Positions 1-64,000 of a stretch of 64,000 bases of DNA are shown piece by piece. The stretch's first letter is position 1; each line of letters starts with the position of its first letter. The stretch spans positions 1,302,001-1,366,000 of the forward strand of contig NC_052475.1 in assembly GCF_009730915.1 (NCBI RefSeq), given 5' to 3'. The notes under the pieces were generated by a model. The model made no database searches, was not told where the DNA came from, and worked only from the letters and a program-made list of their open reading frames with translations. This stretch comes from Dioscorea cayenensis subsp. rotundata. Taxonomy: Eukaryota > Streptophyta > Magnoliopsida > Dioscoreales > Dioscoreaceae. A program made the translations under genes and the position numbers.

Positions 1-1052
1 AAATTTTAAAGAATAAGGAATTCAACAAGATAATGTAATCAGTTCTCCTTTATTGGAATTAACCAGTTGTACAAGGCAAGAAAAGCAGAATTGGTCATCC
101 TCCCTTGTCAACAAATACCAAACGTTTTTCTGAAGTATGAGCCTATGAATCTAGATGAATGACAGAAATCCATCACTTTCATTACAGATCTTACACCTTC
201 AGAAGATAGATATAACGCAGAGCCAATGAAAATCCCTTTAAGATAAGTCAAATGATCTTCCTTGGATACTGAGTTGCCTTTTTCTATCTTGAAGCTTTTA
301 CTCAATTTTAGTAGGTATACATGTGCATACTCCCAAAGGTTTCTCCAAAATTGCTAGTCCACCTCTTATATTGAGTATAAAACTCAGGATTCTGCCAGAT
401 GTAATTATCATTTCTGGTTTTTACATGCTATCTTGTGGTAAATGCTTAAACATGTAGGTTATGTATATGATGCAGTTCTCCAACGTTTGTCTCTGATAGG
501 AAGTCTGAGAGTACAGTGAAGATGAGATTACCAAAAAGAGCAGTTAAATCTTCTATAATCAATCCCTTCTCCCTTTCTGAAATCCCATTATGTATTACTT
601 TCCTTATCTTGGAGGTCAATTTTATGCATTGTTATAGAAAAAAAGGATCAAGAAGGAATTTAATACTTAAGCCCAGAAGAATTAAAAAATAGAAGAATAT
701 TTTCTGGTTGACTAGTCCGAAATGTAGTGGATACCACTGATGGTGACAGCCAAATACTATAATTAACCAGCAATACCACATCATACATTAGGTCTAATCA
801 TGGTATATCTCAAAACTAGGTCCACAAATTTAAATAAACACTTAGATCCATGGGGTAAAAAATATGCATGATTAATCTTTAGCAGGTCATAAACACAAAC
901 ATACATCTTCAGGGAGGGGCATCAAATATATTCACAAGAACAAAATCAGAATCAGTTAATCATCATTTGCAACGCAAGTATCCAGGAAGAATTAATAGTG
1001 TAGAATGAAAGAACTGAGATAAAACAATATCCTTCCGTTTCATGATCAATAC
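1..1052 (-). other. intron or unresolved 3' part of the PEP mutase-like gene
   Basis: No exon of the expected C-terminal part of the neighbouring minus-strand gene was found here, and no other gene is evident. The stretch is AT-rich and probably belongs to the intron after the exon ending at 1053 (donor reads GAG|GTATTG on the minus strand). Confidence 0.4.
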
Positions 1053-2502
1053 CTCCATGTAAAGGTTAGCCCTATAAATTGCTTCGCCAAGCCCAGTCTT
1101 TGCAGATGTTGCACGTGCATCAGTTCTAGCAACAAGGAAAAAGTCAGCATCCCCTATAGCATCTCTAGCAGAGGCAATCTTTGCTGCATGCTCTTGTGCT
1201 GAAATCACCTATAGGTATCAAAATAGAAAACACACTGATTCAATCCAAGGGGAATGTGAAAGCACAACAAAAAGAGTTGCCTGCCAATTAACGAGACAAG
1301 GTGCCCATAGCCATACAGGTGCACCAAAGAAAGTTTCAGGAATGAACAATAACTATACAGTAAAAGCAAGTAGTTGGTAGATATGAAAAGAATCCACTTT
1401 GTAGCATGCGCAAGAACTTCACACTTCTCAAAAGCATCAAAAGCGTGTAAAGGATTCAACCATTACCTGCTTGCCGCGCATATGCCCTTCTCGCCAAAGA
1501 AGAATAAAGAAAACAATAGATTAATCAGCATCAGACCATTTAAAACTAAGTGACGAATAAAATCAAATTAAAGCTATAAAGAAGCTACAGTAATGCCCAA
1601 GTCAAAAAAGAAAGCTCCCACACACCACATTTCTTAGGCCATGCTTGATCCTGAAATCATAGAATACAATTCAAATCTGTTAGTATGATTTCTAGGAATA
1701 TGATTAACTTCACTCATCTAAAAAACCACAATACATCACCTCAAGGAAGCAGCCAGCGGCACCAGCTGCAATCAAATCCCTGACAGTCCTCTGAACATTC
1801 AGTGCATTCCCACCTCCAGTATCTACCAAACATTATTAAAGATCAAAATTAAAGCAAACTGATGGCCAATGTAGTAGGCTTCCAAGCTCTTCAATTCTCA
1901 GTAGCATTTTCATAATTAATGAACAATTAATGTCTTGGTCTACCATATATTCAAAACCACGGAGAAAGAGCAACAAGAATGCCATTAAATCGATCTAAAA
2001 GAACAAGAGAACGAGATCGAACCAGCATCAGCAATGATGGGAATCTTCGGCGCCGCTGCGCACACTAACCTTGCGCTCTCCGCCATCTCCGGCGGCCTGA
2101 AACCAAAAATCCCAAACCCTAAAGATTACTCACAAATCAAATCGAACAAAAAACTCATCAAAAACAACAACAACAGCGAACGAGCGAGCGAGCAGAGAGA
2201 GACGTGAGGAGCCCGAAGTCAGGCTTGCCGAGAAGGGAAGCCGAGAGCGCATAACCAGAGATGAACCCAGCGCTGAAACCAGACATCTGAACAATGGCCG
2301 CTGATAGGGCATCGTAGCACCCCGGCAACAGCACAGTCCCCTCCGACTCAATCAACCGGTGAATACTAGTCCTCCCCGCCAACGCCTCCGCCATAACAAC
2401 CGATCTCCTTCCAGGAACCATCCCGATCGAGCAATGCCGGCGACGATCGCCGGCCGATGGGAGCATCGGGACCCGCAGCGCCACCGCCATCGTCATCGTC
2501 AT
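1053..2502 (-). CDS. PEP mutase/isocitrate lyase family protein, plastid type (3' part beyond window)
   Basis: Member of the plant carboxyvinyl-carboxyphosphonate phosphorylmutase-like branch of the isocitrate lyase/PEP mutase superfamily, a TIM-barrel Mg-dependent enzyme; the true substrate in plants is not settled. Six phase-consistent exons are readable: 2502-2204, 2096-2023, 1822-1740, 1650-1626, 1486-1467 (only 20 bp) and 1208-1053. Seen in order: a basic, Ser/Arg-rich N-terminus that suits a transit peptide, GTVLLPGCYDALSAAIVQ, the metal-binding ADADTGGGN, and the isocitrate lyase signature KKCGHM split across exons 4 and 5, then FFLVARTDARATSAKTGL. The C-terminal third expected for the family (about 150 residues) is not in positions 1-1050, so it lies to the left. 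I chose Met 2502 (MTMTMAVALRV) because the upstream in-frame ATG at 2595 sits inside a G-box cluster. A MULE lies 260 bp upstream. Confidence 0.9.
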
Positions 2503-2580
2503 CAAAGCAAGTGACAAGAGCTTTCGAAATGAGTAATCCCTACACCCACCGATTAGGTTACCCGACTTTGTTTCTCGACT

Positions 2581-2610
2581 GACGTGGATGACCACGTGTC
2601 ATCCACGTGG
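2581..2610 (-). promoter_or_regulatory. cluster of ACGTG (G-box) elements
   Basis: Three ACGTG cores lie within 30 bp (GACGTGG, CCACGTGTC, CCACGTGG), about 80-110 bp upstream of the chosen PEP-mutase start. G-boxes bind bZIP and bHLH factors and are common in light- and ABA-responsive plastid-protein promoters. The MULE begins about 150 bp further upstream, so these boxes are what remains of the gene's proximal promoter. Confidence 0.6.
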
Positions 2611-2752
2611 CATCCACGAATTTTATTTATTTATTTATTTATTTTGAAGTTTTAAGGTCAAGGTGAATAGCGCACCTTTTTTATCAGATAAAAATAAATA
2701 AAAAAGAAAATCAATTTTTTTTTAGTTAAAATAGGGTGTATTTTCATTAGCA

Positions 2753-2761
2753 TTTTTTTAT
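2753..2761. repeat. left 9-bp target-site duplication of the MULE
   Basis: Reads TTTTTTTAT and is repeated exactly at 11877-11885, directly outside the right terminal inverted repeat. Nine bases is the usual Mutator length. The site is low in complexity, so a chance match is possible, but it abuts both TIR ends exactly. Confidence 0.75.
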
Positions 2762-2770
2762 GTGGAAATT

Positions 2771-2841
2771 GCCAAAAACACCCTCTAAGTTTGCATTATT
2801 GCCAAAAACACCCCGTTAGTTTTGCACTCTCCAAAAACCCC
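2771..2841 (+). repeat. three spaced C-rich motifs in the left MULE end
   Basis: CCAAAAAC(A)CCC occurs three times, at about 2771-2783, 2801-2814 and 2829-2841, spaced 30 and 29 bp. The right end has one clear copy in inverted orientation. These could be transposase-binding sites, which in Mutator elements lie within the TIR; that is inference. Confidence 0.45.
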
Positions 2842-3201
2842 TTCCTTTTTATTTCCATGCTTTTCAACCCCCCAAAGCATGTAACGGATGTCAACAGAGT
2901 TATTTTAAAATTTTATGGACAAAAATGCCCTTGCATGGGGAGTCGTGACTGTAGCCATTTCAGCGGTATGAGAGGAAGTGGGGGGGTTTTCCGTAGGGTA
3001 ACCCCAAGAGAGGAATTCACTGGAGCCTTTTAGTTATTTTTTTCTCAACTAGAGTCTTCAGTTAAACCATTTCCGAAGCTGTCTCCGAAGTTGTCTCTAC
3101 CGGCGCAGCCTCTGTAATTGCAGCTTTTCCTTTTCCACCAGCATCTCGAAGGAGAAGTCCCCCGCGCAAGTAGTTGGCATTTCATCAGTGTGCAAACTAA
3201 G

Positions 3202-3657
3202 GTATTGAGTATGGTTTTATGTTAACTGTTCTGTAACAAAGAAATATTTTTCGGTTTTGTTTTGTGCTCCTGTTTTTGTTGGAAGATATTGAAGTCTGGA
3301 GGAAGATTTCTCTGCTGGGGTTTTGTTAGTCTGCAGGGCAATTTCTCGGCTAGGGTTTTGTGTTGTTTTGCGCTTTCGTCTGTATACACTATCGAAATAG
3401 TTTTTTCGATTGTTATGATTTGTGTAATATTTATAATGTACAATTCCCCTTTCATTTGATATCGTTTCAGTTTTAAAAATGAGGTTTACGTTTAACAAAT
3501 GAGATGTTATAGTTTAAATTTTGTTTTCTCTGTTTAAGTATTGTTGTATCTGATTAATAAACTAGTTCTCTGTTTAACAAATGATATCTCTGTTTAAGAA
3601 CTGAATGTTACCGTTTAAACTCTTATATTTCCGCTTAATGTGTTGTTGTTATCGCAG
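3202..3657 (+). repeat. intron 1 of the MULE Ulp1 gene, ending in a 20-bp periodic array
   Basis: A plausible donor is AAG|GTATTG at 3202 and the acceptor ATCGCAG ends at 3657, just before the protein start at 3668. Its last part is a degenerate repeat whose GTTTAA-like core recurs at 3512, 3532, 3552, 3572, 3592, 3613 and 3633. Confidence 0.6.
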
Positions 3658-4473
3658 GCTTTTGACTATGGCGTTCAACCTGGTTAATGGGCGATGCTAT
3701 TTGACACCGGTAGTGGAGACCTTAGCTGAATTGAAAGATAACATGACCCCTCGACACTGGGAGATCATCCGAAGGACACCGTTTGCAGCATTCACTGAAC
3801 TGGAAGCTATCTACCAAGAGAGGGCCCTTCTTGATTCTCTATTGCAAAGGTACGATGGCCGCACCAATAAATTCAGGATCGGGGAAAGCTTGCTGAGTTT
3901 CAGGCCTCAAGATGTGGCCCTCGTTCTTGGTCTGCGTTGTGATGGCGACGCAGTCATGTTTAAGAAGAACAAAATCCGCTCAGCGTTCGAAGGTAGGTAT
4001 TTATCAAACACCTATGAGAGACACAGAGACTCCATCAAGAGCACTCTTGTCCAACTTGTTCGACAAAGGGGGGAAAAAGAAAATTTTGTCAAACTCCTGA
4101 TGGTGTACCTCATGGGTACAGTCCTCTTCCCAAATACATCATGCTTGGTTCCGAACTGGATCGTTGATTATGTCGATGATCTACCCGCCATGGGACGATA
4201 TGCATGGGCGCAGGCGACGCACAAGTGGCTGATGGAGGACATTCCACAAGTAGCCGCTCGAGTGCAAGATAGATGCGCCGGGAAGAAGACCAACACAAGA
4301 TATATTAAGGGGTGCTCGGTCGCGCTTAACGTATGGTTTTACGAGCTGACCGGAACGGGAAAAGAAAGTCCGATTCGGCAAGATCCCAAGAATCTCGTGC
4401 TACGGTGAAAGTAGTTCTACGGGAAGCAAGCTGACCAGTAGAAACCAACTTGTCATCGCTCGAAGGAAAAGAG

Positions 4474-4703
4474 GTAATAAATCATGGACAATGTTTAACA
4501 TAAGTCTTTAATGTTTAAACATTTTATGTAGCATTTAAATTTATTATTTACAGTTTAATATTTATTAATAAAGGTTTAAATATTTTGTTCTCCGTTTAAA
4601 TACATTCTATAATGTTTAATATATAAAAACTATGTTTAAATTTAGTTGTTATAGTTTTCAATCGAATGATTTATTTGAAATTGTTTTGGTTTACATATGT
4701 TAG
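4474..4703 (+). repeat. intron 2 of the Ulp1 gene, a 20-bp periodic array
   Basis: Donor GAG|GTAATAAATC and acceptor ATATGTTAG bound a 230-bp intron. GTTTAA or a one-base variant starts at 4493, 4513, 4533, 4553, 4574, 4594, 4614, 4634 and 4654, so nearly the whole intron is the repeat, in gene-sense orientation. Confidence 0.8.
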
Positions 4704-5570
4704 TTTCTGAAAGTGGTTACGGCGAGTCTTTGAAGAAGAAATATTTGTTGGGGCCAACCGAGCGGATGGATGCTATTGCTCCCGGAACCACTTGCTCGAA
4801 GGCGGGGATGAGAGGCGGCCTCTATCGTGCGCGCTCAACCACTTGCTCCGGAGAAGCCCTCCCCACCCCGCCGATTGCAGCAACCCCCTACCACGACAAC
4901 GACAATTCCCCGATTGTGGCGACCCTCACGACCATGGCGGCCTCTCCGGCCAGTGGCGACCCCACCCAAGCGACATTAGGGCGAAGATGTCGACTGCAAC
5001 TCTTATGCGAGCGTGCGGATATTGATGATCGAGTTTCCTCGGCTTGTCGCTCGTGTTGAGGCTCCGGAAGGGACGTTCACGATCGATCGCTGCCGTCCCT
5101 TCAAACAACTTAAGCACCCGGGACGAACGAGGCGCCGGAATTTGACGACGACGACATCATCGGGGTGGTCATTCCAAGACGGCCACATTCGAAGAGACTT
5201 GCGAAAAAGAGAACAATAGTATCTCTGTCTCCACCGCCGGCTGACGATGAAACAATAGCAAAACCATCGGCGGCTGATGCTGTTACTGAGTCTGTCGCCG
5301 TTGATGACATGGCCATGACGGTGGAGGACATCGTAGATGATGTGGCCGTTGCCGCGGTTGAGAAGATCGTTAACTCTCTTGTTAACGAAATCGCCGACCC
5401 GGTGGAACCGGCTGCCGAGATTGCAGCATCAAAGATGGACACAATCCACGAAGAACATGAACAAGCTAAGGGTTTGTCTCCGATGATGCTTTGCTGCGTG
5501 CCACGGTGAGAAGATCGTTGAATCATTGCGTGGCCGTGGCCGCGACCGATCGTATGCAGCGTCGAGCGGG

Positions 5571-5735
5571 GACACAATCCCACAACAACAAGAACCATGT
5601 AAGGATGTGTTCGCGGTTGATCATCGTCGCCGTCGTCCCCGCATCGAGCCGGACACAATCCCACAACAAGAACAACCACGTAAGGATGTGTTCGCGGTTG
5701 ATGCTGCCGTCGCCGTCCCCCGCGATCGAAGGAAG
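5571..5735 (+). repeat. in-frame 81-bp (27-residue) tandem repeat in the Ulp1 linker
   Basis: GACACAATCC starts at 5571 and again at 5652, 81 bp apart. Both units encode DTIPQQ followed by a KDVFAVD block. A weaker third copy of the first part lies at 5438. Keeping a multiple of three suggests the repeat arose while the frame was under selection. Confidence 0.7.
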
Positions 5736-5950
5736 ATACACGGTGGTCTTTGAACACCGTCAAGGCTCAACGATAGTGCCCCATGAAGACCCGACCGAGC
5801 AACGCGAGAAATGATCAAGTCCAATCAACAATGGGACGCAACGGCTCGGCAAGTCTTCGTTCCGAAGAAGAAAAAATGGGTTGGTCAATCTCGTCTTAAC
5901 AAATACGAGCAGGAGTTGATGAGGATCTTCCTTAACTGCCGTATGGACAG

Positions 5951-6150
5951 GTAAGTTTAAAGTTTTCATAATAGTGTTTAAATTTGGTTTCTAGTGTTTA
6001 ACTGTCTGTTTATAGTGTTTAAATGTGTATATATTATCGTTTAAGTTTTCTACTTAATGTTTAATTATTTATAATATCATTTGAACGTTGATAATATCAT
6101 TTAACTATTTAGAATATGGTCTAATTATATCTGTTATCGTTTAATCTCAG
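5951..6150 (+). repeat. intron 3 of the Ulp1 gene, a 20-bp periodic array (exactly 200 bp)
   Basis: Donor ACAG|GTAAGT and acceptor TCTCAG. GTTTAA-like cores start at 5955, 5976, 5996, 6017, 6039, 6059, 6079, 6099, 6119 and 6139, giving steps of 20-22. The array fills the intron from donor to acceptor. Confidence 0.82.
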
Positions 6151-6893
6151 CACTGTCGTGTGGAAGAATGACGCCGTCAGCACCACACGGTCGAATTTAT
6201 ACACTCTGCTTTAGGGGAAGGAGATGGTCACAGATGATGTGATGGACGCTTTTGTATGCATAATATAAAAGTCGCTGAGCAAAGTGCCATATCCCTACAA
6301 GAAGCGCGCCTCCATCACAAGACCGTTGGCGCTGTTTATGTCAAAGCAGGACGACGCACATGATACAACTATGGCTATGATCGGAGATGCTGTGCGCAGC
6401 TTGCATGAAGTTCAAATTGTCATTCTCCCGATAATAATGAATGGACACTTCCATGTCGTCGTCCTTAACAATGACAAACAAAAATACATGCATTATTCTT
6501 CATGCGCGGGGTACGAAAAAGACGCGTCGGACATGGTAAGTTCCTTAATTATGACTGATTGATAGTGTTTGTTATTTAATTCGGTATTTTAATCTCAATT
6601 TGGATATCTCGACAGTGGAATCATTCGACACGGCTGTCGATATGGAGCTCGGCGAGTCAGCGACCGCAAAGTACCCACTCCTTTACGACATGGAAACCCC
6701 ACGGCAAAAACAAGGAAGCGTCGATTGTGCCGTCTATGTCATGCGGTTTATCGAGCAATTACTTTGGGGTGAGAAGCTACGACTACCGCAGACAAACGTT
6801 CCTTACCTGAGATTAAAGTATGTTACCCGCATACTTAAGGAGGGGAGGGCAGCCGGCGTCCATGAGAAGGGGGGGTCGTCCGAAGTGGGTTAA

Positions 6894-7384
6894 ATTTTGT
6901 TTTCGCAGAACATGACTTGTTTATGTCAACGTCAATTTTGTTTTCGAATGTAAACCAGGAAAAATTCAATTCATTGTTTTCATTTTTTCGAAGAACATGA
7001 CTTGTATATGTCAATGTAAATTTTGTTTGTTTTCAATTGTAAAGCAGGTTAAATTCCATTCAGTTTCATTTCATTGTTTAATTTACAGTGTGATTGTTTA
7101 CATTTCAGTTTAATTATTTAACATTACCATCTATCATTTAAATATCAGTTTAAAACTTTTAAAATTACAAGTTCTCCGTTTAACATAACACTGTCTCTGT
7201 TTAAATAACTGATAATACTGTAAAGAATAAAAGTTAATATATGAAAAAAATTGGCAGATCAATTCGATTGTTTCTCTTTAGAAGTCGACTTTATTTACAA
7301 TGCCTAGTCGGCGACAGCTTTCATTACAAGATCTACGATTGTGACCGGATCCATGGCATCGTGCCGCAATGTAACTCATGGACA
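6894..7384. other. convergence zone between the two MULE genes
   Basis: Holds the 3' ends of the Ulp1 gene (+) and the transposase gene (-). A less regular GTTTAA array lies at about 7075-7215 in plus orientation. The transposase 3' segment (7297-7400) recurs at 11337-11485. Confidence 0.6.
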
Positions 7385-7847
7385 TCAAACTCTCGCGACT
7401 CGATCCTCTTTTCGCTCTAGGACGCCCAGTCGTCTTCTCGTCACAGGCGGTCGCAAACGAAGCTCACGATTTCCGTTTGAAGGCCTGTCATCGTCGAGTA
7501 TGGGAAATATAGCTTCCTTATACGCCAGTTTATAATTGTCGACGGTGAAGTAGCCACTAATAAATCGATGAACGTTGGTGTCTGTCTGCATGATTGCAGC
7601 GCAAGCATGTTTACAAGGGATACCATAAACTTGCCACCTTCGACATGAACAAGTTCTGATGGCAAGATCTACAGAGTTGCTGCACTGGTCGATCACTTCG
7701 TAACGATCATCGACACAACGACCAACACGAAGATTTCGGCTATCCTCAACAATTATCTCTACCTTCGAATGTATGCCTGGGCATAAGTAGGTCTCCCATT
7801 TGTTCGCTTGCTCACGCCGGTTACATAACATGCGCATCAACTTGAAC

Positions 7848-8027
7848 CTGACAAATAACGTTAAACAAAGATAGTAATGGTTAAATAATTCGTAAACATT
7901 TTAAACATTATTGTAAAAGGTTAAATGATAAGATCAATATCTAATGTCGGAGAAGTATAATTAAACAAAGATGGCAAATTTTTAAAGGGTAACACTAAAT
8001 GTTAAGTGTAAATCAAAATTCGCAGAC
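7848..8027 (-). repeat. transposase intron, a 20-bp periodic array (exactly 180 bp)
   Basis: Minus-strand donor AAG|GTCTGC and acceptor TTTGTCAG. On the plus strand TTAAAC-like cores start at 7861, 7881, 7901, 7921, 7941, 7961, 7982 and 8002. The core reads GTTTAA in the sense direction of the transposase, as it does in the Ulp1 gene. Confidence 0.82.
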
Positions 8028-9313
8028 CTTATGGAGTCGACCATTTTCGTCACCGGTAAATGACGAGCTTCTTTGATCCAAGCATTGAACGACTCCGCGA
8101 CATTTGAATACATCTCACCCCAACGATCACCTCTGAACAGATAATTCGACCAATGTGCCATATCCGATTTATTAATCAACCAGTGATGAGCTTCGGGTGA
8201 TGTGGCCTGCAGTTCATTCATGGTATCATCGAATTCTTTAGCCGTGGATGCCCACGCAATGCGGAAGCATATCGACCCGAGACTCTCCCTCAATGCCTTC
8301 CCAAGTCCGACATTGGCTTTCATAAAATTGGCCTCCAAATGTCGAAGACGAGTATGCATGTGGCGAAGAAGGGAAGACTCTCGCAATTGCGCTTTATAAG
8401 GCCCTTCGACTGTTCGACACGAAGGTAATTATCTCATGATAATCTCCTTCCTCGTATAAAAGCATCGCCTAACTTAGATATGAACCAAGTCCAATTGGCA
8501 TCGGGTCTCGTTGTCGACTATACCGAAGGCGACGTGGAAAAAAACCATTGTTTCCATCTTTCCCCTGGCACCCAGATGAGTGTACTCCCGATATTTTCCA
8601 AGGAGGTGGGTACCATCGAGAAACAAAGCAGCTGCCCCGCAAGCCCTCTTGAATCCCACAATACACGCTACCGAAAGAAAAGAATGCACGCTTTAAAACG
8701 ATCACCGCCTCTTTCCACGATCGCAACGCTGCCGGGATTTGTCTCGACCCACTTTATCCACATACCAAAGCAAAGCGATCGTAGTTGGAGATGTCACCGC
8801 TGCCGAGGACCACCCGGGCATGCTCTTTTTCCCAACCAAGCTCGCTTGTATGGTATGTGGACACCATGTTCCCGCAACATGTCCTTCCCGAATGTCGATG
8901 GCCTTGCATAAGGGCCGGTCCTCGAGCTTCGAATCACTCGTGCGCTTACCCATTTTTTGGACGCTTTCGGATGTGACGCCGAACCTATGCCACCACCGCA
9001 AGTGTGTGACGGGTTGATTGTCTTGATTCTGAAATTATTTTTATTATACTCTTTTGAAGCATGAAGGCGCCAACGACAACCATCGACAGCGCATTCCACA
9101 GTCACCCGATGTTTTTCGTTCTTTATGAATTTGAAGTCAAAATTCCGTTTGATTGCATGATTTTGAAGTACGTCCCTGAAATGTTCAACACCGTCAAAAC
9201 GTTGTCCAATATCCAACGACAGCACTTCAGAATGATCTGACGAGGAAGGAAGACATCCTACACCGTCAGGGTCACCATGTGATTGAACGGGAGCACTCGC
9301 AGAATCTGAATTC

Positions 9314-9523
9314 CTGCCAACACTTCAGAAAAATGAAAAGATCAATATGTTAAGCGGAGAATATAATATTTAAGTGATAATGCCAATATTTAAACGTTAA
9401 ATTAAATACTTAAACCGTTACCAATTAACGTAAACGAATAGTACAATATGTTACGCAGTAACTGACATATTTAAACAATAATGAACCCATACATCTGGAT
9501 CAAATAAAAGAGAAGGAACTTAC
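9314..9523 (-). repeat. transposase intron after the PB1 domain, a 20-bp periodic array (210 bp)
   Basis: Minus-strand donor GTT|GTAAGTTCC and acceptor TTGGCAG. Plus-strand cores (TTAAGC, TTAAGT, TTAAAC and similar) start at 9350, 9370, 9390, 9410, 9430, 9451 and 9471. Confidence 0.8.
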
Positions 9524-9988
9524 AACGAGTAAAACTCGTTTTCATTAGGATTCCGCAATGGCATATTGTCTGTCTCAACAACAAGATCAACTACACTGCA
9601 TTTTAAGATGGAGTGCACGTGATACATTCGCTGGAAGTCAACATCGTTTTCTATTGGACAAACCGTTTTATATCCATCTGGTGTGATAAACTTCACCCTG
9701 ACAAGGGAAACTTCGAGACCCCATCGCTCACATATCTCAGCTAACACCAACTCCCAAGAAGTCTGAGCCGTGAACATTAGCACTCTTCCCTCCTCGTTGA
9801 ATCTAGCAATACCGCAAAAATTCTCCATAATATATCGGCCGAAAACCAAATCGTACAAACCAAATGAAATGAAGAACAAAAAAGAAGATGAAGAAGAAGA
9901 AAAAGAAGATGTAAACAACAAACAGCAGTTAGATAGGCAAACAGAAAAGTGCACAGTTGTATGCATAGAGGATAGACTAGACGTGATG

Positions 9989-10045
9989 TGATTGGGCGGT
10001 ATTTTTCCCTCCATCCCAAGGGCAAAAAGGGAAATATATGTCAAT
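9989..10045 (-). promoter_or_regulatory. presumed transposase promoter/5' leader, duplicated at 11,688
   Basis: GATTGGGCGGTATTTTTCCC lies about 160-220 bp upstream of the transposase start. A close copy (GATTGGGCGCCATTTTTCCC) is at 11688-11742, next to the right TIR, where a MULE transposase promoter is expected. A promoter role is inferred from position only. Confidence 0.4.
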
Positions 10046-10059
10046 GTCGCGAGGAAGAC

Positions 10060-10600
10060 ATATTGTCATCGCTCGAATGAAAGTTCTCACCTCAACATGA
10101 GTCTCTGTTTAAACGTTTAAGTATCATTTTCTCCCTTTAACTTCATTTTTCTCTGTTTAAATTTCATTTTCTCAATGTAACATTTTCTTATTGTATTATA
10201 TCAACTTAATTACAATGTAATTTACCTAAAAAACAAATCTCTGAAAGAAATAGAATTTTCACTTAAGACAATAATACAATACAACATTCATTTTCTTATT
10301 CAATATCAACTTACTTAAAATACAAATCTCTGATAACATTCATTCCCTATAACTTTATTTTGCCCTGTTTAAATTTCATTTTCTCAGTTTAACATTTTCT
10401 TATGAAGTATCAACGTAATTACAATGAAATGTACTTAAAATACAAATCTCTGATAAAAAATACATTTAATACATTTTATTATTAAATATCGGCGTATTTA
10501 CAAATGACCTTCACTTAAAATACAAATCTCTGATAAAAATACAATGTAAGACAATACAAAAATTCTCTGTTTAAGCTTCAAACTTCCCGTTTAACGCAAG
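10060..10600 (+). repeat. duplicated Ulp1-gene fragment with intron array in the right arm
   Basis: Starts with TTGTCATCGCTCGAATGAAA, a near copy of the end of the first Ulp1 exon block at about 4450 (TGTCATCGCTCGAAGGAAA). A long, looser GTTTAA array in plus orientation (about 10105-10580) follows, matching the intron 2 that follows in the original. This marks it as a copy of the exon-intron 2 junction of the Ulp1 gene. Confidence 0.6.
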
Positions 10601-10905
10601 ACGTAACCATCACGGATAGTCATTGACACCTTTGAATAGGGTGTACACAACACTCGCTCCAGTCAGACCACATTTTTTTATAGATCAAGTTCTTTTTAAA
10701 GGATATGTGATGAACCTTCTTCTGGTAATCATCCGCAATCAACTTGTAAGTGAAACTTTCTTTTCTTGACCCAAGGCGAAACGCACTTCCGTCATTGCTT
10801 ACCCGTAGAGTAGAGCAAGAAGGCGCGCATTTCGACTTGGGCAAGAAAAAAATAGTTTTCTCCTACATGCTGTTTAGGGATGACAAGAGGAAAACAATCA
10901 TCACA
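10600..10905 (-). pseudogene. unidentified coding remnant, weakly B3-domain-like
   Basis: Minus-strand reading gives FPLVIPKQHVGENYFFL, then STLRVSNDGSAFRLGSR, and in another frame GLTGASVVYTLFKG. The order (IPK strand, short D/N-G turn, late hydrophobic G-V-Y strand) recalls a plant B3 DNA-binding domain, possibly from the MULE family or a captured host exon. The similarity is weak and the frame is broken. A second piece at 10942-11210 (+) encodes SSFTFILRNPNSLLPLRLPI and could be related. Confidence 0.25.
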
Positions 10906-11204
10906 CATCCTGTAAAAAGTCTATAATCTAAAAAATGTGGTTTGAATGGTGCGAATGTCGTGAACACCAGATGTTCGACTCGACAGGATGACCATCACAC
11001 AAGAAGAAGAGGAAGAGGAAGAGGAGTGGTTGCGCTAGTAGAGTATGTTCAACGAAATGGTTCTTCCTTCACATTTATACTGCGAAATCCAAACAGTCTG
11101 TTGCCGCTTCGGCTTCCGATTTTAATGTGCGACGGCAGTGGAAACGCTTGGGTAACCGAGCGTGCATTAATTACGCTTGGAGACCGCTGCCACCATCGCG
11201 TTAT

Positions 11205-11335
11205 ATACTTTAAGCGGATAAAAATACAATTTAAACGATAAAAGAAGAAATTTAAACATAAAAGACAATATTTAAACGATAACAGATATATTTAAATCTA
11301 AAGTTCAATATTTAAACAATAATGAGAAGTATATA
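11205..11335 (-). repeat. 20-bp periodic array in the right arm
   Basis: Plus-strand TTAAAC-type cores start at 11210, 11231, 11252, 11272, 11292 and 11312. The orientation equals that in the transposase introns, and the array directly abuts a copy of the transposase 3' end. Confidence 0.75.
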
Positions 11336-11336
11336 C

Positions 11337-11750
11337 ACAATGCCTACTCTAGATCAGATTCCGTCACGATCCGCGATCGTGACCGAAGCGTGTAATGTCT
11401 ACAACACAACTTGTGGGACCCGGAAGGTTGGCAATGGCTAAAACGCAACTCACCGTCCTCGGGACGCTCACGACTCGATCCTCTTAGTATCTAAAGAATA
11501 GCACAAAAAAACTCTCCATAATTTAATCGAAGAGCTAAAATCGAGTACACCAAATGAGAAGAAGAAAAAGAAGAACAAGAATAAGAACAAGAACAAGAAG
11601 AACAAGATATGAGCCTTCTAAACTTTGTTTGAGAAAAAGCAAGCATGAGGCATTGGAAAACTATGTATAAAGTTCGGACATGATATGATTGGGCGCCATT
11701 TTTCCCTCCTTTTGCAAGGGCAAAAAAGGAATTTCATATCATGGACCAAC
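11337..11750 (-). pseudogene. collapsed second copy of the MULE transposase gene
   Basis: 11337-11485 matches the transposase 3' region at 7297-7412 (shared ACAATGCCTA at the start and CGACTCGATCCTCTT at the end). It is followed at once by a copy of the 5' region: CTCTCCATAA at about 11511, equivalent to the transposase start at 9826, then the purine-rich leader and the promoter-like GATTGGGCG block. The gene body is missing, so the tail is joined to the head by an internal deletion. Confidence 0.6.
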
Positions 11751-11876
11751 TTCAACTTACCGGCGTGGGGTTAAAGGGAATGTAAAATATAACGGAGGGT
11801 TGTCCGGGGTGTGCAAAAGTTGGAGGGGGTTTTTGGGCAGTTTTGAAAATGACGAGGGGTGAACAGTAATTTTCTC

Positions 11877-11885
11877 TTTTTTTAT
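11877..11885. repeat. right 9-bp target-site duplication of the MULE
   Basis: TTTTTTTAT, identical to 2753-2761. Confidence 0.75.
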
Positions 11886-12466
11886 TATAAATTATCTATT
11901 TTATATGTGGAGTTTTTCATTTGTACCCAGATAATTATATCAGGCTCAGCTCTGTAGATTGCAATCAGATCATGTGTGTGGTTATTTATTAAATATTACT
12001 TTAATTAATTCTAATTTTTATTAATATTTTTTATCAAATTATATGCCTAGTGACCATATATATATTATGTTTTTTTTTCTAATAAAAAAATTATTTTTTA
12101 ATAACTTCTAATTTTTAATTTACACTTTTAATTTTTATTTAAGAGTAATAATTATTTATGGTTGTAATTGAAAAATCTTAAGTTCCAGAAGAGTAATCAA
12201 ACCACTTTAAATAATTCACCTCTGTAATTGCTTGCACTTTGCTTTTTAATTTTTTTAATTTTTTTAATGTATGTGTTTTTCATTTTTTTAATATTTTTAT
12301 TAGTTATCTATTTAGAAAATACAAATATTTTATAAATTATAACTAATAAAATATTTAAAAGGATCATATAAAAAATTAAAAATATAATCTACAAACAATG
12401 CATATACTATATATATTTATATATACACACACCTTTAAAAAAAGTGAGAGCAAGCGAGAGGGATAG
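11886..12466. other. AT-rich spacer and PEN-2 upstream region
   Basis: Very AT-rich with no gene seen. A TATA-rich run at about 12402-12425 lies 40-65 bp before the PEN-2 start and is a likely core promoter. Confidence 0.45.
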
Positions 12467-13560
12467 ATGGAGAGAAGGGATCAGGAGGACGACGAGGAGC
12501 GGCGCCACCTCAGTGGCGGGGGAATCGTCCATCCGGCGTGGCCGACGGTGGATGGCCCGCTCGGCCTCTCTCCAGAGGAATCGGTGGCCTATGCTCGCAG
12601 ATTCTTTCGCTGGGGTTTCGCTTTGCTCCCCTGGCTTTGGGCAGTCAACTGCCTCTACTTCTGGCCCGTCCTTCGTGTACGCCCCTCCGATCTCCCAGCT
12701 TCCTCCCCCCTCGCCCTCCTTCGCCCCTGTAAGATCTCCTTCTTCAGCTCTTTGATTCCAATTCTGTTTTAGGGTTTGGAGTTTCTAAAAGTTGTGATCA
12801 ATTGGAGGAGAATCTGCTGCTAAAGCAGTTGTTTTTCGATGAATTTTGCTTCGTTGTGTAATTCTACATTGCATTTGATATATAATCATATTATTGAGTG
12901 TTGAAACATTTGGGAATTTGATGCGACTTTCCAATGTGAAATAAAAATTGAAACTTTAAGGTTTTTCAGAGGAGATACTGAAGAACAAAAAGGTTGATTT
13001 TTTATTTATAAATTAAATAAATCTATGAACACAAAGGTTGTGAATGGCTTGATTAATTGCTATATATATATATATATTTCTATGAAGCTTTGTTGCATTT
13101 CCTGATTAGGGTTTCAACAAGATACTTATGTACATTGGTCACACTGATAGAATTGCAGTAGCATTATGAGCAATAGAAAAACTCAGATAAATTACACTGT
13201 TAAATTTATATATTGCTGACATTCTATTGAAATAAAATGGCTGACAATTCTATCATTTGATGAATTCTCTTTATATTACTTGTTAAGTTGGTTGTTATTT
13301 TTTCTTCTGTTTTTTTTTGGGGGGGGACTTGGACATGTAAAAAAGCTCACACAAGGAAATAAATCTCTCATATTATGCTCTTTGGCTTTTGCTTTGCAGA
13401 TGTCCTGCGATCGGCTATCGGTTTCACTATATTCACTGTGTTTCTATCGATTTGGGCCTTGATTTTCATGATTGGAGGCAAATCTCTGTTCGGATCGGTA
13501 TGGGATGATATTGTTATGTATAATGTTGCTGATAAGTTAGGGCTCACCGGATGGTACTAA
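12467..13560 (+). CDS. PEN2: PEN-2, gamma-secretase subunit
   Basis: Presenilin enhancer 2 is the smallest subunit of the gamma-secretase intramembrane protease and is needed for presenilin endoproteolysis; plants keep all subunits. Two exons, 12467-12728 and 13400-13560, join in phase (CCCCT|AT) to give 140 residues, the usual plant length. The N-terminus is acidic (MERRDQEDDEERR). The first hydrophobic segment contains FRWGFALLPWLWAVNCLYFWP, and the second, in exon 2, contains SAIGFTIFTVFLSIWALIFM. The C-terminus ends GLTGWY. The intron is about 670 bp. Exon 1 is much richer in GC than exon 2, a 5'-3' gradient typical of monocots. Confidence 0.93.
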
Positions 13561-14079
13561 TATTGCTCGTATTTCTTGTTAACTTTTTGGTATGAGGCAT
13601 GAATGATGTTGTTCATCGAGTTTCCGACTTCTTGTAGTCTAAAAATGTTGTGGCTTTTATGTACTTAGATTGAGAAATTGTAAGGAATGCTTTTTGGCTA
13701 TGAATTCCTGCCTAATGTGCATAAATTTACATGATTGTTGAACAAATTGCCACCCATTTGGTTGTGTGAACATCATGTATTCGCATTCATGATTTGTTTT
13801 ATGTTATATATTAAAAAGGGTTAAAAAAAAAAAAGAATATTTAGTAGTTCAACAGGCTGAATGGATTTCAAGCTCTCACAGACTATTTTAACTGCAGGAA
13901 TGAACAACATTATATAGGACATATATAATGTTTATTTCTCACTGCATAGCTTTAGGTTATAAAACACAGCAACAGAGCTGTAAACTCTAAGCCCAGCATA
14001 CATATATTTGTCAAAACAACAAAGTCAGACTAATTGCAGGCACGCATACGACTATTGACAAAAACAAAAACAAGCCGGT

Positions 14080-16058
14080 TTATTTCCACGCTGAAGCCAC
14101 AACCAGAATCTTGTCCTCCCAACCGAAGTAGAGAGCGCCGCCTTCTTCCTTGACTTTGTATCTGTCACAGTAGGGCTTCAGCAGCGTTCTGATTGCTCCA
14201 TTCACATAAGTGCTAAGCGGGCACGAAACAAAGCCGGCCATCATCATTCTCGCTCTCCATTTCCCGGCAGCTTCATACCTTTTACACATTGAAACAATGT
14301 ATGATTAGTGTTGCTTGTATATAGCATTGGAATTTCAGATCTGTAGTTGTGGAGTAGTAATAATATTTACCTTTCTATGCGATCGGCCCCTTCACATGCC
14401 ACAATGTTAACTATGTCCCGTGCGAGGCATTGCCTCTCCACATTCATCCTGTCCGGGCTTGACCTAGGCAAAGTTGCATCAAGTGACTCAAAAACAGCGG
14501 CGTAGTAATTGTAAACTTCCACGAACCTGTGAGGATCGATTATCAGAAATTTAATAAAAAAATTGAAAACAGACGTTTTGATTAAACGTTTCATTCAGTC
14601 AAGAAGAAGAGTTTACCTTGGAAAGAATGGTGCTGTGTTGGTATTAACATCCTGTTCAACAACTGTCACAAGTTTTGGATTAAGGCCCTTCACCATACGA
14701 AGAAGTCGATCCCGCTGGTTGACTGTCGATACACTCTCATCAGGCATGTGGTGCAGCTGAAAAGCAAAATTGACGACAAGTGCCTCCCCAGGCCGGCAGT
14801 CAAGCATTGAAGGTGTCACGTCCCCAGTTTTAGCAGCTATTGCTCGAAACTCGAACTGAACACCATGCTCTTTAGCAAGTTCTTCAAGGCGCTTTCCTAT
14901 AACTTTTAAACCCCCGACCGCCCGTTGCACCGATTCTGGATCATCCACCCCGGTTATCCTCAACCGTGGTGCCTTGCTTCGGGGATTTGAAAGGGCTTGT
15001 ATTAGAGTAATATATTGGCTTCCTTGGTTAATATCAAAATCTATAATATGTACTCGCTCTTCGTCTTTGAAAGCCTCGGCTATAGCACCATTGGCTGCCA
15101 TAAAACCAAACTTGAAGCATGGGCACACCTCAAAAAGTATCTGCATTGCGGAAAGCCGGTCTGAAGTTGGGGGCTCCTTACACTTTAAAGCCCTGTAGAG
15201 ACCTTGTCCCGATGACGCCATTCTAGCTGCGAGGCCTTCCACCATGTAGGCGGCAAGCCTTTGTGGAGGGTCTCCTTGGATTGAGACCATCTGCCGGAGT
15301 TCTGTTATCATGCTTGATGCTTCCTCCATGTGACCTTCTGATATTGCGGCAGCACAGTCAAAAAGCAATTGTTTGGGAGTCCTTGCTTCTCTACTGCTAT
15401 CAGTACTGCTGAGGTTCGAGTCCGACGATGATTCCTTCGGTGAGTTGGGACTTATAGCATTCTTTATCGGCTCGGACCAATCATCATCAATGCTCATTTC
15501 TTGATCAATTGCTACCAACTCATCATCATTATCAGCTAGTAATGCTCTCTCTAATTCTTGAAGCTTTAACCTGATTACATCTTCATCGAAATCTAGGTCA
15601 TTCTCCACTGTTTGACTATCTGAAACAGACTGAGTGCTTTGATGAGAAATGTTGGAAGTTAGCGGTGAATCTTGTTGACGGACAGCAGAAAAACAAGCAC
15701 TATATGGATTTTCAGAAACAATAGGAGACTGGGAAGCAGCCAGAAGCTGATACTGAGCTGGAGTCACTTGTGAACGGATCATGGTTCCCGGAACACCAGA
15801 GTTGGATCCATGGAATAAATTATGTTGCGCAGGACTTAGCGATGAGTTGAAATATTGATGACTGTAGATCTCTGGATGAGAAGTATCTAATCCATAGTGA
15901 TTGAACATCCGCTTATCTGAGTTTAGCATTTGAGAGTTCAAACCCGAGTTGTCTCCACTGCTTCTGCGTGCGTAAATGTTGGCATTCCCGTAAGTTGTAG
16001 AAGAGGAATCTGCTGACCTTATCACAGACATAATATCCTTAACCGACATACTATTCAA
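14080..16058 (-). CDS. SCL1: GRAS transcription factor, SCL1/PAT1 branch
   Basis: Scarecrow-like nuclear regulator. Coding exons 16058-14617, 14526-14371 and 14278-14080 join in phase (each junction splits AG|G) to give 598 residues, close to Arabidopsis SCL1. Residues 1-225 are Ser/Asn/Gln-rich and disordered with an acidic stretch (NDLDFDEDVIRLKLQELE). The GRAS domain starts at residue 231 (LLFDCAAAIS), followed by VHIIDFDINQGSQY (336 onward), RITGVDDPES, the LHHMPDESV stretch (435-443), PFFPRFVEVYNYY in place of the PFYRE motif, and the C-terminal SAW segment ending VVASAWK. The branch is linked to phytochrome A and stress signalling in Arabidopsis; this protein's role is inferred only. 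It faces PEN-2 tail to tail. Introns inside the GRAS coding region are a variable trait. Confidence 0.9.
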
Positions 16059-17505
16059 AAATAACTATGGTAATATCAAGTTCAGTGTCTGAATGAAGGC
16101 AACTTTCGCCAAGCATCAACATGTCATAATGGCGTGAAACATCGACTACCACAAAAGCAGGACACTTCGATTCTCAACGATAAACCCTGCAGGTGGAAGA
16201 AATTGCTATAAATACTATAAAAGACTAAAGTTTGAATGAATCAAATAAAAGGAGGAGAAATTTCAGAATAAAGTCATGAACTCATATGCAAGACAGACTC
16301 ATACTTATTGCTAGTTCTTATAAAGCAACATCATAATTAAAATTTTTTAAAAGAAACATACAGAGGCCTTGCAAGTAAAGAACTCAGCATCATCATGACT
16401 GATTTGGACCATGATATATTTACAGAAATTTCACTCAACTTACAGCTTGCATAATGACAATCTCTAAGAAAAACTTTTAACTGCTGTCAACACAAAGTAC
16501 GAGAAAAGTAAATGAAAAATACCAAATAAAAATGAAGAGCTGTGACTTATGAATGACCATGATTGTGAAATTTAGTTGCAAATTGTGATAATCTATAACC
16601 ATACTGAATGAATTCTAAAACAATGTTCAATCCAATTAATACATGCAAAATGGGAGCTTTTTCTCCATTCAAGCATATATGCTTCTTCACCTTTTCAAAG
16701 AAACTGAATTTTAGCACAATCACTAACCTAGAAATAACACAAAAGAAGAAATCATAATCTGTAAAAAAAATCCCATATAAACACCATAGAATCCCTAGAT
16801 GGAGAACTTTGAAGAAAAAAATAAACCATCTGTTTAGGTTTTGTAATCCACACCCTGATTCAAAACCAGTTCATCCATATACCAAGAAAAAACCCAAATT
16901 CATTCATTCAATTCAGATGAAATCAAAAGAGAAAGAAATCATCACCGTACCGCAAAAGATAGAACAGGACAGAGCTGAAGCCTATGCAGAAATCAAGATC
17001 TCACTCACCAAATGTTCAATTCATGATAATTCAACCCCAAAGTTGAGATCTTTATCACATATCAATGGGAATTTGACCTTAAAATGCTCAAAAAGACAGA
17101 TTTTTTTTTCTTTCTTTCTGAGAAACTTATCTGCAAGGTTTGGTAGGTAGCCAAATGAAGGAAGGAGCCTGGAAACTGAAACGAAGACTTTTAGGGCATC
17201 AAATCGCCCAAAAAGAGGAACAAACCAAAATCCAGCCAAGCAAACCGATGAAAACCAAATCCTTTCCCAATATTCACACAAACACAATCAAAATCAAAAG
17301 TCAGAGACTTGCAGAACTAAAAACTCATAGAACAAAAAACAATTAATCAAAAAAAAAAATCCCAAACAAATTGATCAAGAACTAGAAACATACAAAATCA
17401 AAGCTGAAACCTGTTCAGATGATTCTTCTTTCAGCTCTAAAAGTCTAAAACCCTTTCTTCTCTTCTCTCACTGTTTCTCTTCTCAGTGCTCTCCTTTGAA
17501 GACTT
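16059..17505 (-). other. 5' UTR exons and intron(s) of the SCL1-like gene
   Basis: No coding exon seen. A probable non-coding first exon lies at about 17505-17411 (minus), with a CT/GA-rich leader and donor AACAG|GTTTCAG. A spliced leader of over 1 kb is usual for PAT1-branch GRAS genes. Confidence 0.5.
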
Positions 17506-17546
17506 TTTTTTTTAGTTGCTGGTTCCCTTTGTCTCATCTCATGCCT

Positions 17547-17548
<2 letters not shown>

Positions 17549-17590
<42 letters not shown>

Positions 17591-17592
17591 TT
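17549..17592 (+). repeat. (ATT)n microsatellite
   Basis: About 14 uninterrupted ATT units, just upstream of the presumed SCL1 start of transcription. Confidence 0.9.
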
Positions 17593-17599
17593 CCACCCA

Positions 17600-20500
17600 T
17601 AGATTTCCTTTTTATGTTTGTTGGATTCTCTTTGTGATTCTTCCACAACCCCACTCATTTCTCTATAAATATTATTAAAATTATATGTATATAGGGGAAA
17701 AATTGGAATAACAACTCAAAATATATTTTTAAAAAACAATTATACCACGAGTGTAATAATTGGATGGTAGTGATCTATTCACATTATAAAAAATAAATAA
17801 ATAAAAATAAAATAAACCGATTATAAATCTCAAAATAAAAACATGTTGCACATATACAAAAAAAAAAGTTTGAATATAAAATCAGGTGGAGAAGTAAGAC
17901 AGGTTTCCAGGAAATATTGAAAAGATTATCTATCTATATTATCTTTGTCACTCAAAAAGTATTAATGATTTTTAATGGAATTGTCGGAAAAAACAGTATA
18001 AAAAAATTATATTTGTAATTAAAAAATATTTTCTAATAACATGATTCTCTTAATTTAGTTATTTATTATTATTTACATAATTAATTTTTTTTAAATTTTT
18101 TTTACTGATTTATTTGCATCGTGTGAGTCTTATACAAAATGTAAGATAGGTGTGGCATGTACTTTATTTGGTTTGCTATTGTTGACTGTTGTTGATTAAA
18201 ATGTAAGAAATAGACTTGCAATTCTTAATCTTAATCCAATTCATGAAAGTGAAAGATTTAGTGGTGGGGGATGGCCCTGTGATAGTAGACTAATTAGATA
18301 AGGTTGTACACTTGCACTTATCTTTTACTTATTTATTAATTCATTAATTAAATTGTAACTTGTTTGTTAAAGTTATCTTTTTAATTATTTTAAGCAGCAA
18401 AAGAGTAGTTGGTGAGGATGGATTAAATTCATTAACTATATAATTCATAGTGTTTGTTTGTTTGTTTGTTTGTTTATTTTTTAAATAAATAAATAAGCCA
18501 CTTGTGGAAAGTTTACTTTAATGATATTTACACATATATTTTAATTTGCTAAATAAATGAAATAATTAATTTTTATTTATTTTAGGAAAGTTGAGAAAAA
18601 TAATAAGTCAGAGGTCTCACACTTGGAATTCTAGAAAACATTATCTTTTCTCATGCATTTCGGTGAAGGCTCAAAATTGAATTAGCAACTTGGTCAACAA
18701 GTTTGACTCTTTGCTATTTTGCCTTTTTTTAATTTTATTTATTATTTTCTCAATAAGGGGAAAAAATTACACTCATGTAATATGCTAGCATTTGATACAT
18801 TATTTCTCTATAAGTTATTATTAAAACATTTTATAAAATAAACGGAAAAAATCACATAATAATTTTCATTTTAATAGGTCTAAACTAAAAGATATGTCTG
18901 ATCATGAGAGAAATGTATAATTTACATAGTTTTGAATATCACGGTGTAGAATAATTGAAGATATTTTTTTAAAAAATAAATAAATCATATTCAATTAATG
19001 AAAAAAATATAGGAAAAATATATCACCAATAAGAGTTACAAAATACATTCAGAGAAGGACATATACTAAAACTACCCTAGTAATGGAAAAATACAAACAG
19101 AGAAAAAAAGATGCGCGTGAAAATTTAAAGACAGAAACAAAAGGATATTCAAAGGCCATTATATAATATTGAGAGGAGAATTGCTTGAGAGGCACTCATA
19201 TAAGCTAGTGGGTTCATAACTTCTCAGGATCATTTGCTCGTTTGTATAAGACTCTAAGAACTCTAAGGTTCTATTGATATTTTGGATGAAAACTTCTAGT
19301 TTAGCATTTTTCATCTCGGGGACGGTAAATATCCACAGAGTGATAGTATGATTATTTTACAAGTAATCATGAAAATGGTAATTTCTTTTGGAAAAAGAGT
19401 TCATTTCGCTCTAGTCAAATATTTCAGAGGGAAGTTTAAATATCCCTTTTTATAAAGAGCCTTTGGTATTAAGAAAAATTCAAAGAATGTATGTTAAGGA
19501 TGAAAAAGTTTAAGGACTTTTTCATACTTCCATGTTACTCGACCACAAAAGTAGAACATAAGCGCTAAAAGCCCGGGGTACTCCGTGAGTAAGCAGAACC
19601 GTCAATCATTTTCCTAAAAATCATACTAACATACTTGAATTGGTTTTCATGATTTCAAATTCAAACCCCAGTTAAAAGCATACAAGTTAAAAACATTTGG
19701 TTTTAATAAACAATTCATAGGTGAATTCAAACCCCAGTTCACACAAGTAAGAACACATATACCGTAGAATTCAGTTTATCTCATGTGCTTATCTCTGACA
19801 CATGATTTCTAATATTAAAAAAAAAAAAATTCATTAATGGTTTTAATATTTCTCTAGGTTTATTATGGTGTATTTGCAACTCATGTTTCACAACTTCTAT
19901 TTGTGAAGTGCTTGGTATGTATGCCAAAAGTGAAGGAGAAGACTTACTATAAACAATTTCGCATGGTGTCTTTATTGTTGAAGGGTGAATATTTATAGGT
20001 ATATACTCTAGTTGGTCCCTCTACTGTTCTCTCTCTTCCCTTTTGGTCCCTCTACTCAGAAATGCTCCCGACTAGTCTCTCTACTTTTGAAAATGTGCCT
20101 ACTTAGTTAAAAATGCTCCCAACCAGTCCCTCTACTTTTAGAAATGTGCCCACTTAGTCCCTCTTAGTGGGCACATTTTTAAAAATAGAGGGACTAGTCG
20201 GAAGTATTTTTTAGTAGAAGGACCAAAAAAAAAGAGAGAAAAAAGTACAGGGACTATTTTGGTGATTATACCATATTTATATTGTAGCAACATGCAACAC
20301 CAGTTTTGAATTAATGTTCAAGAAAAGCTTCTTCCTCCTATTGCTTTTTGTCTGCATCCAAAGTTTTTTTTTTTTTTTTAATGAAATTTAATCTTCTCAT
20401 CCGGAGTATGACGTCTGATTTTAGTTTCATTAATGTTCTTTATTTGAGAACACATAATGGAACTTTGTTGTTCATCTTTGATCTTTTGCAAATCCGGTGA

Positions 20501-21400
20501 TTAAGCCTTTTTTTTAATATGAATTTTAATGTTTTTTTTTAAAATGTGGTTGATGTTTCTCTTTCTATATTGTCTGTTTGTGTTTTTTTAATGTAAAAAA
20601 TATTTTTTTTATGAATTTTTTTGATAAATAATATTTGTTTGTGAACAGAAGAAACAAAAAATTAATTTTTATTTTCCCTTATTTATTGTGCAAAATGACA
20701 TATAGACCCTCATGCTCTCATAACTATTAAAATTAATTTTTGAAAATGCTGATATAATTTTCATAAAACTGTGTGTGTATGCAGTATGCACACACAAATG
20801 GGGTTTTTGCACCACTCACTTTTAAAAATAACTCATAACTCTTTTTTTTTTTTTAATTTTATTTCACTTGTCACATCTTGGAGCAACATAGAAATCATAT
20901 ATTTTTAATTAAAAATAAAAATATACAATTGTTTTTTAATGCAACATAGTGTTTTTAATTAAAAATAGGACATATCCTCACATTATCTAAATAATATTTA
21001 ATAACCTCTATCACTAAGTAATTATATAAACAAAGTGATAAAAAAGCATTTACATACACTATAACTAAAGTTTAAACATAAAACTCCATCATATATATAT
21101 ATATATACAGTGTATTCTGTTTTTCAACAAAATCATTTGATCAAGTTTAGATCCTTTCCAAACCATAGACATCTTTTCAAGAATAGCTTAGAACAAAATC
21201 AAGAAACCATGGAAAAACTCATGAAGCAAATTTTAAGTGACAGCAATCCTTTCTGCAGTAAAATTTGGACACAGTTTTAACTTGAGATAATTTTCGGTTT
21301 ATCTGCGCATAAAATTGAACATATTGTTTTTTCTGTACATGATCTGGAGATGTAACTATTACATTATACACGACGAAAAATCATCGTACAAGAAGTGCAA
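17600..21400. other. AT-rich intergenic region
   Basis: No gene recognised. It contains one MITE (19998-20272), many A/T runs, and a less AT-rich 19,200-19,800 stretch with a short direct repeat (TTCAAACCCCAGTT near 19665 and 19723). The latter could be an old degraded element, but I cannot name it. Confidence 0.5.
19998..20272. mobile_element. small Mutator-type MITE (275 bp foldback)
   Basis: A non-autonomous DNA element. Both ends read GGTATA inward, then a (T/A)GTCCCT(C/G)TAC motif, and the arms form a long imperfect inverted repeat meeting near 20160. The 9-bp sequence ATATTTATA flanks it exactly (19989-19997 and 20273-20281). A 9-bp duplication points to Mutator transposase. No coding capacity. 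Confidence 0.8.
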
Positions 21401-21413
21401 GAGTTCATTTGTG

Positions 21414-24400
21414 CTATAAATGTCTTCTTGGTGAGCCATAAGGTGTCGTTGACATGCGAGGAGAGTCAAACGGTGTCGTTGACTTCAATGGAGTGTCAAA
21501 GGGTGTAGACGATAACTTCAGTGGATGAATTTCAGGCCATGGGTCGAGGAAATTGCTTGTCGGTCTTGTAGGGTAGAGTGAATAATTAGCCGGGCTGTAG
21601 TTGATAGCTCCCGTCGAGAAAGCTGGATGAGGAGGAGACAGTAAATAGCTTCGGTTTGATTGTTTGCATTGTCGCAAAGGGCTTGAACAGGGCGATACGG
21701 GCAGGGACAAGTTCGATCTGCTAGCAAGATCACTGAAAGAGGCGTCATACCGATGTTTTAAGTAAAATGTGGCACATAAATTTCAAATGACAATTTGGTT
21801 TGATCATACCTGGCATTAAAAGCTAATGAAAAACCGTTAGTTTGTGCTATGGAATACTCTCTATCACGGAGAGGAGAAATGCTTCGTCTTGAATACAAGT
21901 TGCTGGTGGCCTGCAGGCGAATTACAAGTAAAAAAAATGGTAATTGAAACTAGTGTTTTAAGTTTAAGATCTTTTTTGACATGAAGTAGACTTTACCTGG
22001 TTATGGTTTCGATCACGGGAAGGCAATGTATTCATAAACATAAAATTTGAAGCTGTTTTGGGTGTTTGATCTTGAACAAATGGGTGTTCCAACAGTTTTG
22101 CTGCTGTTGGACGGGCCGATGGGTCTCTTTGCAAGCAAAGTTTCAGAAAACTCTTTCCATCTTCAGACAAATGATCTGGAATTTCTGGTATATCTTTGCC
22201 ATTTCCAATTTTAAATATTGCAGCTGCCTGTTAAACAATATTGATATAATTCAAGATTACCGAAATTATAAACAACAACAAAAACATAAGTTGAGAAAAA
22301 AGCGCACCCCTTCATACTGGCTCCAAGGAGGTTTGGAAGTGGCCATCTCTAGGATGGTACATCCAAGGCTCCATATATCCACAGAAAGAGTGTAGCCACA
22401 ATTGTTCATGATAACCTGCACAAAACCAAATATATCAGTCAAGGAAAATTGGCTAAAATTTGCCTCTAATCAAGATATTGATAAGAAATATGCTCCGACA
22501 GCATTGTATGAAGATGCTAACCTCAGGAGCCATCCAGTTTGGGCTTCCTTTGAATGACCGTATTGATGTGTAAGCCGATATCTGTTTTATGATTAAAAAA
22601 CCAGGAACCGGCTATCATGAGACAGCATTAACTGGTATCTATGTACAAAGGAAAATTTGAGAAATAGATAATGATAGAATTTCTATCAGATCTAATATCG
22701 TCAGAGACATTGTGGGTTCAGTAGATAACAGGACGTACATGTTTAGCCATGCCAAAGTCAGCAAGCTTGATTTCTCCATTAGTATCAACGAGTATGTTAG
22801 CCCCTTTAATGTCCCTGAAAGGCATTCCTCGGGCATTAAGATCTAACTGGATTGTTGATAACGGACTCGCACCTTGCTATCATTATAAGAAAAATCAGCA
22901 ACAGTATACCTGTGAATGGTATTCCTTCCGTGTAAGTAGGCAAGACCAGAAAGAATCTGCCTAGTGTAACTTTGTATTACAGGCTCCTTGAAAGGCCCAT
23001 ATTCCTGAAGTAACTTATAAATCGATCCTCCGGAAACATATTCAAGATAAACAGACAGTGTGCCGTCAACCTACATTATAGAGTTTTATATTGTCATAAT
23101 TTCAAAAATTCTAGTTGAAGATGGAACTTTAGGCAACTTTCAGGCAAGTATGGAATTGATAACAAATTATATATGAAAAAACTATTAGATATATAAACTT
23201 GACTTAATTTAAAAATCAGTAAACGATTTAATCAATTTATAAAATCGGGATTTATTTATAAAGGAAGGGATTTAAAAAGGTAGAAAAATCTTTATCACGT
23301 AACACAACTCTTTGCACAGAAACAGATCAAATGATTTAAGGAAAAAGACATAAAAACCTAAATCAAATGCCATGGATACATATAGGTGCTCAGAGCAATC
23401 AAGACAAGTAACTTGACCAGTAACAAAATGAGTATCACTGCAAAACTAATTTCACTCCTAAACCATCAACGATCATAAATGCTTCAAGGATAGAGATTTA
23501 CCAGTTCACTGCCATAGTATCGTACAATGTTTGGATGTGAGAGTTGACTAAGCAACGTGATTTCCTGTGCAGATCATAATGCAGCTGAGATTAGTTTCTA
23601 ATCTGATATACATATCTAATGCAATAGAACAGTGATATTTTATTCTATTTTATGAAAAAGAAACATCAAAACTATACCTGATTAAGTTGCCTTAGGCATT
23701 CTTTTGAATTTGAATCGTCACAGATAATGCTGACCTCTTTAATTGCACACATCTGCCCGCTTCCACTGTCCCATAGATGCTACAATAAATCAGATGAAAA
23801 ATTTTCTTGCTTTGATATGAAGCAATTTCTTATATCTCAGATTCTCAGAATGTGAAAAGAGTAAAAGAACTGCCAAAACTTCTAGTGGAGTTCATCTTTC
23901 AGAAGAGCGGTTTACATACACTGAGTTTACAATTAAAATTCCTTTTCATAGTGTTATCAACATGTTTTTGACATCAAAGTAAGAACGAATGAGCACCTAA
24001 ACAAGGATTAAGAAGGAAACCAGGGGAGAGTTCAAATACCTGTTAAATCCTTGATAGACATGGCCAAATGTTCCCCTTCCAATCAGCTTTCCCTTCTTCC
24101 AATGTGATCTAAGACACTGTGAAGAAGAAGAGGTAGGTGAGCCAGGAGGAAGTGGCAGGGGATGAGGCACACATCTCATATCATCCTGCCAAACTGTTGC
24201 AGATTCAGGACACATGCTGAAAACTTTCTGATGAATAGGCGATGTAGGAGCAGTGTGAAATGGATGCCCTCTTGATCCAGAACCACCATTTGCTGATCTT
24301 TGATTACAAATTATATTCCCAAAAGTTTGGCCATGAGTGAAGGCAGTTCCACTGCTAGAAGGCACATCACCACAGTACAACGGAAAGTCTTTCTTCTGGG

Positions 24401-25465
24401 AGACAGATGTCTCATAACATTTGGCATGCTCCAAACTTGGATTACACAAGAATGTATGGCTTTCTTGTGGGACATGCACTAGTTTCTGCAACTCAGGTTT
24501 CACAAATTTTTCCTTGGGAGCACCGGCCAGCTCCGGGTGCCTATTTATCACAATTAAACAAAAAAAAAAAGCGAAAAAGTTAAACATGAGCAGAATCTAT
24601 AATCACTCACTTTAAATAGACACTATGACTTTTGATGGACATGCTAGGAAAACAAGATTAACATAGCAAAAGAAAAGCTCTAAGGAAAGGATAACAATAT
24701 ATGATTCCAAAGAGGAATAAACCAATAGACTGATTCTTTTCTTTTAACAACAGAACACAAAACTTTAAAAATCTAGTAACTTTTTAATTAACTAAGATTG
24801 ACAACAAAAGCATCTCTAGTCGGCAAGCATATCAAGAGACATATTCCCAGAATACCAAAAGTAACAGATCTTAAGCACAAATAGTAAAAACTATATATAT
24901 ATACACACACACACACATACATAATTAAAGAAAACTAAAAAGCAAATCCCTTCCTTTGATCAAATAAACAGAAAATTCTCAATTTTTTTTTTTATAAAAA
25001 ATAGGAATGAAAACCATGAAAATAAGGGAAACCACTAGAATGAAAATCAAACCCCCTGAAATTAGCATTCCACCTGAAAAGCAAAGCAACAAATTTTGGG
25101 GCTAAACAAAAATCATGTAGCACAGTGAAGTACCTCAAAAAACCAAGTTCCGGGTTCTCATCAGATGAGGCATAAGAGGTAGAGCTAGAAGCCGAGATTG
25201 ATCCAGTAACCAAAACCCCAGCTTGATCATGGGTCTGAAGCGAGGAAGCCGAAGCCAACTCACAGGGCAACGGAAGCCGGTAGCCTAAGGAGAAGAGAGG
25301 AGCCACAGCGCCGCCACCAGCGGGGGAGAGCTCTCGAGGAGGGGTTCTGGTGACGGAAACCCCATCGAAACTACTTGCTTTCAGTTCCTCTTTGGGATTA
25401 CTCTTCCTGGGAGTCGATTTGGACTTGGCTTTGGATTTCGATTTGCTTGGCCACCATGCTGGCAT
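21414..25465 (-). CDS. MAPKKK3: MAP kinase kinase kinase, MAPKKK3/5-like (MEKK type)
   Basis: Ser/Thr kinase that phosphorylates MAPKKs in immune and developmental cascades. Eleven exons join in phase to 679 residues: 25465-25134, 24540-24040, 23765-23678, 23564-23502, 23070-22910, 22814-22739, 22581-22522, 22415-22308, 22227-21997, 21910-21810 and 21732-21414. The start is [12 protein letters not shown], the family-type basic N-terminus, then a Ser/Pro-rich regulatory region. The kinase begins near residue 262 ([19 protein letters not shown]), with the ATP lysine in CAIKEV, HRD ending at residue 383, DFG at 401-403 and APE at 425-427 ([12 protein letters not shown], where Tyr is usual for Asn). 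The C-tail keeps [13 protein letters not shown], shared with MAPKKK3. For the exon 3 acceptor I used GGGACAG|TGG because it alone keeps phase and gives [15 protein letters not shown]. Confidence 0.9.
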
Positions 25466-25669
25466 CTCCAGACGCGATTTGGGGATCCAGATAGAGAGAG
25501 AGAGAGGGGGGGAGGAAGGAAGGGAAGGAGAAGGCGAAGGTGAAGGAGAATGGAAGCAAAGGGACGGGGTGAAAAGCGAGAGCTTTTTGGAGGTGGGCGC
25601 ATACAGTGACGAGAAAGCGCGCATCTTCCTCGGTGTTTGTTCTGCCGTGTTGTTTATTTTGTCCAATTT

Positions 25670-27000
25670 TTTTTTTTTTACATTTTTATAAAATACGTAT
25701 ATATATTAATCAAAATTATAAATATATATTATAATATGTGTGTATTTATATATGTATGTGATTAATAATTGAATTCATTTATTTGAATAAAAAATTTAAT
25801 TTTTTTTTACATAAAATATAGAGTGAGTATGCACACACATCATCAAATTTGAGTTTTTACGCGTGTTAAGAGATTAACTACATCATGAATGTAATTTATT
25901 TATTTTTATTAAAAATAAAAAATAAGTAGTATATTGGATATTTATAAGTTATGTAGTATAGAATTAAAATAAAAAAAATTTTCTTTAAAATTTAAATTTC
26001 AAATATAATTTTTTTTATACTTTCAGAAAATAAGAATAAAACAGTAGTATGTTGGATATTTATTTTTTATTATATAAAATATTGAATATATACATAAATG
26101 TGATATTCATGAGAAATATATATTCATAATTTAATAAAAAAAGGAAAATGAAAACGAACTTGGAATTGGATTGTGAGAAGGTTCCTGGATGGATTTGCAA
26201 AGAAAAGCAACAAATAATAATAATCATAATAACAATAAAAGTAATTGAGAAGGTGGGGGTAGTTATCTTGTCTAATGCGTTGTCTTGACAGGACATTCAT
26301 GGGACCCACTTGCATCCATCGATCTCACCGCTTTGTGGGTCCCAACTTTCCTTTTTTCCCATTTGTTTCTATTTAATAAATATTTTTTAAAAATTAGATC
26401 AATAATAAAATCTTTAAAAATTAGATATTGGTATGTTGTTTGTGCGGGCAGGAAAGCTGATTTATTATTTAATTATAATATCTTTTGCTACATCACGTGT
26501 GACCAATTCCTCACTTATTTATATATATATATATATATTGTTTTTTAACTACCTAACTTGTGAAATGAGGAAATTTTATGTTTTTTTTTATAAAAAAAAA
26601 AAAACATGTATACTTTAAAGAGGTCAATAAATGAATGAATGAATAAATTTGGAAGGATTTTAAGTTTGAGTTATAAATTCCTTGTGGACACTAACTTGAC
26701 TTGCAAGTTTGTCCACCATTGACATTGATTTTTCATTCATTGACTTCTTCTTTTTTTGCTATAAATTTGTGATTAATGAAAAGATGGACTTTGAAGACTC
26801 CTTTGAAACATTGAATCAGTAAAAGTAGAAAATAAAATAATAATTAAAAAAAAAAGAGTGAAAAAGGAAGAGTGATATTACATAGTTTTTCATATCCAGT
26901 GGATATTGTTCAAAAGATCAAATATTCACAAGAAAACATCTCACTAGAGTTACTATAGAAACTGATTTCACTGATCATCACCTTTTCAATCATAAGAACA
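25670..27000. other. AT-rich intergenic region
   Basis: No gene seen between the MAPKKK start and the SEUSS 3' end. Mostly A/T runs, with a (GAA)n run at about 26999-27023. A motif GTATGCACACACA near 25829 recurs near 20783 and may mark the same worn MITE family. Confidence 0.45.
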
Positions 27001-27404
27001 AGAAGAAGAAGAAGAAGAAGAAGAGATCACTCTTATGCTGGTTTACAATTCATGCCTCCTCAAAGTACAGAGAAAATGGAAGCAAGAACCACCCATCACT
27101 CTGCCTTGCAACATGTATTTCTGTTCAACCATTTGTTAAAGCTCATCGGCATCGGTATTGTCGTCATATATCATCATATCGGAACAAAGAAAGACGCCTT
27201 AGAAATAACTGTTAACCGATGACGGGCATGAAGGCACGAGAACTAGACCGGGATCAAGTTAAAACTATATGTTTGCTTTCTTTCAGATCAGTACAGAGAG
27301 AACGCGGGGCCGCGGGAAACCAACCGAGGGGGGGATGCGCACACTCGAACCGAACTTACATTGAGTTCATGTAGATTGATGGCAAAACTTTTTTGTTTCT
27401 GATT

Positions 27405-30400
27405 CTACGGAGATGTCTTCCAGTCATACTGAAGGTTAAGGTTATTGAAGCTATTGACCGATCCGAGCCCGCCAAGAAGCCGGTTGCTCACTTCCATTTG
27501 TTGATGGTTCATGGCTGATGGATCTTGTGAGATTTGGTTCATACCTATCCGCCCGTTTACCGTCATTGCAGTGGCATTGTTGGCCATTGCTGCTCTTATG
27601 CCGCTCGTCGTTGCTGTTGGACCGAGTCCGCCCATGTTACCGAAACTTGCCATTCCACTGATACCAGAATTGTTGGTCATCCCATTTCCGACCAAGCAGT
27701 TCCCTCCGTTCAGTGATTGCGCCATTCCCTTCACCTCATTCCCCAATGTACTTGCACCAGATGACATCAACATCTCATGTAGAATCTGCTGCACTGAGCT
27801 CTGAGGATCGTTGTGATCTGCATCATGGGACTGGGGCTGCGTTGACGGAGGTTGCATCGTTGCCATATTTGGTAGAGTAGTGTTATTGGATGTCGAAGGT
27901 GATGTAAACGGGGAAGACGGATTGGGTTGGGATGGCGGCAGTGAAGTTGATGAGCCAGACGATGGGATTTGGACGGTGTTACCAGTGTATGGGCTGTTCA
28001 CAGAACTCATCGGGTTTTCTTGCCGGGAATTCATCGAGTTCTGATGGAGCAGACTGGCAACAGTAGCACCAGATGTTGGAGTGGATGATGGGACATTAAT
28101 AGAATTGTTCACTCCAACAACACCATTGCTTCCTGCAGTAAGTGGTACACCCACAGGATGTGCAGAGCTCTGCTCATTGTGGTTCGAGTTTTGAGCCATC
28201 CCTTGCTGCTGCTCCTCTGTTTGTTGAGCTTGGTGAGCTCGAAGGGCGGATGAACCAGAAGTCTTTCGAGGAAAATTAATCAGGCTATCTGTTCGATGAA
28301 GCAAACAGATAGGTCTATCAAGTTTGAAGTCTAAAAACGGAAATCCACTAGTAAACTAAGATCGAAACAGAAAAGTTCATGTAGACGCATTCCGACAGAA
28401 GAAAAGAAAAAAAGGAGGAAGCTGCTAACCCATAGGTCCAGTTCCGGTTTCTCTGCTGTAGTCGATAAGATCCTTCATGCAATTTACCACCTCTGATATC
28501 TGCAGAATGAGAGTATTGGAGGGAACAAGTTCAAATAAAGAATAATCAATGTATCAAGAAACAAATCAGTTGTAATATGACATCAATTTCCCAGATATCG
28601 AGCAGATGTGTAATTTACTAACAACAAAATATTCTAATAAAAGGTAAAAACAACACTAGGTAGAAAAAATAAACAATCCAAAATTATGTAGAATGCACCA
28701 ATATAACAACAATATGACAAGTAATCAATCTGGTCTGAAATATTTTGGTGCCACAAAATTGACAAGATACTGAATAATCAATCTAAATAGCAAGCCAAGC
28801 AAAATGATACATAAACCTCAACACATGACTAAAAAATCCAAAAATAAATCAAATCCTCAATAATGTATATAAGCATAAACAAACAAAATTGAAAGGAGCG
28901 AAGTTGAAGAAATAGATTGCTTGATTGCCTGAGGAAATGATCCCATCAAATGTAAAGCAGGACTGCCAACAGTTACTGCACTTGAATCAAATGTCAAAAC
29001 ATTTGAATAACCTTAATGCATTGCAGGAGATGATATTATGCATTCATTTATTCGTAAGGAATAAGTACGGGAAAACATAACCAGTCCCCTTCGATCCCAC
29101 AAAAATAATAAAGAAAAATCATGGCGTCAGACATGGCAATGATAGAACAGAAAAAATTGCTATTGCCTGTCAGGATGAGAATTTAATTCATAGACCAATT
29201 GGAATATAAAGTAGCAACAAAATGACACACCTGAAGGCAGCGAACATATCTTTTTGTGTATCCTAAATCATTCACGAGAGGCACCTCCAAAGCTTTAGCT
29301 AATTGACGAGCAGAAGCTACAAATCTGTAATACAATTCAAATTCCAACTCAGGATATTAAATACACAAAAAATAACCCCACTGTAAAAGAATGCAACATG
29401 TAAAACTCAATCATACAAATAGAATGTGAGAACTCAGGGAATTAACTGAAATATAGCTTCAAAAGCATGACATAAAAACAAAGAAAATGACAGGTGCGTT
29501 ACATGCTAATGATAAAAGTCAATGGTCTGAGTCTTCTCCCTATTCCCCACAGGCACACCATACAGATTCTTTAGACAAATAATAAGTAAGGAAGCCTTAA
29601 AAGCTGCATATTACCACAGTCAAGACTACTATCACAAATAGTGTGATAGCAAAACTTCTAACTCGCATATAAGCAAAATCTTTAATTTTAGGAAGACCAA
29701 GTGTATCCACATGACAAGGGTTAAAAGACAATTACATGGGACAACAAGATATGAAGCAAAGGAACTTTTTTTATGCTTGTAACTCACCCGTAATTTTGTT
29801 TTGCATAGAATATAATAAGTCACAGCATACAGAACTAAATTAAAAAGGTTTAAAGAATACAATAATTAAGTAGAAATATAAGAATTAACTTACGAATTGC
29901 AACTATTTTGTAGCTCTTGAGCAGACAAGCTAGATGATGCATTCTGTGTAGCTGAGTGATATTTTTGTACAACTGCCCCAAGTTGACTAACCTGCAAGAA
30001 GAAACAAGCCCTCATCGTCTCAATGCCAGATTTTAAGAGACAAAATTCAGAGTCCTATCTATGTCGCAAAAAAGCATACCTGAGGTATTATCAGCCTCCG
30101 AGGTATAAGCTCCTCATGTCGCCTAGCACAAAACTCCCAAGAAGCAATCTAGCCCCAAAGTAAAATAAAATAAGTCACATGCCACACCAAAAGAGGAATT
30201 CATTAATGTAGCTACACTTGGTGCACACCTCATATGCATGAATGGAACATGTTTTATTGATTGCTTACAGTTTCTATAGATACCACGATAAGTGCACATC
30301 AGTCTACTACACAACCAATTCTATGTGTTTATTGGTCTTGTGCCATCACATTATAAGATGTCCAGAAGACAAAATGGGAAGAAGAATGCACTAAACCTAA

Positions 30401-32574
30401 ATGCTCACTTTTGAAGAATAATTTTGCCAGGGTATTAACAAAACGGCTGCAGAGTATAATATTTCAAACAATGAAATCTCTCACCTTTAAATCTGGATTA
30501 AAAACAACGCGAAGCTGCCCATCACGTACTACGCGCAGCTGCTCAAACACACTCTCTTGAATTGCTTTAGCATAATCGAGCACAATTTGACCTGATGGGC
30601 TCTGAGTCTCATGAGGCATATCAACATAAAGAAGTTCCTCCAGAGTACCACTAGCATATTTGATTTGGCATAACCTTGGCAGAACCTCAACTGTCGTTTC
30701 TGAAACCAGAAAAAAGGTCAAATTGAAGCAATATTGTAGAAGACGAGAGACAACAAGCAGAAAACCATAAAGGCATAGACTAAATTTCAAGAGTGATAAT
30801 CATGATAATTGATGAGTAACTTGACACCAGGTGATACATACCAAACCCACGGCCAGGCTTGCGATTGCATATTTCACAATGCCAAACATCCTGCAAATTT
30901 GCAAATAAAATTTAAAAGCCTTGCATATACAAATCTACATAGGAAAGGAAACAAATGATTGTAGCTCGGATAGAAAACCCCAGTAAACTTATTCAAGCAT
31001 AGCCCATAAATGAAAATACTAAATAAAGAAAAAACTAAAAACACCAAGTCAATAGCCGTAAAGCAAGCCACAAGCCACTGAATTTTAGAAGACATCTTTC
31101 TTAGCTGATCATACCTGAGGAAAAACACCAGTGGTTTGGCGGCCACTCGCATAGAGAGAGACACACCACCTTTTCTTGGCATTAGGAGCAAAATACTCAG
31201 CCACAAATTTTCTCCAGAAGTCAATATTGTTATCCTGCAGAACAAATAAAGGGCTGAGACAACCAGAAAACAAAGGAGATTCCTTCTTCATACACCCCCA
31301 AACTATGACCACACTAGACATAAAGAATACGACAGGTTTACCTCTGGTCTATGTTGTTGGTGATACATGTAATGCGTCAAGCGTTGAGCACACATCCCAG
31401 GCTCATATATATTAGGTTTCACTTGAGATCTCAGAGGAAGACCCTGCTGAAGTAGCTGCTGTTGCAAAGGTGTCCGTTGCTGAGGTATCGACTTGAGAAT
31501 CTGTTGATGCTGCTGTTGTTGTTGTTGTTGATGCTGATGTTGCTGCATCTGCAGGATCCGCTGCTGCTGCTGCTGCTGCAGGAGATTCATCTGGGCAGCA
31601 TGTGCAACTTGAGAGGATTGCCTCGACAGCTGCAACAGCTGCTGCTGATGCTGTTGTTGTTGTTGTTGCTGTTGTTGCTGCTGCAAAAATAACGATGCGT
31701 CTGAATGTGATTGTTCAAGCTTAACTGGTCCAAGGTTTCTCAAAGACTGAAGTTGCTGAGGCTCTATCTTCACACCACCAATGCTACCCCTCATAGATTG
31801 TAGCTGCTGCTGTGACTCCATCTTCATCGCACCCATACCACCATGCAAAGATTGTAACTGCTGTTGTTGGTGCTCCATCTTCATCGCTGCACCCATATTT
31901 CCGTGCAAAGATTGCAACTGCTGCTGCGGACCGTTCTGGTCGCCAGGACCCATCTGAGTCTCCAACTTAACAGGACCCATCTGTGGTTCCATTTTAACAG
32001 GAGCCAAGTTGCCCACGCCGCCCATTGCTCCGCGAAGCTGAGGTTGAGGCTGGCCATGCTGGGCATTGAACTGTTGCTGAAAGCTTTGCACACCATCAAG
32101 CTGCTGAGACTGCAAATGGTCCTGGCCAAGCTGATTACCAGCAGTGTTCTGAAAGTGCTGCTGTCCCTGAGCAGCAGTGGATGCAGACGCGAAAGAAAGT
32201 GGATCGGTCTCTGAAGCACCAACCATATCAACAGCACTGCTTCCACCACCACCTACAACACCAAGATTTGCTCGGTGCTGAAGAGTCTGAGCACCAGAGA
32301 ACCCAGCATTGGGGCCGGGTACTCCATTCCCAAAGGAAGGGTTAAGCAAAGAAGAGACATTGGCCATGTTACCAAGCAAGTTCATGCTGTTATTGTTGTT
32401 ACTGTTGAATTGGGTTCGAGGGGATACAAGAGAAGAGAATGGGGGCTGGGATGGCATGGAGCCCGGTTGTTGCCCTCCACTGAGAATGGAGGAGTTGGAC
32501 CGGAGCAACGACGGGGTGACTGACTGAGCCCCGCCAGGCGTCGGAGGCCCAGAAGGCACCATCGGAGCAATCAA
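27405..32574 (-). CDS. SEU: SEUSS-like transcriptional co-regulator
   Basis: LIM-domain-binding (LDB1-like) adaptor. In Arabidopsis SEUSS pairs with LEUNIG to repress AGAMOUS and acts in floral and auxin pathways. Nine coding exons join in phase to 943 residues: 32574-31342, 31234-31115, 30890-30842, 30699-30485, 30148-30080, 29991-29894, 29324-29231, 28499-28430 and 28288-27405. The N-terminus has SVTPSLLRSNSSIL and long Gln-rich tracts. The conserved core runs from DNNIDFWRKFVAEYFAP through DVWHCEICNRKPGRGF, YASGTLEELLYVDMPHE and EVPLVNDLGYTKRYVRCLQ. The C-terminal part is Asn/Ser/Gly-rich and ends NLNLQYDWK. The acceptor of the last exon (AACAG|ATAGCC) was set by the family sequence GPM(D/E)SL. 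Start: Met 32574, or Met 32562, which begins MVPSGPP as in Arabidopsis. Confidence 0.93.
31495..31690 (-). repeat. SEU: CAG/CAA repeat tracts (poly-Gln) in SEUSS exon 1
   Basis: Several runs of Gln codons, mixed CAG and CAA with His and Leu, including a stretch of ten or more Gln near 31650-31685. Mixed codons make the tract more stable than pure CAG. Length variation between individuals is likely. Confidence 0.85.
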
Positions 32575-32589
32575 AAACTATAAACAAGC

Positions 32590-33180
32590 CTCAAAAAGTT
32601 GAAATCTTTCCCAACTAAATCAACATGGCCTATCAGATTTAGCATCAAAAGAAGCACAAAAAATAGAAATTCAACCAAGAAGCTCCACTTCTCAACATGC
32701 TAGGGATTCCAAAACCAGTTCCGGAATCTACTTTTAGGAACGCTCAGCAAATCCCTCACCCCCCGAGACTCTGTCTTATTCCCCTCTTTTCTTTTCCATA
32801 AATAACAACAGAACGAATATGATATCCAGGATACGCGAGAAGAACAAAAAAAAAACAACAGAAAAGAAGTGAAAAAAAAACCAGAAATGGAAACAAAAAC
32901 TTCAAGCAAAGCTAAAAATCCGATCTTTTCCACTTGGCGCGCCGAAACCTGAAGCACAAACCCGCCCAAATATTCAGCATGCTGTAAAAACACCTTCGAT
33001 CGGCAACCAGAACCACAATTCCTCCCAGATTCTCACCATCAAAAACCATAAACAGATATGAAGACGAATCGACTACTTACTCGTAAATAACAACTCCCAA
33101 AGCCTACTACTTCACTCCCACTTCTTCTCAACCTCGCACTGCTGCTCTAAACTCTAGGGTTAGGGTTCCATCAAGCTTTG
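32590..33180 (-). promoter_or_regulatory. SEU: SEUSS 5' UTR region with telo-box
   Basis: TAGGGTTAGGGTT at 33155-33167 is a double telo-box, AACCCTAACCCTA on the gene strand. In Arabidopsis such boxes recruit TRB/Polycomb or mark highly expressed genes. A leader intron between about 33,080 and 32,600 is possible but was not resolved. Confidence 0.45.
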
Positions 33181-33299
33181 GATTTCAGTAAAAAACTAGC
33201 TTGGTTTCGTCTCCACCGGGGAAGAAGAGAACCAGAGAGAGAAAGAGAAAGAAGAGAGAGAGAAAGATCGGTCATAGCGGACGTCAAAGTTTTATTAGA

Positions 33300-34780
33300 T
33301 ATGGTTTATTTTTCTCTCTCTAAAATTAGTCAAAGCTTGTTCTTCTACTCATCATCATGGCCGCTCATCACCATCTCACATAACATCATACCCATCCATC
33401 CATCCATCCATCATCATCTCTCAATAGATCCATCCAATTCATTCATGGCCCTACATCTTTCCATCCGATTACTAACGAATGCTGATCTCGAGGCAACTTG
33501 TGACGGCGGTTCAACTCGGGTCGGCTGACTTCGGTCTGGTTTTTTATTTAATGTCTGTTTTGTTATCTGATTTATTTAATCTTTTCTAATGAAATATTTT
33601 AATTTTCACAAGTAAAATGTTGATTTCCTGAATGAATGAATATATTCTCAAACTTTTCAAGCTAAAGTTTTCCCATAAGATACACATGGGAATGGATGGC
33701 TTTAGCCTTTAATTTTTGTTTCACAACCACCTTGATTTTATTTTATTTTATTTTTTAATTTTCACCAACTCATAAAGTGTAAACATGAGACCGATGTTAT
33801 TAACTTTTGAATAATATTATTAACTTTTTTAATTAATTAAAATTCTTCTAATTTTTAATATCAAATCATAATTTCAATGTTTTCGGCGAAAATTAAACTT
33901 TCACGGTATATAAATAAATAAATAAATAAAGGGAATGTGCATTTGCGTAATTTCAATTATGAGTTATTCTGACTCTTTAACACGCGTCATTCTCTGATTG
34001 GAAACACCAGTTTACAGATTGTTTATCATGGTACAGCCATTAAAACAGCATAAATAAATCCCTGCATTTGGCCCTTTTTGTGAAATGACTAAATTACCCT
34101 CATATAAGAAGGATACACACACCGCCCAAACCTCCTACTCTAATGACCGTCCGATCATAATCATGATCCTGATCGCTGGTTCCACCGAGTTATGAACACC
34201 ACCCAATAAATATTTTAATATATAAATTTAAAAATACACTTTTTACACCTTCCTTAAATAAAACTAAAACAGTAAATTAATTACAATTAAAAACCAACGA
34301 ACAATTAATCTATTGATAATCAAAATTTTGTTAGAATATTTCATAGTTAATCTATTAATAACCAAAATTTTGTTAAAATCTTTAATAAATACTGAGAACT
34401 GAAATCACAAATAAAAACATATTTTTATATTTTTAAAAATCTAAATAATTACATACAAATGATTCTAACACTTACACATCCACATATAAATAGACTTTTT
34501 TTTTGTCATAAAAAATCTATTCATGCTACTGTTTTTTTACGGTTTAATCACTCATTTAGAATAAAAAAAAATTTGATAAAAAAAAATGATTTGACTAGAT
34601 GTGAGAGAAAGAGGTGAGTTCACCGGAGGAGCAAGAGAACAAGCTGATTAATAAAGAAATAGGGGTAAAATGGGAATTCAAGGTCACCTAGGGCACGAGG
34701 GCCAGGCCCCCAGTAGACATCCGATGGACCCCGGGGCCTAAAGATAACCGTCATGGTCCCCCATGTGCCCCCATCTTCAC

Positions 34781-34812
<32 letters not shown>

Positions 34813-36930
34813 CATCATCATCAGCACATACATAACATGACATGACACAATATTGACATACATACATGCATGAGAGTGATGAGAGATGTGGAGTGATCTG
34901 GGCCGTTGACTGAAAGGATCAAATCTAACGGCCATCAGTGAAGATTAGAAGTTGGTAGTGTTTGGCTGTTGCAATTGAGATGACGTCTGAGCTGATTCCA
35001 TAACAAACTCTTTGTCTGTATGGGCCTCACATACACACCTCTTTCTAGAAATTATCAATCATTTAATCTTACATACACTTCAAAAATACAACTAAATTAA
35101 CCATTGTTAAACCATTCATTACACATACCATAACCAAAAAAGTGTAGTGTATTTTTTAACAACCCACACAGCATATAAAACAAGTAGTCCATCTTAAACA
35201 AAACAACAAATGAATGTCAAGATTTCAACACTAATAGATAAAGTTACAAATGAAAGTTGGTAAAGAATTAGTAGTAAATGTCAAAGCATAAAAACAAGAT
35301 CAAATTGTACATACAGTAGGAGGATGAAGATTGGTTAATTAAAGAGTGAATTAGCACAACCAGTCATTTAGTCAAAAAGGATGGGGTCTGAGAGGATTTC
35401 TTTATGGTAGCCTGATCAGAACACAGCATAGGGATAAGCTGGCATTGATACAAACTAAAGCAGAATGCCCAGAAAAAAAGTACAATTAGATTTAAGGATG
35501 CACTTTAAAGTAATGGACAACAACCAATTCAGACAGTTGGGTGCTGGTATAATAATGCATCAATGCTGTCCTGGGTTTTAGTCTAAACTACCTTTGTTTT
35601 TGCTGAGAGTTTCATTTTGCCAGGACTGGCAATTCTGGCTACAAAACAAATCAAGATTGTAGATAGCAATGGAGCATTAGATGCTAGTCCAAGCAAATTC
35701 CAAGAAACTTTCAGTTGTTAATTATTCAATAATAGAGATACGGTTAGTATTTATATTATATTAATGTTCCTTGTATATTCAAGAAAAATAACACGTCATA
35801 TGGTCCCAACGTCCTATTTACGAAAATATCTTATGCTATAAACCAAATAAGTTCCGTGCGCGAAGCACTCTATTCATGTATCAAATATTTTATTTTTCTA
35901 TCAATTTATTTCAATACAAGTGCACCTAGAACTTGATCAAATAACCATGGATGGCCGGTATTCCTAACCTTAATCCATCATCAATAATGACATTGAGGTA
36001 CGAAACTAGAATAGTAACAATTGTGACCAAAATCATACCATAATATTTCTCTGAATCAAAGAGCCTAAAAGAAGGAAGAAGATGCCCAACTGATTATTGT
36101 AACAAAAGTGTGTCACAAGAAACTCATTGATCATCGAAAGTTGTGAGACATTGATGACCAAGATCATGAATAAGAAATCACAATGTAAAAGACTCCGACA
36201 CCTCATTGTTATATACATGAACCACATACAATCCAAAAATAATGCAAATGAACGCAATGCGGACAAGCAATGGCATAATCTAAGGCTCCCAAAAGAACAT
36301 ATGAATTGATTCAAGACAAACAAAGTGTAGTAAGGGCAAACATTTATGATTTCAGTGTGCATCGATGATTATTAACAAGTTGCAATAGAAATAATATATG
36401 AACACACAACTGTGCATGTCACTGATGATGCATTAAGAATGTTGGCAAGATAACATTTTGATTTTAAATAAGAAACATTTCCTAGATAAGATACATGAAC
36501 AATTAAAATGCAACAAAAACAGAGCACTGATTGCAATGCCTAAAGATTATCAAATACAATGTACATAATCCAAAACAAAACCTAAAAAGGAGAAAAAACT
36601 AAGCAATCAATCATTAACCTAGAAAAAAAAAAAATCCATCTACCACTACTAATTGAGCTTTAATTATGGACTAGTAACAGTACTACAGCATTGTATTTTA
36701 ACAAAGAAAAATACTAAATACATCATGAATTTCAGAAAAAAAATGGATCCATGAAGAGGAAATTGAAACATCTATCATGCAATCCTTCAAGATATCCATG
36801 AATTTCATAAACAACTCAACTTTGATTAGCAAAACAGAGTCATAAATCATGCTCATTAATCCATTCAAAACCCCAAAAAAAAATAAAAATCCATCCAAAC
36901 ATCAAAGAAAGAATCAGAAGAGATAATGAA
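33300..36930. other. intergenic region with no recognised coding gene
   Basis: AT-rich. Contains a (CAT)n tract at 34780-34823 and a short GC-rich patch (34,690-34,760). An inverted GGCCGTT...AACGGCC pair near 34900-34935 may be a promoter-type motif. Its right half may belong to the spliced transcript proposed at 35300-37060. Confidence 0.45.
34780..34823 (+). repeat. (CAT)n microsatellite
   Basis: ATC/CAT units with one interruption (CACCAT), about 14 units. Confidence 0.9.
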
Positions 36931-37060
36931 CACATCACCTAAAGATCATCAACTATGATGCAGAGAGTTCCATTCCCGGCGGACGGCGATCCACCGGCGA
37001 CTAGAACTTCGTCGCCGGCGGGGAGAGACAGAAAGGATTCAAGATTGCGGTTTCTTGTTC
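35300..37060 (-). ncRNA. possible spliced transcript with no long reading frame
   Basis: A GC-rich block at 37060-36939 looks like a first exon; its donor reads CTTTAG|GTGATG. A 3'-UTR-like, T-rich, non-repetitive segment begins after the acceptor TTTTGTAG at 35638 and continues to about 35300. Joined directly, the last ATG of exon 1 (MIF) would give a peptide of only 23 residues. Exons between them cannot be excluded. It would share a short divergent promoter with the gene at 37,444. Low confidence, no homology recognised. Confidence 0.25.
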
Positions 37061-37298
37061 AAATAAAACAAGAAAATAAAATTTTTCTTAAAAAAAAATA
37101 AAAGTGGACCAATCTCACCCGCGGAACTGTTTAAGAAAACGATATCCCCCTACGTTTCGACGCCTGATTGGACGGACGGAGATGCGAATAAGACAAAGTT
37201 GCTGATCTGGCTTAAGAGGCCTAAATGACAAAACGTGTCCTTGTCGGCATTCGGGTCAAGGACAACAATTTCCAACCAAACTTTTTTTTAGTGACCGA

Positions 37299-37398
37299 CA
37301 CGTAGCATGGGAACAGCAAAGTCAATGACACGTGTACAAAAATATCTCACAAGTTCATTGTCACGTGTCGGTTTGGCCAACTAAATTTCCCTATTTAA
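37299..37398 (+). promoter_or_regulatory. ACGTG cluster and TATA box, possibly bidirectional promoter
   Basis: GACACGTAGC (about 37299), GACACGTGTAC (37327-37337) and GTCACGTGTC (37360-37369) are ABRE/G-box type sites. CTATTTAAAG at 37391-37400 is a TATA box about 45 bp before the in-frame ATG at 37444. Paired ABREs are typical of ABA- or stress-induced genes. Confidence 0.55.
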
Positions 37399-37443
37399 AG
37401 CACCTGGGAAGAGATCTCCATGCGGACGTTAATAACGAAGAAA

Positions 37444-38528
37444 ATGAAAACAGAGAAAACGGAGAGAATGAGAACTTGTTCTGAGATGAGAATGGAGAGA
37501 ACGTCTTCTATTGAGTTTGAGCCTTTAACTCTTACTCTTGAACAACTTCAGTTTGCAAGGGTCATTCATTAATCATATGTTTTTCATATGGTTTTTTTTT
37601 TTCTTTTTTTCAGTTTGTGGTATTAATTAATGCTGGTTTTTGTTCATGTTTTCAGGAGGCAGCAATGTGTATTTTGAGTACCAGAACAATAGAAGAAGCT
37701 ATGGAGGTTTTCACTGAGGTGAGAGCTTCTGGTTTGGTTTTGTTAGTGTGTTTTGATGATTGAACTTTGAAAGCATTGTGTTTGGATTGATTTGCAGGGC
37801 GTGCAATTAACTTTTCATTTTGGTGTTAAAAGTTATAATAATATATGTTTAATGTATGAAGTTATTGATATATTTTAGGTTGAATTGGGTATATATGATG
37901 TGTTTGGATCGTTTCTAATTTATATCTAATATGCATGGTAGTATTAGAATTCAGTTTGTTTGGCTTGTTTGCTGCAAACGAGTTATTAAAATAGATTAAC
38001 ATGTAAGATTACCATATCTTTGGAAGATGTGAATTTGAATATGCAAGTTTGGGTCTCTCATATGTGTGTGTGTGTGTGTTTTGATGAATGAGCTTTGAAA
38101 GCTGTGTTTTGATTGATTTGCAAGGTATATATGCAATCTGTGTTTGGTGTTAAGTGATAGATTAATAATAATAATGCATGTTTAAAATATAAGGATATTA
38201 ATATATTTAAAAATTGAATCAAAAGTTAGCAAATAATATATCTGATTTGGATCTAATGCGGTATTAGAATTTAGTTTATTTACAAAATAATTAGTTAAAA
38301 TAAACTAGCATGTATCGTATAGCGTATTATTAATTAGAGTAGATAATTTGAATATTAAAGTATATAAGCTTATCTAGAATATGTGTTTTGATTGATTTGC
38401 AGGGTATGCAACCTGTGTTTGGTGTTAAGAAAGAGATGGATTTGATGGACTTGGAGTATGATGATGGTGAGAGTGAGAATGTTGGAGTGTTAAGGGATTT
38501 GAGAGACATTGTAACTGCCCCTTTTTAG
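37444..38528 (+). CDS. small plant protein of unknown function (101 aa)
   Basis: Not recognised. Three exons, 37444-37560, 37656-37718 and 38403-38528, all meet in phase 0. The protein has a basic Met/Arg/Lys/Glu-rich start, a middle segment LTLEQLQFAREAAMCILSTR followed by TIEEAMEVFTEGMQPVFGVK (helical, two Ala-rich turns), and an acidic tail with MDLMDLEYDDGESE. In-frame ATGs at 37420 and 37468 are alternatives; I chose 37444 because the TATA box at 37391 would place transcription start near or after 37420. No signal peptide or membrane segment is seen. The promoter has ABRE-type boxes. Intron 2 contains two imperfect copies of the start of exon 3. Confidence 0.65.
37751..38440 (+). repeat. 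tandem repeat (about 280-330 bp unit) triplicating the exon 3 acceptor
   Basis: The stretch TTGATTTGCAGGG...GGTGTTAA occurs three times: around 37786-37830, 38112-38152 and 38391-38430. The third is the real exon 3 boundary. Copies are 326 and 279 bp apart, and the sequence before each (TTTTGATGA..GA.CTTTGAAAGC in the first two) is also shared. The first copy keeps a good AG acceptor; the second is changed to GCAAGG. Confidence 0.75.
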
Positions 38529-41478
38529 TTAAGGCATGCATTTTCAGAGACTCCTTTTGTTGTTTCTTCAATTCAATGCTTAATTTGATGAAGAATGTGT
38601 ATGCTTATGTATATGTGAGTGTGTTTTTGTTCTTGTTTTTTTTCTGTTAATTAATTTGGTCTTTGATTGATGCACTCATGTAAATTCTATGAGAATTAAT
38701 TATTCTTGTAAAGATTGGAATATGAATGGGAACATTAGAATCATTCATACCAAGTGAATATACATGGTTTATGCGAAGATTGACTCGTTAACGTGTGTAA
38801 TTTGAAAGCTTGTATCAAGAAAATCATCATAGAATTATGTATATATATGGTAATTTTGAATGTGAACTTGATTAAGGAAATTTACAAAATGTGTAATTAG
38901 TGGAGAAAACAAGATGAGTTATGTGTTGGAATAAAAACTAATGTTGTTTTACTTCGTCCACTCTTTTCGCTCTATTTTTGTGTCTTTTTTTGGGACACCC
39001 TCTTAAGCAAGAGATTCTGAGTTGAGTGTTCTTGATTTGTTATTGTAGTTAGTTTTAAAAGCAGTATAAGATCATTATAGAACTTTTCTAATTGTCAAAA
39101 GATCTTTGATCTAATGGCATTGGTTCTATACCATGTAAGGCCACATGCAGCAAACTCAATACTTAGAATCAAAATGCCATAAGCGTAGTAGTGCCACAGG
39201 GTCTCCCATCATATAGGATGAGTGTGTGTGATATTTTAATGTTAATGTACGTTCCATAAATAGAGTATAGTTTAATATCTGTGTGGCTTGTTCACATGTT
39301 AATATATATATATATATATATATATATCCTAGCTAATTGCATGTTTTGATTATTTTTATGCAAGTTGCAATAGAGTATTGTTGTGGACAAGGCTTGGAGG
39401 TGGATAGAATCTTTTATGACTACACTAGCTTTGTTGACATGTTACATCATCATGATGCTTGAGTTATTGGGAAAAATTATGATGCGATCAAAACATAAAT
39501 TTTCTTTTTAACTACCCTCCACAAGAACGAAGCTCGAATTTATATCTAGATATGATAAACCACTAATTAATTATATAGCTACTTTCAATTGGTGCATTTT
39601 TTTTTAAAACTTTTGAGAAAATACTGAATTAATCGTGTGATTCACGTAATCTTAGTCGAGTATTAGAGGTTTAAGTTGTGAGTCTGCACTTGCAACTACC
39701 GATCTATTACTATTATTACTACTGACAAGTTTTGAAATCAAAATTTTTTTTATTATTTCACCATCGTTTTTTATAATTAATAAAACTCTGAATTGTGAGC
39801 TTTTTAATAGTTATTCAGTAGTTCATTTAATTTTTTTTTTAAAACACAATAAGATGGTGCTTGATTTGACAATTAGAATGTGAGGTTGGAGGCATTTTAA
39901 AAATATTAGGTTAAAGAAAAAAAATTATTCTAACTTAATAATATCAATAAAATAAAATATATATTTTTTTTTTTTGAGAAAGACAACGCCGAAAATAAAA
40001 TATTTGAAGATAAATCTTTTAAATTTTAAATAATAACTTATATTTTATTAAATATATTTATTTAAACTTTTATTTTTTATAAAAAATATACTTATAACTT
40101 ATCCTTTTATTTCATTGGGGAAATAGACACGACATGGTACTAGAGAAGTTGAATTAGAGTTTTGTTGCTATTGTATTGTCAATGTACTTAAAGAAGAATG
40201 AAGATGACATCAATGATTCCCTAACTTTATGAGAGCTTGCAAGAGTTTGAATTCCCTTTTGTATAACTTGTGTTACTAAATTTGCAAACGTGTATTTTAT
40301 GGAGTTAGGTGAATCACAAGTGCCATGTTTTATGCATGTATCTATTTATTTATTTATTATAAATAAATAAATCTTGAATATATTAAAATTAAGGAAAAAT
40401 TGTATATATGTAAGGATTTAGAAGGGATGAGAGACAAAAGAAAACTAACAAGTGCAATATTTGACACACATAATAAATGATTACTTAGAAGTCGAGCAAG
40501 AGGATGTTACTTTTTAAGTTGGCACCAACTAACACTAAAGATGAAAATTAGCCAGAATTTTAGTTGAATGTCGGAAATTCATGATTACAAGTTTTACTTC
40601 CATAAGAACTCAGAAAACTGAGATTGATTTTAATTTTAATTGTGCTAACCGTGTTTTTCGATTTAAACCTCTTTATTCAGGAGCTGCACACACCTATAAA
40701 AAAAAACATATGATTTTTTATTTTTATTTTTTATAGAATTAAAACCATTATCAATTCTTTAAATGGACTTAGTTGTTTATTTTGCTTTCGTTCATCTTGT
40801 GACTGAATACAAGAGGTTCATTGTGGTCCTTTTGTTACATTTGAAGAAGTACCTCACCTAAATTCTATCAAATATTAATGTATTAATTTTATGATATAAA
40901 ATATGATTGGTTTTGTGACTTTTGTCACGTGATATTAAAAAAAAAATCGGTGGGTACATTGATTTATATTTTTTCTTCTAAAAAAAAAAGTAGCTTTAGT
41001 TCTCATGTTTTGCATAAATAATTTCTAGACAAACAAAAAACACTAACTAATAAATATCAACAAGCTATAATTTAATTTTATTTATCAATAATATATTAAT
41101 CTATTAATCATTATTCCATATTTTTGTATTCTTTCTTGACTACCTAGACTATGTTTCTATTATCAATAACATCATGATTTTATTTTAATACATCAATAAT
41201 GCATTAATAACGTAACACTCTTCTAATCCACAAAATAAACAATCATTAACATCTTGAAAAAAATCATTAATTAATGTAAAATTTATAATTAATAATTTGT
41301 TGGCGGTGAGAGGTTCCTTATTCTCACCAGACGGTGAGCAAAACCCAACCCGGGAACGAGTCAACTCAAAACGGCAACGACGAATTCCAGCAACTTTCAC
41401 CACGACTTCCGATTTACAGCAATCTCGGAACTCCACTTCCGCTCTGTTTTCCTCTCCAAACCCTCGAAGCTCTCTACG
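38529..41478. other. AT-rich intergenic region
   Basis: Over 2.7 kb without a recognisable gene: A/T runs, a (TA)n tract near 39302-39328, and the bZIP promoter and leader at its right end. Confidence 0.5.
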
Positions 41479-41493
41479 ATGGCGCCGTGGTGA
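41479..41493 (+). other. short upstream ORF before the bZIP start
   Basis: ATG-GCG-CCG-TGG-TGA (MAPW, stop) ends 29 bp before the chosen bZIP ATG. If the leader is transcribed as expected it could lower translation of the main frame. It is too short to be a conserved-peptide uORF. Confidence 0.4.
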
Positions 41494-41522
41494 CCGTGGC
41501 CGAGCCGCCGGTGACCACTCGG

Positions 41523-44188
41523 ATGGCATCGCCGCGGGTGGCGACGTCCTCTTCGTTGGGGACGAGCTCGGATCTCGTTGGGAAGGGAATTGGTGCGATG
41601 AATATGGATGATCTGTTTCGTAGCGTCTATGGTGACGCGGCGACGGAGGGGAAGACGGTGGAAGAGGTTTGGAGGGAGATCTCAGGTGGTCGGAGTGGGG
41701 ATGATGGGGAGATGACGTTGGAGGACTTCTTGGCGAGGGCGGGGGCGGTGAGCGTGGAGGACGTGAGGGTTGCGTCGGATTCGGTGTTTGGGGTGGATCC
41801 TGTTGTTGGGGTTGAGAATGCAGTGATGGGGTTTGGGAATGAGGTTGAGGGAGGGGGGAGAGTGGAGAAGGGGAAGAAGAGGGCCTTGGTGGATTCGATG
41901 GATCGGGCTGCGGTGCAGCGGCAGAAGCGGATGATTAAGAACCGTGAATCGGCGGCGAGATCGAGGGAGAGGAAGCAGGTTCTTCATTGTTTGTCATTCT
42001 TTGGCTTAATCAGTAATTCTCTTGTTTGAGTGTTTTCGATGTTAATTGCTTGTTCATTTGATCCAGGCCTACACTGTGGAGCTTGAGTCGTTAGTGTCGC
42101 AGTTGGAGGAGGAGAATGCTAGCCTTTTGAAGGAGCAGGTATTGCTCTAATTTTGATGTTTTCTTCCCTTGAAATGTAGAAAGAGATGATTGTTTGGGTT
42201 GATTTTTTTTTTTCAATGACTGATGAACTTTATGGATATCATAATGAATCCAATTTTTGTAGAATAGAAGTTTTTATTTGATTTTGAGAGAATTGGGATA
42301 ATGGTGTTCCCTTGATTCAGTGAGCATATTTATGGGACCAAACTGACATTTTTCTTGGCTTCAAGCACCATAATAAACATTTGGATGTTGTTCAAGAACA
42401 TTTGGATTCATTGAGCGTATTTATGAGACCAAAGTGAGCTAGATAAATATGTTTATCTAGGGCTTCTTACATCTTAACTTATTGGAAAGTTAAAATAATC
42501 CATTAGATGACAAAATGTCAGATCATAGAAATGAACATTTTGATGTAGTGTGAGAACCAAAGTGACACTAAAGTGATTGTTTTGAGTTTCATAGACCAAC
42601 GTGACAGTTAGTTTGCTCGGAGTTTAAAATGGACATCTTGTGGACTTGCTCCTTTTGTTTTTTGTGCATAAGAAGTTGAGAAGAAACTGCAATGGCTTGT
42701 TAAAAAAAATGTTCGCTCGCTGAGTAGACATTAAAGTACCTGATGCATGCTTATGTGATTTTCATTTTTTAATGATGTGAGAAGCTATGTTCTTTAAGAT
42801 TGATGATTACACAAGAAGCGTGGCTCTGTTAGGAGTTCGGACCATGCTCATGAAATTTGTTGAAAATTTTCAAATACTTTGTAGATAATCATGACTTGTT
42901 TTAGTTTGAGTGGTTTTAACTGATTTTACTAAAATTGTGTTCTGTTCTATGATTTGTAGGAGGAACAAAAAAGGGAGAGGCTTGAGCAGGTATGTTGTTC
43001 TGTGTGTGCATCCTTTTTTAGCCTTGCCATTTCTTTACCATTTTTTCTTTTTGAATAATGAATCCTATGCCTTGCCATTTATACTATGCTTATCCGAATG
43101 TTCAAGCAATCCTTTTTATCCAATATGAGGTGGTTAGTCTAGATTAGGTTATGTAAATTGAGGTGTGCATATATGATGAGTTTTATCCATTAGTATGCAT
43201 TTTAGCAAGCTTCCGTTTTATGTGGTCGTAATGTTTATGCTAGTTTTCAGTGGGTTTAAACTTGGAGCTATCAGTGTATTAATCAGTACTTGAGGATCTC
43301 TGTTTTGGGTTCAATAGAATGACTTAACACAGGACATGGCAAGATCTAGAGACTTTGATTAGTCTGCTACAAAGACAACTTCAATCCATTTAAGAATAGA
43401 TAGATTTTGATGATTGACCTCCACTATCTCTCCTGGTCCTCTTGTTGTCAGAATGGCATCATTGAAGGTTTTTTATTTTTTGTATTATTGGAGCTTTTGA
43501 GTTCCGGAGCACTCGATTTAAGTTGGGGAGGGGGGGATAGGCCATCTCCAATGGTTATTCCCACTCTCACTTTTGGATCAGTGTCGTAACTACATCTGTC
43601 AGGATTGGTTCAAGACTTTCGGGTCTTGTCATGTAGTATCTTTTGGTGATAAAACTGAATCTTAATTTTTTACTTATGTTTTAAAAAGTTGTTATGCTTG
43701 GAATTTGAAAATAAGATGGTCTATTTAATTAATCTTAAATTTTGTAGTGTTATTTATCTTCCTATGGAAGAAACAGGTCCAGATCTTGAGGCGGTTAGAG
43801 ACCTTTATCTTGTCAGGCTATGCATAAGATACTGGATAGATTTTTTTTCTTTTTTCAATTTTAGAGGACCTAGAACTTCATAGTTAGTCTTGGCCATGAA
43901 CCGCCAAAAGTATATAATTTTTTTTTATTTTATTTTTAAGGAATCAAAACTATTGGCGATATGGAGTTCCTTTAAAAAATAGCATGATTTGCAATGATTG
44001 AGGTGCAGACATTTATTGTTTTGCATTTTATTTGAAGCTGTGTTATTCTGAAACATACATAAACACCCATTCCATAATTCATGGCTAATGCTGGGAATAT
44101 TCTGCAGCTGAAGAAGACTTTGATCCCAGTGACTGAGAAGAAGAAACCAGCATATCAGCACCGAAGGACTGGCTCCGCCCAATGGTAG
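41523..44188 (+). CDS. group A bZIP transcription factor (ABI5/ABF/GBF4-like)
   Basis: Nuclear factor expected to bind ABRE/G-box ACGTG sites in ABA and stress responses. Exons 41523-41978, 42067-42138, 42960-42989 (30 bp) and 44108-44188 join in phase to 212 residues. The start MASPRVATSSSLG is the first in-frame ATG. Conserved blocks: MNMDDLFRSVYGD and TVEEVWREI (C1-type), MTLEDFLARAGAV (C2/C3-type), then the basic region QRQKRMIKNRESAARSRERK ending exon 1, the Leu zipper (AYTVELESLVSQLEEENASL and following) in exons 2-4, and a RRTGSAQW C-terminus typical of the group. The Ser sites in the C1-C3 motifs are SnRK2 targets in relatives. Shorter than AREB/ABF proteins and closer to GBF4 in size. 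Intron 3 is about 1.1 kb. Confidence 0.9.
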
Positions 44189-45089
44189 CAAAAATGAGTT
44201 CAAAAACAACAATTTCTTTTTTCTTTCCAGTAAAGCAGAGAAGGAGCTAAGGTGATTGCAGCTATTCTCCAGAAGATTTTTTTGGATGCCTTGGGACAAG
44301 GCTGTTGAAAAGAACAGTGCGAAAATCAAGCACTTGCAGTGACAAAAAAAAATCACTCAGGTGATGGAATGATGGGAAACTAGCTGGTGCTCTCCAAATG
44401 CAGTCTTTCTGAATTAGTCACCAATGATGAACCCTTCTCATACAAATAATTTCCATAAATTCCCAACTTTTTTCTATTCCCGTTTCTTGTTTTTTCCCCT
44501 CTCATGTAACTAAACTTCTAATCAGCGGCATCTGTTAATGGCTCATAATCCATTGTTTACAATTAGTTGTCCATCTGAATGCATGCTTGATTTCTATTGT
44601 ATAGAAAAAAGCCCTTCATTTGGAAAGAAAATGAAGACCTATAAGAGCACCGGCGTTCAAACAGGTACATTGATTTCAATTGTTTATGTTGTTTCATTAA
44701 TTTGGCTAAATCTCCATGACCAACAGCTTCACGGGTTTTTATAACCGCAGGCATTAAATTTTTCACACATCTCCCCATGCGTGGGCGCGGTTTGAATTCT
44801 CCTGCAAAGCCAGTACGGTACTCCTCTTTAGTCCTTTTCTCCATTCCTACCTTTTGATTTTGTCTGCTTGTTTGATAGATAAATAATCACTTTCACTGAT
44901 TATACTAATCATGCTGGATTTTTCTTTAGTTATATAGCATAAGTTTTCCCTTCTTTTAGCCTCAAATGTATTCAACATCATCGCAATTGGTATCCAGCTT
45001 TTACTTTCTCGCACTTGTCCCAATAATCTTTGCCCCATTGCTCCATTCCCTATATACTCAGCCTTGGAAGTGAAAACCCCCACCCTGCT
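44189..45089. other. bZIP 3' UTR and spacer
   Basis: Transcribed 3' region of the bZIP gene, then an ordinary spacer. No further gene seen. Confidence 0.5.
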
Positions 45090-46535
45090 ATGCTGTCCCC
45101 CAACACAATGGGAGCTTCCTTACTTCTTCTCTTTCTCCTCTTCCTCTTCTTTCCATTGTGCGCTCATTCCATGGACACACTAGTTCTAGATGGTCTCACC
45201 CAATGGAAGTCCCCTGTCATTCAAGTTGGAGACTCTTTAGGTAAGTGTATAAGTGAATTTACTATGTTACTACTACTACTACTACTACATAGTATTGCAT
45301 CTCTGTTTCTCATTTTATCATTTGATTGCAGTATTCAAACATAAGAAGCTCCAGAATCTGTACCACTTTCATAACTACAAGGATTTCAAACTGTGCAACC
45401 TCTCACAAGCCACTCTTGTCTCCTTCTCTACCCATTTCATGGTAATCACTTTCTATTTTTTTCACAATTCTTTTTTGTTTTGGTAACACATTTAACATGT
45501 CTAACAAGTTCATTGTGTCAGTGGCGTCCTACTCAGCCAGGTTACTACTACTACTCCAGTGGAGGGTGTGAGAATGGCGAGAAGGTGGCTGTGAGGGTTA
45601 TCCCAACACCACCTCATTCCTCCATTGCTTTTCCTCCAGTCACTGCTCCACCACCAACTTCCGGTGGTGAGTTGCCTTCTTTTCCATCTAATGGCTGGGT
45701 TTCCAGTTCTCCTGCTTCTTCTTTGCAGCCTGAACTGGGGCCTTCTCCAGCTCCTGGGGATTCTGGAACTGGGATTCCATTCATTAACAGTAACCCTGCT
45801 GTTCCTCTTCCTACTGGTGAGACTGACACTGCCACTATCCGTCCTTTGCCCATCACTGGAAGTGGGGACGATGCCTCCCAGGTCTGTATCACTAGACCTT
45901 TTTTTTTTTCTTTGTTACTTCATCTGTGTCACTGCTCAAAAGAAACTTGGCATCTTTTCTCTTTTTTTCTCTTTCGTTTCTTCTTTCTCAGTTGTTGTTG
46001 TTCATGTGTTTTTTTTTTCATGCCCATTTTGTTAATAGACTAAAAGTGGATTTTTTTTTCTACTTTTCATATCTAAACTAGTTAATTTAGATTTGTTTCA
46101 GTGCAAAAAAATGTTTGTGTGTTTGAATTCATAGACATTTTGTAAAATAAATTTATAAGGTCGTTTATTATATATATATATATATATATATACCTCATAA
46201 ATAGTTTAGTTCACAGACACATACACACAAAGAGGCCGAGGTTTAGAATCTGAAGCAATTTACTAGCGTATATTTGAAAAGGAAAACCTCAAATATATTT
46301 TTATAGGAGAGATGACCATTTATGTTTCCAAAAATCCAAAGAGCACAATAAAAAATAAATTAATAATAATAATAGTAATAATAATGATAATAATATTTGA
46401 GATGATTAATGTGAATGTGTATGCACTTTGCAGGCGGTAGTGGGAGTGGGAAGGAAGTTGCAGCAGGAGCAGGTGTTGTTTAAGTTTGTGGTTGAGCTGT
46501 TGCTCATCATGTCTTTTACTTTTGTGTGGTCGTGA
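45090..46535 (+). CDS. phytocyanin/early nodulin-like protein with GPI-type tail
   Basis: Secreted cupredoxin-like protein. Exons 45090-45240, 45332-45441, 45522-45881 and 46434-46535 join in phase to 240 residues. Signal peptide: MGASLLLLFLLFLFFPLCAHS (from Met 45108, or from Met 45090). The plastocyanin-like domain holds QVGDSLVFKHKKLQNLYHF, then FKLCNLSQATLVSFS, and a GYYYYSSGGCENGEKVAVRV closing strand. A Pro/Ser/Thr-rich arabinogalactan-like linker (SPASSLQPELGPSPAPGDSG) and a C-terminal hydrophobic stretch (KFVVELLLIMSFTFVWS) suggest GPI anchoring at the plasma membrane. The usual copper-site GHC in the last strand reads GGC with no adjacent His, so copper binding is doubtful, as in early nodulin-like proteins. 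Confidence 0.82.
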
Positions 46536-46682
46536 CTCGTGCGTGCACTATTTCCTTTTTTTTTCTTTTTTTTTTTCTTTTTTTTTCTTTTTGCTTTTTG
46601 GATAACAGCTTTTGTACACAACAACGTAGTGCTGCTGTTGCTGCTGTGACTGTGGACTAACTAAACTAAGCTAGACTATCTC

Positions 46683-46737
<55 letters not shown>

Positions 46738-47731
46738 GTCTTTTATGTAGGAGGACGTCTTTCTCATCTTAGTTATATATATATATATTATTATAATTAT
46801 AAGGTTATGGACCACTCTTATGTAATACTAGTACTTGGTTTCTTATTATTAATCTTTTATTGCTATGCTGGACTATATCCCTTGTTATATTATTATTATT
46901 ATTATTAGTACTTGCTTTTATGATTTATTTATTGTTTCACTACCGAATTAATTTGTGTTTGGATGCGAGCTGAATTGGGTTGGATTAAGAATGAACTTTG
47001 TTGCATCCGCTTGCTTTTTGACTCTTAATTCTGAACTCTGTTTAAAGGGAGAATAAGATGGGATTAAATTCTTTAATTCAAAATTATGACCAAATACATC
47101 TTTTATTATTCTCACAATTTTCTGATAATTCCCTCGGTGTTACTTTTTTACAGTTTTTACTTACACACACACACATAAATAAAGGAGATTATTAATCTTA
47201 GTTCTTAATTTTGTCAAAGCAGCAAACAAAGTTCTAAGAATCATATACAGTTATTTTATTACGAGTATAAAAACTAGGAAGCTACAATTATCTGTATTTT
47301 GATAAATTATTTATTAAATTTTGAATATTTTAATTCTGCCTCTTAACATTTTTTTTGGGGAGAATTGTTTATATATTTTTCAAAAAGAAAAAAAAACGAA
47401 AAGAAAAATCTCTTATATACATCCATAAACAATAAAGTAACAAATATACCCACAAAACTTCAGTTTTTTACCTATCTACCCTACCCCATTTCGATTAAAA
47501 TTCAATATACTTTTTTAATTGAACTGATCCATTTATCAAAAAATATAATAATTATAAATCGCCAAAATTTAAAATCCAATGAAAAAAATTAATCCCTCTA
47601 GACTAGAGTCACGGTCACCCAAAAAATAAATAAATAAATAAAGGGAGGAGTAATTCATAAAGAATCTAAAATTTAAGGACTTCAACGTAAACTAACCAAC
47701 AAAACCAGAAAAACCACGTCCGTCTCCGGTG
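46536..47731. other. spacer with simple repeats
   Basis: A T/C-rich run (46555-46600), a (TTA)n tract at about 46682-46737, and AT-rich sequence up to the next gene. No gene seen. Confidence 0.6.
46682..46737 (+). repeat. (TTA)n microsatellite
   Basis: About 18 uninterrupted TTA units just past the phytocyanin-like 3' end. Confidence 0.92.
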
Positions 47732-49944
47732 ATGCACCGCTCCTTCCCCTTCGTCCTCCGCCGGAACAACTCCTCCTCCAAATCCCAACCTTCACCACTA
47801 CCACCACTACACCATCGTACCTTCCGATCACGCGCCGCACTAGACTCCCTTCACTCCCACATCCAATCCGCCACCGCCGCCGGAGGCGCCCAACCCCATC
47901 ATCTAGCTCTCTACAACTACCCCTCCTTCTCCGGTGCCTTCTCCGCCCTATTCGCTCACCTCTTCCACTCCCGCCTCCACCTCCCCTTCCTCGCCCTTCC
48001 CTTCTCCTCCATCGATCCCTTCAGGTAATCCCCAAACTCCACGCCTCTCACTTGTTCGACGAAATGCCTCTTTCTAATTCTCTCCACTATTTCTTCTTCT
48101 TTTTACATTCTGCAAGAATCCAAGACTTCCATTCTCAATGCATTGACACTTGTTATCTCCTCGACCACATCGGCCCCGGTCACTTCGCCGTCGAGCTTGC
48201 TCAAAGAGTTCAAAGGTCTCATTTTTATAACTAGTTTTTTGTTTCTCATCAGATAGAAAGAGAGAACAATCATGAGGCATTCATTCTTTTTTTAAGTGTT
48301 TTTCCAGGGTTGTAGCTTTTGATCACCGGAAATCCACAGCTTCAAGGATTTCACAATTAGGACACTGTCCTAACAATCTAGAGCTTCATATTGATACTAT
48401 GAAGAGCAGTGCTTGTGCTGTTTATGATCATTTCTCTGAATCTCTTCCTCAGAATGAATCCTTACTGGTTTGTTTATAATGTGCATTTTTGTTATGGGAA
48501 TTTCTTCGGGTTCATTTCATTCATGGTCACAAATGTTTGCATTTTATAACACTGTGGTTACATAATTTTTTTTTTATAATACAAAAACCACTTAACTTTT
48601 CTCCGGTTATACCTGTGGCCATAATGTCTTATTTTAAGACTGTTTCTGGCGCCATGTCAGCGCTACATCAGCAAACTCGCCAGAAACAGCTTTAAAACAG
48701 GTCACTGTGACCATAGGTGCAACTAGAAAAAAATTAAGTGATTTTTATATTATAAAAAAAAAAATTGTGTGACTACAGTGCAGGGAATGGTTGTTAAATA
48801 CTCTTTGTTATTTGGATTTGTTTCTAAATAGTTTATTATCTCATTTGATATGTTTTGAGAAGATGGCGGAGAATGAACGAGACCGTGTTGCTGATGTGGT
48901 TAAGTACATTGAGAACATGGATCTTCTCCGGCTGGATTTGCCTGATGTCAAGGCATTTAGTATTGGGATCAAAGGCATGCGAGCGAAGCTGAACTCCATC
49001 ATCAATCCTAATGTTTTCGAACAAGTTTGTTTTCATCTAATGGTTTCTATTGTTGTGTGTGCGCGCTTGCGCTTGCGCTTGTGCTTGTTTTAGAGCTTGA
49101 ATGGTTCTCGTCTTTGATTAACAGCTTCTAGAGTTAAATTCTACCGATTTGATTGCTAAAGGAAAGGCTTACAATAACACGCGAGAGGATGCTGCAAAGA
49201 AGTTGTTGGATAAAGCTTTTATGATCAGATTAGGAAGAGGATTGTATGGTGAATGTTTGGTAAATGTCCTTTTTATCTCATTTTGTTAAATATAAACCAA
49301 ACATATCATCTTGACCTGTTTCAACCCAAAAGCTTAGACTTACATGTGCATATTTATATTTGGCCAATTAACGGTTGGCGCACTATTAACTACTCTAATA
49401 GCTTCAATCGGTACTAATGTTTCTTGAATGATTATTGACTGGTTTGTGTTTGTGTTCATGTTGCGCAGGCAATTAGGGCAGATGGAAGCTCTAATTTAAG
49501 CCATGAAATTGGTGTTGAACTTGCTAAAAGAAGTGCAGCTGCTGGTTTAAGGTACTATTTTCCATCTTTTCTATGAATTACTGCATCATATATATATATA
49601 TATATACATTAGAAATGTTGATGTTAATGAATCCAATATAAATATATAACAAATATTTCGCATGGACTGTGTCAGGCCTATTGGTGCAGTTGTATTTATG
49701 CAACGAAGAAATTTGAAGATGTGCTTAAGATCCACAAGCAGCACAACTGACACTTCACTGATTGCTAAGGTTTGTTATAGTGTTCTGATTTTGGTAACAT
49801 AGTTTCTAACTTTGTTGTTACTTTTAACAATGGTTTGTGATCTTTGATATGTAGGCATATGGTGGAGGAGGTACCTTAAAGTCAAGCTCATTCATAATAA
49901 GAATGGATGAGTACAACCTTTGGACCTCGCCAACTTCCTTGTAA
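47732..49944 (+). CDS. DHH-superfamily phosphoesterase-like protein, degenerate active site
   Basis: Eight exons join in phase to 372 residues: 47732-48024, 48117-48215, 48308-48467, 48860-49024, 49125-49259, 49469-49551, 49676-49769 and 49855-49944. The N-terminus (MHRSFPFVLRRNNSSSKSQ) is basic and Ser-rich, as in organelle targeting. The fold follows bacterial nanoRNase/DHH proteins: motif I region LALYNYPSFSGAFSALFAHL, CIDTCYLLDHIGPGHFAVEL, the DHH site reading VVAFDHRKS (residues 132-140), and a DHHA1-like end AYGGGGTLKSSSF (344 onward). Active family members have PxxDG in motif I and DHH; here they read PSFSG and DHR, so hydrolase activity is doubtful. The exon 4 acceptor may be at 48860 or 48863, both in phase. 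Intron 3 hosts a foldback MITE. Confidence 0.72.
48550..48780. mobile_element. foldback MITE in intron 3 of the DHH-like gene (231 bp)
   Basis: The ends read CACTGT(G/A)GT(T/C)ACA inward, followed on both arms by a poly-T run, TATAATA and AA(C/T)CACTTAA. The arms pair over most of the element around a short loop near 48660. No convincing target-site duplication was found, so the superfamily is open. Confidence 0.7.
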
Positions 49945-50408
49945 ATGAATTATGTTTTTGTACACTAACCACATTTGAAATGACTTGTGTATCTATGTAT
50001 TCTTATCAGCTTATCTAATCCAAGTGTTTTTCATACACTAATCACATTCTCACATCATTGAGCATAACTCATGGATGAATATGAATACCGAGCTTTTCAT
50101 TTCAAATAATATCAGCATTTCTAAACAAAATTCAACAGCTAAAATCTCAAATCATGCATGAAAATGAAGGTAACTGTGATTCAGAAAATTAGCAAAACAT
50201 CAGTACCTGAGTCTGTTGCCACTTCATGGAATCCATCTAGGTTTTTGATCCGGCTTGTCAGCTGATGTGCAGCAAATCTAGGATATGGCGTAGTATTCTT
50301 GGTTCATGAAAATTATTCAAATATTATCAGAGACCTAACTTCTGTTGTGGCCGCTATCACTTGAGTCTGAAATATTTAGTATCTGAGTTACCAAACAAAA
50401 GATTCTAC
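49945..50408. other. shared 3' region of two convergent genes
   Basis: Only 464 bp separate the stop codons of the DHH-like gene (+) and the NYN/LOTUS gene (-). The two 3' UTRs probably meet or overlap here. Confidence 0.55.
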
Positions 50409-53400
50409 TCAACTATGCACCTTCGACGGCCCACCTTTCTTCAAACTCTCCAATATGCTATCAACCAACTTTTCCTTCTCATCAACTGAGTCCGAAACAA
50501 AGGAATAGGTTCTGTGGTGCTTTGTCTTGAGCTTTGAAAAATTTGACGCTTTTTGATTAGAAGAATTCTGCGCATTGTTTCCAGAACAGTCCACAAGACC
50601 ATCAGCGGTCTTCATTTGATCCTTCTCACTTTCTTTGCTGCTATACCATGAATCAAGAACCTGCAAAAGAGCACTAGATTCCTCCTCGCCTGTTTTGTGC
50701 TGGCTTTCAGATTCCGTAAACCGGGAGACATCATCATCCTCAGAATCAGTAAAATCCTCATCTGAAAGAGATGCTTCGCTGAAGCTAACTTTATTACCAG
50801 TTTCAGTTACAGGTCCTAACTCTTCCCATGCTGATTCATCACCACTACTCGGGCCTTTGCTGTTTAGGTTGATGGTCTCCCCTCTGTCAACTTCTGGGGA
50901 TTGACAAATTGTCTCATCCGCAGCCAACTTCTTGCCGCCGGAATCCAAACAAAACTTTCCAGCCGGCAGAATAAAAGAGGATTCTAACCTCACCCCAGGC
51001 ATTATGTTTAATAAAGATGCAAGCTTTGGGTAGCCCAGCATTTGATGGTCTAGTATGTAGCCATACTTCTGAATGAATGCTGGTTTGAAGGTGCACATGT
51101 TGAAGCCATCAGGATTTTCCTTCAAGAGCTCTACCAAGAGTTTGTGGCAATCACAAAGTATTTCTTCTCTGCTTCGAGTTTTCTTCTTTGCGAAATTATG
51201 TCCTGTTAAAAATATGAAACTTAGCATGCATACATTCATTATAATTGACAAGCATCCTACTGTCATTATCTTGGCTTACCTTTCTCAGGTTTGGACTGTG
51301 ATGGTCCATTAGTGAAGAGAGAACTCAAGCCATTTGGACTTTGAGAATTAGGTGGAACACTATCTCTGGCAGGCATTACAAGTTTAAACGGGAAAGTCTG
51401 AAAACTATATTCTTCTACCCATTTTTTCTCTGAAACTAATAAATCTACCAAATAATGAAGGTGGTTTTCCTCGAGACCTTTGAGAAATGAAGGGCTCTCA
51501 TTTTGCAGTCCATGAACCAATTCTTCCCTGATAAAACATAAAGAAGATAAGCATCGATCAAAGGTAAAACAACAAGGTTGAAAAGGCATTAGAAAACATA
51601 AATGATGAGGAATACCGAGAAAACACAATCGTACATTCATGCTGTTCCTGTGCGTGTGTGTGTGTGTGTGCATTTAAGCGCTTTTCCTTTTTTTTTTTAA
51701 TTAATGTGGACAAACTATGGGATCGAATTCTTACAGGTTTGAGTTAGAGAGGAAACAAAGTGCCACTTCACATGGTATTTCATTTCCCTCCCTACACAGA
51801 ATTTGAGATATTGAGAATTTAATTCTAGGTTTATCCATATTTCTCTTTAAAAAAAGGCAATAAAAAATAAAGTAAATAAATAAAGGAACATGGTGTTCCT
51901 CTGTCAACTGTCAACACAACAAAAAACAAACTGTGTGAGCTGCAGGACTTTTAGGTAACAAAAGAACATCTTAGCCAATCTAATCTTCCTTTAAAGCAAA
52001 TAATGAAAACAAGTCAAGAAGAGTTTATTTACTTTGTCCATTCAGGTGTTTCAAAGTTCACTTAGCTTTATTAATCTCCCTCCAATATCAAATTATCTTT
52101 AAGGAATAAACAGAAATACTAGTAACAGAAACTCATTTAAATGAATCAAGTAAAAATGAAGTGAAGCATATATAAATAAATGAAACCTGTATTCACCTTG
52201 TTCTGGATTTTAATATAAGGTCAGTTCCCTTAGAATCATGTAAAAATAGCTCAAGAGAATTCCAGAAGTGAGACTTGGAAAATATATCATGAGCTTCTAG
52301 CCGACAGCTTGCTTGAGCCAATCCTTCAACAAGTTTTCCAGGAGTACCAGAATCATTTTCTTTTGCACTCGTATCAATGGAAACTGAACGATCATCTGGA
52401 CTCTCTGAGCCATGGAACAAGAATTTCCACCATCTAGCAACCCCATTGACATAGCTAGAATCAATATTAGGTGTATCTATGCAGTTTTCAGGCTGCCTTG
52501 AGAGTTTATCTGTTGAAGGTGATTTATTCATATTTGAAGACTGAGAATTTACTACTGAATGGGAAGGGCCATTCTTTGTATGAATCTTTTTGTCTTCTGA
52601 ATGAGCTTTTCTGGACGAACCACCTCTCTGCTTGCTTGGTTCCATTTTAGGAGATGCCTCCTTATCAGAATCCAAAACAACAGCACATTCCTCACTAGAC
52701 TGAACTGCTTTATTACCGGTTAAAGCCCTCCAAAATTTTCTGAATAAACCCTCTCCAGCAGTATCAGGTTTTTGCTGGGAACTCAAAGTATTAGTTGCGA
52801 CAATGCCTGAACTGGTCTCTCTAAGATTAGCATCAGCATCAATTGATGCAGGCTGACGATCGGTTACATCTTTTCTGGTAGAAATGCTTGCTGCACTAGT
52901 AGCTACATCAGTCTCTTTGGATTTGGAAGATGGAGAAATAATAGGTCCAGTTGCAGGGGATGGCTGTTTAATACTCTTTGTTGATGTCCGCTCTTTATCC
53001 TCATTACTGACCATTTTTTCCATAACCGGCTTTGGAGTGGCTTCAACTGGTTCCACTAGCTTTTTGCGGGTGCTGACTACCAGTGGCTGGCCCTCACCAG
53101 AAGGATGAGGTTTAAACCGCAAAATGTTTGTGAGGGAAGAAAGAAGATGAGAAAAATTCTTATAACCAAAGAAATCCTTCTCCATATTCAAATTGTTTCT
53201 CATTAGCTCTGCTCGAAGTTCAGACAAGGTTATTCCTTCCGGGTAGAAGTTCAGTATCCTGCTAATACCATTAACTAGTGCTTTAGGAATAGGACGTGGC
53301 TTTGTATCTGCAATTTGTTCCATAGATTCCTTAGGTTGTGAAATGGTTGTTTGATCCATATTTTCAAAGGGATCATCTAGAATACCCTTATAGTGACCAT

Positions 53401-54445
53401 ACCAAGAACCATAAAAACCATCAGGAGGATGGTTAAAATGCTTGACAACAACATCTTCTCCTCTAACCAATCCATTCCATGGCCACATAATTGTTGCAGA
53501 ACTCCATAGGACACTTGAAGCACAATCTGAACTAGCAAGAAGAATATTATAGTTGCTCATTCGCAAGCGATGTAGAATGTTTGCAAAGTCTCTATCGCCA
53601 GATATTAAGAAGAAATGCATTGGTGGCGGATTATGAGAAACCCAATATATGAGATCCGCCATGAAAAATCTATCAGAGCTGTTCTTTCCACCTACATCAG
53701 AACAACATATGAAAAACTTCAGATTGTAGCCATTCATACAACATAAAACACTATGACATCATAAAATTTACAAAAACAAATTTCCCAAATGAAGCTTTCC
53801 TAACTACATATCCAAATAATTAAAAAAAAAAAAAAACTCTAGAAAGCAGCTTTTGTTTGCGAGAATGCAATGCCACACAAAATTTTAGCAAGAGAGGATG
53901 AAAAATTTCACAAATTGACTCAGAAAACCAAGAAACAAAAAGATAATGAAAATCAAGAATGGCTAAAATTCAACCTTTTAATCAGTGCACACAAGAATAA
54001 ATTCAGCATTTAATCAAACACATGATATCATTCAAACGTAAAGACAACGAAGAAGAAGAGACTAACTATGAGGCACATGCGTGAGGCAAACTCCGGTGGA
54101 AGTGAGGGCCTCTTGAGTGGCGCGTGAGAGCTGCGCAACATCCCCAAAGGCATTTATAGTCACAGGCCCTTTGATTCCATTGGAGCGAAGCACGGAGGTA
54201 ATTCGTTGAGCAACGCGGAAGACATTGACGCCATTGGGAATAGAGCAGTTCTCAAAATCCCACCAGACCGTAACCCTAACGCTCCTGCTCTCCTCCTCAT
54301 GCTGTCTTCTCACTGACGACGAATGGTAGCTCTCGGGGCGACGGCGATGGGGGGGATCATCGGCTGAGGTGGAGTAGAAGAAGAGAAGCTTGGGTCTGAG
54401 TGAATGGAGACGAGTGAGAGGAGCTCGGAGAGCTAGGGTTTGCAT
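50409..54445 (-). CDS. NYN-domain endonuclease with LOTUS (OST-HTH) domains, MNU1/MNU2-like
   Basis: Probable mitochondrial nuclease. Arabidopsis MNU1/MNU2, of the same architecture, take part in 5' processing of mitochondrial transcripts. Exons 54445-54067, 53691-52197, 51527-51280 and 51202-50409 join in phase to 971 residues. The N-terminus (MQTLALRAPLTRLHSLRPK) is Arg/Leu-rich without early acids, as in presequences. NYN/PIN-like acids are Asp63 (WWDFENCSIP), Asp133/Asp139 (SSDRFFMADLIYW) and Asp159/Asp161 (ISGDRDF). LOTUS 1: IPKALVNGISRILNFYPEGI and following (near residue 275). LOTUS 2: EILCDCHKLLVELLKENPDG and following (exon 4). Long Ser/Lys-rich linkers separate them. It converges on the DHH-like gene, whose stop is at 49944. 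Confidence 0.88.
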
Positions 54446-57355
54446 GATCGCCGGAGGCGAAGCAAAGGAGACGGCGGTGGCGGTGTTGGAATGGGGCGCT
54501 TAAACCCAGCAAGAAGACACAGTGAGAGACATTGAGAAGCTCTAAACCCTCGTTGAGGAACTTAATGGGCCGTGGTTTAGATTAGAATTGGGCCATTTGG
54601 GCCGTTTGTAAAAGCCCACACTAAAGGATTGTAAGAGAAAAATTGGTTACTTGAACTAGAATGAAAATTTTATTTTATTTTTTTTAATTTATTTTTTTAT
54701 TAATTAATAAATTATTTTTTTGATTTAATTAGTAAAATTTAAGTATAGATATTGCAGTCAACAATACAGAAGACTAGATGATGTTTTGATGTTGAACAAG
54801 TGATGTGAGTATTGAGTAAATTTTTTTTTTTTTTATTTTCAAAACAATAAATAACCTTTGTTTGTTTTAGATATAATTTGAATTTTATTTCATTGAAATC
54901 TTTGTTTGTTTTGACCCTCTGAATATGGATAATCATTTATAAACAGTATTCAACAGTCCAAACAATGTCATATAATAATATATAATAATCATAAATAGTG
55001 AATTTGTACAATATCTAAACATTCATTAAATCTCGGATGGGATGACTTAAACTCATATATATATATACATATATATATTAAAAAAATTGAGGAGAACAAT
55101 GCCAGAATTCATTCATTAAAGGCGGCCAAAATAGTAAAAAAATAAATAATAAAAAACCCACAAAATGAAACATTTTAAAGAGAACCCCATCTGGCCACAC
55201 CCACTAATGAATTCAAGCCATCCAAAACCAGCTAAGATCATTAAAGCACAATGAAATAGAGAACAACAAATGATAGAGTAACACTAAACCTTCTCCTTAA
55301 AATCATGCCCAAAAACATGGCCCTCATTATCAAGATAATGGTTTTCAATAGAGTTACCAAACCAGTATTATTTATCAGGGAAAAAATAATATTGCAAGAA
55401 AGAAAAGAAAAGACTGCCTTGTATCTGGAATTCTTCCAAATGCTTGCTTGAGAATGAAGACCAGGAAACATTTCTACATTGGACAGCACAAAGAGAAACT
55501 TATTAGCAATATCAGTCAAAGAAATAGAACAATTCATTCATGAAAGATACCAACAGCAAGCCAGAGAAGGCCAGCAAGAAATGGAAAACTATTCATCAAA
55601 TAAGAAGTTTTTGATTTGAATTATTGCAATTTTACTGAACCAATTTCACTCAAGAAACAAGAAAGAAGAGAGTTTCCACGTGACTTAAGGCAGAAGTTCA
55701 CAGTAAAAATTTGAGTAACACACAATGCTTGATATCAGAGAGACGGTAAATGCAACAGTTCTTAATAATCATGATAGGAACAGAAACAACCATTCTTCAG
55801 CTTTCTTTAACTAAACAAGGAAGCATAATCTTATAAACAACTCAGAGTTTTCCAAGATACTGTCATGCATTGTTTATCAGAAAAAATTGTCAGGTTAGCA
55901 TCAACACATAGCTCTTTCAGTCATATCATTTGAAGCATTCCATGAGTACCATTTGATATGTTTGTCCTAGAAGACACTTTTAATTTGTATATAATATGGA
56001 ATCCTTGCTTTTGTACAATCAAAATGCCTGTGTGAAGTGCACCTAGTATTTGTGAAAAATCATCCGATATGAATGTCAGTCACCCCTTCTCATAATAAGA
56101 ATATATCCTGCTCTAGTTGCAGGGCATCATGCATATTTTTCATTAAACTATTGTCCATATCCCAATAGACCCATAATAAAATATCACCAAAGACACATCA
56201 ATTCCGTTTCCATGTGCACAAACTCTACATTTTGGTTTCAGAACTTGCAACCGTCCAATTTGCAAATAATCTAAACAAATTGATTAATACACTGCAACTG
56301 AAGAATATCATTTTCCGGGTTCTTATTACAACAAAACTTGTCTTGTTTCCAAGTCATTCAGATTTACTAGTCACCAGAGAAACAAGAACACCGTAAAAAA
56401 CCACATTAGTCCATGAGGGGGGATGCGGTAAAAGGAATGGATCAGAACCAGATCCAGGAAAACCTCCAAACAAGGAAACATATCAACAAATGAAATCCCT
56501 CTAACAGCGACAAAATACATGCCATAATAACCAACCCATATTTCTTACGTTCATATCATATTTTTCAATTTTATATGGGACTTGTCTGGTTTCCAAGCCA
56601 TTCAAAACTTACTAGTCACCAAAGAGATAAGAATTACACCAAAAATTCACACCAATCCATGCTGTAAAACAAAACGAATACATAACAAAATGATCCATAA
56701 AGACCTCTAAGCATAAACATAGAAATGAAATCCCTCTAAATCTTCATGTGTTAAAATACCCAATCGCTTCTCACCTGCACTCAATGAGCCTCCAAATTTG
56801 CATCTGATGTGATAATGCAGTATATATCATTTTCGATTTCTCATCCAACCCATTTCTCATGATTTCAATAACACGATACTCATTTATAGCCACCAAAAGA
56901 AAACACTCCACTGGAATAAACTGTGTACTTATCCTCTTACAATTGAATCCACAAAAAATTCCACATATTCACAAATGTGCAATCAATACAAAAAGAATTC
57001 AACATGGTAATTCCTAACACAAGCAGCATCAAAGACAACAACTTGGGATGACACAATGGCTACAATAATGAACAAAATGATGCACAGAGAAAAAATGGAA
57101 CACAGCAAAAGAAACAATAGAACGTTCAATCCCAAACTTTTATACAGAATGTATCACAAACGATATTAAAAATAATTACCTTCTTAGCCTTATTTGCAGG
57201 AAGGAGAATTTATTACCAGCTTGTTCTCCTCATCCTTCCTTGCCTTCCCTTGCAACAATGTTCATCCCACAAAATCGAAACGCAACTATACTGATTCTAC
57301 ATTTCGGCAAAACTGCCATTTTTACGACATCTCAGACAAAGTCAAGCTACACAAA
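54446..57355. other. intergenic region
   Basis: The left end is the NYN/LOTUS gene promoter. From 55.1 to 57.3 kb the plus strand is A-rich and lacks long T runs, resembling a transcribed 3' region of the minus-strand ROH1-like gene, but no exon could be fixed. Holds a diverged direct duplication at 56336-56740. Confidence 0.45.
56336..56740. repeat. diverged tandem duplication (unit about 240 bp)
   Basis: Shared landmarks: ACTTGTCT(T/-)GTTTCCAAG at 56336 and 56580, ACTAGTCACCA about 30 bp later in each, and GAAATCCCTCTAA at about 56492 and 56726. Offsets run from 244 to 234 bp. Non-coding. Confidence 0.65.
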
Positions 57356-58522
57356 CTACACCGGGTAGTGTGAGAGACAATCCAGCCCATCTGTTCGGCC
57401 GCGTACAATCCGATGGAACACCTGCCGAACCTGGTCCTCCAGCAAGTCTAGCTGCCCCTTCATGGCCTCCCTCACAAGAGACAACTCCCGCACCGCGTTC
57501 CTAACATCTGTCTCCTTCTCTTCAGCGAGAGGAAACTGGATGTTCTCTGTTAACTCCGACAATCTCCTCACATGCTTCTCCATCTGATGAATCTCCGTCA
57601 GAAGTCCATAGGAATTACGCCTCTCCCTCTTCTTGGACTCCTCTAAAATCCTCTCATGGAGTAAAAGTATAGGAGCTGCCCATGGGAAGGTTCTTGGAAT
57701 GCTAAAATGCGTCTGGAGGCCACGGTCCTGGCAGGGGATCGCCGCCACGAGTGCCCACATCACAAAGAGAAGCACCGAGTTCATCGTGTACACAGGGACG
57801 GCGAGCCCATTCGTCGCCACAACATCGTGCCCGCGAGGCGCGGACAGGTTGTTCCCAATAGCCTGGAGCTGCCGCGACGCAGACCAGGAGCGAGACACGC
57901 ACCAAGAGAGTGAGCGGAAGTGGCATTCAGCACGGCGGTGGTCTTTGTTCGCGCCATGGCTACGGCTGAAGGAGCGATTGCGTTGAGCAAGCGAAGAAGC
58001 AGTGTCCTTTTCATCAAGCATCCCGATGGCGAGATCCACGAGGGCTTTCTTGGCACGGCGAACCTGGCCCTCACCGATGGTCTTCTGGGTAGGGTCAAAC
58101 GCGAGGGTGACGATGTCGAGGTGCTTATGCCACTGCCTCACCTGCTCGATCCCATCGCGGATCGCGTTGCAGACATCAAGGGCCTTGACACTACGGTCAA
58201 AGAAGTCGGTGGCGAGGCGGTCGACGGGAGCACGGCCGACGATGGCTCGATTGCTGAAGAAAACCACCCGGAACTCTTCTTGGCATAGCAAGAAGGCTTC
58301 CAGAAGCTTGCACACCCATGGAAGTGACAGCAGCTCCTCCCCGCCGGCAAGGTCTTGGAAGAGATCAGCAACTAAGCGCTGGAACGCCTCGAGCGCGTGC
58401 TCCTGGCTGGATTCCGGCTCATGGTGGTTGTCCATCGAGTGGACCTGGTCTCGCCTGAGGTTCATGATCGACCTTCCGAACAACGACGGTGACGATGATC
58501 CCTGGAAGTCCGTCGCCGGCAT
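57356..58522 (-). CDS. ROH1: ROH1-like/BYPASS1-like protein (DUF793)
   Basis: Single-exon gene, 388 residues. Arabidopsis ROH1 proteins bind exocyst subunit EXO70A1 and affect seed-coat mucilage; BYPASS1 relatives restrain a root-derived signal. Conserved blocks: [60 protein letters not shown] followed by [15 protein letters not shown], one hydrophobic segment [16 protein letters not shown], and a C-terminal coiled-coil-prone region ([20 protein letters not shown] onward). The start at Met 58522 ([18 protein letters not shown]) matches the family; an in-frame ATG at 58567 is less likely. The frame is GC-rich, unlike its AT-rich surroundings, as in many monocot intronless genes. Confidence 0.9.
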
Positions 58523-60190
58523 TTTCCCCGCTTTGTCAATCCCAAACCCTAGATTTCCACCCCGCAATTCAACCAGAAACCATGGAACTTGGGAATCGGA
58601 GAAGGAGAGGAGCGAATTCCAACTGCCCTAAAAAGGAGAGAGCTTTAAAGCGGAGAGAAAATGAAAAACTATGTAAATAAAAAAATTATAAAGTTTTTCA
58701 GGGGTGTAAACGAATGAATGCAAAATAACATTACTTTTGGCTCACCAGAGGTTCAGAACTATAAACTGTCAACTGTTGTAAGTTTGAAGTTATTATAATT
58801 TTTTTTTTTACTATATATATATATATATAAAGAATAAATGAAAAAAAAAAATTCTAAGTTTGAAGAATGACAAAAATCAGAAGACTAATATGAAAGGAGA
58901 GTGTTTGACCTTCTAATGTTTCATGCTAGAAAATGTCAACTAATGGAAACAAAGTTAGAACTTAGAATTTCTTTTCTTTTCTTTTTTGTCTTTTCTTTTT
59001 TTTTTTTTAATTTTTAAATAAGACTTGACCAGGTTTTATGACTACATGATTGAATCAACTTGGTTGGATCAATTAATTCAATAAAGCTTCCAGAAATATG
59101 GAAAAATGGTCTATATAATGAGAAACATGAACACCCATTAAAATGGGATTTTGTTTTTCCCCCTACCCACCAGGCTAACATATTCATTAGAAAAGCTGAC
59201 TTTGTTAATGTGCAATTATATTATAGTAATGTTTTTCAACTACTTTAATGAATTGTAGCCAAATCAAAGGTATTTGTCACACTGACATGGTCAATATGGG
59301 CATACACATTCCACTGCCAAGCCAGTGCTCAGCATTGAAAACTTAGAAGTAATAAATAGACATGTTTAATAATTATAATAACATTTACTTTTAACACTAT
59401 CGTTATTTAAAATTTAAATCATAGATAAATACAGATGCAGAATACACTCGAAAACTCAACAACACCTCCGTTTCTTAAAATAATCATGAGTTCCATTATA
59501 ATAAAAACTAAAATTTTAAGTTCCTAGACTAGTCCTGTACATATAAAAAAAACTATAAAATTTATTTCCTTCTCATGAGAAGCAAAAGTGGAAACATGTA
59601 AAGGGATAATATAAAGTTGATATTCACATCATGTGTTCAAAATAATTAGAATACTAAAATGGGGGGCAAGTGACTCAATAGGACGGATGCAATAAAGAAA
59701 TGGTCACATGGCTAATTAAAAGATTCTGAAAAGGCTAAAGAAGAGACAACCAGAAAAGCAAGTTTAGAGTTGATCAAGATGGGGGCCATTACAAAAGATG
59801 TTGATAAAAAACACAGCAAAGACCAAATGAAAACAAATAATAATAATAATAAAAAATCAATAAATGAGTGCTTTGAAGTTAAGCCAATAACATAATAATC
59901 ACCATTATTTAAATGAGGGCTTTGAAATTGATCCTTCAATTTGGCTGAAAATTCAAACTGCTGACTAGATCACAAGATAGATAACTTGTGGAAAAGACTA
60001 AAGAAAAAGACATAAGAACTGAAACAATTGCAAAGTAGATATTTCACTCATTAAGATAATGAATAAAAGATAATTATTAAATAAAGAACAGTTTAACATT
60101 ATATATATATATATATATTTATATATGTACATGTATATATCTTCCAGATAAAGACAGGGTACCTGCATACATTTTGAGATGGCAAGTTAA

Positions 60191-60455
60191 CTTCAGACAA
60201 TTACTGAATTAATTATCTGCACAGAGAGACAACTTCTATAACGGATGCTCAGTTGTGTATGAGAACACAATACACAAAATGATTTTATATTAAGGGACAG
60301 ATATACAGAATGTTTGAAATGGATTCAAAACTTTCATACAGGCATAATCATGTTCCGGACAAGCAATTGCATAATTCGGCAAACAAAAGTAATCTTCTGA
60401 CAAATATTGAATTCATTTGTCACAGAGAAACAAATTTTATATGGATGCACCATGC
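60191..60455. repeat. diverged direct duplication
   Basis: CTTC(A/T)GACAA, TGAATT, CACAGAGA(G/A)ACAA and a GGATGC landmark recur in the same order at 60191-60247 and 60396-60446, about 205 bp apart. Confidence 0.5.
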
Positions 60456-60879
60456 GCAGATCTATACTAGATTTAGATTGAATTATTTGTCCCAAAGCCA
60501 TACAAGCAGAACCAAACAGGTTGCTCCAAAAGCAAATTGAACTTTAATAAAGTATACTTTCACATGCCACCTAAAATCCACACAAAAAGGATTCTCAGAG
60601 AACCATTCACAGAATTAACACATTTTACTTGATAGGCATATATTTTGTGTCCCATTAGTCATAAAGCACATTTGACAGCATTGCTGTCTACATTTGTTTC
60701 TACATGCAAATAATTGGATCCTGGGAACAATGAGAGTTTGTTCAAGATCTGAGAGTCCATCCAGGTGATTAGAGCTTAATTCAGTTTAAAATACAAACAT
60801 AAGTTGATAGAACCATCCTTCAGAAAAATCATTCCTGACATCAAGGGCAGGTGTATGAATCGGAGTTTAAACAGAAAGG

Positions 60880-60985
60880 GCTGTTTGTCATGGTTTCAAG
60901 TTGCGGATTTGGTTTGGAAGAATAATTTTTTTTAATGGACCATGAATCCTGCCAAAGTCCAAGAAATCCTGCATGGTAAGTGGCT
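60880..60985 (-). other. possible terminal exon, unidentified
   Basis: After a good minus-strand acceptor (GTTCTTCAG) the frame reads LYEPLTMQDFLDFGRIHGPL and then KKIILPNQIRNLKP before a stop. The composition looks protein-like, but no partner exon or family could be named, so it may be chance. Confidence 0.2.
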
Positions 60986-61433
60986 CGTATAGCTGAAGAA
61001 CATCAACATAAGAAAAACAAGGAAACAAAATTGATATTAATAGGCAGACCTAAAACTGATCTGCAGTTTGAATTAAAGGATAGTTGGGTAAACAACAAAT
61101 ATTCAAAGAGAAGTAAAGGAATTTTATTAAAAAAAAAATTCTGAAGTCTCTGTCAAACAGCAATTAGTAGACAATCAAAAAGTTCTCATTCAAATCAAAC
61201 TTTAAAAAAAAATTAGCAACTTTGATTATGAGAAATAGTGAGCTCCAAACTTGAGTTCAAAAAGGCCAAATGAAAAAACAGCATACATATTAAAAAGCTA
61301 TTAAATGGACAGCCCAAAACTTCTGCCAAATCAAAACATAAAACTAGAAACAAAGAAACAAGAGCCAAGAAACAGAAACAATTTCTTCTCCAAGCAAAGA
61401 AGACAACGAATGCACATTAATCTCACAATAAAG

Positions 61434-62155
61434 CCCTCAGATCTCATGGCTTTTTAGTGGTCATTGACAGCTTGAGCAATGGTTTTCCAAAATGAACACT
61501 GTAAAACACACAGGACCAAATTAAGGAGATGGTGAAGGAGATGGAGGAGGAGGACCCGAGTTCGAAACCCAGCAGATGGAGGAGGAGGTAATGGTAGTGA
61601 TAGAAGCCCACAGTGTGCATCAAAGTTCAAGGAGGAAAACCATGCAGCCACTCAAAAAGAAATAGTTTTTCCATCATTGGGCGCATAGAGAAGTAGCAAC
61701 AGTATAACAAGGACAACTAGATTGCAAACCAAAATATATTTTACACAAAAAAAATACCCATATATTAGCAACAAAGCAGAGTAGAAACATACACAGAACC
61801 AAACAAAAACATTTCTTTTAACAAATCCACATAAAGAAAACTCACAAACTCAAGAAGGAAACTAAGACTGCATAAACGAATCAAAACTACAACATTCAAA
61901 CAAAATAAAATAGCATAAAAAACCATTTCTAGAGATAGTGCCCTCAGATCTCATAGCTTTAATTCAATCATAGACAACACGAGCAGTGGTTTCCCAAATA
62001 AGCAGCATCACCGGATGATGGAGATCATAATGAATGAATGAAAGAAAGAAAGAAAGAGAGAAAGAAAGGATGAATAGGAGGAGATGGCGTGAACCTGCAA
62101 TGATGCTCAAAAGGGAAACCAGGCGGCCGCTCAAAATTCTATGTTTTCCATCACT
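61434..62155 (-). repeat. two copies of a duplicated non-coding segment (offset 477-507 bp)
   Basis: Both copies share, in order on the minus strand, a GCCCA(G/A)TGATGGAAAA block, TTTTGAG(C/T)GGC(C/T)GC, a pyrimidine-rich middle, T(T/-)TTGG(G/A)AAACCA(C/T)TGCTC, and ATGAGATCTGAGGGC (plus-strand 61941-61954 and 61434-61447). Short reading frames in the copies do not stay aligned, which argues against coding. Confidence 0.6.
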
Positions 62156-62402
62156 GGGCATCAACGAGCTACAAAAATCACAAAAAGATCAGTGTTAATT
62201 CTCACATCGAATTCAAAAATCAATTGCATAGAAAAAACCCCTAATTTACGATGCAGCCAAAGAAACGGCGGCAGTGAAAGTGCTAGGGTTTGGCAACCAG
62301 AATATGACTCTGATTCAATGTCCTTTATTAAAAAAGAGTTCTAGCCATGTTATTACTGATTTAGCGCTTGTTTTTGCATGAAATTTCAAAACTACCACTA
62401 TT

Positions 62403-63916
62403 CTATAACTTTTGTCCATGTGGGCCATGTGGCGTCTCCTCATAAGCAAATGCAAGCTGCTGCTCTATATCAATCTCCTCCTCTTCCTCTTGTGCCAAAC
62501 TATGAGTAGAACCCCCTCGAGCTATAACCAAATCCATTGGTCCTCTTACAGACATGTGGTCTAACTCCACGGGCTTCTTAGCTTCTTTCTTCTTTCCCCA
62601 GAGAACAATGTATAACCCACTAATAATCAATCCAGCACTCAAAATACTGGCATAAGAAGGTAAAAAAGAGATCATGTGGAAATGCCATTTTTATGTCAAG
62701 ATTCAAGCTATAGTTATATACCTTCCAAGATGTAGCTTCTCATTCAATAGCACGGTGCTAAGAATGGCTACAATGATAAGATTTAGAGGATTGAATACAG
62801 AGGCATACAATGGACCCTTCTTCCTAATGCACCATGCCAGCAGTGTGAAAGTCAGACTAGAGCCCAGGATTCCCTGCAAATAAAGAATTCGCATGTTATT
62901 CTTCAAAGTTTCAGAAGTTGCCAAAGGGATTGGATTAAGAACTTTCATTACAGCGTAGGAAACAGCGAGTAGCCTGAAATTAAACCCCAGCCTCCATTGA
63001 ACCATGTCCCTTTGCATGATGATGGCCAAGAGGAAGGATTGGAGTGATGCCATTGAACACACCAGAGCTGTGGCCGAGTAAGGGCATGGATAGACTTCAC
63101 TCATCTTTGCCTGCAAAACATGGACAAAAAATAAAATGTAAGATTACTCTGGTCTGCATAGACACTGAGACATCGCTAAAGATCACCTGAATTATCAACC
63201 ATAATGAATAAGATAAACAACTTGCAACTGCGAATAATGAAGCCATGACGCGATTACCAGACTGATTATGCAGTGGTGTTACTTGGTTATTGGGGAGAAG
63301 ATTGATGCTTGATGACCACAGTGGTACATCTGGCCCTTTGTAGAAGGTGAGGAGCATTGCACCACCTACACCAATGACAGTACCTAGAACTTTTGCTTGC
63401 CCGGACAGCTTATTGATTCTCAGGTTCTCCAATCTTCATTGGAAAAAAATGAAATTAAATCAGAATTTTATCACATTTAGAAGCATAATTGCATGAAAAA
63501 CAAATAACATTGCATAGATTTCTTTCTCACCTAAATAACAAAGCCAAGATGAATGTGATAGCAGGAATGAGGTTGCCCATTGCTGCTGCAAAGGTAACTG
63601 ATGTCTTACTCACGCTGGCCAAATATAAATTCTGTGCAAGTGTGCATCTGAAAATAGGGCACACAATTAAAAAAAGAAAAATCTAATTTTGAATCAGAAC
63701 CAACATTCACAATACCCACATTTCAACAAATTTTACTGATGCGATTGAATTCTATGAACTTCAAGCATGCAAATATATATAATTCACTGGTGCTAACTAG
63801 CAAATTAAATCGGCTAATATAATTCAGATCTAGGGTTTGTAATTTCCATTTACCCAAATAAACCAGAGAGAAAAGACTCCCCAACGATCATCCTGGTCAA
63901 TCGAGGCCTACGTTTC
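62403..63916 (-). CDS. WAT1-related EamA-type transporter (5' end beyond window)
   Basis: Nodulin MtN21/UMAMIT family, multi-pass membrane carrier; relatives export amino acids or, in WAT1, vacuolar auxin. Six phase-consistent exons: 63916-63854, 63647-63531, 63433-63187, 63110-62952, 62873-62722 and 62646-62403, about 327 residues. Family marks: RKRRPRLTRMIVGESFLSGL, TLAQNLYLASVSKTSVTFAA, AAMGNLIPAITFILAL, LGTVIGVGGAMLLTFYKGP, the second EamA repeat with WCIRKKGPLYASVFNPL, and a last helix ILSAGLIISGLYIVLWGKKK, followed by an acidic cytosolic tail (QEEEEEIDIEQQ). The first one or two exons with the opening helix lie right of 64,000. Intron 62874-62951 is 78 bp, a multiple of three with no stop. 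Confidence 0.88.
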
Positions 63917-64000
63917 CTGCAAAATCAAATTGATTCTAAACATCAACTTCACCAACTTCAATTCCACCATAAAAATCATAAGTACAAACAAAAAAAAATA

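Follow-up and report, generated by a model that had tools for sequence, protein, structure and literature searches.

The GTTTAA repeats of a Mutator-like transposon in the 64-kb stretch of DNA analysed here (the window) are probably protein-binding arrays, most likely docked by the element's own DUF1985 protein, which would block silencing. We read them as protein-binding arrays because they match the targets of the Arabidopsis VANC (DUF1985) proteins, which are likewise non-coding, same-oriented, dense and subject to concerted change. We hypothesize that a predicted binding-site core of about [G/A/C][T/C]TTAA, repeated in one direction every ~20.5 bp or two helix turns, recurs across all the non-coding DNA of a VANC-type Mutator-like transposon, and that the DUF1985/plant-mobile-domain protein of the element, fused to a Ulp1-like protease, most likely docks there in trans. 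From this we infer that docked proteins could sit side by side on one DNA face and protect the element, and relatives that have lost the genes, from DNA methylation by the host. The arrays would expand and contract by whole units, and the core would be under selection since only bound copies would remain active.

The element spans 2762-11876 of the window, between the two copies of a 9-bp target duplication, and carries a DUF1985/plant-mobile-domain (PMD) plus Ulp1 gene (gene 1) and a gene for a MuDR-type transposase. Its features, with the evidence for each, are as follows.

2753..2761, unstranded: target-site duplication, left copy, 9 bp (9/9 match with 11877-11885)
2762..2861, plus: left terminal region, first 100 bp (present at borders of other copies)
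3490..3618, plus: array 1, leader/first intron of gene 1 directly before the ATG (six GTTTAA, steps 20-40 bp)
3668..4408, plus: gene 1 exon, plant mobile domain/DUF1985, VANC-type (domain profiles)
4493..4639, plus: intron 2 of gene 1, array 2, seven GTTTAA (motif positions, autocorrelation, splice-site alignment)
4700..5950, plus: fast-evolving linker of gene 1 (internal coding repeats at 5571-5740)
5951..6150, plus: array 3, seven exact GTTTAA, in the 200-bp intron 3 of gene 1 (GT at 5951, AG at 6150)
6153..6893, plus: Ulp1 (Peptidase_C48) exons, interrupted by a ~78-bp intron (domain profile, splice sites)
7076..7204, plus: array 4, intergenic, downstream of gene 1, not an intron (motif positions, autocorrelation)
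7385..7849, minus: transposase exon with SWIM zinc finger (domain profile, 40.7 bits)
7861..7966, minus: array A, transposase intron, three exact and several degenerate units (motif positions, autocorrelation)
8794..9324, minus: transposase exon with MuDR DNA-binding domain (78.8 bits, cut-off 25)
9390..9476, minus: array B, transposase intron, three exact units (motif positions, autocorrelation)
9520..9825, minus: transposase exon, PB1-like, N-terminal (20.1 bits, below the cut-off of 23.6)
10107..10594, plus: array 5, upstream of the transposase and antisense to it (motif positions, autocorrelation)
11231..11317, minus: array 6, right subterminal (motif positions, autocorrelation)
11777..11876, minus: right terminal region (present at borders of other copies)
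11877..11885, unstranded: target-site duplication, right copy, 9 bp (identical to 2753..2761)

The MuDR and SWIM matches and the 9-bp duplications are features of the Mutator type, and the ends of the element are degenerate inverted repeats of each other over about 100 bp; VANDALs in the strict sense, a transposase clade of Arabidopsis and its relatives, are characterised by terminal inverted repeats that are absent or short and degenerate, and the accessible text of PMC6446971 notes that such repeats do occur in some members. Eight of 13 elements examined have identical target duplications of at least 9 bp, six of them at the exact ends; in the other two, L020 and L026, the duplication is 10 bp long and the ends are shifted. 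The duplications of L021, L023 and L028 match at 8 of 9 positions, none was found for L019, whose sequence is partly N, and the ends of L025 were unreadable.

The gene 1 exon at 3668-4408 matched the PMD profile with 47.5 bits (cut-off 34.9) and DUF1985 with 33.1 bits, slightly below the cut-off of 35.1. All three close relatives scanned (L021, L022 and L024) pass both cut-offs, with DUF1985 at 36.5-37.0 bits, and PMD outscores DUF1985 in all four copies; the diverged L012 fragment matched neither profile. This exon is the most constrained part of the element, its dN/dS of 0.20 being the lowest among nine regions tested, and part of the linker (5114-5509) reached 0.76. Splice sites suggest that the Ulp1 domain is fused behind the DUF1985 domain. 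Intron 2 has the donor GTAATAAATC in 8/8 aligned rows and the acceptor TATGTTAG in 7/8. The Peptidase_C48 match itself is weak at 6555-6893 (21.0 bits against a cut-off of 20.7) and under the cut-off at 6269-6562 (13.8 bits), and the L021 frame scanned gave no C48 match. Among the exon pieces scanned there was no match to DUF287, the second VANC domain of VANDALs. For the DUF1985 exon, solved structures offered no convincing relative (best E 0.29), and the AlphaFold model was unusable (pLDDT 36).

A preliminary description had placed the repeat in introns, mostly in steps of exactly 20 bp and always in the sense direction. Autocorrelation at lag 20, controlled by 300 dinucleotide shuffles per block, revealed a ~20-bp period in all eight non-coding blocks tested (z 2.9-7.4; weakest at 7855-8025, p 0.007) and in none of five exon blocks. 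The peak and its absence from exons were borne out, but the arrays are not confined to introns: three of the eight periodic blocks lie outside them, and arrays occur at 7076-7204, 10107-10594 and 11231-11317. Steps of 20 do occur, but mixed with 21 and 22, giving a best period of ~20.5 bp; two blocks peaked more strongly at 40 or 61, multiples of the step, than at lag 20, and in block 10090-10600 both lag 16 (z 5.3) and lag 40 stood above lag 20 (z 3.1). Several of the positions it had named (7881, 7921, 7941, 6079 and 6119) hold degenerate units rather than GTTTAA. Intron 3 is indeed exactly 200 bp in the window, but intron lengths in whole multiples of 20 are no rule, the aligned intron-3 block being 201 bp in the window, 201-204 bp in five of seven relatives, and 236 and 168 bp in the other two.

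The motif is short, dense and of one orientation per array, in non-coding parts and not in exons. Within gene 1 the sense direction dominates strongly (154 sense, 5 antisense; a sense majority in 16/16 copies with sites), and in the transposase less so (80 against 35; 13/14 copies); these counts exclude 72 overlapping palindromic sites, and two site-less gene 1 copies were dropped before copies were counted. The sense rule fails outside genes: there are arrays in the intergenic stretch and at the right end, and the one upstream of the transposase is antisense to it. Plus-strand runs recur in the array 5 region of L021, L023, L025 and L019, with two sites in L004, and in L015 the motif reads the opposite way. 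Exact GTTTAA/TTAAAC occurs 47 times in 2700-12000 and 44 times elsewhere in the window, and 12000-64000 holds no same-strand neighbours 17-24 bp apart.

By motif alone, we picked 18 array-bearing stretches within the initial ~2.9 Mb of one contig. Of these, 12 contain homologues of the element's proteins, and five had no protein homologues, but one or both ends of the window element's family; only L013 had neither. L007 (1,731 bp) carries 27 motifs, the family's ends and a perfect 9-bp duplication, and L020 (2,423 bp) 34 motifs and the family's ends, both with no matches to the element's proteins. Arrays are thus retained without genes. The motif is common to families (L002, L008 and L019) with no more than 36-40% identity in DUF1985; its turnover is slower than that of VANC targets, which are reported to change rapidly. 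L010 and L014 were rejected as array copies, as they hold single pairs of another repeat and no arrays.

That cores are kept while spacers drift was upheld statistically. Between copies, TTTAA diverged by 0.032-0.060, against 0.145-0.166 at random phase, about threefold slower, with the minimum exactly at shift 0, and each of the five reference copies tried (of eight aligned) gave the lowest p that 5,000 draws allow. The first G is kept weakly (0.16-0.20 against 0.27-0.30 in spacers), and GTTTAA never ranked first among hexamers, a few others, many but not all overlapping the core, scoring equal or higher. Among L007, L020 and L011 the core was not better kept with two references (0.160 against 0.148 and 0.167 against 0.136) and slightly better with a third (0.044 against 0.076), a result due in part to L011, where 10 of the 24 units that align with GTTTAA units of L007 carry GCTTAA instead. 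Unit-wise growth and loss was confirmed too: 8 of 15 distinct indels of at least 8 bp in aligned non-coding blocks comprise one to three whole units, more than a uniform expectation would give (p 0.003). Together, the core slowdown and unit-sized indels indicate that the arrays are under selection and also gain and lose whole units. Such indels, and a core in L007, L020 and L011 that is not clearly better kept than the spacers, might be expected of a neutral minisatellite, with arrays as slippage products without function, but this already disfavoured explanation is very improbable given the slow core of full-length copies in exact register, the great excess of steps 20 and 21 but not 16, and the lack of arrays in exons. 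Intron growth by 20-bp units was rejected as a sufficient main story because the core is conserved and arrays occur outside introns.

Genome-wide, with both strands summed and the reversed pattern as control, same-strand GTTTAA pairs numbered 18,114 at step 20 (control 1,010), 9,747 at step 21 (1,050) and 340 at step 16 (633), and inverted pairs at equal gap 323 unique (355). GCTTAA pairs numbered 1,949 (control 19), and this excess, the GCTTAA swap and the unit-sized indels show concerted turnover of motif or array among related elements. A period so near two helix turns, in blocks of 73-83% AT, could be used by a host factor or by an AT-rich phase that excludes nucleosomes, yet we consider this unlikely: the strict orientation (direct against inverted pairs) and the single-base specificity, GTTTGA pairs not being enriched (383, control 493), argue for a directional sequence reader, and GTTTAA pairs are missing from L029, a further MULE with a PMD, which has its own 41-bp arrays instead. 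That reader could be the transposase, the MuDR-type protein or its PB1/SWIM parts binding the arrays as iterons for transposition or its own regulation. The subterminal array at 11231-11317 and the retention of arrays and ends in gene-less elements would suit this, but arrays also lie in internal introns and intergenic DNA, not just near ends, and gene 1 introns are richer in sites than transposase introns, and we regard it as rather unlikely. The sense bias inside genes (154 to 5 and 80 to 35) could also reflect TTTAA(C/A) as a repeated branch-point or intron-identity signal, one form of the splicing signal proposed in the preliminary description. We find this highly improbable and reject it because arrays are also intergenic, occupy the right end, run antisense to the transposase upstream of it and occur in 1.7-2.4-kb gene-less elements; moreover the ~78-bp intron inside the C48 exons lacks one. 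Of the three ideas put forward there, protein-binding iterons fit best.

We favour the DUF1985 protein as binder by comparison with known systems, as the accessible portions of the cited papers present them. The earlier remark that no description of such introns was known leaves out the work on VANC targets: in VANDAL transposons, Hosaka et al. 2017 (PMC5735166) report motifs arrayed in the same orientation within introns, between genes and in non-coding terminal regions, and VANC21, from a protein group with DUF1985, binds one-orientation motif arrays. Like the window element, VANDAL21 and VANDAL6 (PMC5735166; Sasaki et al. 2023, PMC10398659) are MULEs with a second gene containing DUF1985 and a dense, one-orientation short motif in introns, intergenic and terminal regions but not exons; their arrays lengthen and shorten by units, variants of the motif shift in concert, and further elements can be targeted, as AT9TSD1 is by VANC6. 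They differ in their motifs (YAGTATTAY or AGTTGT(C/A)C, against ~[G/A/C][T/C]TTAA); the window element adds degenerate ~100-bp terminal inverted repeats and an Ulp1 domain, its motif is common to families with 36-40% identical DUF1985, unlike theirs, and the ~20.5-bp step is not mentioned in the accessible text of the VANC21 and VANC6 papers. The Ulp1-bearing VANC MULEs called KIU (Kaonashi) likewise have a DUF1985-type gene fused to Ulp1 and non-coding motif arrays (review PMC13317346, and through it Sasaki et al. 2022 EMBO J), but are described as non-TIR, unlike the window element with its degenerate inverted ends. The review describes the anti-silencing in Arabidopsis and stresses Ulp1 conservation in eudicots, whereas the host of the window element may be a monocot: an alpha-carbonic-anhydrase exon of its genome matches dioscorin at 74 bits, the next chain reaching 33.6, which weakly suggests Dioscorea. 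PMD-bearing MULEs of monocots and other plants (PMC6446971) share a plant-mobile-domain gene, often antisense to the transposase in several MULE groups, and 9-bp duplications; motif arrays are not among the features described in the text accessible. A 2021 rice paper (PMC8064497) treats 20- and 30-nt tandem repeats as possible protein sites, and its accessible text does not show a GTTTAA motif in a MULE. Our literature search, which rarely used the motif letters and never the 20-bp step as a term, returned no such arrays outside the VANC papers, and the GTTTAA motif, the ~20.5-bp phase and the scale are not described in the literature searched.

The six-base code, two-turn spacing and motif variants suggest cooperative side-by-side binding, and the peculiar introns would then be by-products, in length and content, of putative binding-site arrays. 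This bears on the means by which VANC proteins recognise long targets with specificity, and on whether such anti-silencing extends beyond eudicots. With tens of thousands of genomic examples and the natural variants GTTTAA, ATTTAA and GCTTAA, the code and its spacing make the recognition rule directly testable. More tentatively, and with less than even probability, a DUF1985-Ulp1 protein might polymerise on one DNA face in ~20.5-bp register on directional [G/A/C][T/C]TTAA sites, coat all non-coding DNA of the element and remove SUMO-dependent silencing outside eudicots (probably in yam), one code serving a large family with and without genes.

The CpG content is consistent with little methylation of the element, although CpG retention could partly come from youth or codon use: observed/expected CpG was 0.90-1.28 in 13/13 elements, whereas the six flanks measured gave 0.34-0.69, a gypsy fragment 0.32 and the window outside the element 0.55. 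Array blocks had no excess of CpG transitions (0.133 against 0.127), and in exons these were raised (0.100 against 0.066). CWG is rarer than GWC in the window element (178 against 248), opposite to the rest of the window (1,252 against 828). No informative pattern emerged at the core G, which changed in 0.12 of comparisons after C, 0.08 after T, 0.157 after A and 0/36 after G.

The window, at C5:1302001-1366000 of the 584-Mb, 2,249-contig genome that we searched, holds a Mutator-like transposon (MULE) with the following parts, in window coordinates.

2762-11876: MULE, 9,115 bp, flanked by identical 9-bp duplications
Plus strand: gene 1 first exon, matching the plant mobile domain (PMD; 47.5 bits, above the cut-off) and DUF1985 (33.1 bits, just below the cut-off)
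Plus strand: gene 1 end, weak Ulp1 match
Minus strand: transposase gene with PB1-like (below the cut-off), MuDR DNA-binding and SWIM parts
7070-7215: non-intron array block between the two genes
10090-10600: non-intron array block located upstream of the transposase and running antisense to it
11205-11335: non-intron array block at the right end

DUF1985 scored above the cut-off in three close relatives scanned, and a profile scan of a diverged fragment (L012) matched neither DUF1985 nor the PMD. Used as a genome query, this exon had 5,859 first-look candidates, 150 of which became scored matches for DUF1985. The right non-coding part also carries a 39-bp inverted repeat (10640-10678 and 10930-10968, 85% identity, about 250 bp apart), and two relatives, L021 and L023, match stretches from 10640 onward in inverted form. 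Direct repeats occupy the coding linker of gene 1 (5571-5740), with indels of, for example, 39 and 78 bp between copies in or near them.

The preliminary description held that the main introns of both genes are built from degenerate GTTTAA units, in most cases at steps of exactly 20 bp, read only in the sense direction. The periodicity is clear: lag-20 identity exceeded dinucleotide shuffles in all eight non-coding blocks and in none of five exon blocks, although lags 16 and 40 outscored lag 20 in block 10090-10600, as did a multiple of the step in two further blocks. Arrays do lie in introns, but they are not confined there, as three of the eight periodic blocks are non-intronic. The step is also mixed. 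In the window element and eight loci selected by protein, independently of the motif (L021-L028), neighbouring GTTTAA sites were most often 20 bp apart (108), but also 21 (48) or 22 (34), with lesser peaks at 40-43, and the best phase was 20.2-20.7 bp (coherence 0.81, 761 pairs). Motif-chosen loci peaked at 20-21, 40-42, 61, 82 and 102 bp, with single pairs at 10 and 31; their seeding with a 20-bp pair inflates the 20-bp count. Genome-wide, same-strand GTTTAA pairs far outnumbered a reversed-pattern control at step 20 (18,114 versus 1,010) and step 21 (9,747 versus 1,050) but not at step 16 (340 versus 633), and inverted pairs at the same gap did not (323 versus 355).

Arrays occurred in 18 of twenty 9.9-kb windows on one contig, centred irrespective of genes on the first listed pair places; L002/L003 and L005/L006 overlap, and a place near C1:2,080,959, with the same single pair as L010 and L014, was left out. 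Homologues of the element's proteins were found in 12 of the 18 array windows, and five (L001, L007, L011, L016 and L020) had one or both element ends only. The remaining window, L013, had arrays with neither; its same-strand GTTTAA runs (4600-5922) perhaps mark a diverged or truncated member. Motif density was 5.0-15.6 per kb inside 13 elements, compared to 0-2.9 per kb in flanks.

The sense-only reading stood for gene 1 (sites 154 sense versus 5 antisense; sense majority in 16/16 copies), was weaker for the transposase gene (80 versus 35; 13/14 copies) and failed outside genes. Twenty-three of the 35 antisense transposase-gene sites came from L005 and L025, whose spans exceed one gene. Because the genes converge, most arrays point inward from both ends. 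The exception is the block upstream of the transposase, where the runs lie on the plus strand in the window element, L021, L023, L025 and L019, as do two sites in L004, and the orientation is opposite in L015.

It had been left open whether selection on the core or unit-wise amplification explains kept cores amid drifted spacers; we find that both act. With sites set in one copy and divergence taken among the remaining copies, TTTAA diverged by 0.032-0.060, compared to 0.145-0.166 at random phases, with the minimum exactly at register in all five reference copies. Core T and A evolve about two- to fivefold more slowly than spacer T and A, the leading G less so, and GTTTAA was among the best-kept hexamers, though not the single best. 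With the reference copy included, an initial comparison gave an overall contrast of 0.074 versus 0.178, but none in block 7071-7215 (0.231 versus 0.252). Amplification is evident in that 8 of 15 distinct indels of at least 8 bp were whole units, counted after removing missing stretches and the truncated end of L006 and merging shared events by hand. The short copies (L007, L011 and L020) gave no clear extra core conservation, partly because, of the 24 L011 units (3141-5545) that align with GTTTAA units in L007, 10 read GCTTAA, the rest being GTTTAA or otherwise different. This concerted one-base change resembles the reported C-/T-type motif switch of the Arabidopsis transposon VANDAL21.

GCTTAA pairs are in hundredfold excess genome-wide (1,949 versus 19 in the control), whereas GTTTGA pairs show no excess (383 versus 493). 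For each core variant we counted how many sites had a neighbour 20-22 bp away (in phase) and how many had one 29-31 bp away (off phase) in L001-L030 and the window element, some loci overlapping and one more locus, L031, entering the off-phase count only.

Core variants, in phase/off phase
Raised: GTTTAA 546/8; ATTTAA 225/19; TTTTAA 109/26; GCTTAA 74/3; GTTAAA 72/3; CTTTAA 59/6; GTATAA 16/1; GTCTAA 8/0
Not or hardly raised: GGTTAA 16/11; GTTTAC 13/6; GTTTAT 10/12; GATTAA 9/7; GTTCAA 3/3; GTTTGA 1/9

Since nearly all raised variants carry TTAA after T or C, this count-based tolerance profile suggests a core of roughly [G/A/C][T/C]TTAA.

PMC5735166 describes the anti-silencing protein VANC21 as occupying introns, intergenic and terminal non-coding DNA, and its motif as densely arrayed in a single orientation, with arrays that gain and lose units in concert; according to a 2026 review (PMC13317346), Ulp1-bearing VANC elements of Arabidopsis act likewise on each other. 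Since this precedent agrees with the window element in most points, we read the "MULE introns" as candidate binding-site arrays for a putative anti-silencing protein, DUF1985-Ulp1. A spacing of two helical turns and a uniform orientation suggest that binding may be side by side on one DNA face. Mean dN/dS between copies was 0.20 for the DUF1985 exon, 0.26 for PB1, 0.35-0.39 for the Ulp1 peptidase (C48), 0.38-0.50 for other transposase parts and 0.76 for the linker part; several transposase frames hold at least one stop, the borders being approximate or the copies decayed. DUF1985 is thus the best-kept domain, as expected if the arrays and this domain function together. Gene 1's variable linker, with its coding repeats, recalls the variable, tandemly repeated VANC regions described in PMC5735166.

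CpG observed/expected was 0.90-1.28 in all 13 elements and 0.34-0.69 in the six flanks measured, compared to 0.55 for the remaining window sequence, 0.32 and 0.69 in a gypsy and a copia fragment, respectively, and 0.86 and 0.70 in the PMD loci L029 and L030. CpG transitions among copies were not raised in array blocks (0.133 versus 0.127) and were raised in exons (0.100 versus 0.066). Local CG protection at arrays would leave such a pattern, which falls short of proof because of age, codon use and the low CWG count inside elements.

GTTTAA pairs were absent from both comparators. One, L029, is a further MULE whose PMD gene scores strongly (200 bits); the other, L030, is a PMD gene whose listed frames showed no MULE gene. 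L029 instead carries 41-bp-unit arrays (130-1014) upstream of its transposase frame (from 1733) and longer repeats of a 273-bp unit (4501-5466) upstream of its PMD frame. That the array motif may co-vary with PMD type is a lead rather than a result, as it rests on one family. The tandem arrays of the L029 family could be a second, separate recognition code. That the host may be a yam, and hence a monocot, is hinted at elsewhere in this genome: C14 (1.23-1.57 Mb) and C801 hold a tandem cluster of alpha-carbonic-anhydrase-like exons, of which the exon read was closest to dioscorin among solved structures.
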